A DNA stretch of 64,000 bases from Phocaeicola vulgatus ATCC 8482 (lineage in GTDB: Bacteria > Bacteroidota > Bacteroidia > Bacteroidales > Bacteroidaceae). The stretch covers positions 1,612,001 through 1,676,000 of the forward strand of contig NC_009614.1 of NCBI RefSeq assembly GCF_000012825.1, read 5' to 3'. Positions 1 to 64,000 of this stretch are shown piece by piece (the stretch's first letter is position 1; the number at the start of each line of letters is the position of its first letter). A model generated the notes under the pieces. The model made no database searches, was not told the origin of the DNA, and saw only the letters and a list, made by a program, of their open reading frames with translations. Made by a program: the position numbers and the translations under genes.

Positions 1-685
1 TCCTGCCGAAAGTGCGCGGATCGGTATGGTGGATAAAATATTCACCCGTGTGGGAGCCAGCGATAACATTTCTGTGGGCGAATCTACCTTTATGGTTGAA
101 ATGAATGAGGCGGCAAATATTTTGAACAACCTCTCTAGCCGCAGTTTGGTGCTGTTTGATGAGTTGGGACGGGGAACCTCCACTTATGATGGTATTTCCA
201 TTGCTTGGGCTATTGTGGAGCATATTCACGAGCATCCTAAAGCCAAGGCACGTACGTTGTTTGCCACTCATTATCATGAGTTGAACGAGATGGAGAAATC
301 TTTCAAGCGCATCAAGAATTACAATGTATCTGTGAAGGAGATAGATAATAAAGTGATTTTTCTGCGCAAACTGGAACGTGGCGGCAGCGAACATTCTTTC
401 GGTATTCATGTGGCAAAGATGGCAGGTATGCCGAAAAGCATCGTGAAGCGTGCCAATGATATTCTGCATCAACTGGAAACGGACAACCGCCAGCAGGGCA
501 TTGCCAAGCCTACGGCTGAGATAGCGTCCGGCCGGAGCGGAATGCAGCTCAGCTTCTTCCAGTTGGATGATCCGGTATTGAGTCAGATACGGGATGAGAT
601 TCTGAATTTGGATGTCAATAATCTGACCCCTCTTGAAGCATTGAATAAACTGAATGATATCAAGAAGATAGTAAAAGGCAAATAA
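1..685 (+). CDS. mutS: DNA mismatch repair protein MutS, C-terminal part (5' end outside window)
   Basis: This is the C-terminal ATPase end of MutS, which binds mismatched DNA and starts mismatch repair. The reading frame is open from base 2, so the gene begins upstream of the window. The visible part starts in the ABC ATPase domain with [20 protein letters not shown], followed by the Walker B segment [12 protein letters not shown] and the switch region [12 protein letters not shown]. Near the C-terminus QLSFF (about base 545) fits a beta-clamp-binding motif, which is known for MutS proteins. The gene ends about 50 bases before the GH20 gene, and no terminator is visible between them. Confidence 0.97.
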
Positions 686-734
686 ATGCCTTCATTTTTC
701 ATTAACCGTTAATTACTAACCATTAATCATTATC

Positions 735-2714
735 ATGAAACACTTACTAACCTTATGGATGTTGGCCTTGTGTCTGTGTGTTTCGGCCAAGGAAACATGT
801 CCGAAAGTAATTCCCGCCCTGCAAGAGTGGAAGGGGGGAAGTGGAAAACTCGTATTGCCTGCTGAAGGCAGTATTGTTGTAGCTCCTGCCGATGAGGCGG
901 CACTGAAAAGTGTGGCGACTGTGCTGGCACAGGACTTGAAAGATCTGTTGGATTGGAACTACACCATTAGGACCGGGAAACCGGGAAAGAATGATATTTA
1001 TCTTTCATTGATGAAACCCGACAAACAATTGGGAAAGGAAGGGTATGTGCTGACTGCCGGACGCTATGCCGGTATTGAAGCACCGGCTCGTCAGGGAGTC
1101 TTTTGGGGAACCCGGAGTTTGTTGCAGATTCTTTATAATGAAAAAGGACAGTTGCCCAAAGGAGTTGCCCGTGACTGGCCGCAATATCCCAGTCGTGGCT
1201 TCATGCTGGATGTGGGCCGTAAGTTCTTCACAATGGATTTCCTGCGGCAATATGTCAAAATACTATCGTTCTATAAACTGAATGAATTCCAGATTCATCT
1301 CAATGACAATGGTTTTGTACAGTTCTTTGATAACGACTGGAACAAGACCTATGCTGCTTTCCGCCTGGAGAGTGAGCGTTTTCCGGGGCTGACCGCCAAG
1401 GATGGTTCTTATACCAAGAAAGAATTCACCGACCTGCAACGTCTGGGCATGGAATATGGTGTGAATGTGATTCCGGAGATTGATATTCCGGCTCATTCAT
1501 TGGCCTTTACACATTATAAACCCGAGATAGGCAGTGATAAATATGGAATGGATCATTTGGATTTGTACAAGGAGGAAACCTATCGTTTTGTAGATTCTTT
1601 GCTGGATGAGTATCTTTCTGGTGAGAAACCGGTTTTCATAGGTCCCGACGTACATATCGGTACAGACGAGTACAATGCCAAGGAAGCTGAGAAATTCCGC
1701 TATTTTACAGACCGGTATCTGAAGTATGTAGAGAAATACGGGAAGAATGTCCGTATGTGGGGAGCACTGCGCTGGTTGAAAGGAAACATTCCGGTGAAAG
1801 CGGATAATGTAACTATTAATGCCTGGTCATACGATTGGATTGATCCTAATGCTTCTTTGAAAGACGGATATAAGATTATCAATACGTGTGATGCTTATCT
1901 TTATATTGTTCCGGCTGCCGGATATTATCGTGATTTCCTGGACACGAAATGGCTGTATGAGCAATGGCGTGTGGGTAAAGTGAATCCTAAGGAAGAGTTG
2001 CCTGAAGGAACTCCGGGACTGTTGGGAGGTATGTTTGCCGTATGGAATGACCATTGTGGTAACGGTGTGTCACAACAGGATGTGCATTTCCGTACATTCC
2101 CGGCCGCTCAGGTACTGGCCGAGAAGATGTGGAGAGGGAAGAATGAAATGGTTTCTTACGAGGAATTTGAGGAATTGTGCAAACAGATGCCTGAAGCTCC
2201 CGGTGTCAACCTGCTGGGGCGTGTGCAGGGTGAGGTAGTCCTTCCGGGGCAGAATGAAGAACTGTCTTTGAACGGTACGGACAGCATTGCCACTATGTTG
2301 CCGGAGGTAGGCTATCCATACGTGGTAGAATTTGAAATAAATCCGGACAAAGACCAAAATATCAACGGTATTTTGTTTAAAGGTCCTCATTCCACCGTAT
2401 ATGCCAATTGGGAAAATAAGGGAAAATTGGCTTTCAGCCGTGACGGCTATACGTTTGTATTCCACGCTGCCACACTGCCTGCCGGAGCATGGACGAAGGT
2501 ACGCATAGAGGGAGACCACAAAGGTACTACTCTTTACATAAACGGTGAGAAAGCGGAACGTTTGGAAGGACGTGTCAAGCAGTTTTACAACTATACTCAT
2601 AAACGCAAGGACAAGATGTATATGCAGGAAACTTTGGTGTTTCCCATGCGGCAGATTGGGGATGTGCAGAATGGGTTCAGAGGGAAGTTGCGGAATATAA
2701 ATTGCACGCAATAA
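735..2714 (+). CDS. Beta-N-acetylhexosaminidase, glycoside hydrolase family 20
   Basis: Secreted hexosaminidase of 659 residues that should release terminal GlcNAc or GalNAc from host or microbial glycans in the periplasm or at the surface. A signal peptide (MKHLLTLWMLALCLCVSA) is followed by a GH20 N-terminal domain (about 20-145) and the TIM-barrel catalytic domain (about 150-480). The catalytic Asp-Glu pair lies in HIGTDEYNA (D311, E312). The last 150 residues look like a LamG or concanavalin-type beta-sandwich (VYANWENKGKLAFSRDGY), probably carbohydrate binding. It stands alone on the plus strand, not in a SusC/SusD locus. The substrate cannot be told from the sequence. Confidence 0.93.
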   Translation: MKHLLTLWMLALCLCVSAKETCPKVIPALQEWKGGSGKLVLPAEGSIVVAPADEAALKSVATVLAQDLKDLLDWNYTIRTGKPGKNDIYLSLMKPDKQLGKEGYVLTAGRYAGIEAPARQGVFWGTRSLLQILYNEKGQLPKGVARDWPQYPSRGFMLDVGRKFFTMDFLRQYVKILSFYKLNEFQIHLNDNGFVQFFDNDWNKTYAAFRLESERFPGLTAKDGSYTKKEFTDLQRLGMEYGVNVIPEIDIPAHSLAFTHYKPEIGSDKYGMDHLDLYKEETYRFVDSLLDEYLSGEKPVFIGPDVHIGTDEYNAKEAEKFRYFTDRYLKYVEKYGKNVRMWGALRWLKGNIPVKADNVTINAWSYDWIDPNASLKDGYKIINTCDAYLYIVPAAGYYRDFLDTKWLYEQWRVGKVNPKEELPEGTPGLLGGMFAVWNDHCGNGVSQQDVHFRTFPAAQVLAEKMWRGKNEMVSYEEFEELCKQMPEAPGVNLLGRVQGEVVLPGQNEELSLNGTDSIATMLPEVGYPYVVEFEINPDKDQNINGILFKGPHSTVYANWENKGKLAFSRDGYTFVFHAATLPAGAWTKVRIEGDHKGTTLYINGEKAERLEGRVKQFYNYTHKRKDKMYMQETLVFPMRQIGDVQNGFRGKLRNINCTQ

Positions 2715-2738
2715 AAGATATTTCTTTCTCTTGCTGTG

Positions 2739-2765
2739 TAGGGGCAGGTTTTAGACCTGTCCCTA
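2739..2765. terminator. Hairpin after the GH20 gene
   Basis: Arms TAGGGGCAGGT (2739-2749) and ACCTGTCCCTA (2755-2765) pair fully with one G-T wobble around a 5-base loop. No clear T-run follows, so it may be a weak terminator or a dispersed intergenic repeat. Confidence 0.5.
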
Positions 2766-2920
2766 TGCCCAATAGGAGTGAAATTTCTCCGAATGTTATC
2801 TTTAATAGTGTTATATTGTTTATTATCAAAGTTTTATATGCGGTAAATGTTATCTGTTTTATTTTCATGAAAAGGGCTTTATACCTTACTTTGCATTATT
2901 AAACTTAAGCAACAAACCCG

Positions 2921-3508
2921 ATGAAAATAAAACAAATTCTACTTTGCATGCTTTTAGCCTGCTTTATTCTTCCCGCTTCCGCACAGAATAGCTGGGGTAT
3001 TGTAGGAGGCGGACTTTTTTCTAAATCTCTGTCCAGGGATGCACGCTTCAGCCTGGGCGGTTATGCCGGAGGAATGTATGACGTTCATGTTAAAAACTCA
3101 TGGTATGTACAACCACAATTATTATTTACTTATGAAGAATTCAGATCCAAGACAAGACTTGGTACCGATTCTTTTTTTAGTAAATTCAATTTGGAGCTTC
3201 CTATCCTTGCTTCTTATAATGTTGCTTTGAATAACAAATGGAATTTGCACATCAATGCGGGACCGTATCTGTCCTATGCTATGTTTGGCAGGGATAAATC
3301 CATTGATTACGCCTATGGCAACGGAATGCATTCTAGTTTGGGCTGGTGGCATCAGGATTTTCCAGATCATTTTACTTACGGCGGAAGGGCCGGGGTTTCA
3401 TTGGAATCCGAGCATTTCATTTACACTATCGATGGTAAGTGTTCTCTTCGTAAGAGACCTTTCGGGCGGAGTGTCAGTTTATCGGCCGGTGTAGGATATA
3501 AGTTCTGA
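2921..3508 (+). CDS. Small outer-membrane beta-barrel protein (porin/PorT-like)
   Basis: A 195-residue secreted protein. The signal peptide (MKIKQILLCMLLACFILPASAQ) is followed by alternating hydrophobic strands, a glycine-rich start (WGIVGGGLFSKS) and a terminal strand ending SAGVGYKF, with the aromatic last residue typical of outer-membrane barrels. It resembles the outer-membrane beta-barrel family found throughout Bacteroidetes; function unknown. It lies 42 bases upstream of a TPR regulator, and a second barrel gene lies at 7720, so barrels flank the regulator pair on both sides. Confidence 0.8.
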   Translation: MKIKQILLCMLLACFILPASAQNSWGIVGGGLFSKSLSRDARFSLGGYAGGMYDVHVKNSWYVQPQLLFTYEEFRSKTRLGTDSFFSKFNLELPILASYNVALNNKWNLHINAGPYLSYAMFGRDKSIDYAYGNGMHSSLGWWHQDFPDHFTYGGRAGVSLESEHFIYTIDGKCSLRKRPFGRSVSLSAGVGYKF

Positions 3509-3516
3509 GTTTTCTG

Positions 3517-3524
3517 TATCTTTG
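3517..3524 (+). promoter_or_regulatory. -7 promoter element TATCTTTG
   Basis: Exact match to the Bacteroides consensus TAnnTTTG, 26 bases before the ATG at 3551. It gives the TPR gene its own promoter and supports that start. No clear -33 TTTG is seen. Confidence 0.65.
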
Positions 3525-3550
3525 TCACCGGAGAATAAAAATAGAGTTGC

Positions 3551-5218
3551 ATGTATGTTTATATAAAACAGTTGGGTATTGTTTGCCTTCTATGTTGGCT
3601 TGGTCTTTCCTGTACTTTGCAGCGCACGGAACATCCTGCTTTGCGGCAAGCCGGATACTTGATGGAAGAACATTCCGACAGTGCGTTTTCATTATTGAAA
3701 TCCATCTCTTCCCTAACCGGTATGAGCCCGGAAGACAAGGCCGGTTACGCTTTGCTGCTGGCTGAGGCTGCGGATAAAAATGGTTATTCACTGCTTCCTT
3801 GTGACTCATTATTGAATTTTGCTCTCCATGTATATCATGAAGAAGCCAAAGAACATGCCATAGCTCTTCTGTATAAGGGTAAAGTGCAACAGGAAATGGA
3901 AAACTATGCCGATGCCCTGAAGAGTTACCGTATGGCGCTTGAAATTCTTTCCGCCTATCCATGCGAATTCTATTGGAAAGGGTTTGTATATAATATGTTG
4001 GGTGGGCTGTATGGCAAACAGAACTTGTACGCACAGGCCAAAGATATGTATGTCAAGGCTTGTTATAATGATTCGCTGGCACGGCATAACCGTCATTTCA
4101 TCAGTTCACTCAGCAATCTGGGGGTAGCTTACATTGGGTATGGAAATATAGACTCCGCTTTTATCTGCCAGCAACGCGCTTTGCAGCTTTCTCTTTCTAC
4201 TGATAGTTTCCTTTTGCATTCTCTTTATGGAAATATAGGGGATTTATGCGGACGTACAGGACGGAACAGTATAGCTATTATTTGTCTGAAAAGGGCATAC
4301 GATGCCTGTCGTCTTAGAGAAGACAGCTTGCAGTGTCTTTGGAATCTAGGGGAATTTTATTATAATAACGGGCAGCTTGATTCGGCTCTTTATTATTTGA
4401 ACCGAAGCAAGGAAGCTGTCGATATTCATATCCGGTATCTCTCTTTCTTTGACTTGTATGCCATAGCCAAGCAGCAGGGAAATGTGGAGAAAGCTTTGGA
4501 ATATCTGGAAATCAGCACCCAGTTGGAAGATTCTATCTATTCCACCAATGTGGCTACGGAACTGGAGAAGAAGACCTATCGTTGGAATGCCGACGCGCAA
4601 GTAAGGAAAGAACAGTTCAAGGCTAAACGGAGGATATACACCATTGCGATGATAGCTGTGGTGTTGCTGCTGGTCATTGTGATTATTTATCAACAGATAC
4701 TGAAGAACAAGAAGATACAGCAATCCAATTATAAATATCTGTTGCAGAAGCTGAAACAGAACCTGATGGATATGCAGCAGAATATTGCTCAACATGAAGA
4801 GGTGATAGCCGAATTGAAACAGAAACAAGAAAGCCGTGTCGAGGAAATAGAAGAGAAGGAACGGGCTATAGAGGCCATGAAGATGGAGAAGGAGAAATTG
4901 CGCAACTGGTTGTTCCGGCAAAGTGCCCTCTATACGAAAATAGACAAACTGGCCAACCAGCAAAAGCATCACAAAGAGCGTATTGCAGTGCTCACCAATG
5001 CTGAGCAACGCCAACTCAGAGTGATTATAGGACAGATTTATGCTGATTACATAGAGCAACTGCATACCCGGTATCCCAAGTTGAACGAAGATGATGTCCT
5101 TTTGCTATGTCTGCAATTGGCGGATTTATCTCCTTTTGCCATCGCTTTATGCTTTGGTAATAATGATGCACAGATTGTAGCGCAACGCAAATATCGTATG
5201 AAAAGTAAGATGGAATAA
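3551..5218 (+). CDS. Membrane-spanning TPR protein with C-terminal HTH-like domain (regulator)
   Basis: 555 residues. A lipoprotein-like N-terminus (LCWLGLSC, Cys at about 21) leads into tetratricopeptide-type helical repeats (about 60-340; e.g. ADALKSYRMALEIL). One transmembrane segment follows (about 362-384, IAMIAVVLLLVIVIIY), then a coiled coil (about 395-460) and a C-terminal helix-turn-helix-like segment (LSPFAIALCFGNNDAQIVAQ). The layout suggests a one-piece regulator: periplasmic TPR sensor, cytoplasmic DNA-binding end. It is a paralogue of the next gene. Targets are unknown; the barrel genes at 2921 and 7720 are candidates by position only. Confidence 0.75.
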   Translation: MYVYIKQLGIVCLLCWLGLSCTLQRTEHPALRQAGYLMEEHSDSAFSLLKSISSLTGMSPEDKAGYALLLAEAADKNGYSLLPCDSLLNFALHVYHEEAKEHAIALLYKGKVQQEMENYADALKSYRMALEILSAYPCEFYWKGFVYNMLGGLYGKQNLYAQAKDMYVKACYNDSLARHNRHFISSLSNLGVAYIGYGNIDSAFICQQRALQLSLSTDSFLLHSLYGNIGDLCGRTGRNSIAIICLKRAYDACRLREDSLQCLWNLGEFYYNNGQLDSALYYLNRSKEAVDIHIRYLSFFDLYAIAKQQGNVEKALEYLEISTQLEDSIYSTNVATELEKKTYRWNADAQVRKEQFKAKRRIYTIAMIAVVLLLVIVIIYQQILKNKKIQQSNYKYLLQKLKQNLMDMQQNIAQHEEVIAELKQKQESRVEEIEEKERAIEAMKMEKEKLRNWLFRQSALYTKIDKLANQQKHHKERIAVLTNAEQRQLRVIIGQIYADYIEQLHTRYPKLNEDDVLLLCLQLADLSPFAIALCFGNNDAQIVAQRKYRMKSKME

Positions 5219-5289
5219 CTGTGTGTTACAGAATTTGCATAATGTTTTTTTAATAGATGTTTGTATATCAGGTTATAAAGGCATTTTGC

Positions 5290-5297
5290 TATCTTTG
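5290..5297 (+). promoter_or_regulatory. -7 promoter element TATCTTTG
   Basis: Consensus -7 element overlapping a possible GTG start at 5297. The transcript would begin about 5304, so the GTG cannot be used and the start must be the ATG at 5327. Confidence 0.7.
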
Positions 5298-5326
5298 TGC
5301 ATAGAAAGCTAAAAGACAAAATTACT

Positions 5327-6985
5327 ATGCGTTCATTTATTATATATTTAAATTTCGTCAGTTTGCTGGCTGTCTGTTTGTTTGCCTGTAACCACCATTC
5401 TTCCAATCCGATGTTACAGCAGGTAGATTCATTGTTGGAAATGAAGCCGGACAGTGCATTGACTATTTTAAAAAATATATCTGTTTTAGAGGATTTGCCG
5501 GAAGTAGACAAGGCATACTATGCTTTGTTGCTGGCTGAGGCTACGGACAAGAACAAACTACCCTTATTGCCTTGCGATTCCTTATTGAATTTCGCCTTGG
5601 ATTATTATGGAGATGATGATAGGGAGAAGGCTGTGGCATTGATGTATAAGGGAAGGCTGCTGGCAGAGATGGATGATGAAAAGGCAGCGATAGAGATGAA
5701 TTTGAAGGCATTGGAAATATTGCAGGATTATCCGGTAGATACAAAATATAGAAGATTAATTTATAGTGCGCTGGGATTGTGGTATGGGAATTGTGGATTG
5801 AATGACAAGGCATTGGAGGTGTTGCACCAATCTCTTCATTATTCTTTTGATGCTAAAGATACTGCCATTGCTTATATTAATATAGGATATATTTATGGCA
5901 TGAGAAATATGCAGGATTCTGCCATAACCTATCAGCGCAAAGCTGTGAAGTATGCCATGCGTTCTAAAGATAGAAGCATGATACTTACTTCTTGGCATAA
6001 TTTGAGCATTTGTTATAGACACTTTGAAAATGTCGATTCGGCTGTTGTTTATGCGCATAAGGTTTTACAGCATTTATCTTATGGGAATGGAAAAGCAGAT
6101 GCTTATTATAATATGGGGGATTTATATGTTGATTTGGAACAATATGATTCAGCACGCCATTATTTAGAAAAGAGTTTGTTTCTTTCTCCATCCCGCTCTA
6201 TACCCTACTGGTCACTTGCCGTAATGGAGGCTGAACTAGGAAATTTTAAGTCTGCCTATCACTATCTGGATACGTTTGTTATGGTTCAGGACTCATTAGA
6301 TAACAGTGAGCTATTGACGGAAGTGCAACATTTAGTCTATAAACATCAGACGGAATTAAGAGTAAAGGATGAACAGATAAAATCCAAAAGGATTATAAGA
6401 TGGATTGTCTTTGTATCCGTTATTATTTGCTTTGTCGTTGCTTTGATTTACCAACGTTGGATAAATAAGAAAAATAACCAGCAGGCACTCTATCGGCAGT
6501 CATTGCAATATGCCCATGAGAAGCAGGATATGATGCAACAACGTATAGAGGAAAATGAATTAACTCTTGCACTGTTGCAAGACAGAGAGAACCAAAATCT
6601 TGATGAAATCGATAAAAAAGAACGATTGATTGCTCAGTTGAAGCAAGAAAAGCTGGAACTTCGCACATGGACGTTTTGGCAGACTCCTATATATAAAAAA
6701 GTGATGTCCTTATCCGAACAAAAGGAAGTGGATAAAAAGGCACGAAAAGTAATGACAGATGTAGAACGTGAAAAACTAAAGAAAACAGTATTTGAGATCT
6801 ATGCTGATTATATTTCTCCTTTGCAACAGCAATATTCCAAATTGACGGAAGATGACCTGTTGTTCCTCTGTCTGCAAGAGGCAGATATTCCTGCACTGAC
6901 CATTGCTTTATGCTTCGGGCATACCGATACGGTAGCACTTAATCAACGAAAATCACGCTTAAAAATTAAAATGTCAGAGCGATAA
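5327..6985 (+). CDS. Membrane-spanning TPR protein with C-terminal HTH-like domain (paralogue)
   Basis: 552 residues, same layout as the protein at 3551. N-terminal signal with lipobox-like LLAVCLFAC; shared motif YALLLAEATDKNKLPLLPCD; TPR-like helices to about 340; transmembrane segment about 357-378 (IVFVSVIICFVVALIY); a coiled coil; and a C-terminal segment ADIPALTIALCFGHTDTVAL like a degenerate LuxR-type HTH. The ATG at 5327 is chosen because the -7 box lies over the upstream GTG. Tandem duplication with the previous gene is clear from matching sequence along the whole length. It is followed by a DUF3244-like gene and a barrel gene, which it may control. Confidence 0.75.
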   Translation: MRSFIIYLNFVSLLAVCLFACNHHSSNPMLQQVDSLLEMKPDSALTILKNISVLEDLPEVDKAYYALLLAEATDKNKLPLLPCDSLLNFALDYYGDDDREKAVALMYKGRLLAEMDDEKAAIEMNLKALEILQDYPVDTKYRRLIYSALGLWYGNCGLNDKALEVLHQSLHYSFDAKDTAIAYINIGYIYGMRNMQDSAITYQRKAVKYAMRSKDRSMILTSWHNLSICYRHFENVDSAVVYAHKVLQHLSYGNGKADAYYNMGDLYVDLEQYDSARHYLEKSLFLSPSRSIPYWSLAVMEAELGNFKSAYHYLDTFVMVQDSLDNSELLTEVQHLVYKHQTELRVKDEQIKSKRIIRWIVFVSVIICFVVALIYQRWINKKNNQQALYRQSLQYAHEKQDMMQQRIEENELTLALLQDRENQNLDEIDKKERLIAQLKQEKLELRTWTFWQTPIYKKVMSLSEQKEVDKKARKVMTDVEREKLKKTVFEIYADYISPLQQQYSKLTEDDLLFLCLQEADIPALTIALCFGHTDTVALNQRKSRLKIKMSER

Positions 6986-7127
6986 ACTATAAACTTAGAA
7001 TAAAGATTCAGATGGTGAAGAAAATATTGTGAAAATGTCAGTGTTGTAGATGTTAATTAATTGTTTTTCAGTATTTTGCAAAATGACAATGTCACAGTAA
7101 ATACTTGTGCATACTTTTCTTTCCCTG

Positions 7128-7135
7128 TAACTTTG
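7128..7135 (+). promoter_or_regulatory. -7 promoter element TAACTTTG with -33 TTG
   Basis: TTG at 7105-7107, 20 bases of spacing, then TAACTTTG: a good Bacteroides promoter. The transcript start near 7142 points to the ATG at 7163. Confidence 0.75.
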
Positions 7136-7162
7136 CGGCATAAACTTAAAACAAAAAGAAGT

Positions 7163-7500
7163 ATGAAAGCAAAGTTATTATTGATGTTATTTTTAGTTTC
7201 CTTGAGTTTGGGAGTTCTTGCTTCAGAGCGTCCTAGGAAAGTACCTTATGTACGCTACAAAACTCAAGATAGAACAGCTAAGACAAGAAGTCTTTTTAAC
7301 CCCTCAGTACAAGCCGAAGATATAAATGACTGCTTGTATCTCACATTTCAATTTTCATTAGATAATGCTGACATTACTATGCTAGATAAGGATGGTAATG
7401 AAAAGGTGTAGTTATGGATAACGCATTTGAAAAAACAGCTGTACTTCCTAAGTGTGATAAAGGAAGTGCTTACTCGACTCAGATAAATTTAAGTTTTTAA
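7163..7500 (+). pseudogene. Small secreted DUF3244-like protein, broken by a -1 frameshift
   Basis: The signal peptide MKAKLLLMLFLVSLSLGVLA starts at 7163. The frame stops at 7411 (TAG) after KDGNEKV. Moving back one base at the AAAAGG run (about 7401-7406) reopens the frame through VVMDNAFEKTAVLPK to TAA at 7498-7500, ending YSTQINLSF. The joined product (about 112 residues) looks like the small periplasmic DUF3244 beta-sandwich proteins of Bacteroides. Loss of one A from a run is the simplest cause; a sequencing error or programmed slippage are alternatives. It has its own strong promoter and lies between a TPR regulator and a barrel gene. Confidence 0.6.
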
Positions 7501-7688
7501 GTAATTCCAATTAAGGCTGTATGATAATATTTTAGTTGATAATCTAAGGTTATTGATAATGTGAAGTTCATATCTGAATCTTATTTTATTGCTCATGTTA
7601 TGATAAAATATGTTATATGGTTGATTTTTAGTGTTGTATAGGTGAGTGGATGTTATATGGATAGAGCTTTATGCTTATATCTTCTTTC

Positions 7689-7696
7689 TAATTTTG
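7689..7696 (+). promoter_or_regulatory. -7 promoter element TAATTTTG
   Basis: Consensus -7 element 24 bases before the ATG at 7720. It rules out the longer in-frame start at 7642. Confidence 0.65.
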
Positions 7697-7719
7697 CAAC
7701 ATCAAATAAAAAAATAAGT

Positions 7720-8418
7720 ATGAAGACTAAAATGATTGTAGTGGTGGTGTTGGCTGCCATGTGTGTATTGCCTTTGTCTGCACAGGTAAAAGTTGGTGTG
7801 GAAGGTGGAATGAACCTGTCTCATTATCTGGTTTCCGGTTCTGACGGATATAAAGCCGAACAGGTAGGTGGAATGAAGCCCGGCTTTCAATTGGGGGTGA
7901 CTGTGGACTACGAGATAGGAAAGCATTGGATGTTAATGTCCGGTTTGTCTTGGTTGCAGAATAGAAGTACCATGAAAATGATGGATCACATGGTTACTTA
8001 TTTTCCTAAGACAGAGATAAAGATGAATAATCTGATTTTGCCGTTAAAAATGGGATATAATATTCGGGTTTCGGATAAACTCAGTCTCATTCCGTCGGTT
8101 GGAGTTTATGCTTCTTACGGATTTGGTGCTGGAAACTGTTCTTTGGATGTTATTCACCAAGAGGGGGATAATATAACTACCGAGCCTGCAAAATGGAAGC
8201 CCTTGGATGGTTTTTCCTATAAAGCCGGGGAGCCCAATAATAGTGGTAATCTTCAGGCTTTCCGCCGTTGGGATTATGGGGGCATTGTTGGAATGAAGGC
8301 TGTTATTGCCGATCATTATACGATAAGTTTTGATTATAGGGTCGGAATAAAAAAGATACAGGCACAAAATGGTTTGCGGAATTCAACTTTCCAGTTCTCC
8401 GTAGGCTATCGTTTCTAA
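7720..8418 (+). CDS. Outer-membrane beta-barrel protein (porin family)
   Basis: 232 residues from the ATG at 7720, set by the -7 box just upstream. The signal peptide ends MCVLPLSAQ. The mature part opens VKVGVEGGMNLSHYL and closes with strand FQFSVGYRF, ending in Phe as outer-membrane barrels do. It matches the general outer-membrane beta-barrel family; cargo or partner unknown. It is the last plus-strand gene of the TPR/barrel cluster. A long imperfect inverted repeat lies just downstream (8439-8541). Confidence 0.8.
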   Translation: MKTKMIVVVVLAAMCVLPLSAQVKVGVEGGMNLSHYLVSGSDGYKAEQVGGMKPGFQLGVTVDYEIGKHWMLMSGLSWLQNRSTMKMMDHMVTYFPKTEIKMNNLILPLKMGYNIRVSDKLSLIPSVGVYASYGFGAGNCSLDVIHQEGDNITTEPAKWKPLDGFSYKAGEPNNSGNLQAFRRWDYGGIVGMKAVIADHYTISFDYRVGIKKIQAQNGLRNSTFQFSVGYRF

Positions 8419-8438
8419 ACTGATTTAATTAAACTGGC

Positions 8439-8541
8439 AATCTGTCAAAATGATAATGCCGGTGTATGAGGGTGTCCTGTTTCAAAGGATACAGTTTGTG
8501 TATTTTCATCGTATTCTCGTGCATCGGCATTTTGACAGATT
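8439..8541. repeat. Long imperfect inverted repeat between convergent genes
   Basis: Arms AATCTGTCAAAATG (8439-8452) and CATTTTGACAGATT (8528-8541) are perfect reverse complements. Past a 6-base insertion (ATAATG) the match continues inward for about 20 more bases, mostly through G-T wobbles, so a plus-strand RNA would fold into one long hairpin. It sits between the barrel gene and the convergent acetyltransferase gene. Confidence 0.6.
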
Positions 8542-8651
8542 GTCTTCTTTTTCTGGTTATTTATTCTTTTATGGATATATGTGAACATATGTAGGGAAAT
8601 GCATACATACGTGTCCGATAGGGATTTTTATGCCTTTTGAGACCCCTCTAT

Positions 8652-9308
8652 TTATTGAGCCACCTCTTTCAATATCTCCTCTATTTTCTGAAAGAGTTGT
8701 CCTATGTGCGCTCCGTCCACAAAAGCATGGTTTACAGTGAAAGCGATGGGCATTACCAGTCTTCCTTCGCGTGGCACTACTTTGCCGGCATTCATCAGCG
8801 GATAGTCTAATGGATGGTCGGGAGCCATTTGTGTATAGGTGAGTGAAGTGAAATAAAGCTGAGGCGTGGCACTCAGTTGGATAATATCAAAATCTCCCTG
8901 TTCTGTAATGACTTTTTCGGCTCCATACGGGTCACCCTCTTCGGGGATGTTATGGACGATGTGATATGCTTCGGCATAAAACCGTTCAAAATCTGCATGG
9001 TAAGGGATGCGGACTGTGTAGAAAGTCTTGCCGGGTACAGCGATAGGTGATATGATGTCCACCTGATCGTGATAGACCACCTGTCCGTTTTTATCTGTAC
9101 GGAAACGGAATTCTTTCACTTCATTGGCAGCACGTAGCACAGCATACAGGTAATACAGGAAAAAAGAGCGCTTGGCGGCTTTTGCAGCTGGAAATGCTTC
9201 AGTGCAATCCACTTCACTGGTAATGGATATCCATGAATTATGGAAGTTGCGGAAAAAATTATAATTGTCCCGGCGTTCCCAGGTTTCAATATCTATTATA
9301 TGTTTCAT
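8652..9308 (-). CDS. Chloramphenicol acetyltransferase-like protein (CatA family)
   Basis: 218 residues, the usual length for the trimeric CAT family that acetylates chloramphenicol or related hydroxyl groups with acetyl-CoA. The family active-site motif H-x-x-x-D-G is present as [10 protein letters not shown] (catalytic His about 194), and the N-terminus ([15 protein letters not shown]) is typical. The gene starts one base after the lgt stop, so the two share a transcript. It is chromosomal with no mobile-element neighbour. Whether it gives chloramphenicol resistance cannot be read from sequence; an intrinsic acyltransferase role is equally possible. Confidence 0.85.
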
Positions 9309-10130
9309 TTATTTTACGGGTTTAAAAGAATGGTACATGAAGTGCGCTCCCAGCAGTATGAACGGAATGCTGAGCCATTGCCCCATGTTCAGCATCATAC
9401 TGTCTTCAAAGGCTTCCTGGCTGGCTTTTATAAACTCCACAAGGAAGCGGAAGGTGAATATGGTAGTGAGGCAGTAGCCGAAATAGAAACCGGGGTATAG
9501 CGTGGTTTTGTACTTTTTATACAACCGCAAGCCTATGATAAAAATCAGAAGATAGGCGATGGCTTCGTAGAGTTGTGCCGGGTGGCGGGGTTGCATATCT
9601 TCGTGCGGAAAAATGAACGCCCAAGGAACATGAGTTACCGTACCTACTATTTCACCATTCATCAGGTTACCTAAACGGATAAAACAACCTGCCAGCGGGG
9701 TGGCGATGGCTATATTGTCTAGTACAGTCAGGAACTTCAATTTTACACGGCGTGAATAGATCCATAAGGCGAGCATTAGTCCGATGGTTCCTCCATGGCT
9801 GGCAAGACCTTGATAACCGGTCCATTTTATCCCAGAATCGGTAATCTTGACGGGCAACAGCATTTCTACAGGGTGAGAGAGCCAATAGCCTGGCTCATAG
9901 AACAGACAATGTCCCAGGCGAGCACCGATAACAATACCCAGCAGGCAGTAAACGAACAGGGAATCAAATTTTTCGTAAGGAATTTTTTGGTCTTGGTAGA
10001 GTTTGTATATCACCCAGTAGGCCAATGAAAGCCCTGTAACGAACAATACGGAGTAATAACGGATGGAAATGCCGAAAATGGAAAAGATTTCTATATCGGG
10101 ATTCCAAAGAATGGCTGACAGTGTATTCAT
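9309..10130 (-). CDS. lgt: Prolipoprotein diacylglyceryl transferase Lgt
   Basis: 273-residue inner-membrane enzyme that moves diacylglycerol from phosphatidylglycerol to the lipobox Cys of prelipoproteins. Several hydrophobic helices are visible. The Lgt signature is present as [17 protein letters not shown], with RHPAQLYEA after it. Its start overlaps the stop of the PanE-like gene (ATGA), and its stop abuts the CAT-like gene, so the order is PanE-like, lgt, CAT-like in one operon. Many proteins in this window (for example the S-layer-like protein and fimbrillin) carry lipoboxes and would be its substrates. Confidence 0.95.
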
Positions 10131-11038
10131 ATCTTGAATTTTTGTGCAACTTTGCGGTAAGTGGGCATATCCACATCCATCTTTTCGCCCAGTGCGATCA
10201 TATCAAACAATAGTCCTTGTATTTCGGACTCGTGTCCTTTGGCTATATCTTTTTGCATGGATGCGGTACTGTCCGGGTCTAATTTGTCAATCACTTTTAA
10301 GTTGTATCCTATCGGGTCTTCCGCATAGGTAATTCCCATTTTGCGGCCTATTTCAGAACTTTCCTTGGACAGACCGATGAAAGTGTCGCGTTCTGCTCCG
10401 GGATGTTGCAGAGGACCCATCGGGACATCATGGTAGGCACCTGTGCAGGCCATAGCCGAGATGAATGACCATTTGATGAAGGTGTCGCGATTGATATCAT
10501 CCGAAATATCGGCTTTGATCCCTGCTTTTCTTAGTACATCGGCAATGGTTTCCAGACGTTCCAGAGCCACACCCTGTTGGGGATGTGCACCGAAAACCAG
10601 CCGGAATATTTTGCCCATTTGTGTGATTTCACCCGGTCCGGAAACGAAACCTACGATGTAGATGCATCCATCCAGTACTGTTACATGTGGAACGAGTTGC
10701 CCGATGCGGGGACCTGTACCGTAAACATTCAGGATGGGGATAATCAAGGTATCTTTATCCGAGGCTTTTTCCAACAGATCTTTGATGGAATCCAGGGAAT
10801 AGCCCTTCACGCATACAAAAATTACGTTGGCCTTCTCGTTGTATTCCTCGGCTGTGCAGGCTTGTATAGGTAGAAAGTGATTACCTTTTAAGTCTGATCT
10901 AAGGTGAAGCCCTTTTTCACGAATGGCTTCCAGATGCTTGCCACGGGCAATGCATGTTACGTCTTTTCCTGCTAAAGCAAGGAAACCGGCGATGCTTCCT
11001 CCAACGCCGCCGGTTCCCACGATTAAATATTTTTCCAT
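10127..11038 (-). CDS. 2-dehydropantoate 2-reductase-like protein (PanE/ApbA family)
   Basis: 303 residues from [14 protein letters not shown]. An upstream in-frame Met at 11071 would add 11 residues before the Rossmann fold and is unlikely. The N-terminal NAD(P)-binding motif [11 protein letters not shown] and the C-terminal helical part ([16 protein letters not shown]) fit ketopantoate reductase, which makes pantoate for coenzyme A. The family also holds other 2-oxo-acid reductases, so the substrate is inferred. Its stop overlaps the lgt start by four bases. Confidence 0.85.
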
Positions 11039-11157
11039 GTTAGTTGTATTTTGTTTTAGGAAACAAAACACTGACTTATCGGTCTGCCATCAGTTTTGCT
11101 GGTTTCCTGATGTTTTTTCATGCATTGCATGACAAGTCTTTTGCGTTTTGATTTACC

Positions 11158-12261
11158 TTATACATTGAAACGGAAGTGCATGATGTCACCGTCCTGTACT
11201 ACGTATTCTTTACCTTCCACGCCCATTTTTCCAGCCTCTTTCACGGCGGCTTCCGAACCATATTTAATGTAGTCTTCGTACTTGATTACCTCGGCACGGA
11301 TAAATCCTTTCTCGAAATCGGTGTGGATGACTCCTGCACATTGGGGGGCTTTCCATCCTTTACGATAGGTCCAGGCTTTTACTTCCATTTCTCCGGCGGT
11401 GATGAAGGTTTCCAGTTCCAGCAGGTGATAAGCCGATTTGATCAGACGGTTTACACCTGATTCTTTCAGACCGACTTCCTGAAGGAACATCTGGCGGTCT
11501 TCATAGGTTTCAAGTTCTGCGATATCGGCTTCGGTTTTGGCGGCTACGACCAGAATTTCTGCATTTTCTTCTTTTACGGCTTCGCGTACTTGTTCTACAT
11601 ATTTATTGCCGGTAGCAGCACTTGCTTCGTCCACGTTGCATACGTACATCACTGGTTTGCTGGTCAGCAAGAACAGTTCTTTTGCGATTTTTTGTTCGTC
11701 TTTGCTGTCAAATTGTACGGTACGCGCAGATTTGCCTTGTTCCAATGCGTCTTTATATTTAACAAGGATGTCGTACATTTGTTTTGCTTGTTTGTCACCG
11801 CCCGTCTGTGCCTGTTTTTGTACTTTTTGAATACGGCTTTCAATGGTTTCTAAATCTTTCAGCTGGAGTTCGGTGTCAATGATTTCTTTGTCACGTACCG
11901 GATCTACACTACCGTCTACATGAGTTACATTTTCATCGTCAAAACAACGGAGTACGTGCAGGATAGCATCTGTTTCACGGATATTTGCCAGAAACTTGTT
12001 TCCCAGCCCTTCACCTTTGCTAGCCCCTTTTACAAGTCCTGCAATGTCAACAATTTCTACAGTAGTGGGAACGATACGTCCCGGATGAACCAGTTCGGCA
12101 AGTTTGGTCAGGCGTTCATCAGGAACGGTGATGACACCTACATTCGGTTCGATGGTACAGAAAGGGAAGTTGGCTGCTTGAGCCTTTGCATTCGATAAAC
12201 AATTAAAAAGTGTCGACTTTCCTACGTTTGGAAGACCGACAATACCACATTGTAAAGCCAT
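11158..12261 (-). CDS. ychF: Redox-regulated ATPase/GTPase YchF (Obg family)
   Basis: 367 residues, full family length. G1 motif GLPNVGKST at the N-terminus, DIAGLVKGASKGEGLGN (G3 and switch region), a coiled-coil insertion (about 130-200), and a C-terminal TGS domain ending GKEYVVQDGDIMHFRFNV. YchF proteins bind ribosomes and prefer ATP. It has its own promoter (-7 box 12303-12310). Confidence 0.96.
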   Translation of the reverse strand: MALQCGIVGLPNVGKSTLFNCLSNAKAQAANFPFCTIEPNVGVITVPDERLTKLAELVHPGRIVPTTVEIVDIAGLVKGASKGEGLGNKFLANIRETDAILHVLRCFDDENVTHVDGSVDPVRDKEIIDTELQLKDLETIESRIQKVQKQAQTGGDKQAKQMYDILVKYKDALEQGKSARTVQFDSKDEQKIAKELFLLTSKPVMYVCNVDEASAATGNKYVEQVREAVKEENAEILVVAAKTEADIAELETYEDRQMFLQEVGLKESGVNRLIKSAYHLLELETFITAGEMEVKAWTYRKGWKAPQCAGVIHTDFEKGFIRAEVIKYEDYIKYGSEAAVKEAGKMGVEGKEYVVQDGDIMHFRFNV

Positions 12262-12302
12262 TATCTATTTGTTTTTTTGATTATTATCTATCTATTTGTT
12301 TG

Positions 12303-12310
12303 CAAAGATA
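12303..12310 (-). promoter_or_regulatory. -7 element (TATCTTTG on minus strand) for ychF
   Basis: The plus strand reads CAAAGATA. It lies 42 bases before the ychF ATG. Confidence 0.7.
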
Positions 12311-12393
12311 ACCATTCTTTTTGTATCAGACTTCATATTGAAGTCAGATTTGGCTTTTTTATATGCGAAAAGGGAGAGGCTTGTTACGAAACA

Positions 12394-12422
12394 GAAAGGG
12401 CAACCGTCACGGCTGCCCTTTC
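12394..12422 (-). terminator. Hairpin terminator after the DUF3836-like gene
   Basis: Arms GAAAGGGCA and TGCCCTTTC with an inner CCG/CGG stem form a compact hairpin about 40 bases past the stop of the gene at 12463. Confidence 0.75.
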
Positions 12423-12462
12423 GTCGAGTTTTTATGAAAAGTGTTAGATTGTTAGAATAGAT

Positions 12463-12849
12463 TTATTTGTCCATAGTTACGGTCATTTCGGGTACTAATA
12501 TATATTCTTTCTTTTTAGAGTTCCATTTGTAATATTCAGTAGTCATACTTTTATTGCCATAAGTATAACGAATGCAGAGGTTATTTTCCCAGCGGTTTTT
12601 GTTACTGTTCCATTTTTGCGCCTCGTCCTCAGTACGTTGGTTGTTGGCGTCATACTTGTAATTGTGCTTCATATAATTAGTAAGCATGGTGCCTTCCATT
12701 TTAAAAATCGTTTCCGAAACAACTACTCCATTTACTTCTTCTGCATTGTAAATCAGGTTGTCACCCGGATTTCCTGCAAAAACTGTAAGGTTAGCAATAA
12801 ATAAAATTGCTACAACGAGCATTCCTTTCAAAAAATTGATCTTTTTCAT
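12463..12849 (-). CDS. Small secreted protein, DUF3836-like
   Basis: 128 residues: signal peptide (KGMLVVAILFIANLTVFA) then a soluble part rich in Lys, Asn, Trp and Tyr with two related stretches, QKWNSNKNRWENN and YKWNSKKKEYILV. This W-N-x-x-x-x-x-W/Y repeat pattern is what I recall for DUF3836 proteins of Bacteroides; the family call is from memory. Function unknown, probably periplasmic or surface. Monocistronic, with a -7 box at 12899 and a terminator at 12394. Confidence 0.7.
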   Translation of the reverse strand: MKKINFLKGMLVVAILFIANLTVFAGNPGDNLIYNAEEVNGVVVSETIFKMEGTMLTNYMKHNYKYDANNQRTEDEAQKWNSNKNRWENNLCIRYTYGNKSMTTEYYKWNSKKKEYILVPEMTVTMDK

Positions 12850-12898
12850 GATATTGATATATTAGATTGTTACTTTCATATTGTTTTTAAAAGCGGTG

Positions 12899-12906
12899 CA
12901 AATGTA
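12899..12906 (-). promoter_or_regulatory. -7 element (TACATTTG on minus strand)
   Basis: The plus strand reads CAAATGTA. It lies 50 bases before the ATG at 12849. The rest of 12850-13158 is AT-rich and holds only this promoter and the polA terminator. Confidence 0.7.
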
Positions 12907-13060
12907 CGAAAGAAAATTGAATCTCCTAACATTTCTGCTAGAAAATGATGATATTTTTGCAAAATGTCACTGATTAAACAAATATTAAGAATTGTATAAT
13001 GGCTATTTGTTATAATTGTCTTGTCTTTGTGTTTTCCACTTATGTCTGGGATGGCAAATG

Positions 13061-13097
13061 AAAAGCTCAATGGATTGGAAAATACCATTGAGCTTTT
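13061..13097. terminator. Terminator downstream of polA
   Basis: Perfect 13-bp arms AAAAGCTCAATGG and CCATTGAGCTTTT around an 11-base loop, with A and T runs on both sides, so it can stop transcription in either direction. Confidence 0.85.
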
Positions 13098-13158
13098 ATG
13101 ATATAAATACTTTACATATAGTACTATCTATCTTGCTAATAGTTGGTTTATGTATGCT

Positions 13159-16074
13159 TTAATGTGCTTCAAGCCAGTTGCTTCCCCAACCGCAGTCTGC
13201 GCGTAAAGGTACTTGCATACGGTAGGCATTTTCCATCTCTTCAATCACAATCTTCTGTACTTTTTCCTTTTCTTCGGGTAGAACGCTGAAATTTAACTCA
13301 TCATGTACCTGAAGTATCATTTTGGACTTTATACTTTCAGATTGAAAGCGCTGGTATATGCGTACCATAGCTACCTTGATAATATCGGCTGCACTTCCTT
13401 GGATAGGAGCATTGATGGCATTCCGTTCGGCATATCCGCGCACAACCGAATTTCTGGAATTGATATCCGGAAGATATCGTTTACGGCCGAATATGGTTTC
13501 AATATATCCTTGTCCGCGGGCAAGGTCAATGCTTTTGTCCATATATTCCTTTATTTGGGGATAAGTTTCGAAGTAGCCGTCTATTAGTTCTTTTGCCTCT
13601 TTGCGGTCTACATTCATACGTTCTGCCAGTCCGAATACGCTGATGCCGTAGATGATACCGAAATTAGCTGTTTTTGCTTTACTGCGTTGTTCGCGGGTAA
13701 CTTTGTCTATACTTATCTTATATACTTTTGCTGCGGTGGCGGCATGAATGTCATCTCCTTCCTTGAAAGCCTCTATCATATTGGTATCTCCGCTAAGGTG
13801 TGCCATAATGCGTAGCTCAATCTGTGAATAGTCGGCGGAGAAAAATTCGCAGCCATCATCGGGGATGAAAGCCTTACGGATTTCCTTGCCGTCTTCGTTG
13901 CGGATAGGGATGTTCTGAAGGTTCGGGTTGCTGGAACTGAGCCGGCCGGTAGCAGTGACCGTTTGATTGAACGAAGTATGAATTTTACCTGTTTCTTTAT
14001 TAATCAATAGGGGCAGAGCATCAATATAAGTACCGAGAAGCTTCTTCAGACCGCGGTGTTCCAATATCTTGCCTACTATTTCGTGTTTTCCTCGCAGACT
14101 TTCCAATACTTCTTCACTGGTGACATATTGTCCGGTTTTGGTTTTCTTGGCCTTCTCCACGATGCGCAGTTTGTCAAAAAGCACTTCACCTACCTGTTTG
14201 GGTGAAGCTATGTTGAAATCCGTACCTGCCAGTTGGTGCACTTCTTCTTCTATTTGGTTCATGCGGGCGGTGAAATGTTCCGAGGTCTGTTTTAAGGCTT
14301 CAGTGTCTACACGTACACCGTTGCGTTCCATATAAGCAAGTACGGGTACCAGGGGCATTTCTATTTCGTAGAAGAGTTTTTCCGCATCGTTGGTTTTCAA
14401 TTCCTGTTCCAAGATGTTTTTCAATTTCAGTGTGACATCAGCATCCTCGCATGCGTACTTATAGATAGCTTCGGGGGAGAGGTCGCGCATATTCTTTTGA
14501 CCTTTGCCTTTAGGACCAATCAGTTCTTCGATGTGGATAGTCTGATAATGCAGGTAGATTTCGGCAAGGTAGTCCATGTTGTGACGCAATTCCGGTTGTA
14601 GTACATAATGTGCCACCATGGTATCGAACAGGGGACCGCGCACTTCGGTTCCGTAGTTGCCCAGTACCAGCATATCGTATTTTATATTTTGCCCTACTTT
14701 CAATACTCCTTCTTTTTCGAAAGCCGGCCGGAACTCATTAACTATTTTTTGCGCTTCAGCCCGATCGGCAGGTACAGGAACATAAAATGCTTGATTTTCG
14801 GCATAGCTGAAGCTCATTCCCACGAGTTCTGCGGTGATGGGATCGGTTCCTGTTGTTTCTGTGTCTAGACTGAAAATTTCTTTTGTAAGTAAGTTTTGTA
14901 ATAATTCAGTTCTTTTCTCTTCTGTATCAACGAGTTGATAGTCGTATTTTAAATTATCTAAACATGCTAGATTCGAATATTTCTCACTTTCCGTCCCTCC
15001 GTCGGTAAATTCTGCAAAGAGATTGCCTTGAGGAGAAGACGGGGAAGCGGGTGATTCACCGTTCGAAGCTGGTTCGCCGAAAAGGGAGAGTTGTCCCGAA
15101 CCGTTCGGCGTATTTCCCTGCCGGGCGCTTCCTCCCGGTGTACGGTTTCGTCCTTGCGGGTCGTTTCCGGTCGCATCGGTGTATGTTCCGGCGAAGGCGG
15201 ATTTCTTGTCTCGGTTGAAAACGCGGTCGATGAGGGTACGGAACTCCATCTCTTCAAAAATCTTCCGTAGTTCCTCTTCATTCGGTTCTTCTCTTTTCAG
15301 TTCGTCCATGTTCAAAGCGATGGGGACATCAATCTTGATAGTTGCCAGAAACTTGGAGAACTCAATCATTTTCCGGTTAGTTTCCACTTTGGTCTTCAAG
15401 GCTCCTTTCAGTTCGGCAGAGTGGGAGAGGAGGTTCTCGATGCTGCCATATTGCGCGATTAACTTTTGTGCTGTTTTCTCGCCCACGCCCGGACAACCGG
15501 GAATGTTGTCGGAACTATCGCCCATCAGTCCCAGCATATCAATGACTTGTGCGGGTGACTGGATATCGAACTTTGCCTTTACCTCTTCTATTCCCATCAC
15601 TTCAAAACCGCCTGTATGCTTGGGACGGTACATGAAAACATTTCCGCCCACCAGTTGGCCATAGTCTTTGTCCGGTGTCATCATATAAGTAGTGATCCCC
15701 CGTTTGCCGGCTTCGGTGGCCAGTGTACCGATCACGTCATCGGCCTCGTATCCCGGTACTTCCAGAATAGGAATACGGTAGGCCCGTATAATATCCTTTA
15801 TAATGGGTACGGACAAACGGATTACTTCGGGTGTTTCTTCACGTTGTGCCTTATACTGTTCATAGGCTTCGTGCCGGAAGGTGGGACCGGCGGGATCAAA
15901 TGCCACACCGATGTGCGTAGGATTTTCTTTCTTCAAGACCTCTTCCAGTGTATTGACAAATCCCAGTACGGCTGAAGTGTTGAAACCCTTGGAGTTAATA
16001 CGCGGGCTTTTGATGAAAGCGTAATACGCACGGTATATTAATGCATAAGCATCTAATAGAAAAAGTTTGTCCAT
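13159..16074 (-). CDS. polA: DNA polymerase I
   Basis: 971 residues, somewhat longer than the E. coli enzyme. N-terminal 5'-3' exonuclease (LFLLDAYALIYRAYYAF to about 290), 3'-5' exonuclease with intact D-x-E motif (SLDTETTGTD, so proofreading is likely active), and polymerase A domain (SADYSQIELRIMAHLSG, RSKAKTANFGIIYGIS, LQVHDEL). Between the two exonuclease domains lies a low-complexity Gly/Ser/Pro/Asn linker (about 295-370) carrying QLSLF (328-332), which matches the beta-clamp-binding consensus. It is divergent from the polyprenyl synthase gene, and a symmetric terminator follows. Confidence 0.97.
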   Translation of the reverse strand: MDKLFLLDAYALIYRAYYAFIKSPRINSKGFNTSAVLGFVNTLEEVLKKENPTHIGVAFDPAGPTFRHEAYEQYKAQREETPEVIRLSVPIIKDIIRAYRIPILEVPGYEADDVIGTLATEAGKRGITTYMMTPDKDYGQLVGGNVFMYRPKHTGGFEVMGIEEVKAKFDIQSPAQVIDMLGLMGDSSDNIPGCPGVGEKTAQKLIAQYGSIENLLSHSAELKGALKTKVETNRKMIEFSKFLATIKIDVPIALNMDELKREEPNEEELRKIFEEMEFRTLIDRVFNRDKKSAFAGTYTDATGNDPQGRNRTPGGSARQGNTPNGSGQLSLFGEPASNGESPASPSSPQGNLFAEFTDGGTESEKYSNLACLDNLKYDYQLVDTEEKRTELLQNLLTKEIFSLDTETTGTDPITAELVGMSFSYAENQAFYVPVPADRAEAQKIVNEFRPAFEKEGVLKVGQNIKYDMLVLGNYGTEVRGPLFDTMVAHYVLQPELRHNMDYLAEIYLHYQTIHIEELIGPKGKGQKNMRDLSPEAIYKYACEDADVTLKLKNILEQELKTNDAEKLFYEIEMPLVPVLAYMERNGVRVDTEALKQTSEHFTARMNQIEEEVHQLAGTDFNIASPKQVGEVLFDKLRIVEKAKKTKTGQYVTSEEVLESLRGKHEIVGKILEHRGLKKLLGTYIDALPLLINKETGKIHTSFNQTVTATGRLSSSNPNLQNIPIRNEDGKEIRKAFIPDDGCEFFSADYSQIELRIMAHLSGDTNMIEAFKEGDDIHAATAAKVYKISIDKVTREQRSKAKTANFGIIYGISVFGLAERMNVDRKEAKELIDGYFETYPQIKEYMDKSIDLARGQGYIETIFGRKRYLPDINSRNSVVRGYAERNAINAPIQGSAADIIKVAMVRIYQRFQSESIKSKMILQVHDELNFSVLPEEKEKVQKIVIEEMENAYRMQVPLRADCGWGSNWLEAH

Positions 16075-16140
16075 TCTTAAAAATCTTTAGTTTTTTCATT
16101 GTAAAAGTACAAAAAAATACCGTATTCCGTCTTTTATTAC

Positions 16141-16148
16141 TACTTTTG
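16141..16148 (+). promoter_or_regulatory. -7 element TACTTTTG
   Basis: It overlaps a possible GTG start at 16148, so that start would be untranscribed. The ATG at 16166 is the real start. Confidence 0.7.
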
Positions 16149-16165
16149 TGCACAAATTAACCTGC

Positions 16166-17140
16166 ATGGACAAATTACAGCAAATCAAATTGCCTATTGA
16201 CAAGGAGTTTGAGGAATTTAGAAGGTTGTTTGACTCTTCGCTCCAAAGTTCCAATTCTTTACTTAGTGAGGTGTTATCCTATATTAAGCAGAGAAATGGC
16301 AAGATGATGCGTCCCATATTGGCGTTGTTGATTGCTAAATTATTCGGTGAAATCAATGATTCTACGCTTCATGCGGCTCTTTCATTGGAGTTGCTCCATA
16401 CGGCCAGCCTGGTGCACGATGATGTGGTGGATGAGAGTGACAAGCGCCGTGGGCAGTCTTCGGTAAATGCTATCTATAATAATAAGGTGTCGGTTCTGGT
16501 AGGCGACTATATGCTGGCAACCAGCCTGAAGCATTCTGCCATGACCCGCGAGATTACAATTGTAGATTTGGTGGCTTGTTTGGGACAGAACTTATCTGAA
16601 GGCGAGATTATTCAATTGGCGAATATTAATGCTTCTGAGTTCTCGGAAGAAGTGTATTATGATGTCATTCGTAAAAAGACGGCTGCATTGTTTACTGCCA
16701 GTGCGGAAGCGGGGGCTATTTCGGTGCATGCATCCGATGAAATGGTGAAAAATGCTCGTCTGTTTGGCGAAATGATTGGTATTGCTTTCCAGATAAAGGA
16801 TGATATTTTCGACTATTATTCTTCTGATGAGATAGGTAAACCTACCGGGAACGATATGCGTGAAGGGAAGCTGACATTGCCGGCTTTGTATGTGTTGAAT
16901 ATGTTTGATGATGAGGAGATGCGGAAACTGGCGCTACGCATCCGGGCATTAGACGCTTCGGATGAAGATATTGCCCGTTTCATCGAATATACTAAGGTGA
17001 AGGGAGGGATAGAGTATGCCAGGCAGGCAATGGTGGATTATCGTAATAAAGCGTTGGCTTTACTTCCACAATCAGCCGGTCAAGCTGTAAAAGATGCTTT
17101 GACTGCTTATATTGATTATGTGATTGAAAGAGATAAATAG
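16166..17140 (+). CDS. Polyprenyl diphosphate synthase (trans-isoprenyl transferase)
   Basis: 324 residues. Both Asp-rich motifs are present: LVHDDVVDESDKRRG (first) and FQIKDDIFDYYSSDEIG (second). These bind Mg and the allylic diphosphate. The family makes long-chain C40-C50 prenyl chains, here most likely the menaquinone side chain, which would serve the fumarate reductase at 51284; this is an inference. The start at 16166 is set by the -7 box at 16141-16148. It is divergent from polA and convergent with deoC. Confidence 0.92.
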   Translation: MDKLQQIKLPIDKEFEEFRRLFDSSLQSSNSLLSEVLSYIKQRNGKMMRPILALLIAKLFGEINDSTLHAALSLELLHTASLVHDDVVDESDKRRGQSSVNAIYNNKVSVLVGDYMLATSLKHSAMTREITIVDLVACLGQNLSEGEIIQLANINASEFSEEVYYDVIRKKTAALFTASAEAGAISVHASDEMVKNARLFGEMIGIAFQIKDDIFDYYSSDEIGKPTGNDMREGKLTLPALYVLNMFDDEEMRKLALRIRALDASDEDIARFIEYTKVKGGIEYARQAMVDYRNKALALLPQSAGQAVKDALTAYIDYVIERDK

Positions 17141-17165
17141 TACGATTGTTGAAGATATGTACTTC

Positions 17166-17217
17166 AAAAAGTTCGGGCGTAGTCCTTTATACAATAAGGA
17201 CTACGCCCGAACTTTTT
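17166..17217. terminator. Strong bidirectional terminator
   Basis: Perfect 22-bp arms (17166-17187 and 17196-17217, core GTTCGGGCGTAGTCCTT) with an 8-base loop, flanked by A5 and T5. It separates the convergent prenyl synthase and deoC genes. Confidence 0.95.
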
Positions 17218-17330
17218 GAGGTACGCCTTTCTTTGGTAGAAGGTTTACCTTTAAAATAACCGGAATAGATAAAGCTCATTCCGGTCACTTTAAATGTGGT
17301 TGTTATTTAAATAGTGAAACAGTTCTTTGT

Positions 17331-18278
17331 TTAGAAGAACTTGGTTTCTTGACCTACAATTTCTGAGAGAAGCAGATTGGCCAGGCGGCTTGTTCCTAAG
17401 CGGAATAACTCGTTTGTCAGCCATTCTTCACCTAACACTTCTTTTACAATGGTATAGTAAACCAAAGCATCGTGTACGGTATTAATTCCTCCGGCGGGTT
17501 TGAATCCTACTTTGCGGCCTGTTGTCATATAGTATTCTTTGATAGCCTCGCACATCACCAAGGCGGCTTCAGGAGTAGCGGCGGGGTTTTCCTTTCCAGT
17601 AGAGGTTTTGATGAAATCGGCTCCGGAATACATCGATAGAATAGACGCTTTTTTGATGTTGGATGCGCTTCCCAGTGCTCCGGTTTCCAAGATCACTTTC
17701 AGGTGATGCTCACCACATACAGCTTTTAATTCTTCTATTTCATCACACATTCCTTCGTAATCCCCACTCAGGAACTTGCCTACCGGGATAACGATATCTA
17801 TCTCATCGGCTCCGGTATGGAGAGCCATGGCTGTTTCGGCTACCTTTACTTCGGTAAAGGTTTGCGAGGAGGGAAAACCGCCCGATACACAGGCTATGTT
17901 TACATGATCTGCTTCCAAGGTGTCGTTGACTACTTCTGCCATATTAGGATATACACAGATTGCGGCTACATTGTCCAGATCGGGGTACTTGTCAACAAAT
18001 TCATTTACTTTTCCGGTGAATTTCATTACACTTTCATCTGAATCAGTACACTTTAAAGTGGTTAGGTCAATGCAATGGAACAGGAATTTCTTTACGTCCG
18101 GTGTATTGTTTTCTGCTACATGTTTTTCGATGAGTAGGGCAGTTTTCGCTTTTACATCCTCATCGTGCAAACGGATGTTATACTTGGCAAGTGCTTCTTC
18201 GTACTTGCTGTGCTCAGGTCCATGATCGTGGTCATGACGATGTTCATGTCCACCTTCGAATTCGTGATTATGTTCCAT
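17331..18278 (-). CDS. deoC: Deoxyribose-phosphate aldolase with His-rich N-terminal tail
   Basis: 315 residues. It cleaves 2-deoxyribose 5-phosphate to glyceraldehyde 3-phosphate and acetaldehyde. The Schiff-base lysine is in DFIKTSTGKENPAAT; KVILETGAL and GFKPAGGI are also conserved. The first 25 residues hold eight His (3, 5, 11, 13, 15, 17, 19, 23), as in GGHEHRHDHDHG; this tail is not part of the catalytic fold and could bind metal. It is the third gene of a tight operon dtd, MazG-like, deoC (6-base gap). Confidence 0.93.
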   Translation of the reverse strand: MEHNHEFEGGHEHRHDHDHGPEHSKYEEALAKYNIRLHDEDVKAKTALLIEKHVAENNTPDVKKFLFHCIDLTTLKCTDSDESVMKFTGKVNEFVDKYPDLDNVAAICVYPNMAEVVNDTLEADHVNIACVSGGFPSSQTFTEVKVAETAMALHTGADEIDIVIPVGKFLSGDYEGMCDEIEELKAVCGEHHLKVILETGALGSASNIKKASILSMYSGADFIKTSTGKENPAATPEAALVMCEAIKEYYMTTGRKVGFKPAGGINTVHDALVYYTIVKEVLGEEWLTNELFRLGTSRLANLLLSEIVGQETKFF

Positions 18279-18284
18279 AATTCT

Positions 18285-18605
18285 TTATAATTTGGGATTG
18301 TTTTTATGTCTGTCTTTATCTCTATTTGTTTTCTTCTCCAAGTTTTGACGGAAGGCTTCGGTCAGGTTTACTCCGGTCTGGTTGGCCAGACAGATAAGGA
18401 CCCACAGTACATCTGCCATTTCATCGGCAAGGTTGTCTTTCTCTCCTTGCTTGAAAGACTGATCTCCGTATTTGCGTGCCATCACACGTGCCAGTTCGCC
18501 TACTTCCTCGGTCAGAACGGCCATATTGGTCAGTTCGCTGAAGTAACGTACACCATACGTTTTAATCCAGCGGTCCACTTCTTTTTGTGCTTCTTCCAGT
18601 GTCAT
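18285..18605 (-). CDS. MazG-like nucleotide pyrophosphohydrolase
   Basis: 106 residues from the ATG at 18605, which overlaps the dtd stop (TAATG); a longer frame to 18632 would run into dtd. The E-x-x-E-x(12 or more)-E-x-x-D pattern of MazG-type NTP pyrophosphatases is seen in LTEEVGELARVMAR and NLADEMADVLWVL. It probably hydrolyses a non-canonical or house-cleaning nucleotide. Translational coupling with dtd is likely. Confidence 0.88.
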   Translation of the reverse strand: MTLEEAQKEVDRWIKTYGVRYFSELTNMAVLTEEVGELARVMARKYGDQSFKQGEKDNLADEMADVLWVLICLANQTGVNLTEAFRQNLEKKTNRDKDRHKNNPKL

Positions 18606-19057
18606 TATTCCTTGTTTTTGGTGTCCATACATATAGTAACAGGACCGTTGTTCAGAAGTTCAACTTTCATGTCTGCTCCGAATTCTCCGGTTCCTACTTC
18701 TTTGCCCAGACCGATGCTCAGTTCTTGGCAGAAATAATTGTAGAGGGGGATGGCTACATCATGCTTTGCAGCACGGATATAGGAGGGACGGTTGCCTTTT
18801 TTTGTAGATGCGTGTAGTGTGAATTGGCTGATCACCAATATGTTGCCTCCTACCTCTAGGATAGATTTATTCATGACTCCATTTTCATCGTCAAAGACTC
18901 TCAGTCCTATTATTTTTTTGCATAACCAGTCGGCATCTTCTTGTGTATCAGCTTCTTCAATGCCAACCAATATCATGAATCCTTCTTTTATCGCCGATTT
19001 GCATACGCCTTCTATGGTAACAGAGGCGTGGCTTACTCGTTGAATAACTACTCTCAT
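18605..19057 (-). CDS. dtd: D-aminoacyl-tRNA deacylase
   Basis: 150 residues. It removes D-amino acids (and Gly from tRNA-Ala) from mischarged tRNA. The family start MRVVIQRVSHASVTIEG is exact. The conserved SQFTL (in NILVISQFTLHAS) and the NGPVT motif (LLNNGPVTICMD) that forms the active site with cross-subunit residues are present. First gene of the operon with the MazG-like gene and deoC. Confidence 0.96.
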   Translation of the reverse strand: MRVVIQRVSHASVTIEGVCKSAIKEGFMILVGIEEADTQEDADWLCKKIIGLRVFDDENGVMNKSILEVGGNILVISQFTLHASTKKGNRPSYIRAAKHDVAIPLYNYFCQELSIGLGKEVGTGEFGADMKVELLNNGPVTICMDTKNKE

Positions 19058-19195
19058 ATTTATATTCTTTAATTTCTTGTTAGAAAAATTCTAGTTGTTT
19101 ATCGGTAATGTCTCCGCTTCTACAATGGACAATATGTTGCCGGCTTCTTGCCTGGACTGATACGAGGCAGAGCATGTCCCTGTAGTAGATGTATG

Positions 19196-19203
19196 CAAAG
19201 GTA
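19196..19203 (-). promoter_or_regulatory. -7 element (TACCTTTG on minus strand) for the dtd operon
   Basis: The plus strand reads CAAAGGTA. A transcript would start near 19190 and carry a leader of about 130 bases before dtd. It lies just past the uvrC stop. Confidence 0.55.
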
Positions 19204-19214
19204 GGAAATCCCTT

Positions 19215-21035
19215 TTATTCTGTGAGATTTTCTTTGATATTTTTAGCGGCTGCTTCACCTACCACGGCTGCAATCTCTTCCAGTGAGGCTTGCCTGATGC
19301 GGCTGACGCTTTTGAATGTTTTCAGCAGGGCGGTCTTTCTTTTTTCGCCTATTCCCTTGATATTGTCCAAGGCGGACGCCACCTGACTCTTGCTTCGTTT
19401 GTCCCGGTGGAAGGTGATGGCGAAGCGGTGTACCTCGTTCTGTATGTTTTCCAACAGATGGAACAAGGGAGTGCTTTGCTTCACACCGATGGTCAGCGGA
19501 GGGAATCCGTATAACAATTCCGAGGTGCGGTGCTTGCGGTCTTTGGCCAGTCCGGCTATGGGGATATCCAGATGAAGTTCGTCCTCTATCACTTCTCTCA
19601 CCACTTCCATTTGCCCCTTTCCACCGTCGGTAATGATGAGGTCGGGCAGGGGGGAACCTTCCTCTATGGCACGGCTATACCGGCGGCGTACCACCTCTTT
19701 CATCGAGGCGTAATCGTCGGGTCCGGTCACTGTCTTGATGATGTATTTCCGGTACTCCTTCTTGCTTGGTTTCGCCTTTTTGAAAACGACGCAGGCGGCC
19801 ACCGCGTCCGAGCCTTGAATATTGGAATTATCGAAACATTCGATGTGGTTCGGTAGTTTTTTCATGTGCAGCTGCTCCTGGATTTCTTTCATCAGACGGA
19901 CGCTTCTTTGTTCAGGATTCAACTTTTCCGCCTGTTTCAAGCGGTCCACTTTATACTGTTTCACGTTCATTACGGAAAGATCCAGCAAATGCTTCTTTTC
20001 TCCTCGTTGGGGAACGGTAAAGGATACATTGTTCATCTCCATATCCAGTTCAAAAGGTACGATGATTTCGCGGGAAGTGCTCTTATATCGTTCACGCATC
20101 TCAATAATGCCCAATTGTAGAAGTTCTTCTTTCGTTTCGTTCAGACGTTTCTTGTATTCGAAGGTGAAGGCTTGGTTGATGCATCCGTTTGTGATATGCA
20201 GATAGTTGATATAGGCTGAATTTTCTTCCATTTCAATGGAGAACACATCCACATTATGAATGATGGAATTAACGACTTCGCTCTTGGAACGATAGTTTTC
20301 TATCAAGTCATATTTCTCTTTTATTTTCTGTGCTTCCTCAAATTTCATTTCGGCAGCAAGCGCTTGCATCTCTTCCATCAGCAGGTCACTTACAATCTGG
20401 GTATCTCCTTTCAGAATATTTTTGATTTCACCGATATTCTTCATGTATTCTTCGTGTGACTGCTGCCCGATGCAGGGCCCTTTGCAGTTCTTTATGTGAT
20501 ATTCCAGACATACGTTGAACTTGCCGGCGCGAATGTTTTCGGGACTTAGATTGAGTTTGCAGGTACGGATGGGGTAGAGCTTTTTGATCAAGTCCATCAC
20601 GGCAAGCATGGAGGGCATGTGACTGTACGGACCATAATAAGAGGATCCGTTGCGGATGACTTGCCGGGTTTTGAAAATACGTGGGAAATATTCGTTGCTT
20701 ACACAAATAGAGGGGTAAGTCTTGTCATCTTTCAGCAATACATTGTAACGTGGCTTGTATTTCTTTATCAGGTTGTTTTCGAGTAAAAGGGCGTCTTCTT
20801 CTGTTTTTACCACGATATAACGGATATCTGCAATTTTGCTGACCAGCAATCGTGTCTTGCCGTTGGGGTGTTCTCTATTAAAATAAGAAGAGACTCTGCG
20901 CTTCAGGTTTTTTGCCTTTCCAACGTAGATAATGGTTCCTTCGGAGTTCAAGTATTGGTAAATGCCGGGGCTGTCGGGCAGGTTTAGTACAATTCCTTTC
21001 AGATAATCATTGGTTGTAATCTCTTCTTTTTCCAT
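19215..21035 (-). CDS. uvrC: Excinuclease ABC subunit UvrC
   Basis: 606 residues. N-terminal GIY-YIG nuclease (SPGIYQYLNSEGTIIYVGKA) cuts 3' of the lesion. A Cys-containing segment (LEYHIKNCKGPCIG), the UVR motif (EEMQALAAEMKFEEAQKIKE), the C-terminal RNase H-like nuclease (ECFDNSNIQGSDAVAA; IITDGGKGQ), and a terminal helix-hairpin-helix (IKGIGEKRKTALL) follow in order. All key parts are intact. No -7 box is visible right upstream. Confidence 0.97.
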   Translation of the reverse strand: MEKEEITTNDYLKGIVLNLPDSPGIYQYLNSEGTIIYVGKAKNLKRRVSSYFNREHPNGKTRLLVSKIADIRYIVVKTEEDALLLENNLIKKYKPRYNVLLKDDKTYPSICVSNEYFPRIFKTRQVIRNGSSYYGPYSHMPSMLAVMDLIKKLYPIRTCKLNLSPENIRAGKFNVCLEYHIKNCKGPCIGQQSHEEYMKNIGEIKNILKGDTQIVSDLLMEEMQALAAEMKFEEAQKIKEKYDLIENYRSKSEVVNSIIHNVDVFSIEMEENSAYINYLHITNGCINQAFTFEYKKRLNETKEELLQLGIIEMRERYKSTSREIIVPFELDMEMNNVSFTVPQRGEKKHLLDLSVMNVKQYKVDRLKQAEKLNPEQRSVRLMKEIQEQLHMKKLPNHIECFDNSNIQGSDAVAACVVFKKAKPSKKEYRKYIIKTVTGPDDYASMKEVVRRRYSRAIEEGSPLPDLIITDGGKGQMEVVREVIEDELHLDIPIAGLAKDRKHRTSELLYGFPPLTIGVKQSTPLFHLLENIQNEVHRFAITFHRDKRSKSQVASALDNIKGIGEKRKTALLKTFKSVSRIRQASLEEIAAVVGEAAAKNIKENLTE

Positions 21036-21081
21036 ACATGCTTATTGAATATTGCCGGTTGGCAGAACTGTTTCTTGAGTT

Positions 21082-21182
21082 GATGTTGCAGCCGCAACAT
21101 CCTATATCTTTCGGTTGTAACATTATATATCTTCAAGCTGTAACATTATATATCTTACAGCCTGAAGATATATATCTTTCGG
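21082..21182. repeat. Four imperfect 23-bp tandem repeats plus a hairpin
   Basis: Units at 21091-21113, 21114-21136, 21137-21159 and 21160-21182 are each exactly 23 bases, with the shared form GytGtAACATtaTATATCTT. The middle two are nearly identical. GATGTTGC-AGCC-GCAACATC (21082-21101) is a perfect hairpin over the first unit, and 21131-21143 pairs with 21155-21167 with one mismatch. It lies between apt and uvrC. Confidence 0.75.
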
Positions 21183-21264
21183 TTTCATCGTCCATCTCAT
21201 TCCATAGATCTCTTTTTATTGTGAACGATGATGGGGCCCGTTTTGATGGACATGTTGTGTGACA

Positions 21265-21789
21265 CTATAAAGTAAGCAGTGTATCCACCGTGATATCTTC
21301 GGGGAATGCCTTTCTGCCGTTCAGACCTCCCAGTTCGATAATGAAATTGATGAAAATCTTTTTGGCGCCACATCTTTGTACCAAGCGATGAGTGGCCGCC
21401 ATGGTTCCGCCGGTAGCCAATAAATCATCGTGCAGCAGAACCACGTCGTTCTCATCGATGGCGTCTTTATGTATCTGAATGGTGTCGGTTCCATACTCTT
21501 TTGCGTATGTTTCCTCTACTACTTCTGCGGGAAGTTTGCCCGGCTTGCGTGCCATCACGAATCCGGCACCTAACCGTGCCGCCAGCGCACCACCCATAAT
21601 GAAGCCACGCGATTCAATACCTACTACTTTGGTGATGCCTTTGTCCTTGTACATCTCGTATAGAGTATCTAGTATTTCCTGCAAGCATTCGGGGTTTTTG
21701 AACAGGGTTGTCACATCGTAAAACAGAATTCCCGGAATGGGGAAATCTGGAATTTCTCTTAAGTTTGCTTTAAGCGTTTCTTTGCTCAT
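21265..21789 (-). CDS. apt: Adenine phosphoribosyltransferase
   Basis: 174 residues. It makes AMP from adenine and PRPP (purine salvage). The type I PRT PRPP-binding motif is present as VVLLHDDLLATGGTM, and GIESRGFIMGGALA and ARKPGKLP are family signatures. It lies downstream of mnmG with a parS site in the 59-base gap. Confidence 0.96.
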   Translation of the reverse strand: MSKETLKANLREIPDFPIPGILFYDVTTLFKNPECLQEILDTLYEMYKDKGITKVVGIESRGFIMGGALAARLGAGFVMARKPGKLPAEVVEETYAKEYGTDTIQIHKDAIDENDVVLLHDDLLATGGTMAATHRLVQRCGAKKIFINFIIELGGLNGRKAFPEDITVDTLLTL

Positions 21790-21823
21790 AACCAGTATTT
21801 TATTGTTAGTCTATTAAATTACT

Positions 21824-21839
21824 TGTTTCACGTGAAACA
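21824..21839. promoter_or_regulatory. parS: parS, ParB-binding centromere site (perfect consensus)
   Basis: TGTTTCACGTGAAACA is the exact 16-bp palindromic parS consensus known from B. subtilis and conserved across bacteria. A second half-site, TGTTTCAC, follows at 21845-21852 over the end of mnmG. ParB bound here would spread and help partition the chromosome; such sites cluster near the replication origin. No parA or parB gene is in the window. Confidence 0.9.
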
Positions 21840-21848
21840 TACCTTGTT

Positions 21849-23720
21849 TCACCGTCCCAGCAGGACTAGTAAGACATTGATGTCGCTAGGAGAGATACCC
21901 GGTATGCGGCTGGCTTGGGCCAAAGTTTCGGGATCTATCTTCATCAGTTTCTGCCGGGCTTCGGTAGAGAGCGAATTCAATGAGTTGTAATCGAACTTGC
22001 CTTTGATGCGGATGGCTTCCAGACGATGTATCTTGTCGGCGATCATTCGTTCGCGGTCAATGTATCCCTGGTATTTGATCAGCACTTCGGCAGCTTCAAT
22101 CACTTCTTCTTTACGGTCGGTAATTTGGTCCAGCATGGCTTTGAAAGCCGGAATGTGGCCGGCTATATTTTCGATGGTAATCTGCGGACGGTTCAGCAGG
22201 TCGATTAGTTTGCAGCCGTGTGTCAGACGGGCAGTACCCAAACTTTCCAAAGCATCATTGATTAATGCGGCTTTGATGGAGAAGGTTTTGGCAAAGTCGA
22301 TGATTTGGTTCACGGCTTCCCGTTTGCTGCAAAGATGTTCGTAACGGTCTTGTTTTACCAGTCCCAGCTTGTAGGCGCGTTCGGTAAGGCGCATATCTGC
22401 ATCGTCTTGTCGGAGCAGGATGCGGTATTCGGCACGGGAGGTGAACATACGATAAGGTTCGTCCACACCTTTTGTAACCAGATCGTCAATCAAGACACCG
22501 ATGTAGGCCTCGTCCCGTCCCAGTGTGAACGGTTCGCCACCGTGGCAATTGATGTGTGCGTTGATGCCGGCAATGATTCCCTGTCCGCCTGCTTCTTCGT
22601 AACCGGTAGTTCCGTTTACTTGTCCGGCAAGGAACAGGTTCTTGATTATTTTCGATTCCAACGTATGTTTCAGTTGGGTGGGGTCGAAGTAATCATATTC
22701 GATGGCGTATCCCGGACGATAGACTACCAAGTCCTTAAATGCGGGTACTTTCTTTAATGCCGCCAACTGTATGTCCATGGGCAGTGAAGAAGAGAACCCG
22801 TTCAGGTAAAGTTCCTGTGTGGTTTCTCCTTCGGGTTCCAGGAAAAGCTGATGTTGCGGCTTGTCGGGGAAGGTTACGATTTTGGTTTCTATACTGGGAC
22901 AATAACGCGGTCCGATGCTTTGGATTTGTCCGTTGAAAAGGGGAGAGTCGGGCAGACCTTTCCGTAGTATCTCGTGTACCTCTTCGTTGGTAAAGCAGGT
23001 CCAGCATTGCAGTTGTTTCAGTTTGCGCGGTTCGCTCATGAACGAAAAGCGATGGAAGTCGTTTTCTCCGTCCTGTGTTTCCATCAGGTCGTAGTGTACG
23101 CTGCGCCCGTCTATGCGGACAGGCGTACCGGTCTTCATGCGTCCGGCGGTGATTCCGTGGCGGGTGATTGATTCGGTCAGATGGTAGGAGGCAGGTTCGG
23201 CCATGCGTCCTCCTGCCAGTTGTTTATGCCCGATGTGCATCAGCCCGTTCAGGAAGGTTCCTGCGGTGAGCACGATACATTTAGCATGGAAAGTCACTCC
23301 CCAGCAAGTCATGACTCCAGTCGCTTCGCCGTTTTCCACGATTAGTTCTTCTACGGTATCTTGCCAAATGTGCAGATTGGGAGTATTCTCCAGAATCTCG
23401 CGCCATGCCCAGATAAACTTGCCGCGGTCACATTGGGCGCGGGGGCTCCACATAGCGGGACCTTTGGAGCGGTTGAGCATACGGAACTGTATGGCTGTAC
23501 GGTCTGTAACCAGTCCCATGTAGCCACCTAATGCGTCTATCTCTCTTACGATTTGTCCCTTGGCGATGCCACCTACGGCAGGGTTACAACTCATTTGCCC
23601 GATTTTGTTCATATCCATGGTAATCAGGCAGGTCTTCGAACCCATGTTGGCTGCGGCCGCGGCTGCTTCACAGCCTGCGTGTCCGGCGCCTATTACAATA
23701 ACGTCGTACTTAAAATCCAT
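21849..23720 (-). CDS. mnmG: tRNA uridine 5-carboxymethylaminomethyl modification enzyme MnmG (GidA)
   Basis: 623 residues from MDFKYDVIVIGAGHAGCEAA. A frame open to 23837 would place 39 residues upstream of the -7 box and is not used. FAD-binding motif GAGHAGCEAA, family signatures CNPAVGGIAKG and GLFLAGQVNGTTGYEEA are intact. With MnmE it modifies U34 of certain tRNAs. Its closeness to parS fits the common location of gidA near the origin. Confidence 0.97.
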   Translation of the reverse strand: MDFKYDVIVIGAGHAGCEAAAAAANMGSKTCLITMDMNKIGQMSCNPAVGGIAKGQIVREIDALGGYMGLVTDRTAIQFRMLNRSKGPAMWSPRAQCDRGKFIWAWREILENTPNLHIWQDTVEELIVENGEATGVMTCWGVTFHAKCIVLTAGTFLNGLMHIGHKQLAGGRMAEPASYHLTESITRHGITAGRMKTGTPVRIDGRSVHYDLMETQDGENDFHRFSFMSEPRKLKQLQCWTCFTNEEVHEILRKGLPDSPLFNGQIQSIGPRYCPSIETKIVTFPDKPQHQLFLEPEGETTQELYLNGFSSSLPMDIQLAALKKVPAFKDLVVYRPGYAIEYDYFDPTQLKHTLESKIIKNLFLAGQVNGTTGYEEAGGQGIIAGINAHINCHGGEPFTLGRDEAYIGVLIDDLVTKGVDEPYRMFTSRAEYRILLRQDDADMRLTERAYKLGLVKQDRYEHLCSKREAVNQIIDFAKTFSIKAALINDALESLGTARLTHGCKLIDLLNRPQITIENIAGHIPAFKAMLDQITDRKEEVIEAAEVLIKYQGYIDRERMIADKIHRLEAIRIKGKFDYNSLNSLSTEARQKLMKIDPETLAQASRIPGISPSDINVLLVLLGR

Positions 23721-23744
23721 TGATTTATTTCTTTTTACCGATTG

Positions 23745-23752
23745 CAAAATTA
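23745..23752 (-). promoter_or_regulatory. -7 element (TAATTTTG on minus strand) for mnmG
   Basis: The plus strand reads CAAAATTA, 25 bases upstream of the ATG. It fixes the start at 23720. Confidence 0.7.
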
Positions 23753-23797
23753 CGAATTTTACTCTGTAAAGCGGTGATAATACGGTTAAAAAGAATG

Positions 23798-23829
23798 TGT
23801 GGCGGCAGAAATCTGTTTCTGCCGCCACA
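23798..23829 (-). terminator. Terminator of the flotillin gene
   Basis: Perfect 14-bp arms TGTGGCGGCAGAAA and TTTCTGCCGCCACA with a 4-base loop. On the minus strand it is followed by TTCTTTTT. Confidence 0.9.
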
Positions 23830-23866
23830 TCATACAAACGCTATTCTTAAAGTAAACTATTTCCTG

Positions 23867-25567
23867 TTATTTCTTGTCCGGAGCAGGAGGGGTGTCGGTC
23901 GGGCGTTTCTTTCCGTCCTTGTCTACCGGTTCAAAATCCTCTTTCTCCGGTTTATTCTGTGCATTTCCTTTCGAGGAAGGATTGACAATGTTCTGATAGG
24001 TATCATGAATGGGAAGCTTGTCTAGAATACCCAGTGCGGGAGCCACTTTGCTGACCACATTCTGCAAGAAATTGGACGTTGTGCCGTTGCCACCGTCAAA
24101 TACAGTAACATTTCCCAGTTGGATATGTTCAAATGCCTTAACCTGTTCCGAAGCGATTTCCTTCCATTGGTCAACCATCTTGTATTGGATGGCGATTTCG
24201 GGATTGCGCTCGGCAGCCTTCACCATGGCCTCGAAACCTTCCGCTTCGGCCAGCAAGGACTTCTTCTTGCCTTCCGCTTCTGCTTCCAGTTTCATCTGGA
24301 TGGCCTTGGCTTCCGCCTGTGCTTTGGCCAGGATAGCTTCCGCTTCTGCATTTGCCTTACGTTTTATTTGCTCGGCCAATGCGTCCGCATCCAAGATGGC
24401 CTGCTGTTTGGCTATTTCGGCAGGAACAATCTTATCCGCTTTCAAGGCCTGTTCTACTTTGCGGGCTTTCGCTTCTTCTATTTCACGCTGTGCGTTTTCC
24501 TGTGCGGTGAGGACGGCAGCTTGTGTCCGGGCTTGTGCTTCACCGGCTTTTCTAGAGGCTTCCGCCTTGGTAACTTCCAGTTCCGCATTACTTTCGGCAA
24601 CCTCTTTGGCAGCGTTATTTTGCCCGATGGCCGATTTCTTTTGTGCTTCCGCCTGCTTTATTTCCATATCGGATTGGAGCTCTGCCGTACGGCTTTCCTG
24701 TTCGGTACGCGCCTGTTCCTTGTTCACCTCCATAGAGGCACTGGCTTTGGCGATACGTGATTCTTTTTCGGCATTTTCTTCTGCTACTTTCGATTCACGT
24801 TCCTTGTCGGCTATGGCTACTTTAATTTCCTCGTCACGTTGCGTATCGGCCAGTTGAGTGTTCTTGTCGCGGTTGGTTTCCGCTACTTTGGTGGCACGTT
24901 CTTTTTGTTGTTCCGCAATCTTGATGGCACCCAGTTTCTGTTGTTCTTCAATGTTAGCCAAGGCTTCGTTCTTGGCTTTCGCTTCGGCTTCTTTTCCCAG
25001 ATTGACGATATAATCGGCTTCATCGCGGATATCGCTGATGTTGATGTTCATTAGGTAAAGACCGAATTTCTTCAATTCGGAGTCGATGTTCTTGCGGCAG
25101 TTCTCAAGGAATGTATCACGATCACTGTTCAGTTGTTCGATGGTCATGTCGGCAATGACCAGACGCATTTGTCCGTAAACAACGTCTTTAATCAGTTCCT
25201 GTTGTGCTTCGATATTCAGTCCCAGTAAGCGTTCGGCTGCATTCTGCATAACTTCGGGCTCTGTGCTTACGGCCACAGTGATGGTAGTGGGCACATCTAC
25301 GCGGATGTTTTGTTTGGAAATGGCACCAGTCAGTTTGCAGTCAATCTGCATGGGTTTCATGTTCAGGAAAGAGTATCCCTGGATAATGGGCCATACAAAA
25401 GCGGCTCCTCCGTGATACAGTTTAGCCGATTTCTTGTCGCCGGTCTTACCATATACTACCAATACCTCGTCGCTCTTGCACTTGCGGTAACGACTTAAAA
25501 TCCCGACGATGGTCAGGACGATGACAGCTACCAGAATAGCTGCATAAATGAGAATCTGCTCATCCAT
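23867..25567 (-). CDS. Flotillin-like SPFH-domain protein
   Basis: 566 residues. One N-terminal membrane segment (LIYAAILVAVIVLTIVGIL, about 5-24), an SPFH/band-7 domain (about 30-200), then a long Ala/Glu-rich coiled coil (about 200-475; e.g. AEAEAILAKAQAEAKAIQ) and a C-terminal tail (VTVFDGGNG) rich in Asp/Lys. Flotillins form membrane scaffolds (functional microdomains). It lies 25 bases downstream of an NfeD-like gene, the well-known SPFH-NfeD pairing. Confidence 0.92.
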   Translation of the reverse strand: MDEQILIYAAILVAVIVLTIVGILSRYRKCKSDEVLVVYGKTGDKKSAKLYHGGAAFVWPIIQGYSFLNMKPMQIDCKLTGAISKQNIRVDVPTTITVAVSTEPEVMQNAAERLLGLNIEAQQELIKDVVYGQMRLVIADMTIEQLNSDRDTFLENCRKNIDSELKKFGLYLMNINISDIRDEADYIVNLGKEAEAKAKNEALANIEEQQKLGAIKIAEQQKERATKVAETNRDKNTQLADTQRDEEIKVAIADKERESKVAEENAEKESRIAKASASMEVNKEQARTEQESRTAELQSDMEIKQAEAQKKSAIGQNNAAKEVAESNAELEVTKAEASRKAGEAQARTQAAVLTAQENAQREIEEAKARKVEQALKADKIVPAEIAKQQAILDADALAEQIKRKANAEAEAILAKAQAEAKAIQMKLEAEAEGKKKSLLAEAEGFEAMVKAAERNPEIAIQYKMVDQWKEIASEQVKAFEHIQLGNVTVFDGGNGTTSNFLQNVVSKVAPALGILDKLPIHDTYQNIVNPSSKGNAQNKPEKEDFEPVDKDGKKRPTDTPPAPDKK

Positions 25568-25592
25568 AAATGATTGCGTTTTTAGGGTTTAT

Positions 25593-26126
25593 TTAATCAA
25601 TATAATAGATTCCTTCCTTGTAATTCTTCAGTGTGAGGATATCGCCTTCCCGGTAGCTTTTACCCTGTATGCTCCGCACGGTAAGTTCTCTTTGTGCGCC
25701 ATTGATGGCGATATAGACCACATAGTCTGTTCCTGCCTGTTCTTGTTCTTGGCAGCAGGTATATATTTCGCATTTCCTGCCTATTAATTCTTCTCCCTGT
25801 TCGGGCTTGTTTTCTTGTTTCAGCTTATAGCAGAGTTTATAAATCCAAGCCAGGACGAAGACAAAAAAGCTGCCGCTTATCACGGCGCCCAGGTAATGTA
25901 AGACAATGTAGGGAGGCTGGCATAAATACATGAACCAACCGAAACCCATGCAGAAATGAATCAGTCCTTTGAAGGAGAGTACGCTGCTCATGTCTATATC
26001 GGCGTTGCCATCGGCATTAACGTCTATGTCGGTGTCCATACTGCCGAAAAAGATGGATAAGATGAATTGCAGAAGAAAGATTCCCGTACTTACTAATGCA
26101 GCGAAAAAATATACGTTAGCTTCCAT
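25593..26126 (-). CDS. NfeD-like membrane protein, flotillin partner
   Basis: 177 residues. Hydrophobic segments at about 5-25, 60-75 and 80-100 (AVISGSFFVFVLAWIYKL) are followed by a C-terminal beta domain (about 115-175; ELIGRKCEIYT, ELTVRSIQGKSYREGDIL), which fits the OB-fold of NfeD proteins. It is the first gene of the flotillin operon. The N-terminal ClpP-like protease domain of long NfeD proteins is absent, so this is the short form. Confidence 0.75.
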   Translation of the reverse strand: MEANVYFFAALVSTGIFLLQFILSIFFGSMDTDIDVNADGNADIDMSSVLSFKGLIHFCMGFGWFMYLCQPPYIVLHYLGAVISGSFFVFVLAWIYKLCYKLKQENKPEQGEELIGRKCEIYTCCQEQEQAGTDYVVYIAINGAQRELTVRSIQGKSYREGDILTLKNYKEGIYYID

Positions 26127-26286
26127 ATATTTTGTGTTTATCTGTTTTTCAATTCACAAAATAAAGCAATTAATCCGAAAAAGCAAGAAGATAAGGGAAG
26201 AAATGTAGCTGTGCATGTACAGCTTTCGATGTTTTTTATCCGTTCGGCGGAAAGTTTTCCTAATTATGGGCATGTCTTTAAAAGGT

Positions 26287-26319
26287 TACGGGCAATCATT
26301 CCTGCGAACTATGCCCGTA
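26287..26319 (-). terminator. Hairpin downstream of ybeY
   Basis: Arms TACGGGCA (26287-26294) and TGCCCGTA (26312-26319), with CCTTTTAAAG following on the minus strand. The rest of 26127-26352 shows nothing else. Confidence 0.65.
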
Positions 26320-26352
26320 GCTTTTATAGGTTGTTCCGCCTTGTATGTCCTG

Positions 26353-26769
26353 TTATAGGGAAATCAATGCCAGCGCTTTGTTTTCGGCGGCTTCCATAAT
26401 CTCCCGTTCACCGGGGCCTTTGTCGTTGATGCCGCACAAGTGCAGGATACCATGAATAATCACCCGGTGAAGCTCGCGGTCGTAGGGTTGCTCAAATTGT
26501 TCTGCATTGCTGCGGACAGTATCCAAGCTGATGAATAAGTCGCCGGAAATACGGTCGCCTTCACAATAGTCGAAAGTGATGATATCCGTGTAATAATCAT
26601 GTTGCAGATACTGTCGGTTCACTTCCAGAATTTTATCGTCCGAACAGAAGATGTAAGCGATTTCTCCCACTCTTTTTCCATAGCAGGCGGCTACTTCTTT
26701 AATCCATCCGGTGGTTTCTTTCTTTTTGATATCGGGCATTTTTACCCCTTCGGTTTGATAACTTATCAT
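26353..26769 (-). CDS. ybeY: Endoribonuclease YbeY (rRNA maturation)
   Basis: 138 residues. The metal-binding motif HGxLHLxG is present as VIIHGILHLCGINDKG; the third His of the usual H-x(5)-H lies outside the normal GYDH context, since the sequence reads GINDKGPGE. FSLD-like part GDLFISLDTV is conserved. YbeY processes 16S rRNA 3' ends and helps 70S quality control. Single gene with its own promoter. Confidence 0.9.
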   Translation of the reverse strand: MISYQTEGVKMPDIKKKETTGWIKEVAACYGKRVGEIAYIFCSDDKILEVNRQYLQHDYYTDIITFDYCEGDRISGDLFISLDTVRSNAEQFEQPYDRELHRVIIHGILHLCGINDKGPGEREIMEAAENKALALISL

Positions 26770-26794
26770 AGGCTGATTATTTTTTTATAATGTA

Positions 26795-26802
26795 CAAAGA
26801 TA
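26795..26802 (-). promoter_or_regulatory. -7 element (TATCTTTG on minus strand) for ybeY
   Basis: The plus strand reads CAAAGATA, 26 bases before the ATG at 26769. Confidence 0.7.
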
Positions 26803-26813
26803 AGGAAAGTATT

Positions 26814-28046
26814 TCAGCCGAAGAAAAGATAACAGATAAGAATAGCTGCAATGACCCCTGCCGCATCGGCTAGCAGTCCGCAAGGAACGGCGTGGCGTGT
26901 CCTCACTATTCCTACGCTGCCGAAATATACCGCCAGAATATAAAAGGTGGTGTCTGTGGAGCCTTGGAAGATACAGGACAGTCTGCCTACAAAGGAATCG
27001 GGACCGTATGTGGTCATGGCATCTACCATCAACCCTCGTGCCCCGCTTCCGCTCAAAGGTTTCATCAGCGCCGTAGGGAGCGCTCCTACGAAATCACTGT
27101 CGATACCGCATAGCTTTACGGCGTTGCCGATACCGTCAATCAAATAGTCCATCGCACCCGATGCACGGAAGACTCCGATACCTACCAGTATGGCTACCAG
27201 ATAAGGAATGATGCGCACGGCGGTGCTGAATCCTTCTTTGGCCCCTTCGACAAAGGAGTCGTAGACATTGATTCTTTTTCTGAACCCTGCCACAATAAAG
27301 CCGATGATGATAAGAAATAGAAAGACATTGGCAAAGGTAGTGGAGTAAATATCTATCTGATCTCGTGACAAGGTATTGAAGAAATAAATAATTCCTGCTA
27401 CCAGCAAACTCATTCCTCCTAAAAAGAGGAGGATAGTGCGGTTAAACAGATTGATTTTCTGATAAATACTTACTGCTACAATGCCTGCCAAAGTGGAGAA
27501 GAAGGTTGCCAGCAGGATGGGTACAAATATATCTGTAGGTTGGGTTGCTCCCAGCTGTGCACGATATACCATGATGCTGATAGGAATCAGTGTAAGCCCT
27601 GATGTATTCAGTACCAGAAACATGATCATGGGATTGCTGGCAGTATCTTTCTTGGGGTTCAATTCTTGCAGGCCCTCCATTGCTTTCAGTCCTAAGGGAG
27701 TGGCGGCATTATCCAGCCCCAGCATATTGGCCGCCAGGTTCATAAAGATACTGCCTGTTACTGGATGTCCTTTGGGAATATCGGGAAAAAGTTTGCTGAA
27801 CAGAGGTCCCAGCAATCGGGAAAACAGAGTGATGACTCCGCCCTGTTCACCTATTCTCATGATACCCAGCCAAAGAGAAAGGACACCGGTCAGTCCCAAT
27901 GAAATCTCAAAAGCGGTTTTGGAGGAATTGAAAGTAGAGTTGATAATTTCGGGAAACACTTGTGTGTCGCCTAGGAAAACGAGTCGCATCAACGCTGTCA
28001 CGAAGGCTATCAGAAAAAAGGCTATCCAAATGTAGTTCAAAACCAT
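26814..28046 (-). CDS. SpmA-SpmB-like fused membrane protein (nucleoside-recognition/Gate domains)
   Basis: 410 residues from MVLNYIWIAFFLIAF, set by the -7 box at 28076-28083; 14 more in-frame residues lie upstream and are excluded. Many transmembrane helices. The N-terminal half resembles spore maturation protein A (NLAANMLGLDNAATPLGL), the C-terminal half SpmB (LPTALMKPLSGSGARG). In Bacillus these are separate proteins needed for spore cortex dehydration; this organism group does not sporulate, so the role here is unknown, perhaps transport of a small solute. Confidence 0.82.
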   Translation of the reverse strand: MVLNYIWIAFFLIAFVTALMRLVFLGDTQVFPEIINSTFNSSKTAFEISLGLTGVLSLWLGIMRIGEQGGVITLFSRLLGPLFSKLFPDIPKGHPVTGSIFMNLAANMLGLDNAATPLGLKAMEGLQELNPKKDTASNPMIMFLVLNTSGLTLIPISIMVYRAQLGATQPTDIFVPILLATFFSTLAGIVAVSIYQKINLFNRTILLFLGGMSLLVAGIIYFFNTLSRDQIDIYSTTFANVFLFLIIIGFIVAGFRKRINVYDSFVEGAKEGFSTAVRIIPYLVAILVGIGVFRASGAMDYLIDGIGNAVKLCGIDSDFVGALPTALMKPLSGSGARGLMVDAMTTYGPDSFVGRLSCIFQGSTDTTFYILAVYFGSVGIVRTRHAVPCGLLADAAGVIAAILICYLFFG

Positions 28047-28075
28047 ATCGCTAGTTTTATTAGTAATAACTCGGA

Positions 28076-28083
28076 CAAAAGTA
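28076..28083 (-). promoter_or_regulatory. -7 element (TACTTTTG on minus strand)
   Basis: The plus strand reads CAAAAGTA. The transcript would start near 28070, giving a leader of about 24 bases before the ATG at 28046. Confidence 0.65.
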
Positions 28084-28186
28084 GTCAAATTATTCGTTTT
28101 TGAATTAGAAAAGATTCAATTCTCTTATTTTTATTTCCAATCTTTGTTTGAACACGATAGCAAAATAGTATGAAATGATTTTAAGG

Positions 28187-28302
28187 GCAAACTACTCTCT
28201 CATTTGATTATTTCGATGAACGGGACGAGAAGGAAGCGTTTAAGCGATTCTCGCGAGTTTAAAGAATATCAAAAAGAGTAAAAAAGACGTTTGGTAGTTT
28301 GC
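28187..28302. repeat. Short inverted repeat in the gap before dinD
   Basis: GCAAACTAC (28187-28195) and GTAGTTTGC (28294-28302) are perfect reverse complements about 100 bases apart. The stretch 28084-28479 holds no credible gene. Confidence 0.35.
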
Positions 28303-28479
28303 TATTTGTCGGGTATATAAAGAAAAATGTTTTTTATGGATTTAAATATGCTTTGAAATGGATACTAATGAAATGTAAAATAACTCTTGGAATAAGTCTG
28401 TTCTAGAAGAAACGGATAATATAAGAATCGAAATAGTTAGGAAAAAGAGTTTTGTTGGTCGGATCTGATAATAAAAGGT

Positions 28480-28487
28480 TATATTTG
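28480..28487 (+). promoter_or_regulatory. -7 element TATATTTG with -33 TTG
   Basis: TTG at 28455-28457, 22 bases of spacing, then TATATTTG. It would drive the dinD remnant from about 28494. Confidence 0.55.
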
Positions 28488-28560
28488 TGCAAATATGCAG
28501 TGTGAATTCTGTAGTAGAAGGAGGGCATTGACGTAATAACAAGTAATCAGGGGGGAATAT

Positions 28561-29384
28561 ATGATGAAAACCGAGGAAATAAAAGATTAGTTCAAGCAGT
28601 TTGAAAGTATCGTTTGTGATTATCATGGAGTAAAGTGTTGGAGTGTACGCGAGTTGTATTCCTTATTGGGTTATACCCAGTGGAGAAACTTTGAGACCAT
28701 CATCAATAAAGCGAAAGCTGCTGCACGAATGCAGGTGAATATGTGGCCTACCATTTTGCTGATGTCAGCAAAATGGTTTCTGTGGGGTCTGGTGTAGAAA
28801 GAGAGATAGATGATATCTATCTTACCCGTTATGCCTGTTATTTGACTGCTCAAAACGGTGATGCGCGTAAACCGACTATAGCTTTTGCTCAAAACTACTT
28901 TGCTGTTCAGACAAGGCGTGCAGAATTGGTGGAACAACGTCTGTTGGATTATGAGCGGGTTCAAGCACGGACTGAATTGGCTGAAACGGAAAAGCTGTTA
29001 TCGGGTGTTCTTTATGAACGCGGAGTAGATAGTAAAGGTTTTGCCATTATCCGTTCAAAAGGAGATAAAGCCTTGTTTCGTCTTGACACAGCGTTGCTAA
29101 AACGTAAACTTGGTGCGCCCGACAGTCGTCTGCTGGCCGATTTCTTACCAACCATCAGCATTAAGGCAAAAGATTTTGCTGCCGAGATGGCTTCTATTAA
29201 CGTACAACAAAAAGATCTTTATGGACAGTCATCAATTGAAAAAGAACATATTGAGAATAATACGGCTGTTCGGAATATGATGGTAAGCCGAGGAATCTAT
29301 CCGGAACAATTGTCAGCAGGCGAAGATTTAAAGAAAGTGGAACGCCGTTTGAAATCAGAAGAAAAGAAAATAACTAAGAAATAA
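28561..29384 (+). pseudogene. dinD: DNA-damage-inducible protein D (DinD) pseudogene
   Basis: The reading MKTEEIKD stops at TAG 28588-28590. The same frame then continues FKQFESIVCDYHGVKCWSVR to about 28720. One base is missing near 28721-28727, after which NAGEYVAYHFADVSKMV runs in another frame to 29384, ending KKVERRLKSEEKK. The joined protein matches DinD almost end to end (RGVDSKGFAIIRSKGDKALF, NVQQKDLYGQSSIEKEHI). Two separate lesions mean the gene is dead. A GTG at 28743 could at most give a 213-residue C-terminal fragment. Confidence 0.85.
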
Positions 29385-29407
29385 TGAAGGAACCGCTTGA
29401 GGAGAAA

Positions 29408-30163
29408 CTATAAATGAACTGAAACGGTTTGTTCACTTTCACATGCTTCAGTAAATAATTCTTGTGATGTCTGGTTAGGCAAAATAGAGCTTTTAGCCAT
29501 ATACTCTTTATTATTGGCATAGATAAAGAGTACGCTTCCCCCTTTTATCGTATTGATAATAGGTTTGGTCAGTGCCTGTGGTAAAGCCGGACAACCGAAG
29601 CTTCGTCCCAGTCTGCCTGATTTGCAGACGGAAGGGTTGGCGTATGCGGCGCCATGAACTACGATGGCACGTTCACGGGCCCGGTCATTGATTCCTTTTT
29701 CCAGCCCGTCTAATAAAAGGGAGTATCCGTTTCTGCCTTGATAAGTGTTTCCGGTAAGATAGAAGCCGAGGGAACTTTTATAAGAGCCGACTTCGTTGGA
29801 GAAAGAGGTAGCATAGTTCTCGCCGCTGTTTTTCCCATGAGAGACCACTGATGAGTATAGCATCTTTTTCTGTTCCATGTCAAAGACAAACAAACGTTTT
29901 TCGGTAGAGGGTTTGGTGAAATCAATCAATGTCAGTATGGATTTGCTTTTTTGTTTAATCAAGTTGTATCCTGCCACAGCCTGTCGGAATGCCAGGAAAT
30001 TGACCACCCCTCCCAATTGCATATCTTCGAATAATTGTTCGCCGTCCATTTTTTGAGGTGCAGGGACAGATGTAGCAACTTTCTTTTCGGGTGTAGCCGT
30101 CCGGGTCGATACATTGCTCGACGGAAAGAGGAATAGGAACAGGAGTAAAAAAGCTTTCTGCAT
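29408..30163 (-). CDS. Murein L,D-transpeptidase, catalytic-domain family protein
   Basis: 251 residues from MQKAFLLLFLFLFPSSNVS (signal peptide); the -7 box at 30191 rules out the longer frame to 30205. The catalytic region has HGAAYANP and, near the C-terminus, GRSFGCPALP, where the Cys would be the nucleophile. This fits the L,D-transpeptidase-like family specific to Bacteroidetes and proteobacteria that is distinct from classical YkuD. It would act on peptidoglycan stem peptides in the periplasm. It lies next to a second L,D-transpeptidase gene in the same direction, each with its own promoter. Confidence 0.82.
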   Translation of the reverse strand: MQKAFLLLFLFLFPSSNVSTRTATPEKKVATSVPAPQKMDGEQLFEDMQLGGVVNFLAFRQAVAGYNLIKQKSKSILTLIDFTKPSTEKRLFVFDMEQKKMLYSSVVSHGKNSGENYATSFSNEVGSYKSSLGFYLTGNTYQGRNGYSLLLDGLEKGINDRARERAIVVHGAAYANPSVCKSGRLGRSFGCPALPQALTKPIINTIKGGSVLFIYANNKEYMAKSSILPNQTSQELFTEACESEQTVSVHL

Positions 30164-30190
30164 ACGTATGGAAAAACTGGATAACGGGTG

Positions 30191-30198
30191 CAAAGTTA
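30191..30198 (-). promoter_or_regulatory. -7 element (TAACTTTG on minus strand)
   Basis: The plus strand reads CAAAGTTA, 28 bases before the ATG at 30163. Confidence 0.7.
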
Positions 30199-30207
30199 CG
30201 CACATTT

Positions 30208-31230
30208 CTATTCCAAAACAAATATAATCGTCTCATTAACAGGTGCCCATTCGAAAATAAACTTGGCATGAGAGGTGGCATTTCTTACACACATATGTGA
30301 GCGGGGGATGGTACCCAACGTATAACTGTATTCTATGATCCCTGTTGCCGGTGCATTGGTGGGTACTCCGTGAATATAACCACCATTATTGAAACGGCTG
30401 GCGTAAGGTGCAAAACCACCGGTAGCGGCAGAACCGTCTTTTAGAAAAATCATCTTGGTCTTTTTCTCTTGCAGAACGAACATACCCAATGGAGTTTCTT
30501 GGGCGTATGGAGGACGATGTTGTCCTGTTGTAGCAGGATTCATGCTACGTATCAGCCAGTAGCCCTTTTCTTTCCGTTCCAAAGTAGTTATATTCTGATT
30601 ATGGCGGTCTATAAAAATAGCTTTGTTGAACACTACGCTGTCGGGAATCAGTTTTATATATTTTGTCGGAGCATACCATTCGCCACCTATAAAGACAGGT
30701 TCTACTTTGGTGAACTTTCCTTCCTCACCTAGGTGACGGGTAAGAAGTCCATCCAGTCCGTAGCGTTCGGCAGTAAGGGTGTCATCTGTTAGGAAAAGAG
30801 GAATTCCCTGATAGCGTTCCACTCCCAATGTGTCGGCTATCCGTTTGTATGCATCCCTTTTAAAACTTTTCACTAAAGGCGCTTCTCCGTTCCGGTTTTT
30901 ATAATTCTGTAAGATGCACCATTGTGCCGGCTTTTTTCGAATATTCTCCAACAATGCCAGCCGCTCCTTTATTTTCTCCCATTGGAAATGGCGGGTGGTG
31001 CCTTTATAAGGATAGGTATCCTTCAAAGTATGTTTATCATACAGCAGTTCCTTGTCAAGCCTGATGTCTTCGGGTTTGATATCTTTTTCTACAATCTCGG
31101 TGATGGCTTCTGTCACAGTATTGTGTACCTCTGTTATCACTTCCTTAATTTCGCTATTTGCTTTCGAGGTACACGAGCAGATTGTACAGAAACCGGTCAA
31201 TAAATATATGAATTCTATTCTTTTCATCAT
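30208..31230 (-). CDS. L,D-transpeptidase (YkuD domain) lipoprotein
   Basis: 340 residues. Lipobox in LLTGFCTICSC. A helical N-terminal part (EVITEVHNTVTEAITEIVE) is followed by a middle region and a C-terminal YkuD domain with IHGVPTNAPATG and PRSHMCVRNAT. The catalytic Cys is in SHMC; most YkuD enzymes have SHGC, so Met replaces the usual Gly. ATG at 31230 or 31227 are both possible; a GTG at 31236 lies very close to the transcript start. It probably cross-links or trims peptidoglycan at the membrane surface. Confidence 0.83.
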   Translation of the reverse strand: MMKRIEFIYLLTGFCTICSCTSKANSEIKEVITEVHNTVTEAITEIVEKDIKPEDIRLDKELLYDKHTLKDTYPYKGTTRHFQWEKIKERLALLENIRKKPAQWCILQNYKNRNGEAPLVKSFKRDAYKRIADTLGVERYQGIPLFLTDDTLTAERYGLDGLLTRHLGEEGKFTKVEPVFIGGEWYAPTKYIKLIPDSVVFNKAIFIDRHNQNITTLERKEKGYWLIRSMNPATTGQHRPPYAQETPLGMFVLQEKKTKMIFLKDGSAATGGFAPYASRFNNGGYIHGVPTNAPATGIIEYSYTLGTIPRSHMCVRNATSHAKFIFEWAPVNETIIFVLE

Positions 31231-31256
31231 AGACACAGGTTTGTGGCTTTCTTCTA

Positions 31257-31264
31257 CAAATATA
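31257..31264 (-). promoter_or_regulatory. -7 element (TATATTTG on minus strand)
   Basis: The plus strand reads CAAATATA, about 27 bases before the L,D-transpeptidase ATG. Confidence 0.65.
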
Positions 31265-31434
31265 ATTCTTTAAAAGGAATAAACATGCGTTTTTGTTTTT
31301 AAATGCAGTGAAAAATTCCTGTTTCTTTGAACAATCTCCCCTATTGCATACCTTATAAAGGACCGCTGGGAATAATCGTTTATCTTGGCTTGAGGTTTTT
31401 ACAGAAAAAAAGAATCAACTTAAAAACAAGTATT

Positions 31435-32373
31435 ATGGTGGAATCAACTAGAGTAAGAAGTAAAAGATTATCCTTTTCAGGTAAGAAGACACTGTCTTCC
31501 TTTATGCAAGTGAATATTGCCAGTCTGAGACAATCGGGAAAATTGCGTACCAGTGAGACGTATAGAGCTACACTGAACAGTTTTATGAAATTTATGGATG
31601 GCAAGGATGTTCTGTTGAGCAATATGGATGCCGAGTTGATGATGGGGTATGAAACTTATTTAAAGGCGCAGGGAGCAAGTATGAACACCGTTTCTTTTTA
31701 TATGCGTATTTTGCGTGCAACGTATAATCGTGCAGTAGATAAAGGGGTGATCAGACAGCGTTTTCCTTTTAAGCACGTCTATACGGGAGTGGAAAAAACG
31801 GTGAAGCGGGCCATTTCTTTTAAAGTAATCAGACAACTGAAGGAGATGGATTTAAGTCACTCTCAGTCAATGGAGTTTGCGCGTGATATGTTTATGTTCA
31901 GCTTTTATACCCGGGGAATGTCATTTGTGGACATGGCTTTTCTTAAAAAAACAGATTTAAATAATGGTATGCTGACTTATAGAAGAAAGAAAACCGGTCA
32001 GTTGCTTTCCATCAGATGGGAGAAATGCATGCAGGATATAGTGGATAAATATCCCGGAAACTATTCGACTTATCTTCTTCCTATTATAATTCATATCAGG
32101 AAAGATGAAAGATTGCAATATAAAAATTCAATTTGCTTGGTGAACAGAAGGCTAAAAGAAATAGGGAAAAAGTTGGGGCTTGTTCATCCTTTGACTATGT
32201 ATGTGGCGCGCCATTCATGGGCCAGTGTTGCCAGAGGCAAACATATTCCTCTTTCTGTGATAAGTGAAGGGATGGGACATGATTCGGAAAAAACGACTTT
32301 GATTTATCTGGCAGCATTGGATACCACCGTGATAGACAAAGCGAATATGGTGGTGCTGAGGGAATTCTTGTGA
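31435..32373 (+). CDS. Tyrosine recombinase (phage-integrase family), probable DNA invertase
   Basis: 312 residues from MVESTRVRSKRLSFSG. N-terminal SAM-like core-binding domain (about 15-115; RTSETYRATLNSFMKF). Catalytic domain with Arg I (R160 in FYTRGMSF), box II Arg (R259 in YVARHSWAS), H-x-x-S-type motif GMGHDSEKTT, and nucleophile Y291 (TLIYLAAL). No integrated element, tRNA target or other phage genes adjoin, so it is a solitary recombinase of the kind that inverts nearby DNA in Bacteroides. A candidate substrate, a 26-bp inverted repeat, lies 520 bases downstream. The upstream frame to 31327 is rejected for lack of similarity. Confidence 0.88.
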   Translation: MVESTRVRSKRLSFSGKKTLSSFMQVNIASLRQSGKLRTSETYRATLNSFMKFMDGKDVLLSNMDAELMMGYETYLKAQGASMNTVSFYMRILRATYNRAVDKGVIRQRFPFKHVYTGVEKTVKRAISFKVIRQLKEMDLSHSQSMEFARDMFMFSFYTRGMSFVDMAFLKKTDLNNGMLTYRRKKTGQLLSIRWEKCMQDIVDKYPGNYSTYLLPIIIHIRKDERLQYKNSICLVNRRLKEIGKKLGLVHPLTMYVARHSWASVARGKHIPLSVISEGMGHDSEKTTLIYLAALDTTVIDKANMVVLREFL

Positions 32374-32895
32374 TAATAGGGTAAAGATATTGTTTCTTGT
32401 CAAAAAGAGGATATCATATCACAAGGTATCCTCCATTTGACGGGATCAGTGTGTCTAGTATTTTTTTATAAATGTGTGTTTGTTCTCTCTAAAGATGATA
32501 GCACTTTCTGATGTGGCTGAGTTGAATATGTTTGTTGCAAGGTCGGCACAGCCTATGATCTCTTTATTGTTATCTTTTGTCAGAAGATACCTTATAGTAA
32601 AGGAGAATCGGATTACAGATAGATTTTGAAACAATTGCCATAAACCATTATGCTGTTTTTGTCCACCTATTTGTTATGAAAAAAATATCAGCTTCCAAAT
32701 ATTCAATATTTTTCCGTAATATGACAATTGTCATAGGTTTGTTTTTTTATGTGAATTATAGCTGATACAACTATTTTTTAATAGACAAACTTGAATAAAA
32801 GAAAAGGCAAAGTTTACTTGGGTTTTATTCTTTGATTTTGGAGATAATCCTCTTATTACAAGAACTTTATAGAAAAAATACTAAGTTGGAATATT

Positions 32896-32921
32896 ATATA
32901 TCTCTTATTAAGAGATATATA
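32896..32921 (+). repeat. Left inverted repeat of a putative invertible promoter segment
   Basis: 26 bp with core ATCTCTTATTAAGAGATATA. It matches the reverse complement of 33082-33107 at 25 of 26 positions. The unit is itself near-palindromic, but the central base (T here, A in the right copy) shows that the two copies are inverted, not direct. Confidence 0.75.
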
Positions 32922-33081
32922 TTTTGTCGCAAATTTAAGCAAAGTTTTGAGAATTAGAACAATTTAGCAAGGAAATTTAATAATTGATTCAAAAAAAACG
33001 TTTTCTGAATACATGATTTAGTCTTTCAAAGTATTCTTGTGTGAATGTATTTTGTTGATTTATAATGTGTTATATATCTCT
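32922..33081. promoter_or_regulatory. Putative 160-bp invertible promoter segment
   Basis: AT-rich DNA between the two 26-bp inverted repeats, with no reading frame. The only exact TAnnTTTG element reads leftward (32930-32937, TAAATTTG on the minus strand, with TTG 22 bases upstream at 32960-32962). Inversion would move it to 33066-33073, pointing right, about 67 bases before the HTH gene at 33140. The rest of 32374-32895 shows only a weak hairpin (32407-32433). Confidence 0.6.
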
Positions 33082-33107
33082 TATATATCTCTTAATAAGA
33101 GATCTAT
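33082..33107 (-). repeat. Right inverted repeat of the putative invertible segment
   Basis: Reverse complement of 32896-32921 with one mismatch. An extra half-site ATATATCTCTTA (33072-33083) abuts it on the left, so the right end carries three half-sites. Confidence 0.75.
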
Positions 33108-33139
33108 CGTATAACTGATGACACGCCATATAATAATGT

Positions 33140-33679
33140 ATGGTTGTGAAGATGTTAAAGCGAAGATTAAAAGTAAATAAAAATATGGACTATCTATTCT
33201 TGAGACGACACAGACGGACTGCTACTTCGAATAGGCAGAAAAGCCTGCTTCTTAAGGCTGCTGAACGCCAGTGGGAACTACAGTTCGCCAATAAGGGGAC
33301 TGAAGGGAGAAAGGTGGATTGTGCCCTATATAAATGTATATTGTATAACCTTGAAATAAAGCAAGTTTTTTTGGATTCGGAGCTTTCTTTGAAAAAGTTT
33401 AGCGTTATGATAGACACCAACCAAACTTACCTGTCGAATGTGGTAAACAAGTATTTCAACTGCAATTTGAAGGAGTTGCTGAATACTTACCGTGTGGAAT
33501 ATGCCAAAGAGTTACTCCATGCTGGGAAATGTTCATTAGAAGAACTCCCACAGCGATGTGGCTTTGCCTCTAGAAGTGCTTTTTATGCCTCTTTTAGTAA
33601 AATAGTCGGAATGTCTCCTTTGCGCTTTCTAGCTCGAGAACAGAATAATTCGCTCTTAGAATCAATGATTTATGTATAA
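33140..33679 (+). CDS. AraC-type HTH regulator (small)
   Basis: 179 residues. A basic N-terminus (KRRLKVNKN; FLRRHRRTA) precedes a C-terminal AraC/XylS double HTH (about 85-170): SLKKFSVMIDTNQTYLSNVV is the first helix-turn-helix, and CSLEELPQRCGFASRSAFYA with FSKIVGMSPLRFLAREQ the second. There is no sensor domain. It lies 44 bases upstream of the S-layer-like gene in the same direction and just downstream of the putative invertible segment, so it could be read from the invertible promoter together with that gene. The ATG at 33140 or one at 33185 could be used. Confidence 0.8.
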   Translation: MVVKMLKRRLKVNKNMDYLFLRRHRRTATSNRQKSLLLKAAERQWELQFANKGTEGRKVDCALYKCILYNLEIKQVFLDSELSLKKFSVMIDTNQTYLSNVVNKYFNCNLKELLNTYRVEYAKELLHAGKCSLEELPQRCGFASRSAFYASFSKIVGMSPLRFLAREQNNSLLESMIYV

Positions 33680-33692
33680 TCAATTTTAGTTT

Positions 33693-33712
33693 TTTAAATT
33701 TATAAATTTAAA
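33693..33712. promoter_or_regulatory. Perfect 20-bp AT palindrome before the S-layer-like gene
   Basis: TTTAAATTTATAAATTTAAA, ending 11 bases before the ATG at 33724. It could be an operator for the adjacent HTH protein or a leader hairpin. No Shine-Dalgarno sequence is seen. Confidence 0.5.
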
Positions 33713-33723
33713 GTTTTTCTATT

Positions 33724-34554
33724 ATGAACAAAAAGTTTTTAAGTGCAATCCTGTTTGGTGCCTTGATGGTTACCTCGACAGGAACATTTGTATCTTGTAA
33801 GGACTATGATGATGACATCGACAGCTTGAACGAGAAAGTGGACAAGCTGACTAAAGATTTGTCTGAATTACAGGCCGCAGCTGGAAAATATGTCACAGCT
33901 GTCAAGTATGATGCGGCAACAGGTAAGTTGACTGTTACCGGCGGTAACGGTGAAACTTTCCAACTTCCGATGCCTGCTGAACTTCCCACTTACTCTTTGA
34001 AAGTTGTAGATGGTAAGATACAGTTGTTAGATGGTGACAAGGTCGTTTCTGAAGCACCCCTGCCTACAACTGATGCTCCTGCGGCATTTGATCCTACTTT
34101 GTTGAAGTGGAACAATGGCTATCTGTATTATGGAGATGTAAAAATCTCAGGTGTAGAGAAACCTCAAAGCGTTGGTTCTATTACAGAAGTGAAAGATGAA
34201 GAAACTGGTGAGGTGATTGGCTATGTCATTGAACTAGATGGAAAATCTGCTACATTCTCTTTGGTTGCTGATTTGAAGGCGTTAGTATTCCAACCTGCAT
34301 TCTATTATCAGGGTATTGAAGCAATGGAAGCTATTGGTCTTAATTATAAAACCTTGACAGTAGCTAAAGTAGATGCAGATGGAAATTATGATAAGGATGC
34401 TCCTGTTGTAGGTGAAGCAACTACAATGATTCCGGACTTGGTAGCTGATTATCATGTAAATCCTACCGTAGCGAAAGTTCCAGGTGATGTAAAAGCATAT
34501 ACTTTCTTGCGTTATGACAAGAATTATACTCGTTCTGCTGCGACAGCGTAAGCG
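33724..34554 (+). pseudogene. S-layer-like surface lipoprotein, N-terminal fragment (cut by IS66)
   Basis: Lipoprotein signal MNKKFLSAILFGALMVTSTG with Cys25 in FVSCKDYDDD; the acidic residues after the Cys fit the Bacteroides surface-export signal. A short coiled coil (SLNEKVDKLTKDLSELQ) follows, then beta-rich repeats. The native frame runs to 34547, where IS66 begins; the IS itself supplies a TAA two bases later. Joined to 37086-39285 the intact gene is 3024 bases, 1007 residues, in frame. The N-terminus resembles, from memory, the phase-variable S-layer protein BT1927 of B. thetaiotaomicron and proteins annotated as PL29 N-terminal-domain proteins. Confidence 0.85.
34540..34547 (+). repeat. 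8-bp target-site duplication, left copy
   Basis: GCGACAGC, repeated exactly at 37078-37085. An 8-bp duplication is the IS66 family hallmark. Confidence 0.95.
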
Positions 34555-34623
34555 TCTCCGCGATTCTATCTTGTCGCCCTTTTTTCATTCTTATATTTTT
34601 GCCATATATAAAAATGAGGCATT

Positions 34624-35028
34624 ATGGATTTAGCAGAAAATCGATTTGGAAAAACCTGGAAACATTTCCTTGAAGTATTGAAAGTAGACTACAATTGTTC
34701 TTTAGCCGATGTTTGCCGTGATCAGCATACCACTCTTGGAGGTATGAGTTCCTGGATGTCCAGACGGGGTTATAGCGTTAAACAAGCCAAGGCGGATGTG
34801 GTCCGTGATTATTATGGCGGCGTTGAACCCTCCCGACCGACAACTTCCTCTCCTTCGTTCACTCAAATAGCCCCCGTCATGTTGTCGGAAGAAGAGTTTA
34901 GTCTTTCCGGGATCACAATCACCTTTAACAGCGGAACGACCATTTCGGTCAAACGGGCCACTCCCGGGGGTATTATTAAAATGTTACGCGATTACGAAAG
35001 AAAGGAGGGGGATCCATGTATTCTCTAA
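34624..35028 (+). CDS. tnpA: IS66 accessory protein TnpA-like
   Basis: 134 residues, first gene of the IS66 set. N-terminal helical DNA-binding-type region (LADVCRDQHTTLGGMSSWMS) and a beta-rich tail (GITITFNSGTTISVKRA) as in IS66 Orf1. It ends 13 bases inside the next gene, pointing to translational coupling. Confidence 0.85.
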   Translation: MDLAENRFGKTWKHFLEVLKVDYNCSLADVCRDQHTTLGGMSSWMSRRGYSVKQAKADVVRDYYGGVEPSRPTTSSPSFTQIAPVMLSEEEFSLSGITITFNSGTTISVKRATPGGIIKMLRDYERKEGDPCIL

Positions 35029-35366
35029 CATCAGCCAATCGCTACTATCTGTACCAGGGCTTTGTCCGTATGAACCTTGGCATTGACGGTTTATTCAAAA
35101 TCATACGCTCTCAAATGAAGGAGCTGTCCCCCATTTCCGGAGATATATTTTTATTCTTTGGCAAAAACCGGCAGAGTGTAAAAATACTGCGTTGGGATGG
35201 TGATGGCTTTCTCCTGTACTACAAGCGTCTGGAAGGTGGAAGTTTTGAGTTGCCGACATTTAACCCCCATACAGGCAATTATGAGATCTCTTATCAGGTT
35301 TTGTCTTTTATCTTAAATGGAGTGTCATTGAAGTCTGTACGGTTGCGAAAACGTTTTAGGATTTAA
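35016..35366 (+). CDS. tnpB: IS66 accessory protein TnpB
   Basis: 116 residues. It has the IS66 Orf2 pattern: RYYLYQGFVRMNLGIDGLFK, then DIFLFFGKNRQSVKILRWDG and GFLLYYKRLEGGSFELP. A purine-rich AGGAGGGGG lies just before the ATG, unusual in this window. Essential for transposition in characterised IS66 elements, mechanism unclear. Confidence 0.92.
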   Translation: MYSLTSANRYYLYQGFVRMNLGIDGLFKIIRSQMKELSPISGDIFLFFGKNRQSVKILRWDGDGFLLYYKRLEGGSFELPTFNPHTGNYEISYQVLSFILNGVSLKSVRLRKRFRI

Positions 35367-35452
35367 TGTAATATACTGTATATTAACTGTTTGATTTTAA
35401 ATTACCATCCGATTATTTTGGCCGACTCATTGATTTTTTGTATCTTTACGCC

Positions 35453-37018
35453 ATGAAAAAGGATGAGGTCATAGAGTTATTGAAGGAGCAAATCAAGGAG
35501 TTGCGGGATGATAACAACAGACTCCTGGACCAGATAGATGATTTGATAAAGGAGGTTTCTTCCCTTAAAGAGGCACTCCTTCAAAAAGGCGAATCTCTTG
35601 GCAAGCAACAGCGTCTTACCAAGGGGATCGCCAAACTTGTATCAAACACATCCGAACAGCAACAACCCCCTCAACCTGCATTGCCGGAGGAAGAGCGGCA
35701 GAAGAGAGAAGCAGAAAAAGCAGATAAGCGTAAAGCCAGAAAGAACAATGGGGCCAAACGTGACATGCATTATGAGATGGAGCAGGAGGAACATGACGTT
35801 TATCCCGACGATCCTGATTTTGACATCAATAAAGCCCGGCTGGTTACCACCGCTCCCAGAATATGTGTCCGCTATGAATGTGTACCCATGCGCTTCATCA
35901 AGCACGTCTACAAGATACACACCTACGCGCAAGACGGTTGTCTCTTTGAGGGAAAAACACCGGTCTCGGCTTTCTTGAATTCCAGCTATGACGGCTCATT
36001 CATTGCCGGGCTGATGGAATTGCGTTATATACAATCGCTACCGGTTGAAAGAATCATCAACTACTTCGAAAGTCATGGCTTTACGCTGAAGAAACCTACG
36101 GCTCATAAGTTGATGGAAAAAGCCTCAAGCCTCTTTGAAAATCTTTATAAGTGTATCCGGCAGACAGCTTTGAGTGATCCTTATAAGGCAGCCGACGAAA
36201 CCTATTACAAAATACTCGTCCCGGAAAAGAACAGCAAGGGAAAAGGAGTCCGCAAGGGATACCTCTGGGTGGTTGTGGGCATAAACACCAGGATGATATA
36301 CCTGCTCTATGATGACGGCTCCCGCTCTGAAAAAGTTATTCTTAACGAATTAGGCGGTTGCAAAGGTATCATACAAAGCGACGGATACTCACCTTACCGG
36401 AAACTCGAAAGCGATGCTTATCCCCATATCACACGCATTCCGTGCCTGCAACATATAAAACGGAAATTTATAGATTGCGGTGAGGATGACCCGGATGCAA
36501 AAAGAATCGTGGAGATGATAAACACACTTTATCAAAATGAACATAAGCATAAGATCGGGGTTGACGGATGGACGGTAGAACAGAATCTTGTCCATCGGAA
36601 AAAGTATGCGCCGGACATACTCGGAGAAATAAAAGATGTGCTTGATGATATAGAAGAACGGGGAGATTTGTTGCCTAAGAGCGAACTGAAGGAAGCTATC
36701 ACCTATCTTCGCAATGAGTGGAATGCCGTGGTGGACATCTTTAATTATGGTGACACTTACCTGGACAACAATATAGTTGAACGGATGAACCGCTACATAT
36801 CCTTATCAAGAAAAAACTCATTGTTCTTCGGCAGCCATAAGGGAGCCGAACGGGGCGCCATACTCTACACGATAGCACTTACTTGTAGGATGAATAAAGT
36901 GAATCTGTTTGAGTATCTCACGGATATCATAAACAGAACTGCCGAATGGCAACCGAATACACCACTGGAAAAATACAGGCAACTGCTTCCCGACAGATGG
37001 GAAAAGGCTAATGACTAA
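35453..37018 (+). CDS. tnpC: IS66-family transposase TnpC (DDE)
   Basis: 521 residues from MKKDEVIELLKEQIKEL. N-terminal coiled coil, basic low-complexity stretch, a domain with VRYECVPMRFIKHVYK, and the DDE catalytic domain (PYKAADETYYKIL; IIQSDGYSPYRKL; DNNIVERMNRYISLSRKNSL). The IS66 C-terminal segment FFGSHKGAERGAILYTI is present. The frame is complete, so the element should be able to move. Confidence 0.95.
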   Translation: MKKDEVIELLKEQIKELRDDNNRLLDQIDDLIKEVSSLKEALLQKGESLGKQQRLTKGIAKLVSNTSEQQQPPQPALPEEERQKREAEKADKRKARKNNGAKRDMHYEMEQEEHDVYPDDPDFDINKARLVTTAPRICVRYECVPMRFIKHVYKIHTYAQDGCLFEGKTPVSAFLNSSYDGSFIAGLMELRYIQSLPVERIINYFESHGFTLKKPTAHKLMEKASSLFENLYKCIRQTALSDPYKAADETYYKILVPEKNSKGKGVRKGYLWVVVGINTRMIYLLYDDGSRSEKVILNELGGCKGIIQSDGYSPYRKLESDAYPHITRIPCLQHIKRKFIDCGEDDPDAKRIVEMINTLYQNEHKHKIGVDGWTVEQNLVHRKKYAPDILGEIKDVLDDIEERGDLLPKSELKEAITYLRNEWNAVVDIFNYGDTYLDNNIVERMNRYISLSRKNSLFFGSHKGAERGAILYTIALTCRMNKVNLFEYLTDIINRTAEWQPNTPLEKYRQLLPDRWEKAND

Positions 37019-37077
37019 AAAGGGATCATTAGACTTTTTACTTTTAATATACTATATAGAATCGCGGAGACGCTTAC

Positions 37078-37085
37078 GCGACAGC
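37078..37085 (+). repeat. 8-bp target-site duplication, right copy
   Basis: GCGACAGC, identical to 34540-34547. Confidence 0.95.
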
Positions 37086-39285
37086 TCCGAAAGTAGTAAA
37101 AACTAATGTTACAAACGGTAAGGCCCCCAAGGGTATATTGACTGTAAATGCTCATTTTACAGATGCTGATATTAAGAACATTGAAAATGATGAGCAAGTA
37201 ACTGTATTAGCTTTGCAAGTAAGTAAGGGGGATACCGTTGTTACTTCTGATTATGCTGCTGTTAAGGCTGCTTATTACAAGGACTTGGTATTGGCAGCTG
37301 TAGATAGTATTCATGCAAATGACCGCCACTTGTTTACAACTGCTGCTGAAGCTATTGCTGATAATGAACATGTTTGCAAGATTGTCTGGAACAGCAATGG
37401 TATCGATATTGCTCGTTTGGTCAATACTCACAGAACTAATATAGATAAAGAAGGTACACATTCAAAATGGGATGTTCGTGCTGCTGATGGTACTGTAGAA
37501 AAATATGGTTTCAAATATTCTTACGAATTAGTTGGTTATCATAAAGGTAATAACGAAACTTCAGAAAGTGCTCATGCTGCATTGAAGGGTTCTGTTATTC
37601 GTCCTCAGATGACAAGTGGTGGTAAGCAGCAACCTTGGGGATTTACTCAGAATAAAGCTACAAAAGATCGTGAACCGTTGGTTCGTGTTATCTTGACTGA
37701 TACTATTAGCGGAAAAATAGCTTCTGTTGGTTATTTAAAATTCAAGATTACCGATACTGCTAATCAGAATGAAGTTGTATTGACCCCGAATTTCCCATTT
37801 GCCAATGGTTATACTGTTGATTGTACAGAAACAGAGACTAAACTTGGTTTGTCATGGCATCAAGTTGAAGAACAGATTCTGGCTCAATTGGAAGAAATTG
37901 GTATTTCTAAGGATGAATTCCATAAGAATTTCAAATTGGATGGTGCTGTAGAAGACGTAGAGCAACAAGCTTTGGTAAATGCTACTCAGTATGATGGAAT
38001 TACTGTTGATTCTAAGGCTGTTACTACTCCGGTTGGTGTGGTTTCACAGACTAATTGGGATCCGGCGGATGAAATGACTGAAGTTTTGACTTGGGTAGTT
38101 AAGAATAATCAGGCATATCACATCTTTAAGGCTGGTGCTAAGAGTATTGCAGTAAATGTACGTTATAGCTATGAAGTATCTGAAGGTGTATATCAATATG
38201 TATATGTTACTTTCACTTGGACTCCTAGTCCTTTGAACTTTACTCCTAATGGTACCATTGAAAACTCTGCTAAGATTGATAAATATTGGTATGAAAAGAA
38301 CGGTGCTGTAGCAGGTTCTGGTTATTCAGATATCCATGCTAATGTTCATCAAGTTGTTAGCGATAACTCTAATGATTGTACATTTGATAGCGAAATCTTG
38401 AATACTTTCACTGGTAATGTGATTACCGTGACAAGTGACGCTACTTATCCTGCATTTGCTAATGATAAGTTGACTAAGGAAGTTGTATTTGCTAACCCTC
38501 AAGATCATTTGACTAAGAAGGGAACTGCTTATGTCGTGAATGGTGCTTCTGGTGCTCAATATGATATCACTGTATCTGCTGATGGAAAAACTCTACAAGC
38601 TACTAATAACGCTGTACCAAAAGCAGTTGTTGTTCTTGCTGGAACAGTGATGGAATATCAAGAAAATGATTTTGCAAAAGATATTTTGAACAATGCAGAT
38701 CACAACTTGCTGGGACAAGACCAGACATTTACTGCTAAATTGCAAATTAATGCTGCTAACTGCGATTATGTAGATTATGCTTTGGGTAACAACGTATTCT
38801 ATGCTAAATATTTGCGTCCTGTATCAGTAGATCCGTCAGATGTAGATGAATTAATTGATGCTACTAATGGTGCTTCTATTGCAGGCTTGACCTTGAATCT
38901 GATTGATTGGAGAGACAAGTATTTTGATAAAGCAGAAGATACTACTGGTGATGATGGTAAGAAATATAATTTCTATGGATTTTATGGCGTAACTAAAGTT
39001 GCTGCTGATATTGAAAACGCTACAACAACTTTGAATGGTGGAACATTAGGTTCTACTAAATTATCTTCTGTAACGAAGAATGTAAAATTGTATTTCGGTG
39101 AAGATAAATCTACAACCAATGTATTTACTGCTCTGAAGGTTGGCGATAATGGTAAATTCTATTATTACAATAATGGTACTACTTTAGGTAAGTTTACAAT
39201 CCGCGTTCCGCTGGAAGTTACTTATAAGTGGGGTACTATCTATACCGAAGTTGATTTGAATATCAATAAGACTATTCAGAACTAA
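37086..39285 (+). pseudogene. S-layer-like surface lipoprotein, C-terminal fragment
   Basis: The rest of the interrupted gene: about 733 residues, starting (T)APKVVKTNVTNGKAPKGILT. Beta-rich with repeated Asn/Thr/Ala-rich strands (TFTWTPSPLNFTPNG, VTYKWGTIYTEVDLNINKTI) and few Cys. Strong preference for GCT, GGT, ACT and GTT codons, unlike the neighbours, suggests a very highly expressed gene. Without its signal peptide it cannot reach the surface even if an internal start were used. A strong terminator follows at 39316. Confidence 0.85.
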
Positions 39286-39315
39286 TATTGTAATAACTTT
39301 GAGTTTAATTTAAAT

Positions 39316-39349
39316 AAGGGCCGGCCATTCATAGTGGCTGGCCTTTTTT
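39316..39349 (+). terminator. Terminator of the S-layer-like gene
   Basis: GGCCGGCCA pairs with TGGCTGGCC (one G-T), followed by T7. Confidence 0.93.
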
Positions 39350-39368
39350 AATAGGAGGAAAGAATGAA

Positions 39369-39848
39369 ATGAAAAAACTGAAATTTATTTTATTGTTGAC
39401 TGTTTTATTAACAACCTTTTCTTGTCAATCAGGAAAACAGAAGGTGCAAAGCAAAGAAGAGAAGAGTATTAATGAATTTGTAGCTCATCTAACGGAAGTT
39501 GATACGGTTTTGATAACAAACCTAATAAATCAATTTATGGAATATGCGAAAAATGGTCAGCTGGAATCTGCCGCAGCTATGCTTTATAAAGCCGATTCGG
39601 CAGATGTTTGGAATGAACCTATTCAATTGGATAACAATGAATTGCATCAAGTCGCAAAAATGATGGAATCTTTTCCTGTATTAAGTTATAAGATAGATTA
39701 TATAAAGTTCTATACTCCTGTTAAAAACGAGGTGAAGTGCACGATTGTTATGCAGAAAGGAGAAAGTGGAACACCTATTGCAACTAGTAGTTGGTATTTT
39801 AAGCTGATGAATTATTTGGGTGGATGGCGGCTTTGTATGATGAATTAG
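39369..39848 (+). CDS. Small lipoprotein of unknown function downstream of the S-layer-like gene
   Basis: 159 residues. Lipoprotein signal MKKLKFILLLTVLLTTFSCQ (Cys19). A helical part (VDTVLITNLINQFMEYAKNG) and a beta half (KNEVKCTIVMQKGESG) ending SWYFKLMNYLGGWRLCMMN resemble NTF2-like or DUF4878-type small periplasmic proteins, but I do not recognise the family with certainty. It lies 83 bases past the S-layer-like stop with a terminator between, so read-through expression at most. A role linked to the surface layer is a guess from position. Confidence 0.6.
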   Translation: MKKLKFILLLTVLLTTFSCQSGKQKVQSKEEKSINEFVAHLTEVDTVLITNLINQFMEYAKNGQLESAAAMLYKADSADVWNEPIQLDNNELHQVAKMMESFPVLSYKIDYIKFYTPVKNEVKCTIVMQKGESGTPIATSSWYFKLMNYLGGWRLCMMN

Positions 39849-40010
39849 CTAATGATCGATTTATATAAGCAGTCGTGGGAAAAAGTGTCATTTAAAAATT
39901 ATTGAAGGGGGTGTTTGTTTAGGATATTTATGTGATTTTCAATACAAAAGATTATAGTTATAAATTGTAGCAGGGTCAAAAGAGAACGGTTTCTCAGGCT
40001 TGTAGTCGAA

Positions 40011-40057
40011 AAGTTGACAGTTCAACCAGATAATCCGGACTGTCAGCTTCTTTTTTT
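40011..40057 (+). terminator. Hairpin and T-run after the small lipoprotein gene
   Basis: AAGTTGACAGT (40011-40021) pairs with ACTGTCAGCTT (40039-40049) with one wobble, then CTTTTTTT. The rest of 39849-40368 shows no gene. Confidence 0.7.
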
Positions 40058-40368
40058 GTGTCCGGAGAGATTTCTTCTGTCCGGTAAGTTCCCTATGGAT
40101 CCAGATAGCAGTGCATTTACCCATAGCAAGGATAACAGCATTACGATAATCTGTGAAAGTATTTCTTTCTTAATCATATTATACCTGTTCCTTTTCAAAA
40201 GTTACGAAAGAGTGATCGCATGAGTAAGAAAAATCTTACTCTGCTGTTTTGTAAGCCTTGTCCATACTTTGTATCCGTCGTCTTGCACCGAATATCTTGT
40301 AACAGGAATGAAACTCCTTTGTCACGAAACCTTTAATAGAGTGTAACTCTCAAGAAACCTGACCCATC

Positions 40369-40376
40369 TACTTTTG
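40369..40376 (+). promoter_or_regulatory. -7 element TACTTTTG for the TonB receptor gene
   Basis: It lies 30 bases before the ATG at 40406. Confidence 0.65.
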
Positions 40377-40405
40377 CGGCAGATTTATAACGCATAAAAA
40401 AGTAT

Positions 40406-43174
40406 ATGAAAAAGGTTGTTAGAGCTGTGTCTCTTATGCTGCTGATGGCAGGTGTTTGTGGAAATGCATTTGCCGAGGAAAATGAAAACATTGTCCGGCA
40501 AGGCGCTATCCGCGGACGTGTGATAGACAATGGAAAACAAATTCTGCCGGGTGCTTCCATCTTTGTTGAAAATCTGAAAACCGGAGTAATCAGTGATGTG
40601 AACGGTTTTTATACGCTGCCCAATCTGAAACCCGGAACTTACACAGTTAAAGTAACCTACGTAGGTTATAGCCCCATTGAAATGAAAGTTACCGTCCCCG
40701 AAGGCAAGACTTTAGAAAAAGATATAGTGATGAATGAAGGGGTGGAACTGCAGGAAGTGCAGGTAAAGGGAGCTTTTCAAGGACAGAAGAAAGCAATCAA
40801 TACACAAAAGAATAATCTGGGTATCACTAATGTTGTATCTGCCGACCAGGTAGGGAAATTTCCCGACTCAAACATAGGTGATGCATTGAAACGTATCAGT
40901 GGCATCAATGTGCAATACGATCAAGGCGAGGCCCGTTTCGGACAGGTCCGCGGCACTAGTGCCGATTTAAGCTCCGTCACCATTAACGGCAACCGTGTCC
41001 CATCTGCTGAAGGGGATACCCGTAACGTGCAGTTGGACTTGATTCCTGCCGATATGATTCAGACCATCGAAGTAAGCAAAGTCGTTACACCCGATATGGA
41101 CGGCGATGCTATCGGTGGTTCCATCAATCTGGTAACCAAAAATTCTCCTTATAAACGCACTATCAATGCTACAGCGGGAAGTGGTTACAACTGGATCAGC
41201 GAGAAAGCCCAGTTGAACTTAGGTTTCACTTACGGCGATCGTTTCTTCAATGACAGACTGGGTATGCTGCTCTCCGCTTCTTATCAGAATGCTCCTTCCG
41301 GTTCTTATGATACTGAATTCATGTGGGAACAAAATGAAGATGGCAAAGTATATGTCAGCGATTATCAGATGCGCCAGTACTTTGTCACCCGTGAACGTCA
41401 AAGTTATTCGGCGGCTTTTGATTTTGATATCAATGAAAACCATAAATTGACTTTCAAAGGGATCTTCAACAACCGTAACGATTGGGAAAACCGTTACCGT
41501 ACCAATATCAAGGATTTGGATGAGAACGGAAAAGGCACAGTCCGCATCCAGACCAAAGCAGGTACTCCTGATAATCGCAATGCCCGTCTGGAGCGTCAGC
41601 GTACCATGGATTTCGCTTTGGGCGGAGAACACTTATGGGGGGCAATCGGTATGGATTGGAATGCCAGTTATGCAAAAGCTACGGAAGAACGCCCTAATGA
41701 ACGTTATCTTGACTTCCAACTGAAAAAGCAGGAATTTGATATGGACTTGAGTGATGAACGCCAGCCGTTGGCAACACCTGGAACAGGTGCTACTTTGACA
41801 CTGAGTGATAAGTTCAGCTTGAAGGAACTGACGGAACAACAGGAGGACATCAAAGAAGAAGATATGAAATTCTCGGCCAATTTCAAGGCCAGTTTAAATA
41901 ATGGAGCCAAACTGAAGTTCGGTGCGAAGGTAGTACGTAAAACAAAAGAGAAAGAAATAGACTTCTACGAATATACTCCGAAAGACGAGGATGCCTTCAT
42001 GACCAACAGCCTGAAAAATACGGTAGACCAGAGTACGGATAAGTTTATGCCGAGCGACAAATATCAGGTAGGAACATTTGCCAGTAAAGAATATGTGGGT
42101 GGATTGAATTTAAATGATGCTTCCCAGTTCGATAAAGAACAGGTACAAGCCGAATTGGCTGAGAACTTTGAGGCTCGTGAAACTGTAAGTTCCGGGTATG
42201 TGCGGTTTGATCATAAATTCGCTTCCGATATAAACCTGATGGCGGGACTCCGTATGGAACATACTTCCCTTCGTTATACCGGCCGTAACTATGATGATGA
42301 GACAGATAAGACCACCAAGACCGGCCGCATGACCAACAGTTATGTGAATTTCCTTCCTTCTATTTTGGTGAAATGGGATGTAAATGATGATTTCAAGATA
42401 CGCGGTTCTTACACGCAGACCTTGAGCCGGCCCAAATATTCAGCTTTGGTTCCCAGTGTGAATATCAACCGTGGTGATAATGAAATAAAGATTGGTAATT
42501 CTGACTTGAAACCGACTATTTCTTATAACTTTGATTTGAGTGCCGATTATTATTTCAAGAGTGTAGGTTTAGTGAGCGCAGGTTTTTTCTATAAGAAAAT
42601 AGACGATTTCATCGTAGATCAGGTACTGACCAACTATGAATACCAAGGAACAGAATATACCCGTTTCACTCAGCCCAAGAATGCAGGAAATGCTAATCTG
42701 TGGGGATTGGAATTTTCTTATCAGCGTGATTTCGGCTTCATTGCTCCGGCCTTGAAGTATGTGGGTTTCTATGGAACCTATACTTATACTCACTCACGCG
42801 TGGAGGACTTTAACTTCGAAGGACGTGAGAACGAGAGCGGGTTGAGTTTGCCGGGGTCTCCCGAGCATACGGCGAATGCCTCTCTTTACTTTGAAAAAGG
42901 AGGCTTGAATGTGCGCCTGAGCTATAACTTTGCATCTGATTTTATCGATGAAATGGGCCCAAGTACATTTTATGACAGATATTATGATGCTGTGAACTAT
43001 ATGGATGTGAACGCTAGTTATACCTTTGGCAAGAAGGTGAAAATGACCTTTTATGCTGAGGCGAACAATCTGCTGAACCAGCCGCTCCGTTATTACCAGG
43101 GAACGAAGGATCGTACTATGCAGGCAGAATATTATGGCGTGAGAATGAATGCAGGTTTAAAAATAAGTTTCTAA
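40406..43174 (+). CDS. TonB-dependent outer-membrane receptor (with carboxypeptidase-like N-domain)
   Basis: 922 residues. Signal peptide (VVRAVSLMLLMAGVCGNAFA), carboxypeptidase-regulatory-like beta domain (about 32-112; GAIRGRVIDNGKQILPGASI), plug domain (about 115-245; VGKFPDSNIGDALKRISGIN and GGSINLVTK) and a 22-strand barrel ending MNAGLKISF. It is not a SusC (no SusD neighbour, shorter). The next gene, 10 bases on, is a secreted phosphatase, so the pair may take up phosphate or a phosphorylated compound released outside; this is inference. Confidence 0.93.
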   Translation: MKKVVRAVSLMLLMAGVCGNAFAEENENIVRQGAIRGRVIDNGKQILPGASIFVENLKTGVISDVNGFYTLPNLKPGTYTVKVTYVGYSPIEMKVTVPEGKTLEKDIVMNEGVELQEVQVKGAFQGQKKAINTQKNNLGITNVVSADQVGKFPDSNIGDALKRISGINVQYDQGEARFGQVRGTSADLSSVTINGNRVPSAEGDTRNVQLDLIPADMIQTIEVSKVVTPDMDGDAIGGSINLVTKNSPYKRTINATAGSGYNWISEKAQLNLGFTYGDRFFNDRLGMLLSASYQNAPSGSYDTEFMWEQNEDGKVYVSDYQMRQYFVTRERQSYSAAFDFDINENHKLTFKGIFNNRNDWENRYRTNIKDLDENGKGTVRIQTKAGTPDNRNARLERQRTMDFALGGEHLWGAIGMDWNASYAKATEERPNERYLDFQLKKQEFDMDLSDERQPLATPGTGATLTLSDKFSLKELTEQQEDIKEEDMKFSANFKASLNNGAKLKFGAKVVRKTKEKEIDFYEYTPKDEDAFMTNSLKNTVDQSTDKFMPSDKYQVGTFASKEYVGGLNLNDASQFDKEQVQAELAENFEARETVSSGYVRFDHKFASDINLMAGLRMEHTSLRYTGRNYDDETDKTTKTGRMTNSYVNFLPSILVKWDVNDDFKIRGSYTQTLSRPKYSALVPSVNINRGDNEIKIGNSDLKPTISYNFDLSADYYFKSVGLVSAGFFYKKIDDFIVDQVLTNYEYQGTEYTRFTQPKNAGNANLWGLEFSYQRDFGFIAPALKYVGFYGTYTYTHSRVEDFNFEGRENESGLSLPGSPEHTANASLYFEKGGLNVRLSYNFASDFIDEMGPSTFYDRYYDAVNYMDVNASYTFGKKVKMTFYAEANNLLNQPLRYYQGTKDRTMQAEYYGVRMNAGLKISF

Positions 43175-43184
43175 AAATAAGTAT

Positions 43185-44156
43185 ATGAAAACGTTGATGA
43201 TGATTAGAAGAATGAAAGAAGTATTGACATGGGTATGGATTGCCGTCATTGGTACGGCTATCTGCCTGAATGTGTGTGCCCAGACTCCGCAAGATTGGAA
43301 AGGACTGGAGAAACAACTGAATTTTTATATGGCTAACGATTTGGGACGTAACGGTTATTATGACCAGAAGCCCATAGCCGAGTTGATGGGAGAAATGGCG
43401 GATGTTATTGGTCCCGAGTGTGTATTTGCAGCCGGAGACGTGCACCATTTTGAAGGTGTGCGCAGCGTTAACGATCCGCTCTGGATGACCAACTACGAGT
43501 TGATTTACAGTCATCCCGAGTTGATGATAGACTGGTTTCCGATCTTGGGAAATCATGAATACCGGGGTAATACGCAGGCTGTGTTGGATTATACCAATGT
43601 GAGTCGTCGCTGGTCGATGCCTGGTCGTTATTATACCAAAGTCTTCGAGAAGAAAGGAACTGCCATCCGTTTTGTGATGATAGATACCGCTCCTCTGATT
43701 GACAAATACCGTAACGAGAGCGAAACTTATCCGGATGCCTGTAAACAAGATATGGATCAGCAATTGGCATGGATAGATTCTGTACTGACTGTTGCCAAAG
43801 AAGATTGGGTAGTCGTAATCGGACATCATCCCATTTATGCTGAAACGTCGAAAGACGACAGTGAACGCAGCGATATGCAGAAGCGTCTGGATCCTATCCT
43901 CCGTAAACATAAGGTGGATATCTATGCATGCGGACACATTCATAACTTCCAGCACCTTCGTGTGCCGGGCAGTGATATCGACTATGTGGTAAATTCGGCT
44001 GGTTCGTTGAGCCGTAAGGTAAAACCAGTGGAAGGCACTCTGTTCTGTAGTCCCGAACCGGGCTTTTCTATCTTTACGGCAGACAAGAAAGAACTGGATA
44101 TGCACATGATTGATAAGAAAGGAAAAGTAATCTATACTGTAAAACGCACCAAATAG
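43185..44156 (+). CDS. Secreted metallophosphoesterase, purple-acid-phosphatase (TRAP)-like
   Basis: 323 residues. Signal region (VLTWVWIAVIGTAICLNVCAQ). The calcineurin-like metal motifs are complete: NDLGRNG, FAAGDVHHF, LGNHEY, IGHHPIY and CGHIHNFQH. The spacing suits small tartrate-resistant acid phosphatases. It should cleave phosphomonoesters in the periplasm or at the surface. It is co-transcribed with the TonB receptor, so substrate capture and import are probably linked. Confidence 0.87.
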   Translation: MKTLMMIRRMKEVLTWVWIAVIGTAICLNVCAQTPQDWKGLEKQLNFYMANDLGRNGYYDQKPIAELMGEMADVIGPECVFAAGDVHHFEGVRSVNDPLWMTNYELIYSHPELMIDWFPILGNHEYRGNTQAVLDYTNVSRRWSMPGRYYTKVFEKKGTAIRFVMIDTAPLIDKYRNESETYPDACKQDMDQQLAWIDSVLTVAKEDWVVVIGHHPIYAETSKDDSERSDMQKRLDPILRKHKVDIYACGHIHNFQHLRVPGSDIDYVVNSAGSLSRKVKPVEGTLFCSPEPGFSIFTADKKELDMHMIDKKGKVIYTVKRTK

Positions 44157-44181
44157 GGATAGTTATTTTAGGGAAAAAGAG

Positions 44182-44189
44182 TACATTTG
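44182..44189 (+). promoter_or_regulatory. -7 element TACATTTG for the antiporter gene
   Basis: It lies over the start of the longer in-frame reading (44187), so the ATG at 44220 is used. Confidence 0.7.
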
Positions 44190-44219
44190 CGGTATAAAAC
44201 TGTAAATGTACTTTTTGTT

Positions 44220-45182
44220 ATGTTGAATACACTCCTTTTGATTGGTGGTCTGGCTCTCATTTTAGCTGGCGCGAATGGCTTGACGGATGGTTCTGCAGCG
44301 GTTGCCAAACGTTTCCGTATTTCTGATTTGGTAATCGGGCTTACCATTGTAGCTTTCGGCACTTCGGCTCCCGAATTGGTTATCAGTGTGCTTTCTGCAT
44401 TGAATGGCAGTGCTGAAATGGCTATTGGTAATGTGGTGGGTAGTAATATATTCAATGCTTTGATGATTATAGGTTGTACTGCCTTGGTACTCCCCATAAA
44501 AGTAGGTGAGGGGACGATGAGTAAAGAGATTCCGTTAGTCATTCTTTCTTCGTTGGTACTTTTTGTCTGTGCCAATGACATGATGCTGGACAGGGAAGCG
44601 GTCAATGTTATCAGCCGTTCCGATGGGTTTGTTCTGCTGGCTTTCTTCCTTATATTTATGCGTTATACATTTGCCATCGCCCGTAATGGGGCAGATGAGG
44701 CAGGAGAGGAGCAGAAGATAAAGGAAATGCCTGTATGGAAATCGGTGTTGTATATTGCAGGAGGGCTGGCCGGACTCATATTCGGCGGACAGCTTTTTGT
44801 CGACGGGGCAAGCGGGCTTGCCCGTTCATGGGGTGTCAGTGAATCGGTAATCGGACTGACATTGGTAGCCGGAGGTACTTCCTTGCCGGAACTTGCCACA
44901 TCTGTTACGGCGGCTTTAAAGAAGAATCCGGGAATTGCTATCGGCAATGTCATCGGTAGTAATCTGTTCAATATATTCTTTGTTCTGGGGTGCAGCGCTA
45001 CGGTGTCACCGCTTCCGATGGGGAATATAAATAACCTCGATTTAAGTGTACTGATTGCTTCCTCCCTGTTGTTGTGGCTGGTAGGCTGGTTTTTCCGCAA
45101 ACGTACCATAACCCGGCTTGAAGGCGCATTGATGGTTGGCTGTTATGTCGTTTATACCGCCTATCTTATTGCCCAACAGTGA
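44220..45182 (+). CDS. Calcium/sodium antiporter (CaCA family, YrbG-like)
   Basis: 320 residues, ten or so transmembrane helices in two related halves. The duplicated ion-binding alpha repeats are clear: VAFGTSAPELVISV...GNVVGSNIFN and VAGGTSLPELATSV...GNVIGSNLFN. It exchanges Ca2+ for Na+ across the inner membrane. Single gene. Confidence 0.94.
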   Translation: MLNTLLLIGGLALILAGANGLTDGSAAVAKRFRISDLVIGLTIVAFGTSAPELVISVLSALNGSAEMAIGNVVGSNIFNALMIIGCTALVLPIKVGEGTMSKEIPLVILSSLVLFVCANDMMLDREAVNVISRSDGFVLLAFFLIFMRYTFAIARNGADEAGEEQKIKEMPVWKSVLYIAGGLAGLIFGGQLFVDGASGLARSWGVSESVIGLTLVAGGTSLPELATSVTAALKKNPGIAIGNVIGSNLFNIFFVLGCSATVSPLPMGNINNLDLSVLIASSLLLWLVGWFFRKRTITRLEGALMVGCYVVYTAYLIAQQ

Positions 45183-45222
45183 AAAAGCCATAAAAAGAAT
45201 AAGTTTTCTGCAAAAAAACTTC

Positions 45223-45230
45223 TATCTTTA
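45223..45230 (+). promoter_or_regulatory. -7-like element TATCTTTA
   Basis: One mismatch from consensus, 27 bases before the ATG at 45257. Confidence 0.45.
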
Positions 45231-45256
45231 CACCCCGAATTTTATAAAAATACAGC

Positions 45257-46393
45257 ATGGCTATTACCATTAAAAAAGTCAGTTCAAAGAAAGAACTAAA
45301 GACGTTTATACGGTTCAACTACGAGTTATACAAAGAGAATCCCTATTCCGTACCCGATTTGTACGATGATATGCTGAATACGTTCAGCCCGAAGAAGAAT
45401 GCCGCTTTCGAGTTTTGTGAGGCGGAGTATTTTCTGGCATATAAGGATAACAAGGTGGTAGGACGTATTGCAGGGATTATAAATAAACGCGCAAACGAGA
45501 CTTGGAATAAAAAAGAAGTTCGTTTCGGATGGATCGATTTTCTGGATGATATCGAAATATCACGTGCCTTGTTGGATGCAGTAGCCCAATGGGGTAAATC
45601 AAAAGGTATGGATACCATTCAGGGGCCTTTAGGCTTTACCGACTTTGATGCGGAGGGTATGCTGGTAGAAGGATTCGACCAGTTGAGCACCATGGCGACT
45701 ATCTATAATTATCCTTATTACCCACAGCATATGGAGAAGTTGGGATTCGAGAAGGATGCCGATTGGGTGGAATATAAAATTTATATTCCGGATGCAATTC
45801 CTGATAAGCATAAGCGTATCAGTGACTTGATTCAACGTAAGTTTAACCTGAAGGTGAAGAAATATACATCGGGTAAGAAAATTGCGGCCGAATATGGACA
45901 GGCTATATTCGAGTTGATGAATGAGGCTTATGCTCCGCTTTATGGTTTCTCGGCTTTGTCGCAAGGACAGATCAACCAGTATATAAAGATGTATTTGCCT
46001 ATTGTAGATTTGCGTATGGTAACCTTGGTGACCGATGCCGAAGATAAACTGGTGGCAGTGGGGATTTCAATGCCTTCTCTGTCCGAAGCGTTACAAAAAG
46101 CGAAGGGACGTTTGCTGCCTATGGGATGGTATCACCTGTTGAAAGTGTTGTTCCTGCATAAGTATCCTCCTATGTTGGATTTGTTGCTGGTTGCTGTAAA
46201 ACCTGAGTATCAGAACAAAGGTGTCAATGCTTTGTTATTCTCGGACTTGATCCCCGTATATCAGCAACTGGGATTCAAGTATGCCGAAAGTAATCCGGAA
46301 CTGGAACTGAACGGAAAGGTGCAGGCCCAGTGGGAATATTTCAAGACCGAGCAGCATAAACGCCGTCGTGCTTATAAAAAGAGTATTCTGTAA
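45257..46393 (+). CDS. GNAT-fold acyltransferase-like protein
   Basis: 378 residues, cytosolic. The C-terminal part (VAVKPEYQNKGVNALLFSDLIPVYQQLGFKYAE, shown here as motif Q-N-K-G-V-N-A) fits the acetyl-CoA-binding loop of GNAT enzymes; the N-terminal part (FIRFNYELYKENPY) is conserved in a Bacteroidetes family of unknown function. Substrate unknown. It is followed after 30 bases by parE. Confidence 0.7.
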   Translation: MAITIKKVSSKKELKTFIRFNYELYKENPYSVPDLYDDMLNTFSPKKNAAFEFCEAEYFLAYKDNKVVGRIAGIINKRANETWNKKEVRFGWIDFLDDIEISRALLDAVAQWGKSKGMDTIQGPLGFTDFDAEGMLVEGFDQLSTMATIYNYPYYPQHMEKLGFEKDADWVEYKIYIPDAIPDKHKRISDLIQRKFNLKVKKYTSGKKIAAEYGQAIFELMNEAYAPLYGFSALSQGQINQYIKMYLPIVDLRMVTLVTDAEDKLVAVGISMPSLSEALQKAKGRLLPMGWYHLLKVLFLHKYPPMLDLLLVAVKPEYQNKGVNALLFSDLIPVYQQLGFKYAESNPELELNGKVQAQWEYFKTEQHKRRRAYKKSIL

Positions 46394-46423
46394 CAACGAT
46401 ATATAAAAATGTGATAAGTCAAT

Positions 46424-48301
46424 ATGGAAGAAAACAACGAACTGATAAACAATCCCGCCGTAGAATATACCGACGATAATATCCGCCACCTCAGTGACAT
46501 GGAGCATGTGCGTACCCGTCCCGGTATGTATATTGGAAAGTTGGGTGACGGATCACATGCCGAGGACGGTATCTACGTTCTTTTGAAAGAAATTATCGAT
46601 AACAGTATCGATGAATTTAAAATGCAGGCGGGTAAAAAGATTGAGATTATTATTGAAGAAAATCTCCGTGTCAGCGTGCGTGATTATGGCCGGGGTATTC
46701 CGCAGGGAAAACTCATTGAAGCTGTTAGTGTGTTGAATACGGGAGGTAAATATGACAGCAAGGCGTTCAAGAAGAGCGTCGGACTGAATGGGGTCGGTGT
46801 GAAAGCCGTCAATGCATTGAGCTCACGTTTCGAGGTGCGCAGCTATCGTGATGGAAAGGTGCGTATCGCTACCTTTGCCAAGGGAGACTTGTTGACGGAT
46901 ACCACACAAGATACAACAGAAGAGAACGGTACTTATATTTTCTTTGAACCGGATAACCTGTTGTTTGAGAACTACAGTTTCCGTCCGGAGTTCGTGGAAA
47001 CCATGCTCCGCAACTATACCTATCTGAATACAGGACTGGCCATTATCTATAACGGTCAGCGTATCCTGTCCCGTAACGGGTTGGTGGACTTGCTTAACGA
47101 CAACATGACGGCTGTGGGATTATATCCCATCATCCACTTGAAAGGAGAAGATATCGAGATCGCTTTTACGCATACCGGCCAGTATGGTGAGGAGTATTAC
47201 TCTTTTGTCAACGGACAGCACACCACGCAGGGAGGTACGCATCAAAGTGCTTTCAAAGAGCATATGGCCCGTACCATCAAGGAATATTTCAACAAGAATA
47301 TGGACTATGCCGATATCCGTAACGGATTGGTAGCTGCCATTGCCGTTAATGTGGAGGAACCGTTGTTCGAAAGTCAGACTAAAATCAAGCTGGGCTCTAC
47401 CAATATGGCTCCCGGTGGTCCTACCGTTAATAAGTTTGTAGGTGATTTTGTAAAGACTGAGGTCGATAACTATCTGCACAAACATACGGATGTGGCCGAT
47501 GTGATGTTGCAGAAGATTCAAGAATCGGAGAAAGAGCGTAAGGCTATAGCCGGAGTGACCAAACTGGCACGTGAACGTGCCAAAAAGGCAAATCTTCATA
47601 ACCGTAAGTTGCGTGACTGCCGTTTTCACCTGAATGATGCCAAAGGAGACAAGAAGGAGGAAAGCTGCATTTTCATTACCGAGGGTGACTCGGCGAGCGG
47701 TTCTATCACCAAGAGCCGTGATGTAAATACTCAGGCAGTATTCAGTTTGCGTGGTAAGCCGTTGAATTCTTACGGGCTGACCAAGAAGATTGTATATGAG
47801 AATGAAGAGTTTAACTTGCTTCAGGCTGCTCTGAACATAGAGGACGGTATGGAAGGATTACGATATAACAAAGTGATTGTGGCAACAGATGCCGATGTGG
47901 ACGGTATGCACATCCGTTTGTTGCTGATTACCTTCTTCCTGCAATTCTTCCCCGATTTGATAAAGAAAGGTCATGTATATATCCTTCAGACTCCTTTGTT
48001 CCGTGTCCGTAACCGCAAGAAAGGAGTTTATGAAACGGTATATTGTTATTCGGAAGAAGAACGGATTGCCGCAATCGAACGGTTAAGCCCCAATCCCGAA
48101 ATCACACGGTTCAAAGGTTTGGGAGAGATTTCACCCGATGAATTCAAGCACTTTATCGGCAAAGATATGCGTTTGGAGCAAGTTTCCCTCCGCAAGACTG
48201 ATCTGGTAAAGGAGTTACTGGAGTTCTACATGGGTAAGAACACGATGGAACGTCAGAATTTTATTATAGATAACCTTGTTGTAGAAGAAGATATTGCGTG
48301 A
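46424..48301 (+). CDS. parE: DNA topoisomerase IV subunit B
   Basis: 625 residues. GHKL ATPase ([41 protein letters not shown]), transducer domain, and TOPRIM with EGDSASGS and [15 protein letters not shown]. The length and the lack of extra insertions fit ParE rather than GyrB. Decatenates daughter chromosomes with ParC, which is not in the window. First gene of parE, coaD, S41 protease. Confidence 0.92.
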
Positions 48302-48318
48302 GTGAATCACTAAAAAAT

Positions 48319-48774
48319 ATGAGAAGAGCGATATTTCCGGGAACCTTTGATCCTTTTACCATCGGTCATTATTCGGTCGTGAAGAGAGCGTTGACTTTTA
48401 TGGACGAAGTGGTGATCGGCATCGGTATCAATGAGAATAAGAAAACTTGGTTTCCTACAGAGAAACGAGTGGAGATGATCGAGAAACTTTTTGCGGATGA
48501 TCCCCGGGTAAAGGTCGATGCTTATGATTGTCTGACCATTGACTTTGCCCGAGCTAAGGAGGCGCAGTTCATTGTTCGTGGTATCCGTACCGTACACGAT
48601 TTTGAATATGAGGAAACTATAGCCGATATCAACCGGAAACTGGCCGGAATAGAAACGATTCTGTTGTTTACGGAGCCGGAACTAACCTCTATCAGCTCTA
48701 CGATTGTAAGAGAATTGTTGCAGTTTGGCAAAGATGTGACGCCATTCTTGCCTGAAGGAATGAAAATAGACTGA
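48319..48774 (+). CDS. coaD: Phosphopantetheine adenylyltransferase
   Basis: 151 residues from [17 protein letters not shown]. An in-frame GTG at 48298 overlapping the parE stop would add 7 residues not seen in the family. The nucleotidyltransferase motif T-x-G-H appears as FTIGH, and SSTIVREL near the end is conserved. It makes dephospho-CoA, the fourth step of CoA synthesis. Confidence 0.95.
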
Positions 48775-48776
48775 CC

Positions 48777-50378
48777 ATGAAATATACTATGTATTTTGCA
48801 GGCTTGATTGCCTGCTTTTTTTCTATCGTAGCCGCACAGGCTCAGGAGAGTAAATTTCTGAATTCTCCGGCACGTAAGTTGCAACTGGCGGAATTTGCCA
48901 TTGCCAATCTTTATGTAGACGAAGTCAATGAGGGAAAGCTGGTGGAAGAAGCTATCGTAAAAATGCTGGAGCAGCTTGATCCTCATTCTACCTATTCTGA
49001 TCCGGAGGAAGTGAAGAGAATGAACGAGCCGTTGCAGGGAAACTTCGAAGGTATCGGTATACAGTTTAATATGGCGGAGGACACTTTGCTGGTGATACAG
49101 CCTGTATCGGGCGGACCGTCCGAAAAAGTCGGTATTCTGGCCGGTGATCGTATCGTCATGGTGGAAGATACGCTGATAGCCGGTGTAAAGATGAGTACCG
49201 AGGATATTATGCGTCGTCTCCGTGGTCCTAAAGATTCAAAAGTGAATCTGAAAATACTTCGCCGAGGGGTGAAGGAACTGCTCCCCTTTACGGTGAAAAG
49301 GGATAAAATACCTGTTTACAGCTTGGATGCTTCCTATATGATTAAAGATAAGATCGGTTATATTCGTATCAACCGTTTTGCCGCCACTACCCATGAGGAG
49401 TTCAAGAAAGCGCTGACCGGGTTGCAGAAGAAAGGAATGAAAGACTTGATTCTTGATTTGCAGGGCAATGGCGGGGGGTATTTGAATGCTGCTATCGATA
49501 TTGCCAATGAATTTTTGGGTAAAAAGGAACTGATTGTCTATACGGAGGGCCGTCGTAATCCTCGTAGCGAGTTTTTTGCCAAAGGTACGGGCGAGTTTCA
49601 GAACGGTCGTCTGATGGTATTGGTTGATGAATTTTCGGCTTCTGCCAGTGAGATTGTGACCGGAGCTGTTCAGGATTGGGACAGAGGCGTTGTGGTAGGC
49701 CGTCGCAGTTTTGGTAAAGGCTTGGTGCAGCGTCCCATTGATTTGCCGGACGGTTCGATGATCCGTCTGACGGTGGCCCGCTATTATACGCCTGCCGGAC
49801 GTTGTATCCAGAAACCTTACGAGAGCATTGAAAAGTATAATGAAGACCTGATAGACCGTTATAATAAAGGAGAAATGATGAGTGAAGACAGCATCCACTT
49901 TCCGGATTCACTGAAGTTCAAGACTCATAGGTTGGCCCGTACGGTATATGGTGGCGGAGGGATCATGCCCGATTATTTTGTGCCGATTGATACGACTCTC
50001 TATACTAAATACCATCGTCAGTTGCGTGATAAAGGAGCATTGATGAAAGCTCATTTCCATTTTATTGATGCCCATCGTAAAGAATGGCTGGGCAAATACA
50101 AGACTTTCAATGAGTTCTACAAACGTTTTGAAGTGACTCCGGATATGTTGACACAACTGGTTGCTACCGGCAAGGAGATGGGAGTGGAATATAATGAAGA
50201 AGAGTATCAAAAGGCCCTGCCTCTGCTGAGGTTGCAGATGAAAGCATTGATAGCCCGTGATTTATGGGATATGAATGAATATTATCACGTCATTAATGAC
50301 GCGAATGAAAGTATCAGGAAAGCGCTGGAACTGTTGGAGCAACCGGACTTTGAGGGGCTGCTGTTGAAAAAGCGATAG
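48777..50378 (+). CDS. S41 family C-terminal processing peptidase
   Basis: 533 residues. Signal peptide (IACFFSIVAAQA), N-terminal helical part, PDZ domain (about 85-175; GIGIQFNMAEDTLLVIQP, GDRIVMVEDT), and the S41 protease domain with catalytic Ser in DEFSASASEIV and Lys in VGRRSFGKGLVQ. The C-terminal 150 residues are helical. Acts in the periplasm. It starts 2 bases after coaD. Confidence 0.93.
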   Translation: MKYTMYFAGLIACFFSIVAAQAQESKFLNSPARKLQLAEFAIANLYVDEVNEGKLVEEAIVKMLEQLDPHSTYSDPEEVKRMNEPLQGNFEGIGIQFNMAEDTLLVIQPVSGGPSEKVGILAGDRIVMVEDTLIAGVKMSTEDIMRRLRGPKDSKVNLKILRRGVKELLPFTVKRDKIPVYSLDASYMIKDKIGYIRINRFAATTHEEFKKALTGLQKKGMKDLILDLQGNGGGYLNAAIDIANEFLGKKELIVYTEGRRNPRSEFFAKGTGEFQNGRLMVLVDEFSASASEIVTGAVQDWDRGVVVGRRSFGKGLVQRPIDLPDGSMIRLTVARYYTPAGRCIQKPYESIEKYNEDLIDRYNKGEMMSEDSIHFPDSLKFKTHRLARTVYGGGGIMPDYFVPIDTTLYTKYHRQLRDKGALMKAHFHFIDAHRKEWLGKYKTFNEFYKRFEVTPDMLTQLVATGKEMGVEYNEEEYQKALPLLRLQMKALIARDLWDMNEYYHVINDANESIRKALELLEQPDFEGLLLKKR

Positions 50379-50393
50379 TCAAGACTTTATATT

Positions 50394-50427
50394 AACTGCA
50401 GGGGCGCATAGTTGCACTCCTGCAGTT
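50394..50427. terminator. Hairpin between convergent S41 protease and PAP2 genes
   Basis: Perfect arms AACTGCAGG and CCTGCAGTT around a 16-base loop. The T-run is weak. Confidence 0.6.
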
Positions 50428-50481
50428 GTCTGAAAAACTTCTGTTGTGTCTTCTTTTAGGTGTGGAATAATTTTCCAACCA

Positions 50482-51093
50482 TCACTTTATCTGTCTCCCG
50501 AACAGCACCTTATTCAGCCATCGGTTCACATACACGTTCACGAAAGCACATCCTACTCCGATAGCGGCTCCTGCCACTACATCACTGGGATAGTGCACCC
50601 CTTGGTTCATCCGGGCAAACCCTACTCCGCAAGCCCATACGGCTGAAGGGGCGATAACATACCACTTAGGATAAGTGATGGAGAGTGAGGTGGCTAAAGA
50701 AAAAGCTGCCGCAGTGTGTCCTGAAGGGAATGACGGACTATCGGCATCCGGTGCTCCGTATGCATGAATCTTATCCGGATACTTTACAAAAGGCCGGTCA
50801 CGACCTATTATATGTTTGGCGGCGTATGTAATCCCCACTGCTTCAATCACACTGGTTCCTATGTAAATGGCATCTTTCAGCATCGGCTGGTCTTTCTTTA
50901 TCAATGCATAGAGTCCCATGGCTGTAGGTATTCCTACGGGTAGAATCACTCCGCTAGCGGACAATCCGCGGCTCAGTCCGTGTACATCCCATCGGTTGAT
51001 GGTTTTCAACGTGTTGATGTCTATATTCTGTGCGCTGAGGCTGAATGTAAAACAGGCTGTCAGTATAAGAAAAATAATCCTTTGGCGTTTCAT
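50482..51093 (-). CDS. PAP2-family membrane phosphatase
   Basis: 203 residues with a signal peptide (ILTACFTFSLSA). All three PAP2 motifs are present: KHIIGRDRPF, PSGHTAAAF and ARMNQGVHYPSDV. It may dephosphorylate a lipid such as undecaprenyl diphosphate or phosphatidic acid; the substrate cannot be told. It has its own -7 box at 51116. Confidence 0.88.
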   Translation of the reverse strand: MKRQRIIFLILTACFTFSLSAQNIDINTLKTINRWDVHGLSRGLSASGVILPVGIPTAMGLYALIKKDQPMLKDAIYIGTSVIEAVGITYAAKHIIGRDRPFVKYPDKIHAYGAPDADSPSFPSGHTAAAFSLATSLSITYPKWYVIAPSAVWACGVGFARMNQGVHYPSDVVAGAAIGVGCAFVNVYVNRWLNKVLFGRQIK

Positions 51094-51115
51094 TTAGTTT
51101 GGCATTTGTTCAGTG

Positions 51116-51123
51116 CAAAGATA
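51116..51123 (-). promoter_or_regulatory. -7 element (TATCTTTG on minus strand) for the PAP2 gene
   Basis: The plus strand reads CAAAGATA, 23 bases before the ATG at 51093. Confidence 0.65.
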
Positions 51124-51206
51124 GGAAAATAATGTAATTCGCATTTACCCTTCCCCGAATTAAAGAATAATTTCCATAATTCCTTGTATTATCGCTAGAA
51201 TTCCTT

Positions 51207-51214
51207 TACTTTTG
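51207..51214 (+). promoter_or_regulatory. Fumarate reductase operon promoter (-7 TACTTTTG, -33 TTG)
   Basis: TTG at 51184-51186, spacing 20, then TACTTTTG. A leader of about 60 bases precedes frdC. Confidence 0.75.
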
Positions 51215-51283
51215 CATCGTGAATACACAGCTTTTAACAGAATTTTTAGTTCTAACAATTAAATAATTTAAATTCAATCATTT

Positions 51284-51970
51284 ATGTGGTTAAGTAATTC
51301 ATCTATTGGAAGGAAAGTGGTGATGAGTGTCACAGGTATCGCCCTTGTCCTGTTTCTGACGTTTCACATGGCGATGAACCTTGTTGCGCTCTTCTCGGAA
51401 GATGCTTACAACATGATTTGTGAATTCTTGGGAGCTAACTGGTACGCGTTGGTTGCAACTGCCGGGCTGGCTGCTCTGTTTGTAATTCACATCATCTACG
51501 CTTTCTGGTTGACCATGCAGAACCGTGCAGCTCGCGGTAGCGAACGTTATGCAGTGAACGTTAAACCTAAAACTGTGGAATGGGCATCTCAGAACATGCT
51601 TGTCCTGGGTATTGTCGTTATTGCCGGATTGGCTCTTCATTTTGCCAATTTCTGGTACAAAATGCAGTTTGCCGAAATTATCGGTGTTCATGATTTGGGC
51701 GCATTCGGTCCTACAGACGGTGCCGCTTACATTCGTGAAACATTCGGATGCCCTGTATTTACAGTGCTTTACCTCATTTGGTTAGCAGCTTTGTGGTTCC
51801 ACCTGACTCACGGATTCTGGAGTGCTTTGCAGACTTTGGGCTGGAGCAATAAAATCTGGTTCGAGCGTTGGAAGACTATTGGTAACATCTACTCTACTTT
51901 GGTAGTTCTTGGTTTTGCAGCAGTAGTCGTTATCTACTTCGTGAAATCACTCGCTTGTGGTGCTTGCTAA
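51284..51970 (+). CDS. frdC: Fumarate reductase/succinate dehydrogenase cytochrome b subunit
   Basis: 228 residues, five transmembrane helices. His residues within the helices (FHMAMNLVALF, FVIHIIYAFW, LHFANFWYK, FHLTHGFW) can bind the two hemes of the single-subunit di-heme anchor. It passes electrons from menaquinol to FrdAB. It is the first gene of frdCAB, the terminal step of anaerobic respiration in Bacteroides. Confidence 0.94.
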   Translation: MWLSNSSIGRKVVMSVTGIALVLFLTFHMAMNLVALFSEDAYNMICEFLGANWYALVATAGLAALFVIHIIYAFWLTMQNRAARGSERYAVNVKPKTVEWASQNMLVLGIVVIAGLALHFANFWYKMQFAEIIGVHDLGAFGPTDGAAYIRETFGCPVFTVLYLIWLAALWFHLTHGFWSALQTLGWSNKIWFERWKTIGNIYSTLVVLGFAAVVVIYFVKSLACGAC

Positions 51971-51998
51971 TCGTAAATTGTAAATGATAAAATTGTAA

Positions 51999-53963
51999 AT
52001 GAATATGGCTACTATAGATTCTAAAATTCCTGAAGGCGCTTTAGCCGAGAAATGGACCAATTATAAAGCTCATCAAAAATTGGTAAACCCTGCCAACAAA
52101 CGTCGTCTTGACATTATTGTGGTAGGTACCGGTTTGGCAGGTGCTTCGGCTGCTGCTTCACTGGGTGCTCTGGGTTTCAAGGTATTAAACTTCTGTATCC
52201 AGGACTCTCCCCGTCGTGCACACTCTATTGCTGCACAGGGAGGTATCAATGCTGCTAAGAATTATCAAAATGATGGTGACTCTGTTTACCGTCTTTTCTA
52301 CGATACAATCAAAGGTGGTGACTACCGTGCACGCGAAGCTAACGTTTATCGTCTGGCCGAAGTGTCAAATGCTATCATCGACCAGTGCGTAGCTCAAGGT
52401 GTTCCTTTCGCTCGCGAATACGGTGGTTTGCTGGATAACCGTTCATTCGGTGGTGCTCAGGTATCACGTACATTCTATGCCCGCGGTCAAACCGGACAGC
52501 AGTTGTTGCTGGGTGCTTATTCTGCATTGAGCCGTGAAGTTCAGCGTGGTAACGTGAAGTTGTACACTCGTTATGAGATGTTGGACGTTGTGCTGATTAA
52601 GGATAACGAAGGTGTGGAACGCGCCCGTGGTATCATCGCCCGTAATTTGGTTACAGGTAAGATTGAACGTTTCGCTGCCCATGCGGTAGTTATCGGTACC
52701 GGCGGTTATGGTAATACTTACTTCTTGTCTACCAACGCTATGGCGTCAAATGGTTCGGCTGCTATGCAGGTTTACCGCAAAGGTGCTTACTTTGCCAATC
52801 CTTGCTTTGCACAGATCCACCCGACTTGTATCCCTGTACACGGTGACAAGCAGTCTAAACTGACTTTGATGTCCGAGTCATTGCGTAATGACGGACGTAT
52901 CTGGGTTCCGAAAAAGCTGGAAGATGCCAAGGCATTGCAGGCAGGAACTAAGAAACCGACCGATATTCCTGATGCAGACCGTGACTTCTACTTGGAACGC
53001 CGTTATCCGGCATTCGGTAACCTGGTTCCCCGTGACGTTGCTTCACGTGCTGCGAAAGAACGTTGCGACGCCGGTTTCGGTGTGAACAACACAGGTCTGG
53101 CCGTATTCCTTGACTTTAAATACGCTATCGACCGTCTGGGTGAAGATGTAGTTCGTGCCCGTTACGGTAACTTGTTCGATATGTACGAAGAAATCACTGA
53201 CGAAAATCCGTACAAGACTCCGATGATGATCTTCCCGGCTATCCACTATACGATGGGTGGTATCTGGGTTGACTATGAACTGATGACTTCTATCAAGGGC
53301 TTGTATGCTATCGGTGAAGCTAACTTCTCTGACCACGGTGCAAACCGTTTGGGTGCATCTGCATTGATGCAGGGATTGGCTGACGGTTACTTCGTATTGC
53401 CTTATACTATCCAGAACTATTTGTCAGACCAGATTCAGGTTCCCCGTTTCTCGACAGACCTTCCTGAATTTGTGGCTGCCGAAAAGGCTGTAAACGATAA
53501 GATCCAGAAACTGATGAATATCAAGGGTCATCGTTCAGTAGACTCTATTCACAAGGAACTGGGCCACATCATGTGGGACTTCGTAGGTATGGGACGTACC
53601 AAGGAATCTTTGACTACTGCTCTGGCTAAACTGAAAGAAGTAAGAAAGACCTTCTGGAGCGACCTTCGCATTCCGGGTGAAGCTAATGAATTGAATGTGG
53701 AACTTGAAAAGGCGATCCGCCTGGCTGATTTCATCGAAATCGGTGAGCTGATGGCTTACGATGCATTGAACCGTGAGGAATCTTGTGGTGGTCACTTCCG
53801 TGAAGAACACCAGACTCCGGAGGGTGAAGCGCTTCGTCACGATGACAAGTTCTCGTATGTAGCTTGCTGGAAATACACAGGTGAAGGAAAAGAACCCGAA
53901 TTGATCAAGGAAGATTTGAACTATCAGTTCGTTAAGGTTCAAACTCGTAACTATAAGTCTTAA
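51999..53963 (+). CDS. frdA: Fumarate reductase flavoprotein subunit
   Basis: 654 residues (652 if the second ATG at 52005 is used). FAD-binding N-terminus ([21 protein letters not shown]) and the covalent-FAD His context [18 protein letters not shown]. The active-site region HPTCIP and [20 protein letters not shown] is intact. It reduces fumarate to succinate. Middle gene of the operon; codon use is strongly biased, fitting high expression. Confidence 0.97.
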
Positions 53964-53983
53964 TTATTAATTGTATAGAAATC

Positions 53984-54739
53984 ATGGATAAAAATATAAG
54001 TTTCACACTGAAAGTTTGGCGTCAGAAAGGTCCTAAGGATAAAGGACATTTTGATACCTTCCAAATGAAAGATATTCCGGGTGATACCTCATTCCTGGAA
54101 ATGATGGATATCTTGAACGAGCAGCTTATCAATGAAGGTAAAGAACCTATCGTATTCGACCACGACTGTCGTGAAGGTATCTGCGGTATGTGCTCTATGT
54201 ATATCAACGGACATCCTCACGGACCTGCTACAGGTGCTACTACCTGCCAGATTTATATGCGTCGTTTCAAAGACGGTGACACCATTACTGTTGAACCTTG
54301 GCGTTCTGCCGGTTTCCCGGTAATCCGCGACTTGATGGTAGACCGCAGCGCATACGACAAGATTATGCAGGCGGGTGGTTACGTGTCAATCAATACCGGT
54401 GGTATTCCTGACGCTAACGCAATTCCTATTGCAAAACCTATTGCCGATGAGGCTATGGATGCTGCTGCATGTATCGGTTGTGGTGCTTGTGTTGCTGCAT
54501 GTAAGAATGGTTCTGCTATGTTGTTTGTTTCTGCAAAGGTCAGCCAGTTGGCACTGTTACCTCAAGGTAAAGTGGAAGCTGCACGCCGTGCGAAAGCTAT
54601 GTTGAGCAAAATGGATGAACTGGGTTTTGGTAACTGTACAAACACTCGTGCTTGTGAGGCAGAATGTCCGAAGCTGGTTTCTATCAGCAACATTGCTCGT
54701 TTGAACCGTGAATTTATTGCTGCGAAGCTGAAAGACTAA
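53984..54739 (+). CDS. frdB: Fumarate reductase iron-sulfur subunit
   Basis: 251 residues. [2Fe-2S] Cys in [15 protein letters not shown]; [4Fe-4S] and [3Fe-4S] Cys in [16 protein letters not shown] and [13 protein letters not shown]. It links the flavin subunit to the heme subunit. It is last in frdCAB, followed by a strong terminator. Confidence 0.97.
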
Positions 54740-54769
54740 TTACGGTTAGTTTTACTTGATATTTGAGAG

Positions 54770-54799
54770 TGCCCTGCCTTTTGGCGGGGCATTTTTTTT
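54770..54799 (+). terminator. Terminator of frdCAB
   Basis: TGCCCTGCC-TTTT-GGCGGGGCA with one G-T pair, then T8. Confidence 0.95.
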
Positions 54800-54803
54800 A
54801 TAA

Positions 54804-55664
54804 TTATGTATTGGGTGAAATTTCTTCCTTTTCTTTTTTACGGATGTTTCTGGGAGAGTCGCCAAAGGACTTCTTACAGAAGTTGGAAAAATGTGAGAGA
54901 GATTCAAATCCATGTCCAAAGCAGATTTCGGAGATGGAAGCATCTGTATAGCGCAATTGGTAAAGGATACTTTCTTTGCGCTGTTTCATCATCCATTCAT
55001 AGGCCGGTTCGTTGAAGATGGCTTTGAAAATGCGGCGGAAGGTGGTGACGCTGTAGCCGCCCAGTTGTGCGAACTCCTCTACGGACTTTATTTGTTTGTG
55101 GTGCTTTAATATGAAATATTCAAAACTGCTGGTGTATTGGGATAGGCTGTGTACAACAGGAGATAGCTCATAGTCTGTGTAATAGTGTGCCAACAGATAA
55201 TAAAGTTCTTTACGCTTGAATTCGAGCAGCTCTTTACAAATTTTGTCTGCATTCAGATAGGAAGCAACCCCTTCAAGGAAAAGCTTTATTTCGGGCTTTA
55301 TTTTCAGTGGCTCGGAGATGAGTGGCGGAGGCACGTTTTTCAATATATAGGTATAGCGGTCATAGCAGAAGGCTTTAGGGTCATCAAATGTGTACAGAAT
55401 ACCTTCCGAGTCTGTCATGGCCAGTATTTCCACTTTTGATGCGATAGCTTGCAGCACAAATTCTCCGGAATTGATGATGGTTCCGGCATATTCTTCACTA
55501 TTGATTAATATTTGACCTTTGAGTAAGAAAAATAAAATATTGGTTTCACACTTATGTGGGGGTAAGTGGAAACCTTTTTTGTTATGTGTGTAATGGATGC
55601 TGTTCTCCACTGCTTTAGGGCATTGGGTACAATCCATCCTTTCATTACAGGGCAGACCAGACAT
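54804..55664 (-). CDS. AraC-family transcriptional regulator
   Basis: 286 residues. The N-terminal part (about 20-115) looks like a cupin-type sensor (THNKKGFHLPPHKCETNILFF), starting with a Cys-containing stretch (CNERMDCTQCPKA). The C-terminal double HTH (about 185-280) has VEEFAQLGGYSVTTFRRIFK and ASISEICFGHGFESLSHFSN with FGDSPRNIRKKE. Its 3' end faces the frd terminator. The target is unknown; the fimbria-type operon at 56170-59537 is on the same strand but about 500 bases away. Confidence 0.9.
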   Translation of the reverse strand: MSGLPCNERMDCTQCPKAVENSIHYTHNKKGFHLPPHKCETNILFFLLKGQILINSEEYAGTIINSGEFVLQAIASKVEILAMTDSEGILYTFDDPKAFCYDRYTYILKNVPPPLISEPLKIKPEIKLFLEGVASYLNADKICKELLEFKRKELYYLLAHYYTDYELSPVVHSLSQYTSSFEYFILKHHKQIKSVEEFAQLGGYSVTTFRRIFKAIFNEPAYEWMMKQRKESILYQLRYTDASISEICFGHGFESLSHFSNFCKKSFGDSPRNIRKKEKEEISPNT

Positions 55665-55706
55665 ATATAGATGTTAGAAACGCTTGTGTTCTTTTGGTTG
55701 ATTTGA

Positions 55707-55714
55707 CAAATGTA
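55707..55714 (-). promoter_or_regulatory. -7 element (TACATTTG on minus strand) for the AraC-family gene
   Basis: The plus strand reads CAAATGTA, 43 bases before the ATG at 55664. Confidence 0.65.
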
Positions 55715-55892
55715 GGTCAAATATGGATAATTTGCAATAAGTTTCAGGAAAAAGACCGAAGAATCCTGTTTCCACTTGTTTGTCTTCTGCCGTTACGGAA
55801 AATGATAGCCTGTGGGCATGAGCATAGAGGGCTAAATTTGTGTGGCCAAACACAAAGAAGTTGCAATTGTTGGGAAAGTAGCAGAAAGAAAG

Positions 55893-55900
55893 TATCTTTG
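55893..55900 (+). promoter_or_regulatory. Orphan promoter TTG-N20-TATCTTTG
   Basis: TTG at 55870-55872 and TATCTTTG with 20 bases between: a full consensus promoter facing right, with no ordinary gene on that strand before the convergent fimbrillin gene. Confidence 0.7.
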
Positions 55901-55943
55901 TGTGTATCCATGGGGAGGTATACCGGCTAAAACAGCATAGATT

Positions 55944-56018
55944 ATGGAATTTGTAGTATCATCCTCCAATTTCTCCGGTATCATTGGCGAGCTGCAAACT
56001 ATCGCATATACTTTTTGA
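55944..56018 (+). other. 24-codon reading frame after an orphan promoter (possible relic)
   Basis: It encodes MEFVVSSSNFSGIIGELQTI plus four residues, then TGA. The start and the LQTI spot recall the N-terminus of the DNA polymerase III beta clamp (DnaN), and the next frame gives ILFEDG, which also occurs in that region of DnaN. It may be a decayed dnaN fragment or a real small peptide; neither is secure. Confidence 0.3.
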
Positions 56019-56046
56019 GGACGGTTGATTGACAACAGGTAAAAAT

Positions 56047-56104
56047 GCTCCGCAAATGAAATCGCAAATCATGATGGGGATGATACGGTGTTTCATTGCG
56101 GAGC
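56047..56104 (+). terminator. Long hairpin ending the orphan transcript
   Basis: GCTCCGCAAATGAAA (56047-56061) pairs with TTTCATTGCGGAGC (56091-56104) with one bulged A and a 29-base loop. No T-run follows, so it may be a structured RNA element rather than a plain terminator. Confidence 0.5.
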
Positions 56105-56169
56105 AGGAAATTGCTATGTTCTTATCAGGAGATTATAATTTCATTGATTTATAAGCTTGCTGAGGGATC

Positions 56170-57159
56170 TTATGATGCAGGGTTTTTAGGAGTTTGCTCG
56201 TTATCAGTAGCATCCCAATTTTCATCATATGTTGTATTTACACTCATTTCTTCTGCACCAACCGGTAAAGTTAGTATATAACGGATACTTTGTCCGTTAG
56301 TCCATTCTCCGGTTAAGGATACTTCTTTTGAGTCATTAAAGAATGTTGCATTATCCTTCTCTGTTTTATACTTGACTATGATTTTTGCATCAGTAAGAGA
56401 TTGTGGGTACAGCATTAATGAATTATCATTTTGTGTATAATCATAAATACCATCTTTGGCTGTTACGGTATTATCGAATGTATAGCTATAGCCACTAGCA
56501 GGTGCACTTCCTGTTATATTCCAATTTCCACCTTTTCCTTCGGTTCCTCCGAATGTATATGTTGCAGTACCGCCTTTGGCACCGGTGATAGTTATGCTTT
56601 CAACTGTGTAAGTATAGCTGCTATCAACTAGTTTCACAGCAAAGTTTATACGGGTGAGGATGTGTTGGAATGTAAGATTTAATGTATTATCACTTGGCTT
56701 GGTTACATCTTTGGAATAAGCCACTATAATATCTTTTTGATCGGCTGGGGTGTCAGGAAGAGTATAACTGATAGTAGGATAAGCGTTAGAACTAGCAGGT
56801 GCTGTATAGGTTACATCATTGGTATACCCAAAAAATTGCATTTCTGTGATAGGCCAGTAAAAAGTACCACTTGTTGTTGCCCAGCTACCTTGACCTCCTT
56901 TATATTCTATACCATCCATATAAGCATTACCCCATCCTGAAGTTGCAATATCATTGCTTTTAACTATATAGGCATGTAATTTAAACGACGTGAAACTGCT
57001 ATTGCTTGTAACAGCGGCTCTTGAACTCTTTTTGACAATTGTGTTTACTCCTATTTCATTTTTACTTTTTGGAGTTCCATTGTCAATACCATCAATTTCA
57101 TTCTGTGAGCAACTTGTGATTGCCAGTGCAGCTAAAGCTGCAAATAAAATCTTCTTCAT
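56170..57159 (-). CDS. Fimbrillin-family lipoprotein (Mfa1/FimA-like)
   Basis: 329 residues. Lipoprotein signal MKKILFAALAALAITSCSQN (Cys17), then a region with Arg/Ala (VKKSSRAAVTSN) where the Arg-type protease would cut in fimbrillin maturation, and beta-sandwich domains (TFQHILTRINFAVKL is the typical fimbrillin motif). Probable pilus subunit at the cell surface. Last gene of an operon with DUF3575 and DUF5119 proteins. Confidence 0.87.
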   Translation of the reverse strand: MKKILFAALAALAITSCSQNEIDGIDNGTPKSKNEIGVNTIVKKSSRAAVTSNSSFTSFKLHAYIVKSNDIATSGWGNAYMDGIEYKGGQGSWATTSGTFYWPITEMQFFGYTNDVTYTAPASSNAYPTISYTLPDTPADQKDIIVAYSKDVTKPSDNTLNLTFQHILTRINFAVKLVDSSYTYTVESITITGAKGGTATYTFGGTEGKGGNWNITGSAPASGYSYTFDNTVTAKDGIYDYTQNDNSLMLYPQSLTDAKIIVKYKTEKDNATFFNDSKEVSLTGEWTNGQSIRYILTLPVGAEEMSVNTTYDENWDATDNEQTPKNPAS

Positions 57160-57207
57160 ATTCTGTGTGTTTTAAGTTAATAATTCTATGACTCTTTATT
57201 TTATATC

Positions 57208-58173
57208 TTAACCAACCGGTAATTCCACATTCGTTTCATCGTCCCAGTCACTAACGTTCCCATCAAATCCACCGCCACTTTCATCTGGAGGAACCTCTAC
57301 ATCATCCACTACAATTTTCTCGTCATCCGGAAGCTCAATCTCTATCTCGGACTCTTGAGGTTTTTCATCACCTTCTCCCGGCTCGTCTTCAGGAGGTTTT
57401 ACCGCTTCCGTTATTTCCACTTTCGCTTCTTGTCTGGAACCATCCACCCTTACTATGATCAGATTCAGAAACTGAGTGATATCAGCTCTTGCCTGCGTCA
57501 GTTCGGGATGTCCGAAACAGGTGAAACTCCCTTTTATAACCCCATTCCCTTTACCGGTTTCACAATAAATGGGAGCGAAGCGGCATAAGCCGGCTCCTTT
57601 ACCTAAATGGTAACATTCAGCCATTCCGGAAACACTGCCAATGATCGATGAGACATTTTTCAGCCCCTCTGTCTTTATTGAAAAGATGTAAGTGGTTACC
57701 ACAGATTTTGGTCTTACCTCTAGTGTCGGTAACTCTTCTCCTTTTCCTATCTCTACATCGTCCAGGGTTGCCACATAAAAATTATCCGGTCCCCATACCA
57801 TGTTTTCTGTTTCGCTGTCGCCCAATCCCGTGCAGTTTCCTGTACACGCCATTATCGTTTCGTAACTGTCTTCGCCTTTTACTTGCACTACTTCGGTGTC
57901 ATAATTGTAAATCACTGCCAAGTAATGCCCCGGGGGCACTTTCATTTCTCCGCCTTTTGCCGGCAAGTAAGTATCAATCTTTCTTCCTTGGGCGTCCTTG
58001 GGATAGAAAATAACCCGGACTCCTTCCGGCAGACGGCCGGTTACCCCTTCCCAGTCCAAACGGATATTTATTCCTGTTACGGGATAATCGTCCAGAATCT
58101 CGCGTCGGCTGCATCCCACTAAAGTCAATAGTGAAGATAAAAGTACAAGAGCTACGTACCTTGTCTTTTTCAT
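57208..58173 (-). CDS. DUF5119-family lipoprotein, probable fimbrial accessory/anchor protein
   Basis: 321 residues from MKKTRYVALVLLSSLLTLVG with lipobox Cys (GCSRREILDDYP). The start overlaps the DUF3575 stop (ATGA). N-terminal beta domain (INIRLDWEGVTGRLPEGVRV, Mfa2-like) and a C-terminal acidic Pro/Glu-rich tail (about 265-321; PPEDEPGEGDEKPQESE). DUF5119 proteins sit in fimbrillin operons and are thought to act like Mfa2 anchors. 48 bases separate it from the fimbrillin gene. Confidence 0.82.
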   Translation of the reverse strand: MKKTRYVALVLLSSLLTLVGCSRREILDDYPVTGINIRLDWEGVTGRLPEGVRVIFYPKDAQGRKIDTYLPAKGGEMKVPPGHYLAVIYNYDTEVVQVKGEDSYETIMACTGNCTGLGDSETENMVWGPDNFYVATLDDVEIGKGEELPTLEVRPKSVVTTYIFSIKTEGLKNVSSIIGSVSGMAECYHLGKGAGLCRFAPIYCETGKGNGVIKGSFTCFGHPELTQARADITQFLNLIIVRVDGSRQEAKVEITEAVKPPEDEPGEGDEKPQESEIEIELPDDEKIVVDDVEVPPDESGGGFDGNVSDWDDETNVELPVG

Positions 58174-59537
58174 TTTCTTCCTCTCTTCTTTGTTATCACC
58201 CATACCAACGAAATTTTTGCTTTCGTAGGGCCTATAAAGGTGTAATTCCCGCTACTCATCCAAACTAGTGACCCTTCATAGGGAGTGTACTTTTGATATT
58301 CCGTGGTCAGGTAGCCTATGCCCAGGCTGAATTCCAATGCCAGATGCCGTGACACTGAAGTGGAATATCCATAAGTGAATCCTGCCGCACCGTAATATTT
58401 ACCTTGGTAGCCGTCTCCTTTAAACTGAAAGTCGTAGATACCTCCTTCGGCATACAATCCAAAGAAATGTCCGTTCAACCGGTGATGCAGTTCACGGTTG
58501 CCCAGCCAGTAGCGGCTTTCTATTCCTCCCGAAATCAGCTGGTAGCAGATTTCTTTGCTACTGTTGGACCACCAGGGGCTTTTATATTCCAGGTTCACTG
58601 ACCACCGCTTTCCTACAGGAATTTCTATTTCTATATTAGGCGCCAGTGCCAGGTCGTACAATAAATTATTTTTCAGTGCAAGCACTGTGTTGCCGGCTGT
58701 CTTGTCTCTTCTTGCTGCCTTTTCTTTGGGCTTTTTTCCCCGTTTTTCTTTTGTCTCTTTTTCCTTTTCTGCCTTTGTTACTGTTTTTTCTGTTTCTGTT
58801 ATTACTTGTCTCCTTTCCTTTTGTGGGAGTGCTTGCACCGCCATTGACGCAATGGTCGTTTCCCTGTCAATCGGAATGAATTCAGTTTCTTCTATCATGG
58901 CCGCCTGTTCCGTGGAGGAGTTTTTTCCTTCCTTTTCTTCCGGATAAGACAGGCAGACTCTTATTTTTGTCCGTCTGAGCTCCGGTAGCAGCCGGTTGGA
59001 AATATATTGATAAGGTATGCCGGCATCCAGATGTTGCAAGAAATCTTGCATTTTTACAGGATTGTCATGGTGATAATCTATCAATGCCAATACATCCTCC
59101 CGGTCGGGGACCAGCCTGTCGTCCGTTATCAGTTTCCGTAAGGCATCCCCGTATTCTTCTCCTGTACGGATACAGATTTGGGCGGCATTGACTTGCGGAT
59201 ATTTCCGACATAAGAACGCTTTTACTTCCTCGCTTCTTTTTAGGCCCGGCGCTATGTCCGGTTCTTTTTTTCCGTTATATGAATCCGGTGAAACCAGAAT
59301 AATGGAATAAAGATGTCTGCTGCGGGCAGGATGGGCAAGCAGGGAATCCAATGTTGCCAGCGTTTTACCGTTTCCTTGGTAATCCTTGTCCGCCTGTCGG
59401 GCCTTTAGGTCAAAATAGAGCATCATGTCCAATATGGTATCTTTGGGATTTTCGTACTCTGTCGTCCGGGCATAAGTGCTATTGGTCAGTAGGCACAAAA
59501 ACACAAATATGCTGAATATAGTAGTGCGTTTTTCCAT
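58170..59537 (-). CDS. DUF3575-domain protein, first gene of fimbria-type operon
   Basis: 455 residues. Signal peptide (IFSIFVFLCLLTNSTYA). The N-terminal half (about 25-200) has an OmpA-like or metal-independent fold of unknown role (SIILVSPDSYNGKKEPDIAP). A highly charged Lys/Glu linker (about 245-280; EKEKETKEKRGKKPKEKA) precedes the C-terminal DUF3575 barrel-like domain (ALKNNLLYDLALAPNIEIEI). It probably sits in the outer membrane and may help secrete or anchor the fimbria. It has its own -7 box at 59559. Confidence 0.82.
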   Translation of the reverse strand: MEKRTTIFSIFVFLCLLTNSTYARTTEYENPKDTILDMMLYFDLKARQADKDYQGNGKTLATLDSLLAHPARSRHLYSIILVSPDSYNGKKEPDIAPGLKRSEEVKAFLCRKYPQVNAAQICIRTGEEYGDALRKLITDDRLVPDREDVLALIDYHHDNPVKMQDFLQHLDAGIPYQYISNRLLPELRRTKIRVCLSYPEEKEGKNSSTEQAAMIEETEFIPIDRETTIASMAVQALPQKERRQVITETEKTVTKAEKEKETKEKRGKKPKEKAARRDKTAGNTVLALKNNLLYDLALAPNIEIEIPVGKRWSVNLEYKSPWWSNSSKEICYQLISGGIESRYWLGNRELHHRLNGHFFGLYAEGGIYDFQFKGDGYQGKYYGAAGFTYGYSTSVSRHLALEFSLGIGYLTTEYQKYTPYEGSLVWMSSGNYTFIGPTKAKISLVWVITKKRGRK

Positions 59538-59558
59538 GGATTACCATTATGTGTGGAG

Positions 59559-59566
59559 CAAATATA
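59559..59566 (-). promoter_or_regulatory. -7 element (TATATTTG on minus strand) for the fimbria-type operon
   Basis: The plus strand reads CAAATATA, 22 bases before the ATG at 59537. Confidence 0.65.
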
Positions 59567-59898
59567 GGTGATAAAATCTGAAAAAAAACTTATTAAATGT
59601 TCTATTTTCGGACGTGAAAGGGTTAGTGAAGCGATTGGACAGAATTTGCAAGTTTGGGCAGCCGGATAATGAGAAGGGCAGGGGAGCTTACTTTTATTTG
59701 GAGTGAATAATCAGAGGAATACTTTCTTTTTGCTTTTTACTTTCCAATGGACAGAAATGAACGGTCTTATCATATGGATAGGGCAATGTTTCATATTCCT
59801 TTTTTAATCCGTGTTTTTCAATCTAATTGTAATGTTGTGTGCGAAAACGGTTGTATTTGTGAAATAATACTAAATGAAAAGCGAAATTGAACTAAATA

Positions 59899-60006
59899 TT
59901 TGGAGAAAATGAGTGTAAGTTGTACATTTGTCATGTGATTTTTTTCATAGTATTAGATTTAAGGTTAACAAAGGTTGGAGCAAAGCGTTGCTCCTTTTCC
60001 TTTTTT
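59899..60006 (+). ncRNA. Candidate small RNA with complete promoter and terminator
   Basis: TTTG at 59899-59902, 20 bases, then TACATTTG at 59923-59930: a full Bacteroides promoter. A transcript from about 59937 would end at GGAGCAA-AGCG-TTGCTCC (59977-59994) plus a T-rich tail to 60006, about 70 bases long. No reading frame lies in it. The next gene has its own promoter at 60097, so this is not simply its leader. The rest of 59567-60131 shows nothing else. Confidence 0.6.
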
Positions 60007-60096
60007 AAGCCCTTCGCTTTTGTTCTTTTCCTGCCTGTCAAGTTTCCTGTCTTTTAAAATATTCAGCTTCTTGTTTTCATCCATCGGATTTTATGT

Positions 60097-60104
60097 TATC
60101 TTTG
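60097..60104 (+). promoter_or_regulatory. -7 element TATCTTTG for the GH29 gene
   Basis: It lies 28 bases before the ATG at 60132. Confidence 0.7.
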
Positions 60105-60131
60105 TGTCAATGTAATTAATTGACAATCTAA

Positions 60132-62015
60132 ATGAAAAGACACGCAAACCTTTTATGCTTGGGAGTTGCTGTTGCATTACTGAATGCCTGCGCTCCGGCT
60201 GTGAATGCTCCTGAACCTGTTTTCCCCATTCCTGAAAAGAAACAGGTGGATTGGCAGAAAATGGAGACATACGCTTTCGTACATTTCGGACTGAACACGT
60301 TCAATGATCGTGAATGGGGATATGGAGATTCCGATCCTGCTACATTCAATCCTGTCAAACTGGACTGCGAACAATGGGTGAAAACCTTTGTGGCGGCAGG
60401 GATGAAAGGAGTTATCCTTACGGCAAAACATCATGACGGATTTTGCCTGTGGCCTACGGGGCTGACCGAATACTGTATCCGTAACACGCCTTATAAAGAC
60501 GGAAAAGGGGATATAGTGCGTGATCTTTCGGAAGCTTGCAAGAAGTATGGTATAAAATTCGCTGTCTATCTCTCACCGTGGGACAGGCATCAGGCCAATT
60601 ATGGAACTCCGGAATATGTGGATTATTTCTATCGACAGTTGTACGAGTTGCTGACCAATTATGGTCCGGTGTTTGAAATCTGGTTTGACGGGGCCAATGG
60701 CGGTGATGGCTGGTATGGCGGAGCAAAAGATTCCCGTACCATAGACCGGAAGACTTACTATGACTATGCGCGTGCCTATGAAATGATTGACAAGTTTCAG
60801 CCGCAGGCTGTTGTATTCTCGGATGGCGGTCCCGGATGCCGCTGGGTAGGTAACGAGAATGGATTTGCCGGAGCGACAAACTGGTCTTTCTTGCGTGCCG
60901 GAGAGGTTTATCCGGGATATCCTAAGTATAGGGAACTGCAATACGGACATGCGGACGGCAATCAGTGGACGGCTGCCGAGTGTGATGTGTCTATCCGTCC
61001 GGGCTGGTTTTATCATCCGGAGGAGGACGACCGGGTGAAGACGGTGGAGCAATTGACAGACCTTTATTACCGCAGTGTGGGGCATAATGCGACTTTATTG
61101 CTTAATTTCCCCGTAAACCGGGATGGATTGATTCACCCTACAGATTCGGCGAATGCTGTTGATTTTTATAAGAATGTACAGAAACAGTTGGCAAACAATC
61201 TGTTGAAAGGTGTTCTTCCGGTAGTTTCCAATGAACGGGGTGGAAAATATACGGCAAAGGCGGTGACGGATGGAGAGTATGATACATATTGGGCTACGGA
61301 GGATAGCGTCACATCGGCTGTTATCGAGTTTGAATGGCCGGCCCCGCAGAAGGTAAACCGTATGCTGTTGCAGGAATACATTCCGTTGGGACAGCGTGTA
61401 CAGTCCTTTGTGGTGGAATATAATAAGGAAGGGGAGTGGCTGCCTGTGAAACTGAATGAAGAGACTACTACAATCGGTTATAAACGTTTGCTTCGTTTTG
61501 AGACTGTCACTACGGACAAACTTCGCGTGAACTTTGAGAAATCACGCGCCTGCCTGTGTATCAATAATATAGAGGCTTATTATGCAGGAGAAACCCTTGA
61601 TGTGTTTACAGCAAAAGCGGAGGAACTGAAAACATATCCGTTTACATTGCCGAAGGTAGATGAAGCGGAAGCCGGAAAATGTGCGGATAAAGATGCCGCC
61701 ACTACTTGCTTTGTGGACGGCAATACGCTTCTGGTGGATTTAGGTACGGAACAGACTGTTTCTTCTTTCCATTATTTACCCGACCAGAGCGAGTATAACA
61801 AAGGACTGATAGCTGCCTATGAGATTTCAGTCGGCACGGAAGCCGGTGCGGTGAACCAGGTGGTGAGCAGCGGGGAATTCTCGAACATCAAGAACAATCC
61901 GATTCTCCAATCGGTCTACTTCAGTCCGGTAACAGCCAGATATGTGCTGTTGAAAGCAGTGCGGATGGTGGAAAATGACGGACCGATGGGCTTTGCCGAA
62001 CTAGGAGTGCAATAA
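60132..62015 (+). CDS. Alpha-L-fucosidase, glycoside hydrolase family 29
   Basis: 627 residues. Lipoprotein signal (LGVAVALLNACAP, Cys about 20). GH29 barrel (about 35-345) with the conserved YAFVHFGLNTFNDREWGYG and AKHHDGFCLWPT; the nucleophile Asp is in FEIWFDGANGG. A C-terminal F5/8 (CBM32-like) beta-sandwich (about 360-480; VTDGEYDTYWA) and a second beta domain to the end. It releases fucose from host glycans such as mucin. It ends inside a palindromic repeat whose arm supplies the TAA. Confidence 0.93.
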   Translation: MKRHANLLCLGVAVALLNACAPAVNAPEPVFPIPEKKQVDWQKMETYAFVHFGLNTFNDREWGYGDSDPATFNPVKLDCEQWVKTFVAAGMKGVILTAKHHDGFCLWPTGLTEYCIRNTPYKDGKGDIVRDLSEACKKYGIKFAVYLSPWDRHQANYGTPEYVDYFYRQLYELLTNYGPVFEIWFDGANGGDGWYGGAKDSRTIDRKTYYDYARAYEMIDKFQPQAVVFSDGGPGCRWVGNENGFAGATNWSFLRAGEVYPGYPKYRELQYGHADGNQWTAAECDVSIRPGWFYHPEEDDRVKTVEQLTDLYYRSVGHNATLLLNFPVNRDGLIHPTDSANAVDFYKNVQKQLANNLLKGVLPVVSNERGGKYTAKAVTDGEYDTYWATEDSVTSAVIEFEWPAPQKVNRMLLQEYIPLGQRVQSFVVEYNKEGEWLPVKLNEETTTIGYKRLLRFETVTTDKLRVNFEKSRACLCINNIEAYYAGETLDVFTAKAEELKTYPFTLPKVDEAEAGKCADKDAATTCFVDGNTLLVDLGTEQTVSSFHYLPDQSEYNKGLIAAYEISVGTEAGAVNQVVSSGEFSNIKNNPILQSVYFSPVTARYVLLKAVRMVENDGPMGFAELGVQ

Positions 62016-62098
62016 CCATGCATCAATATACTCATGTACCCGTTCACGGTACAGCTACCGTATGTCAATGGGTATATGAGTATCTTGATACATGGTTA
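62013..62098. repeat. 86-bp palindromic element spanning both stop codons
   Basis: Arms 62013-62041 and 62070-62098 (29 bp each, three mismatches; outer ends TAACCATG and CATGGTTA) with an inner hairpin ACGGTA-CAGC-TACCGT (62046-62061). The first TAA ends the GH29 gene; the last TTA is the dprA stop on the other strand. The whole intergenic space is this element. Confidence 0.85.
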
Positions 62099-63211
62099 CA
62101 TTATTAACCGGTACACTCCTCCTGCCAGTGCTCGTATCACCCCTTTCATTTCTAATTCAAACAGTAATGCACTCATTCGGTTTACAGGTATGTTGGTGTC
62201 TATCACCAATGTGTTGATTTGTAATCCTTCCGACATTTTGCCGAGTCGTTTTACTATTCGTTCCTCTTCCTCGCTTAAATCAGGGAACAATTCCCGTTGT
62301 ACTGTTTTCTCGGTTTTGGGGCTGCTTTCCCATCCCATGGCCTTCACTAAATCTTCGGCCGATGTGATAAGCACTGCCTGGTTTTTTCTTATCAGATTGT
62401 TGCAGCCTATGGAATATTCGTCGTTGCATCGTCCCGGAAAGGCAAAACAGTCCCGGTGATAACTTTCCGCCAGTTCGGCGGTGATGAGGGCTCCCCCTTT
62501 GGCGGCGGATTCGATAACGACGGTGGCGTCACTCATACCTGCCACAATGCGGTTTCGTTTCACGAAATTCTGCCTGTCGGGATTGGTTCCGCTTGTAAAT
62601 TCGGTCAGCAAACCTCCCTGTTCCAACATGCTGACGGCTGTCTTCCGATGTTCGGCAGGATAAATACGGTCCAGTCCGTGTGCCAGCACGCCTATGGTCT
62701 TGAAATGATTCTGCAGGGCGGCGCGATGCGCATGGATATCAATGCCATAAGCCAGCCCGCTCACTATCAAGGCGTTTGGGCACAACACCGACAAGTCGGC
62801 AAGGAAACGAGTGCAGATATCCTGTCCGTAGGGGGTGGCATGACGGGTTCCTACCATATTGATGACATGCAGTGCATTCAGATCGGCATTTCCCCGGTAA
62901 AATAAAGCTAGCGGAGCATCATCACATTCACGCAAACGGCCGGGATAACCTTCATCATTTAAGGTGAGGCAGCGGATATGATTTTTCTCACAGAAAGTTA
63001 GTTCCTGCTCTGCACGCCGGAAAGCTTCGGAGTTATTCAACGCAGTAATGATCTTTTCGCTTACTCCGGGGACCAGTTGTGACAGCTCTTTGCGGTGTTC
63101 GAAAACACGGGTGGCGCTTCCCAGACTGCTCACCAGTCTGAATGCGCCTGTCGGTCCCAATCCCGGTATCCGGGTCAGGGCCAGGCTGCAAATTTGTTCG
63201 TCTTGTGTCAT
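62096..63211 (-). CDS. dprA: DNA processing protein DprA
   Basis: 371 residues. N-terminal helix-hairpin-helix-like part (LTRIPGLGPTGAFRLV), then the Rossmann-like DprA domain (about 100-290) with VGTRHATPYGQDIC, VSGLAYGIDIHAHRAAL, GVLAHGLDRIYPAEH and FAFPGRCNDEYSIGCNNLI, and a C-terminal winged-helix (about 305-370). It loads RecA on incoming single-stranded DNA. It overlaps the thioesterase stop by four bases (ATGA). Confidence 0.95.
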   Translation of the reverse strand: MTQDEQICSLALTRIPGLGPTGAFRLVSSLGSATRVFEHRKELSQLVPGVSEKIITALNNSEAFRRAEQELTFCEKNHIRCLTLNDEGYPGRLRECDDAPLALFYRGNADLNALHVINMVGTRHATPYGQDICTRFLADLSVLCPNALIVSGLAYGIDIHAHRAALQNHFKTIGVLAHGLDRIYPAEHRKTAVSMLEQGGLLTEFTSGTNPDRQNFVKRNRIVAGMSDATVVIESAAKGGALITAELAESYHRDCFAFPGRCNDEYSIGCNNLIRKNQAVLITSAEDLVKAMGWESSPKTEKTVQRELFPDLSEEEERIVKRLGKMSEGLQINTLVIDTNIPVNRMSALLFELEMKGVIRALAGGVYRLIM

Positions 63212-63615
63212 TCGCTCAGATAGGGGGCGAAAGTCTCGTCAAATAGAGCGCTGTCCCCTAATCTGCCGTTTACCACGCATACTGATTCTACAGTGGCCTT
63301 GACAGTCACTTTCATGTCGGGCAGACGGAAAATGTCCTGATAGAACACATATTTAATACCTTCTTTTTTCAGATAGAGCTTGGACACGAATTCGTCACCG
63401 CTGCGCAGCGGAGTTTTGAACGCCATGGTGAGCCTCGCCACTACCGGGTCCACTCCTTCTTCGTGCAAGCGTGCGAAACTGATGCCCACCGATGTGAGAA
63501 ACTCATGGCGCGTATGTTCCAGATAATGTTGATAGTTGGCATTGTTCACAATACCCTGCAGGTCGCATTCATAATCGCGTACCTTCATCTTCAGTTCATA
63601 AATATACTTTTCCAT
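63208..63615 (-). CDS. Acyl-CoA thioesterase (hot-dog fold, YbgC/4HBT family)
   Basis: 135 residues. The 4HBT active-site motif is present as YECDLQGIVNNANYQHYLEH, with Asp in place. It hydrolyses acyl-CoA thioesters; substrate unknown. The -7 box at 63620-63627 puts the transcript start near 63613, so the ATG at 63615 would be leaderless or missed and an ATG at 63588 (MKVRDYECDLQ) may be the real start. Coupled to dprA by a four-base overlap. Confidence 0.87.
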   Translation of the reverse strand: MEKYIYELKMKVRDYECDLQGIVNNANYQHYLEHTRHEFLTSVGISFARLHEEGVDPVVARLTMAFKTPLRSGDEFVSKLYLKKEGIKYVFYQDIFRLPDMKVTVKATVESVCVVNGRLGDSALFDETFAPYLSE

Positions 63616-63619
63616 AAGG

Positions 63620-63627
63620 CAAAGGTA
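63620..63627 (-). promoter_or_regulatory. -7 element (TACCTTTG on minus strand)
   Basis: The plus strand reads CAAAGGTA. It is unusually close to the annotated thioesterase ATG at 63615. Confidence 0.55.
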
Positions 63628-63673
63628 TAAGAAAAATGTGTTACTTTGCAGATAAACTTAAAAAAAGAAACAA

Positions 63674-64000
63674 ATGAAACTGTACGCTGCCCCTTTGCAA
63701 GGTTTTACGGAAGCCCCCTGGAGAAATCTTCATCAGGAAGTTTTTGGTGGGATAGATGCTTATTATACCCCCTTTGTGCGGATGGAGAAAGGAGAGTTCC
63801 GTAACAAGGATGTACGGGAGATCGCTTCTGAAAACAATACTGTGTCCCGGCTGATTCCCCAGCTTATCGCTTCCACTCCTGCCGAACTGGAACGGCTGGC
63901 CGGTTTGTTTATAGAGAAAGGGTACAAGGAAGCGGATATCAATATGGGTTGTCCTTTTCCCCTGATGACAGGGAAACATAAGGGTTCGGGCATATTGCCG
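63674..64000 (+). CDS. tRNA-dihydrouridine synthase, N-terminal part (runs off window)
   Basis: The ATG at 63674 opens a frame still open at base 64000 (109 codons): MKLYAAPLQGFTEAPWRNLH, TPFVRMEKGEFRNKDVRE, and the Dus signature INMGCPFPLMTGKHKGSGIL, in which the Cys is the catalytic acid that protonates uridine. The N-terminal FMN-barrel start APLQGFTEAPWR is typical. The 3' end is outside the window. Confidence 0.9.
   Translation, partial: MKLYAAPLQGFTEAPWRNLHQEVFGGIDAYYTPFVRMEKGEFRNKDVREIASENNTVSRLIPQLIASTPAELERLAGLFIEKGYKEADINMGCPFPLMTGKHKGSGILP

Follow-up and report, generated by a model that had tools for sequence, protein, structure and literature searches.

A candidate invertible promoter, OFF as assembled, upstream of an AraC-type regulator gene and an interrupted S-layer-type gene in Phocaeicola vulgatus

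Introduction

Does a short AT-rich interval between two inverted repeats in the genome of Phocaeicola vulgatus act as an invertible promoter of surface genes, and, if so, which enzyme turns it and does it still turn? The question arises in the window, the whole 64,000-nucleotide stretch analysed here (bases 1,612,001-1,676,000 of a single-contig genome of 5,163,189 bases, G000). The initial annotation of the window proposed a phase-variable promoter in the interval but included neither the IS66 insertion, the four sister switches and the palindromic structure of the sites nor the probable start codon of the downstream regulator gene, all of which are described below.

Results

Architecture of the switch locus

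The arms bordering the interval (32896-32921 and 33082-33107) match as reverse complements in 25 of their 26 positions, as originally described, and they form the only pair of this kind in the window (26 nt, at least 25 matches, 60-600 nt apart), while 40 first-order Markov resamples of the window yielded none. An inverted-repeat finder called the repeat at 31 nt and 90% (32891-32921/33082-33112). Each arm is itself a near-palindrome of the plan ATCTCTT-NNN-AAGAGAT with extended arms (7-3-7), the 27-mers at 32895-32921 and 33082-33108 being self-palindromic at 26 and 22 of 27 positions, respectively, and for this reason the two sites would fit direct repeats nearly as well. The earlier call of an inverted rather than direct arrangement, made from the central base, is nevertheless right: the left site is centred on ATT and the right one on AAT, and a centre of odd length is never its own reverse complement and so gives the site its direction. 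The features of the locus are collected in Table 1.

Table 1. Features of the switch locus in window coordinates, and further candidate invertible promoters of the same genome in locus coordinates
Feature	Position	Strand	Remarks
Tyrosine recombinase, presumed invertase	31435..32373	+	Open frame from 31327, first ATG 31435
Left recombination site (putative)	32895..32921	.	TATATATCTCTT-ATT-AAGAGATATATA
Invertible segment (putative)	32922..33081	.	160 bp, no gene
-7 element TAAATTTG	32930..32937	-	In a block resembling those of the sister loci
Extra half-site copy TATATATCTCTTA	33071..33083	+	Just inside the right site
Right recombination site (putative)	33082..33108	.	TATATATCTCTT-AAT-AAGAGATCTATC; inverted relative to the left site by its centre triplet
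AraC-type HTH regulator	33185..33679	+	Pfam HTH_18, 6.2e-15; open frame from 33140
S-layer-type lipoprotein gene, 5' part	33724..34547	+	Frame continues to a stop at 34551 within the IS
IS66-family element	34548..37077	+	ORFs 34624-35028, 35016-35366, 35438-37018
S-layer-type gene, 3' part	37086..39285	+	Open frame
Further candidate invertible promoters	L178 4874-5065; L179 4028-4229; L180 6607-6932		
Further candidate invertible promoters	L181 5675-5998; L182 4053-4357 and 11671-11938		

The segment is AT-rich and frame-less, as had been stated, with 23.7% GC against 43% for the window. Its single exact TAnnTTTG lies on the minus strand and reads left, which corresponds to the OFF state, and mirroring about the two sites confirmed the position predicted for the flipped element, 33066-33073. 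The promoter was called by consensus and conservation; scans for sigma-70 promoters and terminators returned nothing useful. In an alignment of three species, namely P. vulgatus, P. sartorii (G229) and the nearest relative seen (G159, 5.6 Mb, which we take to be probably P. dorei), both site cores are conserved and the promoter half is nearly identical, while the far end of the segment varies. The extra half-site is missing in G159, where the spacing of the sites is unchanged; both G159 and G229 have other bases at these positions, as if a site copy had overwritten a short stretch in P. vulgatus.

The HTH and S-layer-like genes reported downstream are both there, but the S-layer-type gene is split by an IS66-family element, flanked by an 8-bp target duplication GCGACAGC (34540-34547 and 37078-37085) and encoding the transposase families TnpB_IS66 (6.3e-29) and DDE_Tnp_IS66 (1e-74), its first ORF having no Pfam family. 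A full protein is therefore impossible at this locus in this strain, whatever the promoter state, and the ON state would yield the regulator and a truncated lipoprotein. The S-layer-type query set matched the window gene and the genes at the sister switches, and the gene that follows (39369-39848) gave sub-threshold matches only. The earlier estimate that the flipped transcript would begin about 60 bases before the HTH gene needs revision: conservation in the two closest relatives extends to the ATG at 33185 and not to that at 33140, so that the gene probably starts at 33185 and the leader predicted after a flip would then be about 105 nt.

Five switches in the genome

A relaxed site search returned nine sites, and inspection of the sequence established five pairs with a spacing of 187-189 bp, the five segments being located at G000:C1 1465230, 1644900, 1795931, 1854836 and 1958237; a reversed control pattern was matched nowhere in the same genome. 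In every one of the five, the two centre triplets are reverse complements (ATT/AAT in the window, and AGT/ACT, ACC/GGT, AGT/ACT and GAT/ATC). The single TAnnTTTG of each segment is located at the end distal to the AraC-type and S-layer-type genes, which makes all five switches OFF as assembled. The 16-kb stretches around the four sister switches contained no relative of the window recombinase; if these switches are mobile, the enzyme would therefore act on them from a distance. At three of the five loci the sites are palindromic several bases past the core, with arms that differ between the left and right sites.

A sixth pair of regulator and S-layer-type genes lies at L213 4393-8058 (G000:C1, about 1,718,392-1,722,057), the regulator being AraC-type by DNA similarity to the sister loci. 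No paired 7-3-7 site was found at L213; a single TACTTTTG is located upstream, oriented toward the genes, and the locus may be a copy with a fixed promoter. In addition, six more candidates for invertible promoters occur in the same genome (Table 1); all of them adjoin a tyrosine recombinase, and one end of each carries a -7 element.

A wider class of sites

When 84,980 genomes, one for each species, were scanned for two sites 175-205 bp apart, 104 stretches were returned (L023-L126); records near the window's own genome may be missing from this set. Together with the five own loci these provide 112 pairs, mostly from Bacteroidales, the shared L061 site being counted twice, and the centre triplets are reverse-complementary in 110 of them; the two exceptions, with direct triplets, are from Flavobacteriaceae (L084) and Bacillus australimaris (L123). 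A set of 114 pairs was formed by leaving out the L084 and L123 pairs, five duplicates and the wider L061 pair and by adding six G159 pairs and others not repeated. This set comprises 21 triplet classes, for which random pairing of sites would give 7.0% reverse-complementary pairs. In 109 of the 114 pairs a -7 element is present no more than 50 bp to the inside of one site and of one only (neither site in four, both in one), and the distance from the start of the element to the core is 20-23 nt for 102 of 113 elements. Between P. vulgatus/G159 and P. sartorii, two orthologous loci exhibit compensatory double changes, from ACC/GGT to ACT/AGT and from AGT/ACT to GGT/ACC, respectively.

Two other proposals on the sites were abandoned. 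A private triplet for each locus, as insulation against cross-talk, is unsupported, as two of the five own loci are both AGT/ACT and so are all P. massiliensis and P. faecalis pairs of the 112-pair set. The AGT/ACT switches are L023, L024, L026, L051, L062, L077, L086 and L091 in P. massiliensis (G061) and L053, L063, L074, L082, L092, L095 and L117 in P. faecalis (G047); many segments are near-identical, and exchange between loci within these genomes is possible. Symmetric arms did not emerge as a general feature either, the excess over the 112 pairs being slight (identity of 0.56 versus 0.54 at positions -1 to -6; within-site symmetry in 51 pairs versus 30, with 31 ties).

Spacings between 175 and 205 bp, the range searched, fall into clusters at 175-178, 183-190 and 195-199 bp. 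The best period is 11.1 bp, with a resultant of 0.63 for 103 pairs and 0.55 for the 84 pairs left after removal of similar segments; in 99.9% of simulations with uniform spacing the resultant was below about 0.35 and 0.38, respectively. Outside this range, phase agreement was assessed in 13 pairs, every one with matched triplets, that came from among the matches listed and from L154 and L164, and gave one-sided p values of 0.0014 at a period of 11.0, 0.0001 at 11.5 and 0.11 at 10.5; with a matched pair of G034 (630 bp apart) added, p was 0.003 at 11.0 and 0.11 at 10.5. With spacings of 276 and 279 bp, the site pairs of L154 and L164 (G259) exceed the usual range. The likeliest explanation of this quantised spacing of about 11 bp is a helically phased loop at synapsis, and a promoter constraint or shared ancestry could contribute to the pattern. 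A helical spacing of invertible promoters was not found described in the literature searched.

The recombinase and its relatives

The tyrosine recombinase noted about 520 bp upstream of the switch is indeed present, its frame ending at 32373 (Pfam Phage_int_SAM_5, 1e-19; Phage_integrase, 1.2e-6). It matches the solved XerA-type structures 4a8e and 5hxy weakly, with XerA-like box II and tyrosine regions. The P. sartorii ortholog is 93% identical and is located beside the same switch; the frame of the ortholog is free of stops in G229 and G202 and is broken by three internal stops in G159 and G205. Despite the broken ortholog, G159 and G205 keep six site pairs and one, respectively, from which it follows that either a second recombinase must serve these sites or those switches are now still. 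With six pairs retained in G159, the window recombinase is not the sole conceivable actor.

The fetched loci contain 36 recombinase frames. Of these, 23 (the window gene counted twice) score 280-768 bits and are all found beside CTCTT-type sites (ATCTCTT, TTCTCTT, CACTCTT/CTCTCTA or CTCTCTT/TTTCTAT), and 13 score below 200 bits, of which two (192 and 163 bits) are beside GTTACTT-NNN-AAGTAAC and 11 have no pair passing the rule, an association that arises partly by selection as most loci were fetched for their ATCTCTT pairs. Free of this selection are the ten best paralogs after the window gene in the own genome: four at 48-52% identity are associated with CTCTT-type pairs and those at 35% and 34% with GTTACTT pairs, the others having none. 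Among the family genomes, all 24 with at least two exact sites have a relative of the recombinase (E <= 1e-84) as against 71 of 225 others, and outside the genus the figures are 16 of 16 and 50 of 195, these counts ignoring relatedness. The type of recombinase goes with the type of site.

Relation to described switches

Parabacteroides distasonis reportedly has several S-layer glycoproteins, each behind an invertible promoter, in work attributed to Fletcher et al. in 2007. Mpi-type switches depend on a serine recombinase, whereas the gene adjoining the window switch encodes a tyrosine recombinase. A close likeness is seen with the S-layer loci of Bacteroides thetaiotaomicron (BT1927 and homologs), for which the texts of PMC12118408, PMC12548429 and PMC12578637 describe an invertible promoter, palindromic repeats with the consensus CCGTTACCTABVRAGTAAC and an integrase nearby; according to the text of PMC12548429, BT1927 is ON in about 1 cell in 1,000, and OFF is the majority state. 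The switches described here share with them a (here predicted) invertible promoter, repeats that fit the 7-3-7 plan, the nearby integrase, the S-layer lipoprotein and the mostly OFF state. They differ in the half-site, which is ATCTCTT here and GTTACYT in B. thetaiotaomicron, the published consensus having no counterpart at the sites here, and in the AraC-type gene between switch and S-layer-type gene, which is seen here, unlike in B. thetaiotaomicron. BT1927-type switches further include an outer-membrane partner gene, BT1926.

Relatives of the S-layer-type protein of one sister switch (at 1,959,097) were searched for in 249 family genomes, with three candidates scored per genome, and were found in 64, mostly over the first 100 residues. 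Among 30 such loci fetched, a GTTAC-type pair lies just upstream in four (L200, L207, L210 and L212) and an ATCTCTT-type pair is present in four (L183, L184, L191 and L196), the remaining 22 having no pair by the rule. The proteins at the four GTTAC-type loci match the sister protein at 37-45% over the first 93-129 residues. The repeats of L207, L210 and L212 fit the B. thetaiotaomicron consensus over 17 bases and that of L200 differs at one, and the sites at these four loci are 284-326 bp apart, as against 187-189 bp in the genome studied here. The recombinases differ likewise, the neighbours of GTTACTT pairs scoring 192 and 163 bits to the window enzyme and those of CTCTT-type pairs at least 280. 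The putative name S-layer is given by kinship only, with the sister-protein homologs behind GTTAC-type pairs, and no solved structure resembled the sister protein at E <= 0.1.

Action of one enzyme on several switches has a precedent in Tsr19 (BF2766) of Bacteroides fragilis, which, as the text of PMC4747536 describes, adjoins one invertible promoter and acts also on a distant one (IVp-I and IVp-II), with the -7 element TAnnTTTG, one orientation of IVp-I being rare in culture. The present locus resembles this system in having a tyrosine recombinase beside one switch, a TAnnTTTG promoter and probably one rare orientation, and differs from it in its targets, which for Tsr19 are given in the same text as an exopolysaccharide operon and a cluster linked to outer-membrane vesicles. 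For strain CL10 of P. vulgatus, the same species as here, the main text of PMC13114119 reports inversion of a polysaccharide promoter between inverted repeats, shown by PCR, with a defective adjoining recombinase gene and another enzyme presumed to act; that switch drives a upxY polysaccharide locus, and the S-layer is absent from the main text. In P. dorei, invertible regions that differ in orientation in IBD, including promoters of PUL and polysaccharide loci, are presented in the text of PMC10939037, and some of the five regions may already be listed in that paper. The text of PMC11892184 contains neither 'vulgatus' nor 'S-layer', and among the papers listed by a literature search for the half-sites ATCTCTT and AAGAGAT, the only one with these letters concerns Salmonella. 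The kind of switch and the surface gene are known, and the site and the recombinase type differ. The site class and the spacing rule were not found described in the main texts searched, and the five regions may have been listed earlier, for instance in an inverton catalogue of 2019.

Evidence for and against inversion

In 382 comparisons in which both the segment and a flank could be aligned, the orientation was the same in 371 and opposite in 11; three of the latter are backed by both flanks and eight by one flank, some through short matches. The segment of L116 is reversed relative to that of L121, with 90% identity over 184 nt and both flanks in register. The segment of L037 is also reversed relative to L121 (94% over 182 nt), the right flank of L037 diverging after about 35 bases, and the third inversion backed by both flanks, L043 versus L044, is weak. 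L116, L037 and L121 are from Muribaculaceae, and in their alignment the left flank stays in register through the left site and identical bases follow the right site, while the L121 segment is reversed. The inner arms, TTAATT and TTAGGT, are carried along with the segment and the outer arms keep their places, so that the exchange maps within the 17-bp core.

Among the 15 callable loci that adjoin relatives of the recombinase, 12 have the promoter directed toward the recombinase and three have it directed away. Pairs at most 200 bases from a contig end numbered 9 of 78, with 1.5 expected (one pair was taken per stretch, from L023-L102 except L082 and L084, which makes 78 out of 104 stretches); such an excess is what mixed orientations would cause, and near-identical segments within a genome could produce it too.

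All 26 AraC/S-layer switches callable by the AraC rule are OFF and none was seen ON, the other 88 of the 114 pairs not being callable by this rule. A search of the genus (61 genomes, 10 with matches) provided 29 new loci, of which the 21 with an AraC-type or S-layer-type neighbour are likewise all OFF, many of these being loci already counted, and eight have no such neighbour. No flipped copy of the window locus was found, the G159 and G229 orthologs being oriented alike. Two pattern scans of viral contigs gave no match, and AraC homologs in viral contigs gave five pattern matches, none of which was confirmed.

Orientation across relatives had been set beforehand as the refuting test, and the S-layer-type loci of Phocaeicola, being all OFF where callable, speak against flipping. 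We give the family-wide evidence more weight than this uniformity, because OFF is also the majority state of the B. thetaiotaomicron S-layer; the all-OFF pattern would fit a rarely ON switch and also a locked one. The original reading of the locus as a Bacteroides phase-variable layout in the OFF state is supported by the matched triplets (110 of 112), the compensatory changes, the presence of both orientations in Muribaculaceae and the two promoter directions seen beside recombinases.

Discussion

It appears highly probable that the 160 bp between the sites form a promoter that is inverted by site-specific recombination, that a tyrosine recombinase drives this inversion and that surface genes are the targets; the assembly shows the switch OFF. 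That it actively flips at the window locus itself is likely, with somewhat less assurance. Under the proposed mechanism, a tyrosine recombinase, most likely the adjoining one, would bind the two palindromic sites and pair them across a short loop, and strand exchange inside the ATCTCTT-NNN-AAGAGAT core would then invert the promoter. The odd centre triplet would orient the otherwise palindromic sites, such that their pairing would favour inversion over deletion. In the OFF state, as assembled, the promoter reads left, toward the recombinase. A flip would bring the -7 element to a distance of about 21 bp from the core of the right site, on its upstream side; the ON transcript would then begin just before the right-site hairpin, at about 33080, and extend through the genes for the AraC-type regulator and the S-layer-type lipoprotein. 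We infer the action of the window recombinase at the window and the four sister loci, as well as flipping in this strain and the transcript start.

The alternatives differ widely in plausibility. A chance inverted repeat would suit AT-rich DNA, the segment having 24% GC and arms rich in TA steps, but it is refuted by the sister loci and its probability is close to nil: no such repeat arose in the 40 resampled windows, and the genome has five similarly built loci while the reversed control pattern is unmatched. If the palindromes were instead operators of a DNA-looping regulator, such as an AraC-type protein, the palindromic sites, the regulator gene next door and the spacing periodicity of about 11 bp would all be accounted for; looping operators, however, have no need for reverse-complementary, co-varying centre triplets, the segment is found inverted in relatives, and no more than 26 of the 114 pairs were called as having an outward AraC-type gene, with recombinases beside others, which makes this explanation very improbable. 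A fossil deserves more weight, although it too is unlikely. In this scenario a switch that formerly inverted has become locked OFF in P. vulgatus and close relatives, and its surface gene is now broken by IS66, as would agree with the same orientation in G000, G159 and G229, the 26 of 26 callable S-layer-type switches in the OFF state, the interrupted S-layer-type gene and the recombinase ortholog with three stops in G159 and G205. It is opposed by the retention of site cores and promoter half in three species against a variable far end, by triplets at sister loci that are still changing in matched pairs, and by a recombinase without stops in G000, G229 and G202.

A further alternative concerns the actor rather than the switch. 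The adjacent enzyme is the moderately favoured actor at the window switch, and it is conceivable, if rather doubtful, that another recombinase of the genome works it, such as the 52%-identical one at 3,734,628, which has no stops and whose own switch, TTCTCTT-AGT-AAGAGAT, has the TCTCTT core in common with the window sites. The six site pairs of G159 beside a broken ortholog of the adjacent enzyme point the same way, whereas the adjacent enzyme is intact here and in P. sartorii, and its gene, intact or broken, stays by this switch in three species.

Beyond the single locus, we tentatively propose a distinct class of Bacteroidales switch, with 7-3-7 sites, matched odd triplets and spacing quantised at about 11 bp through a helically phased loop of about 14 to 25 turns, together with a solitary recombinase that may master five S-layer-type switches, all OFF by default as a silent coat reserve; this broader picture is put forward at slightly below even confidence. 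Surface switches of Bacteroidales are usually found via reads that exhibit both orientations, and a rule based on sequence alone (matched odd triplets, fixed promoter offset and phased spacing) would make silent, rarely flipping switches predictable without reads. The rule also ties the site class to a recombinase subfamily and makes site pairing testable. Several silent S-layer-type coats are thereby indicated in a common human gut bacterium, and related coats change phage sensitivity in B. thetaiotaomicron, as described in the text of PMC12548429.
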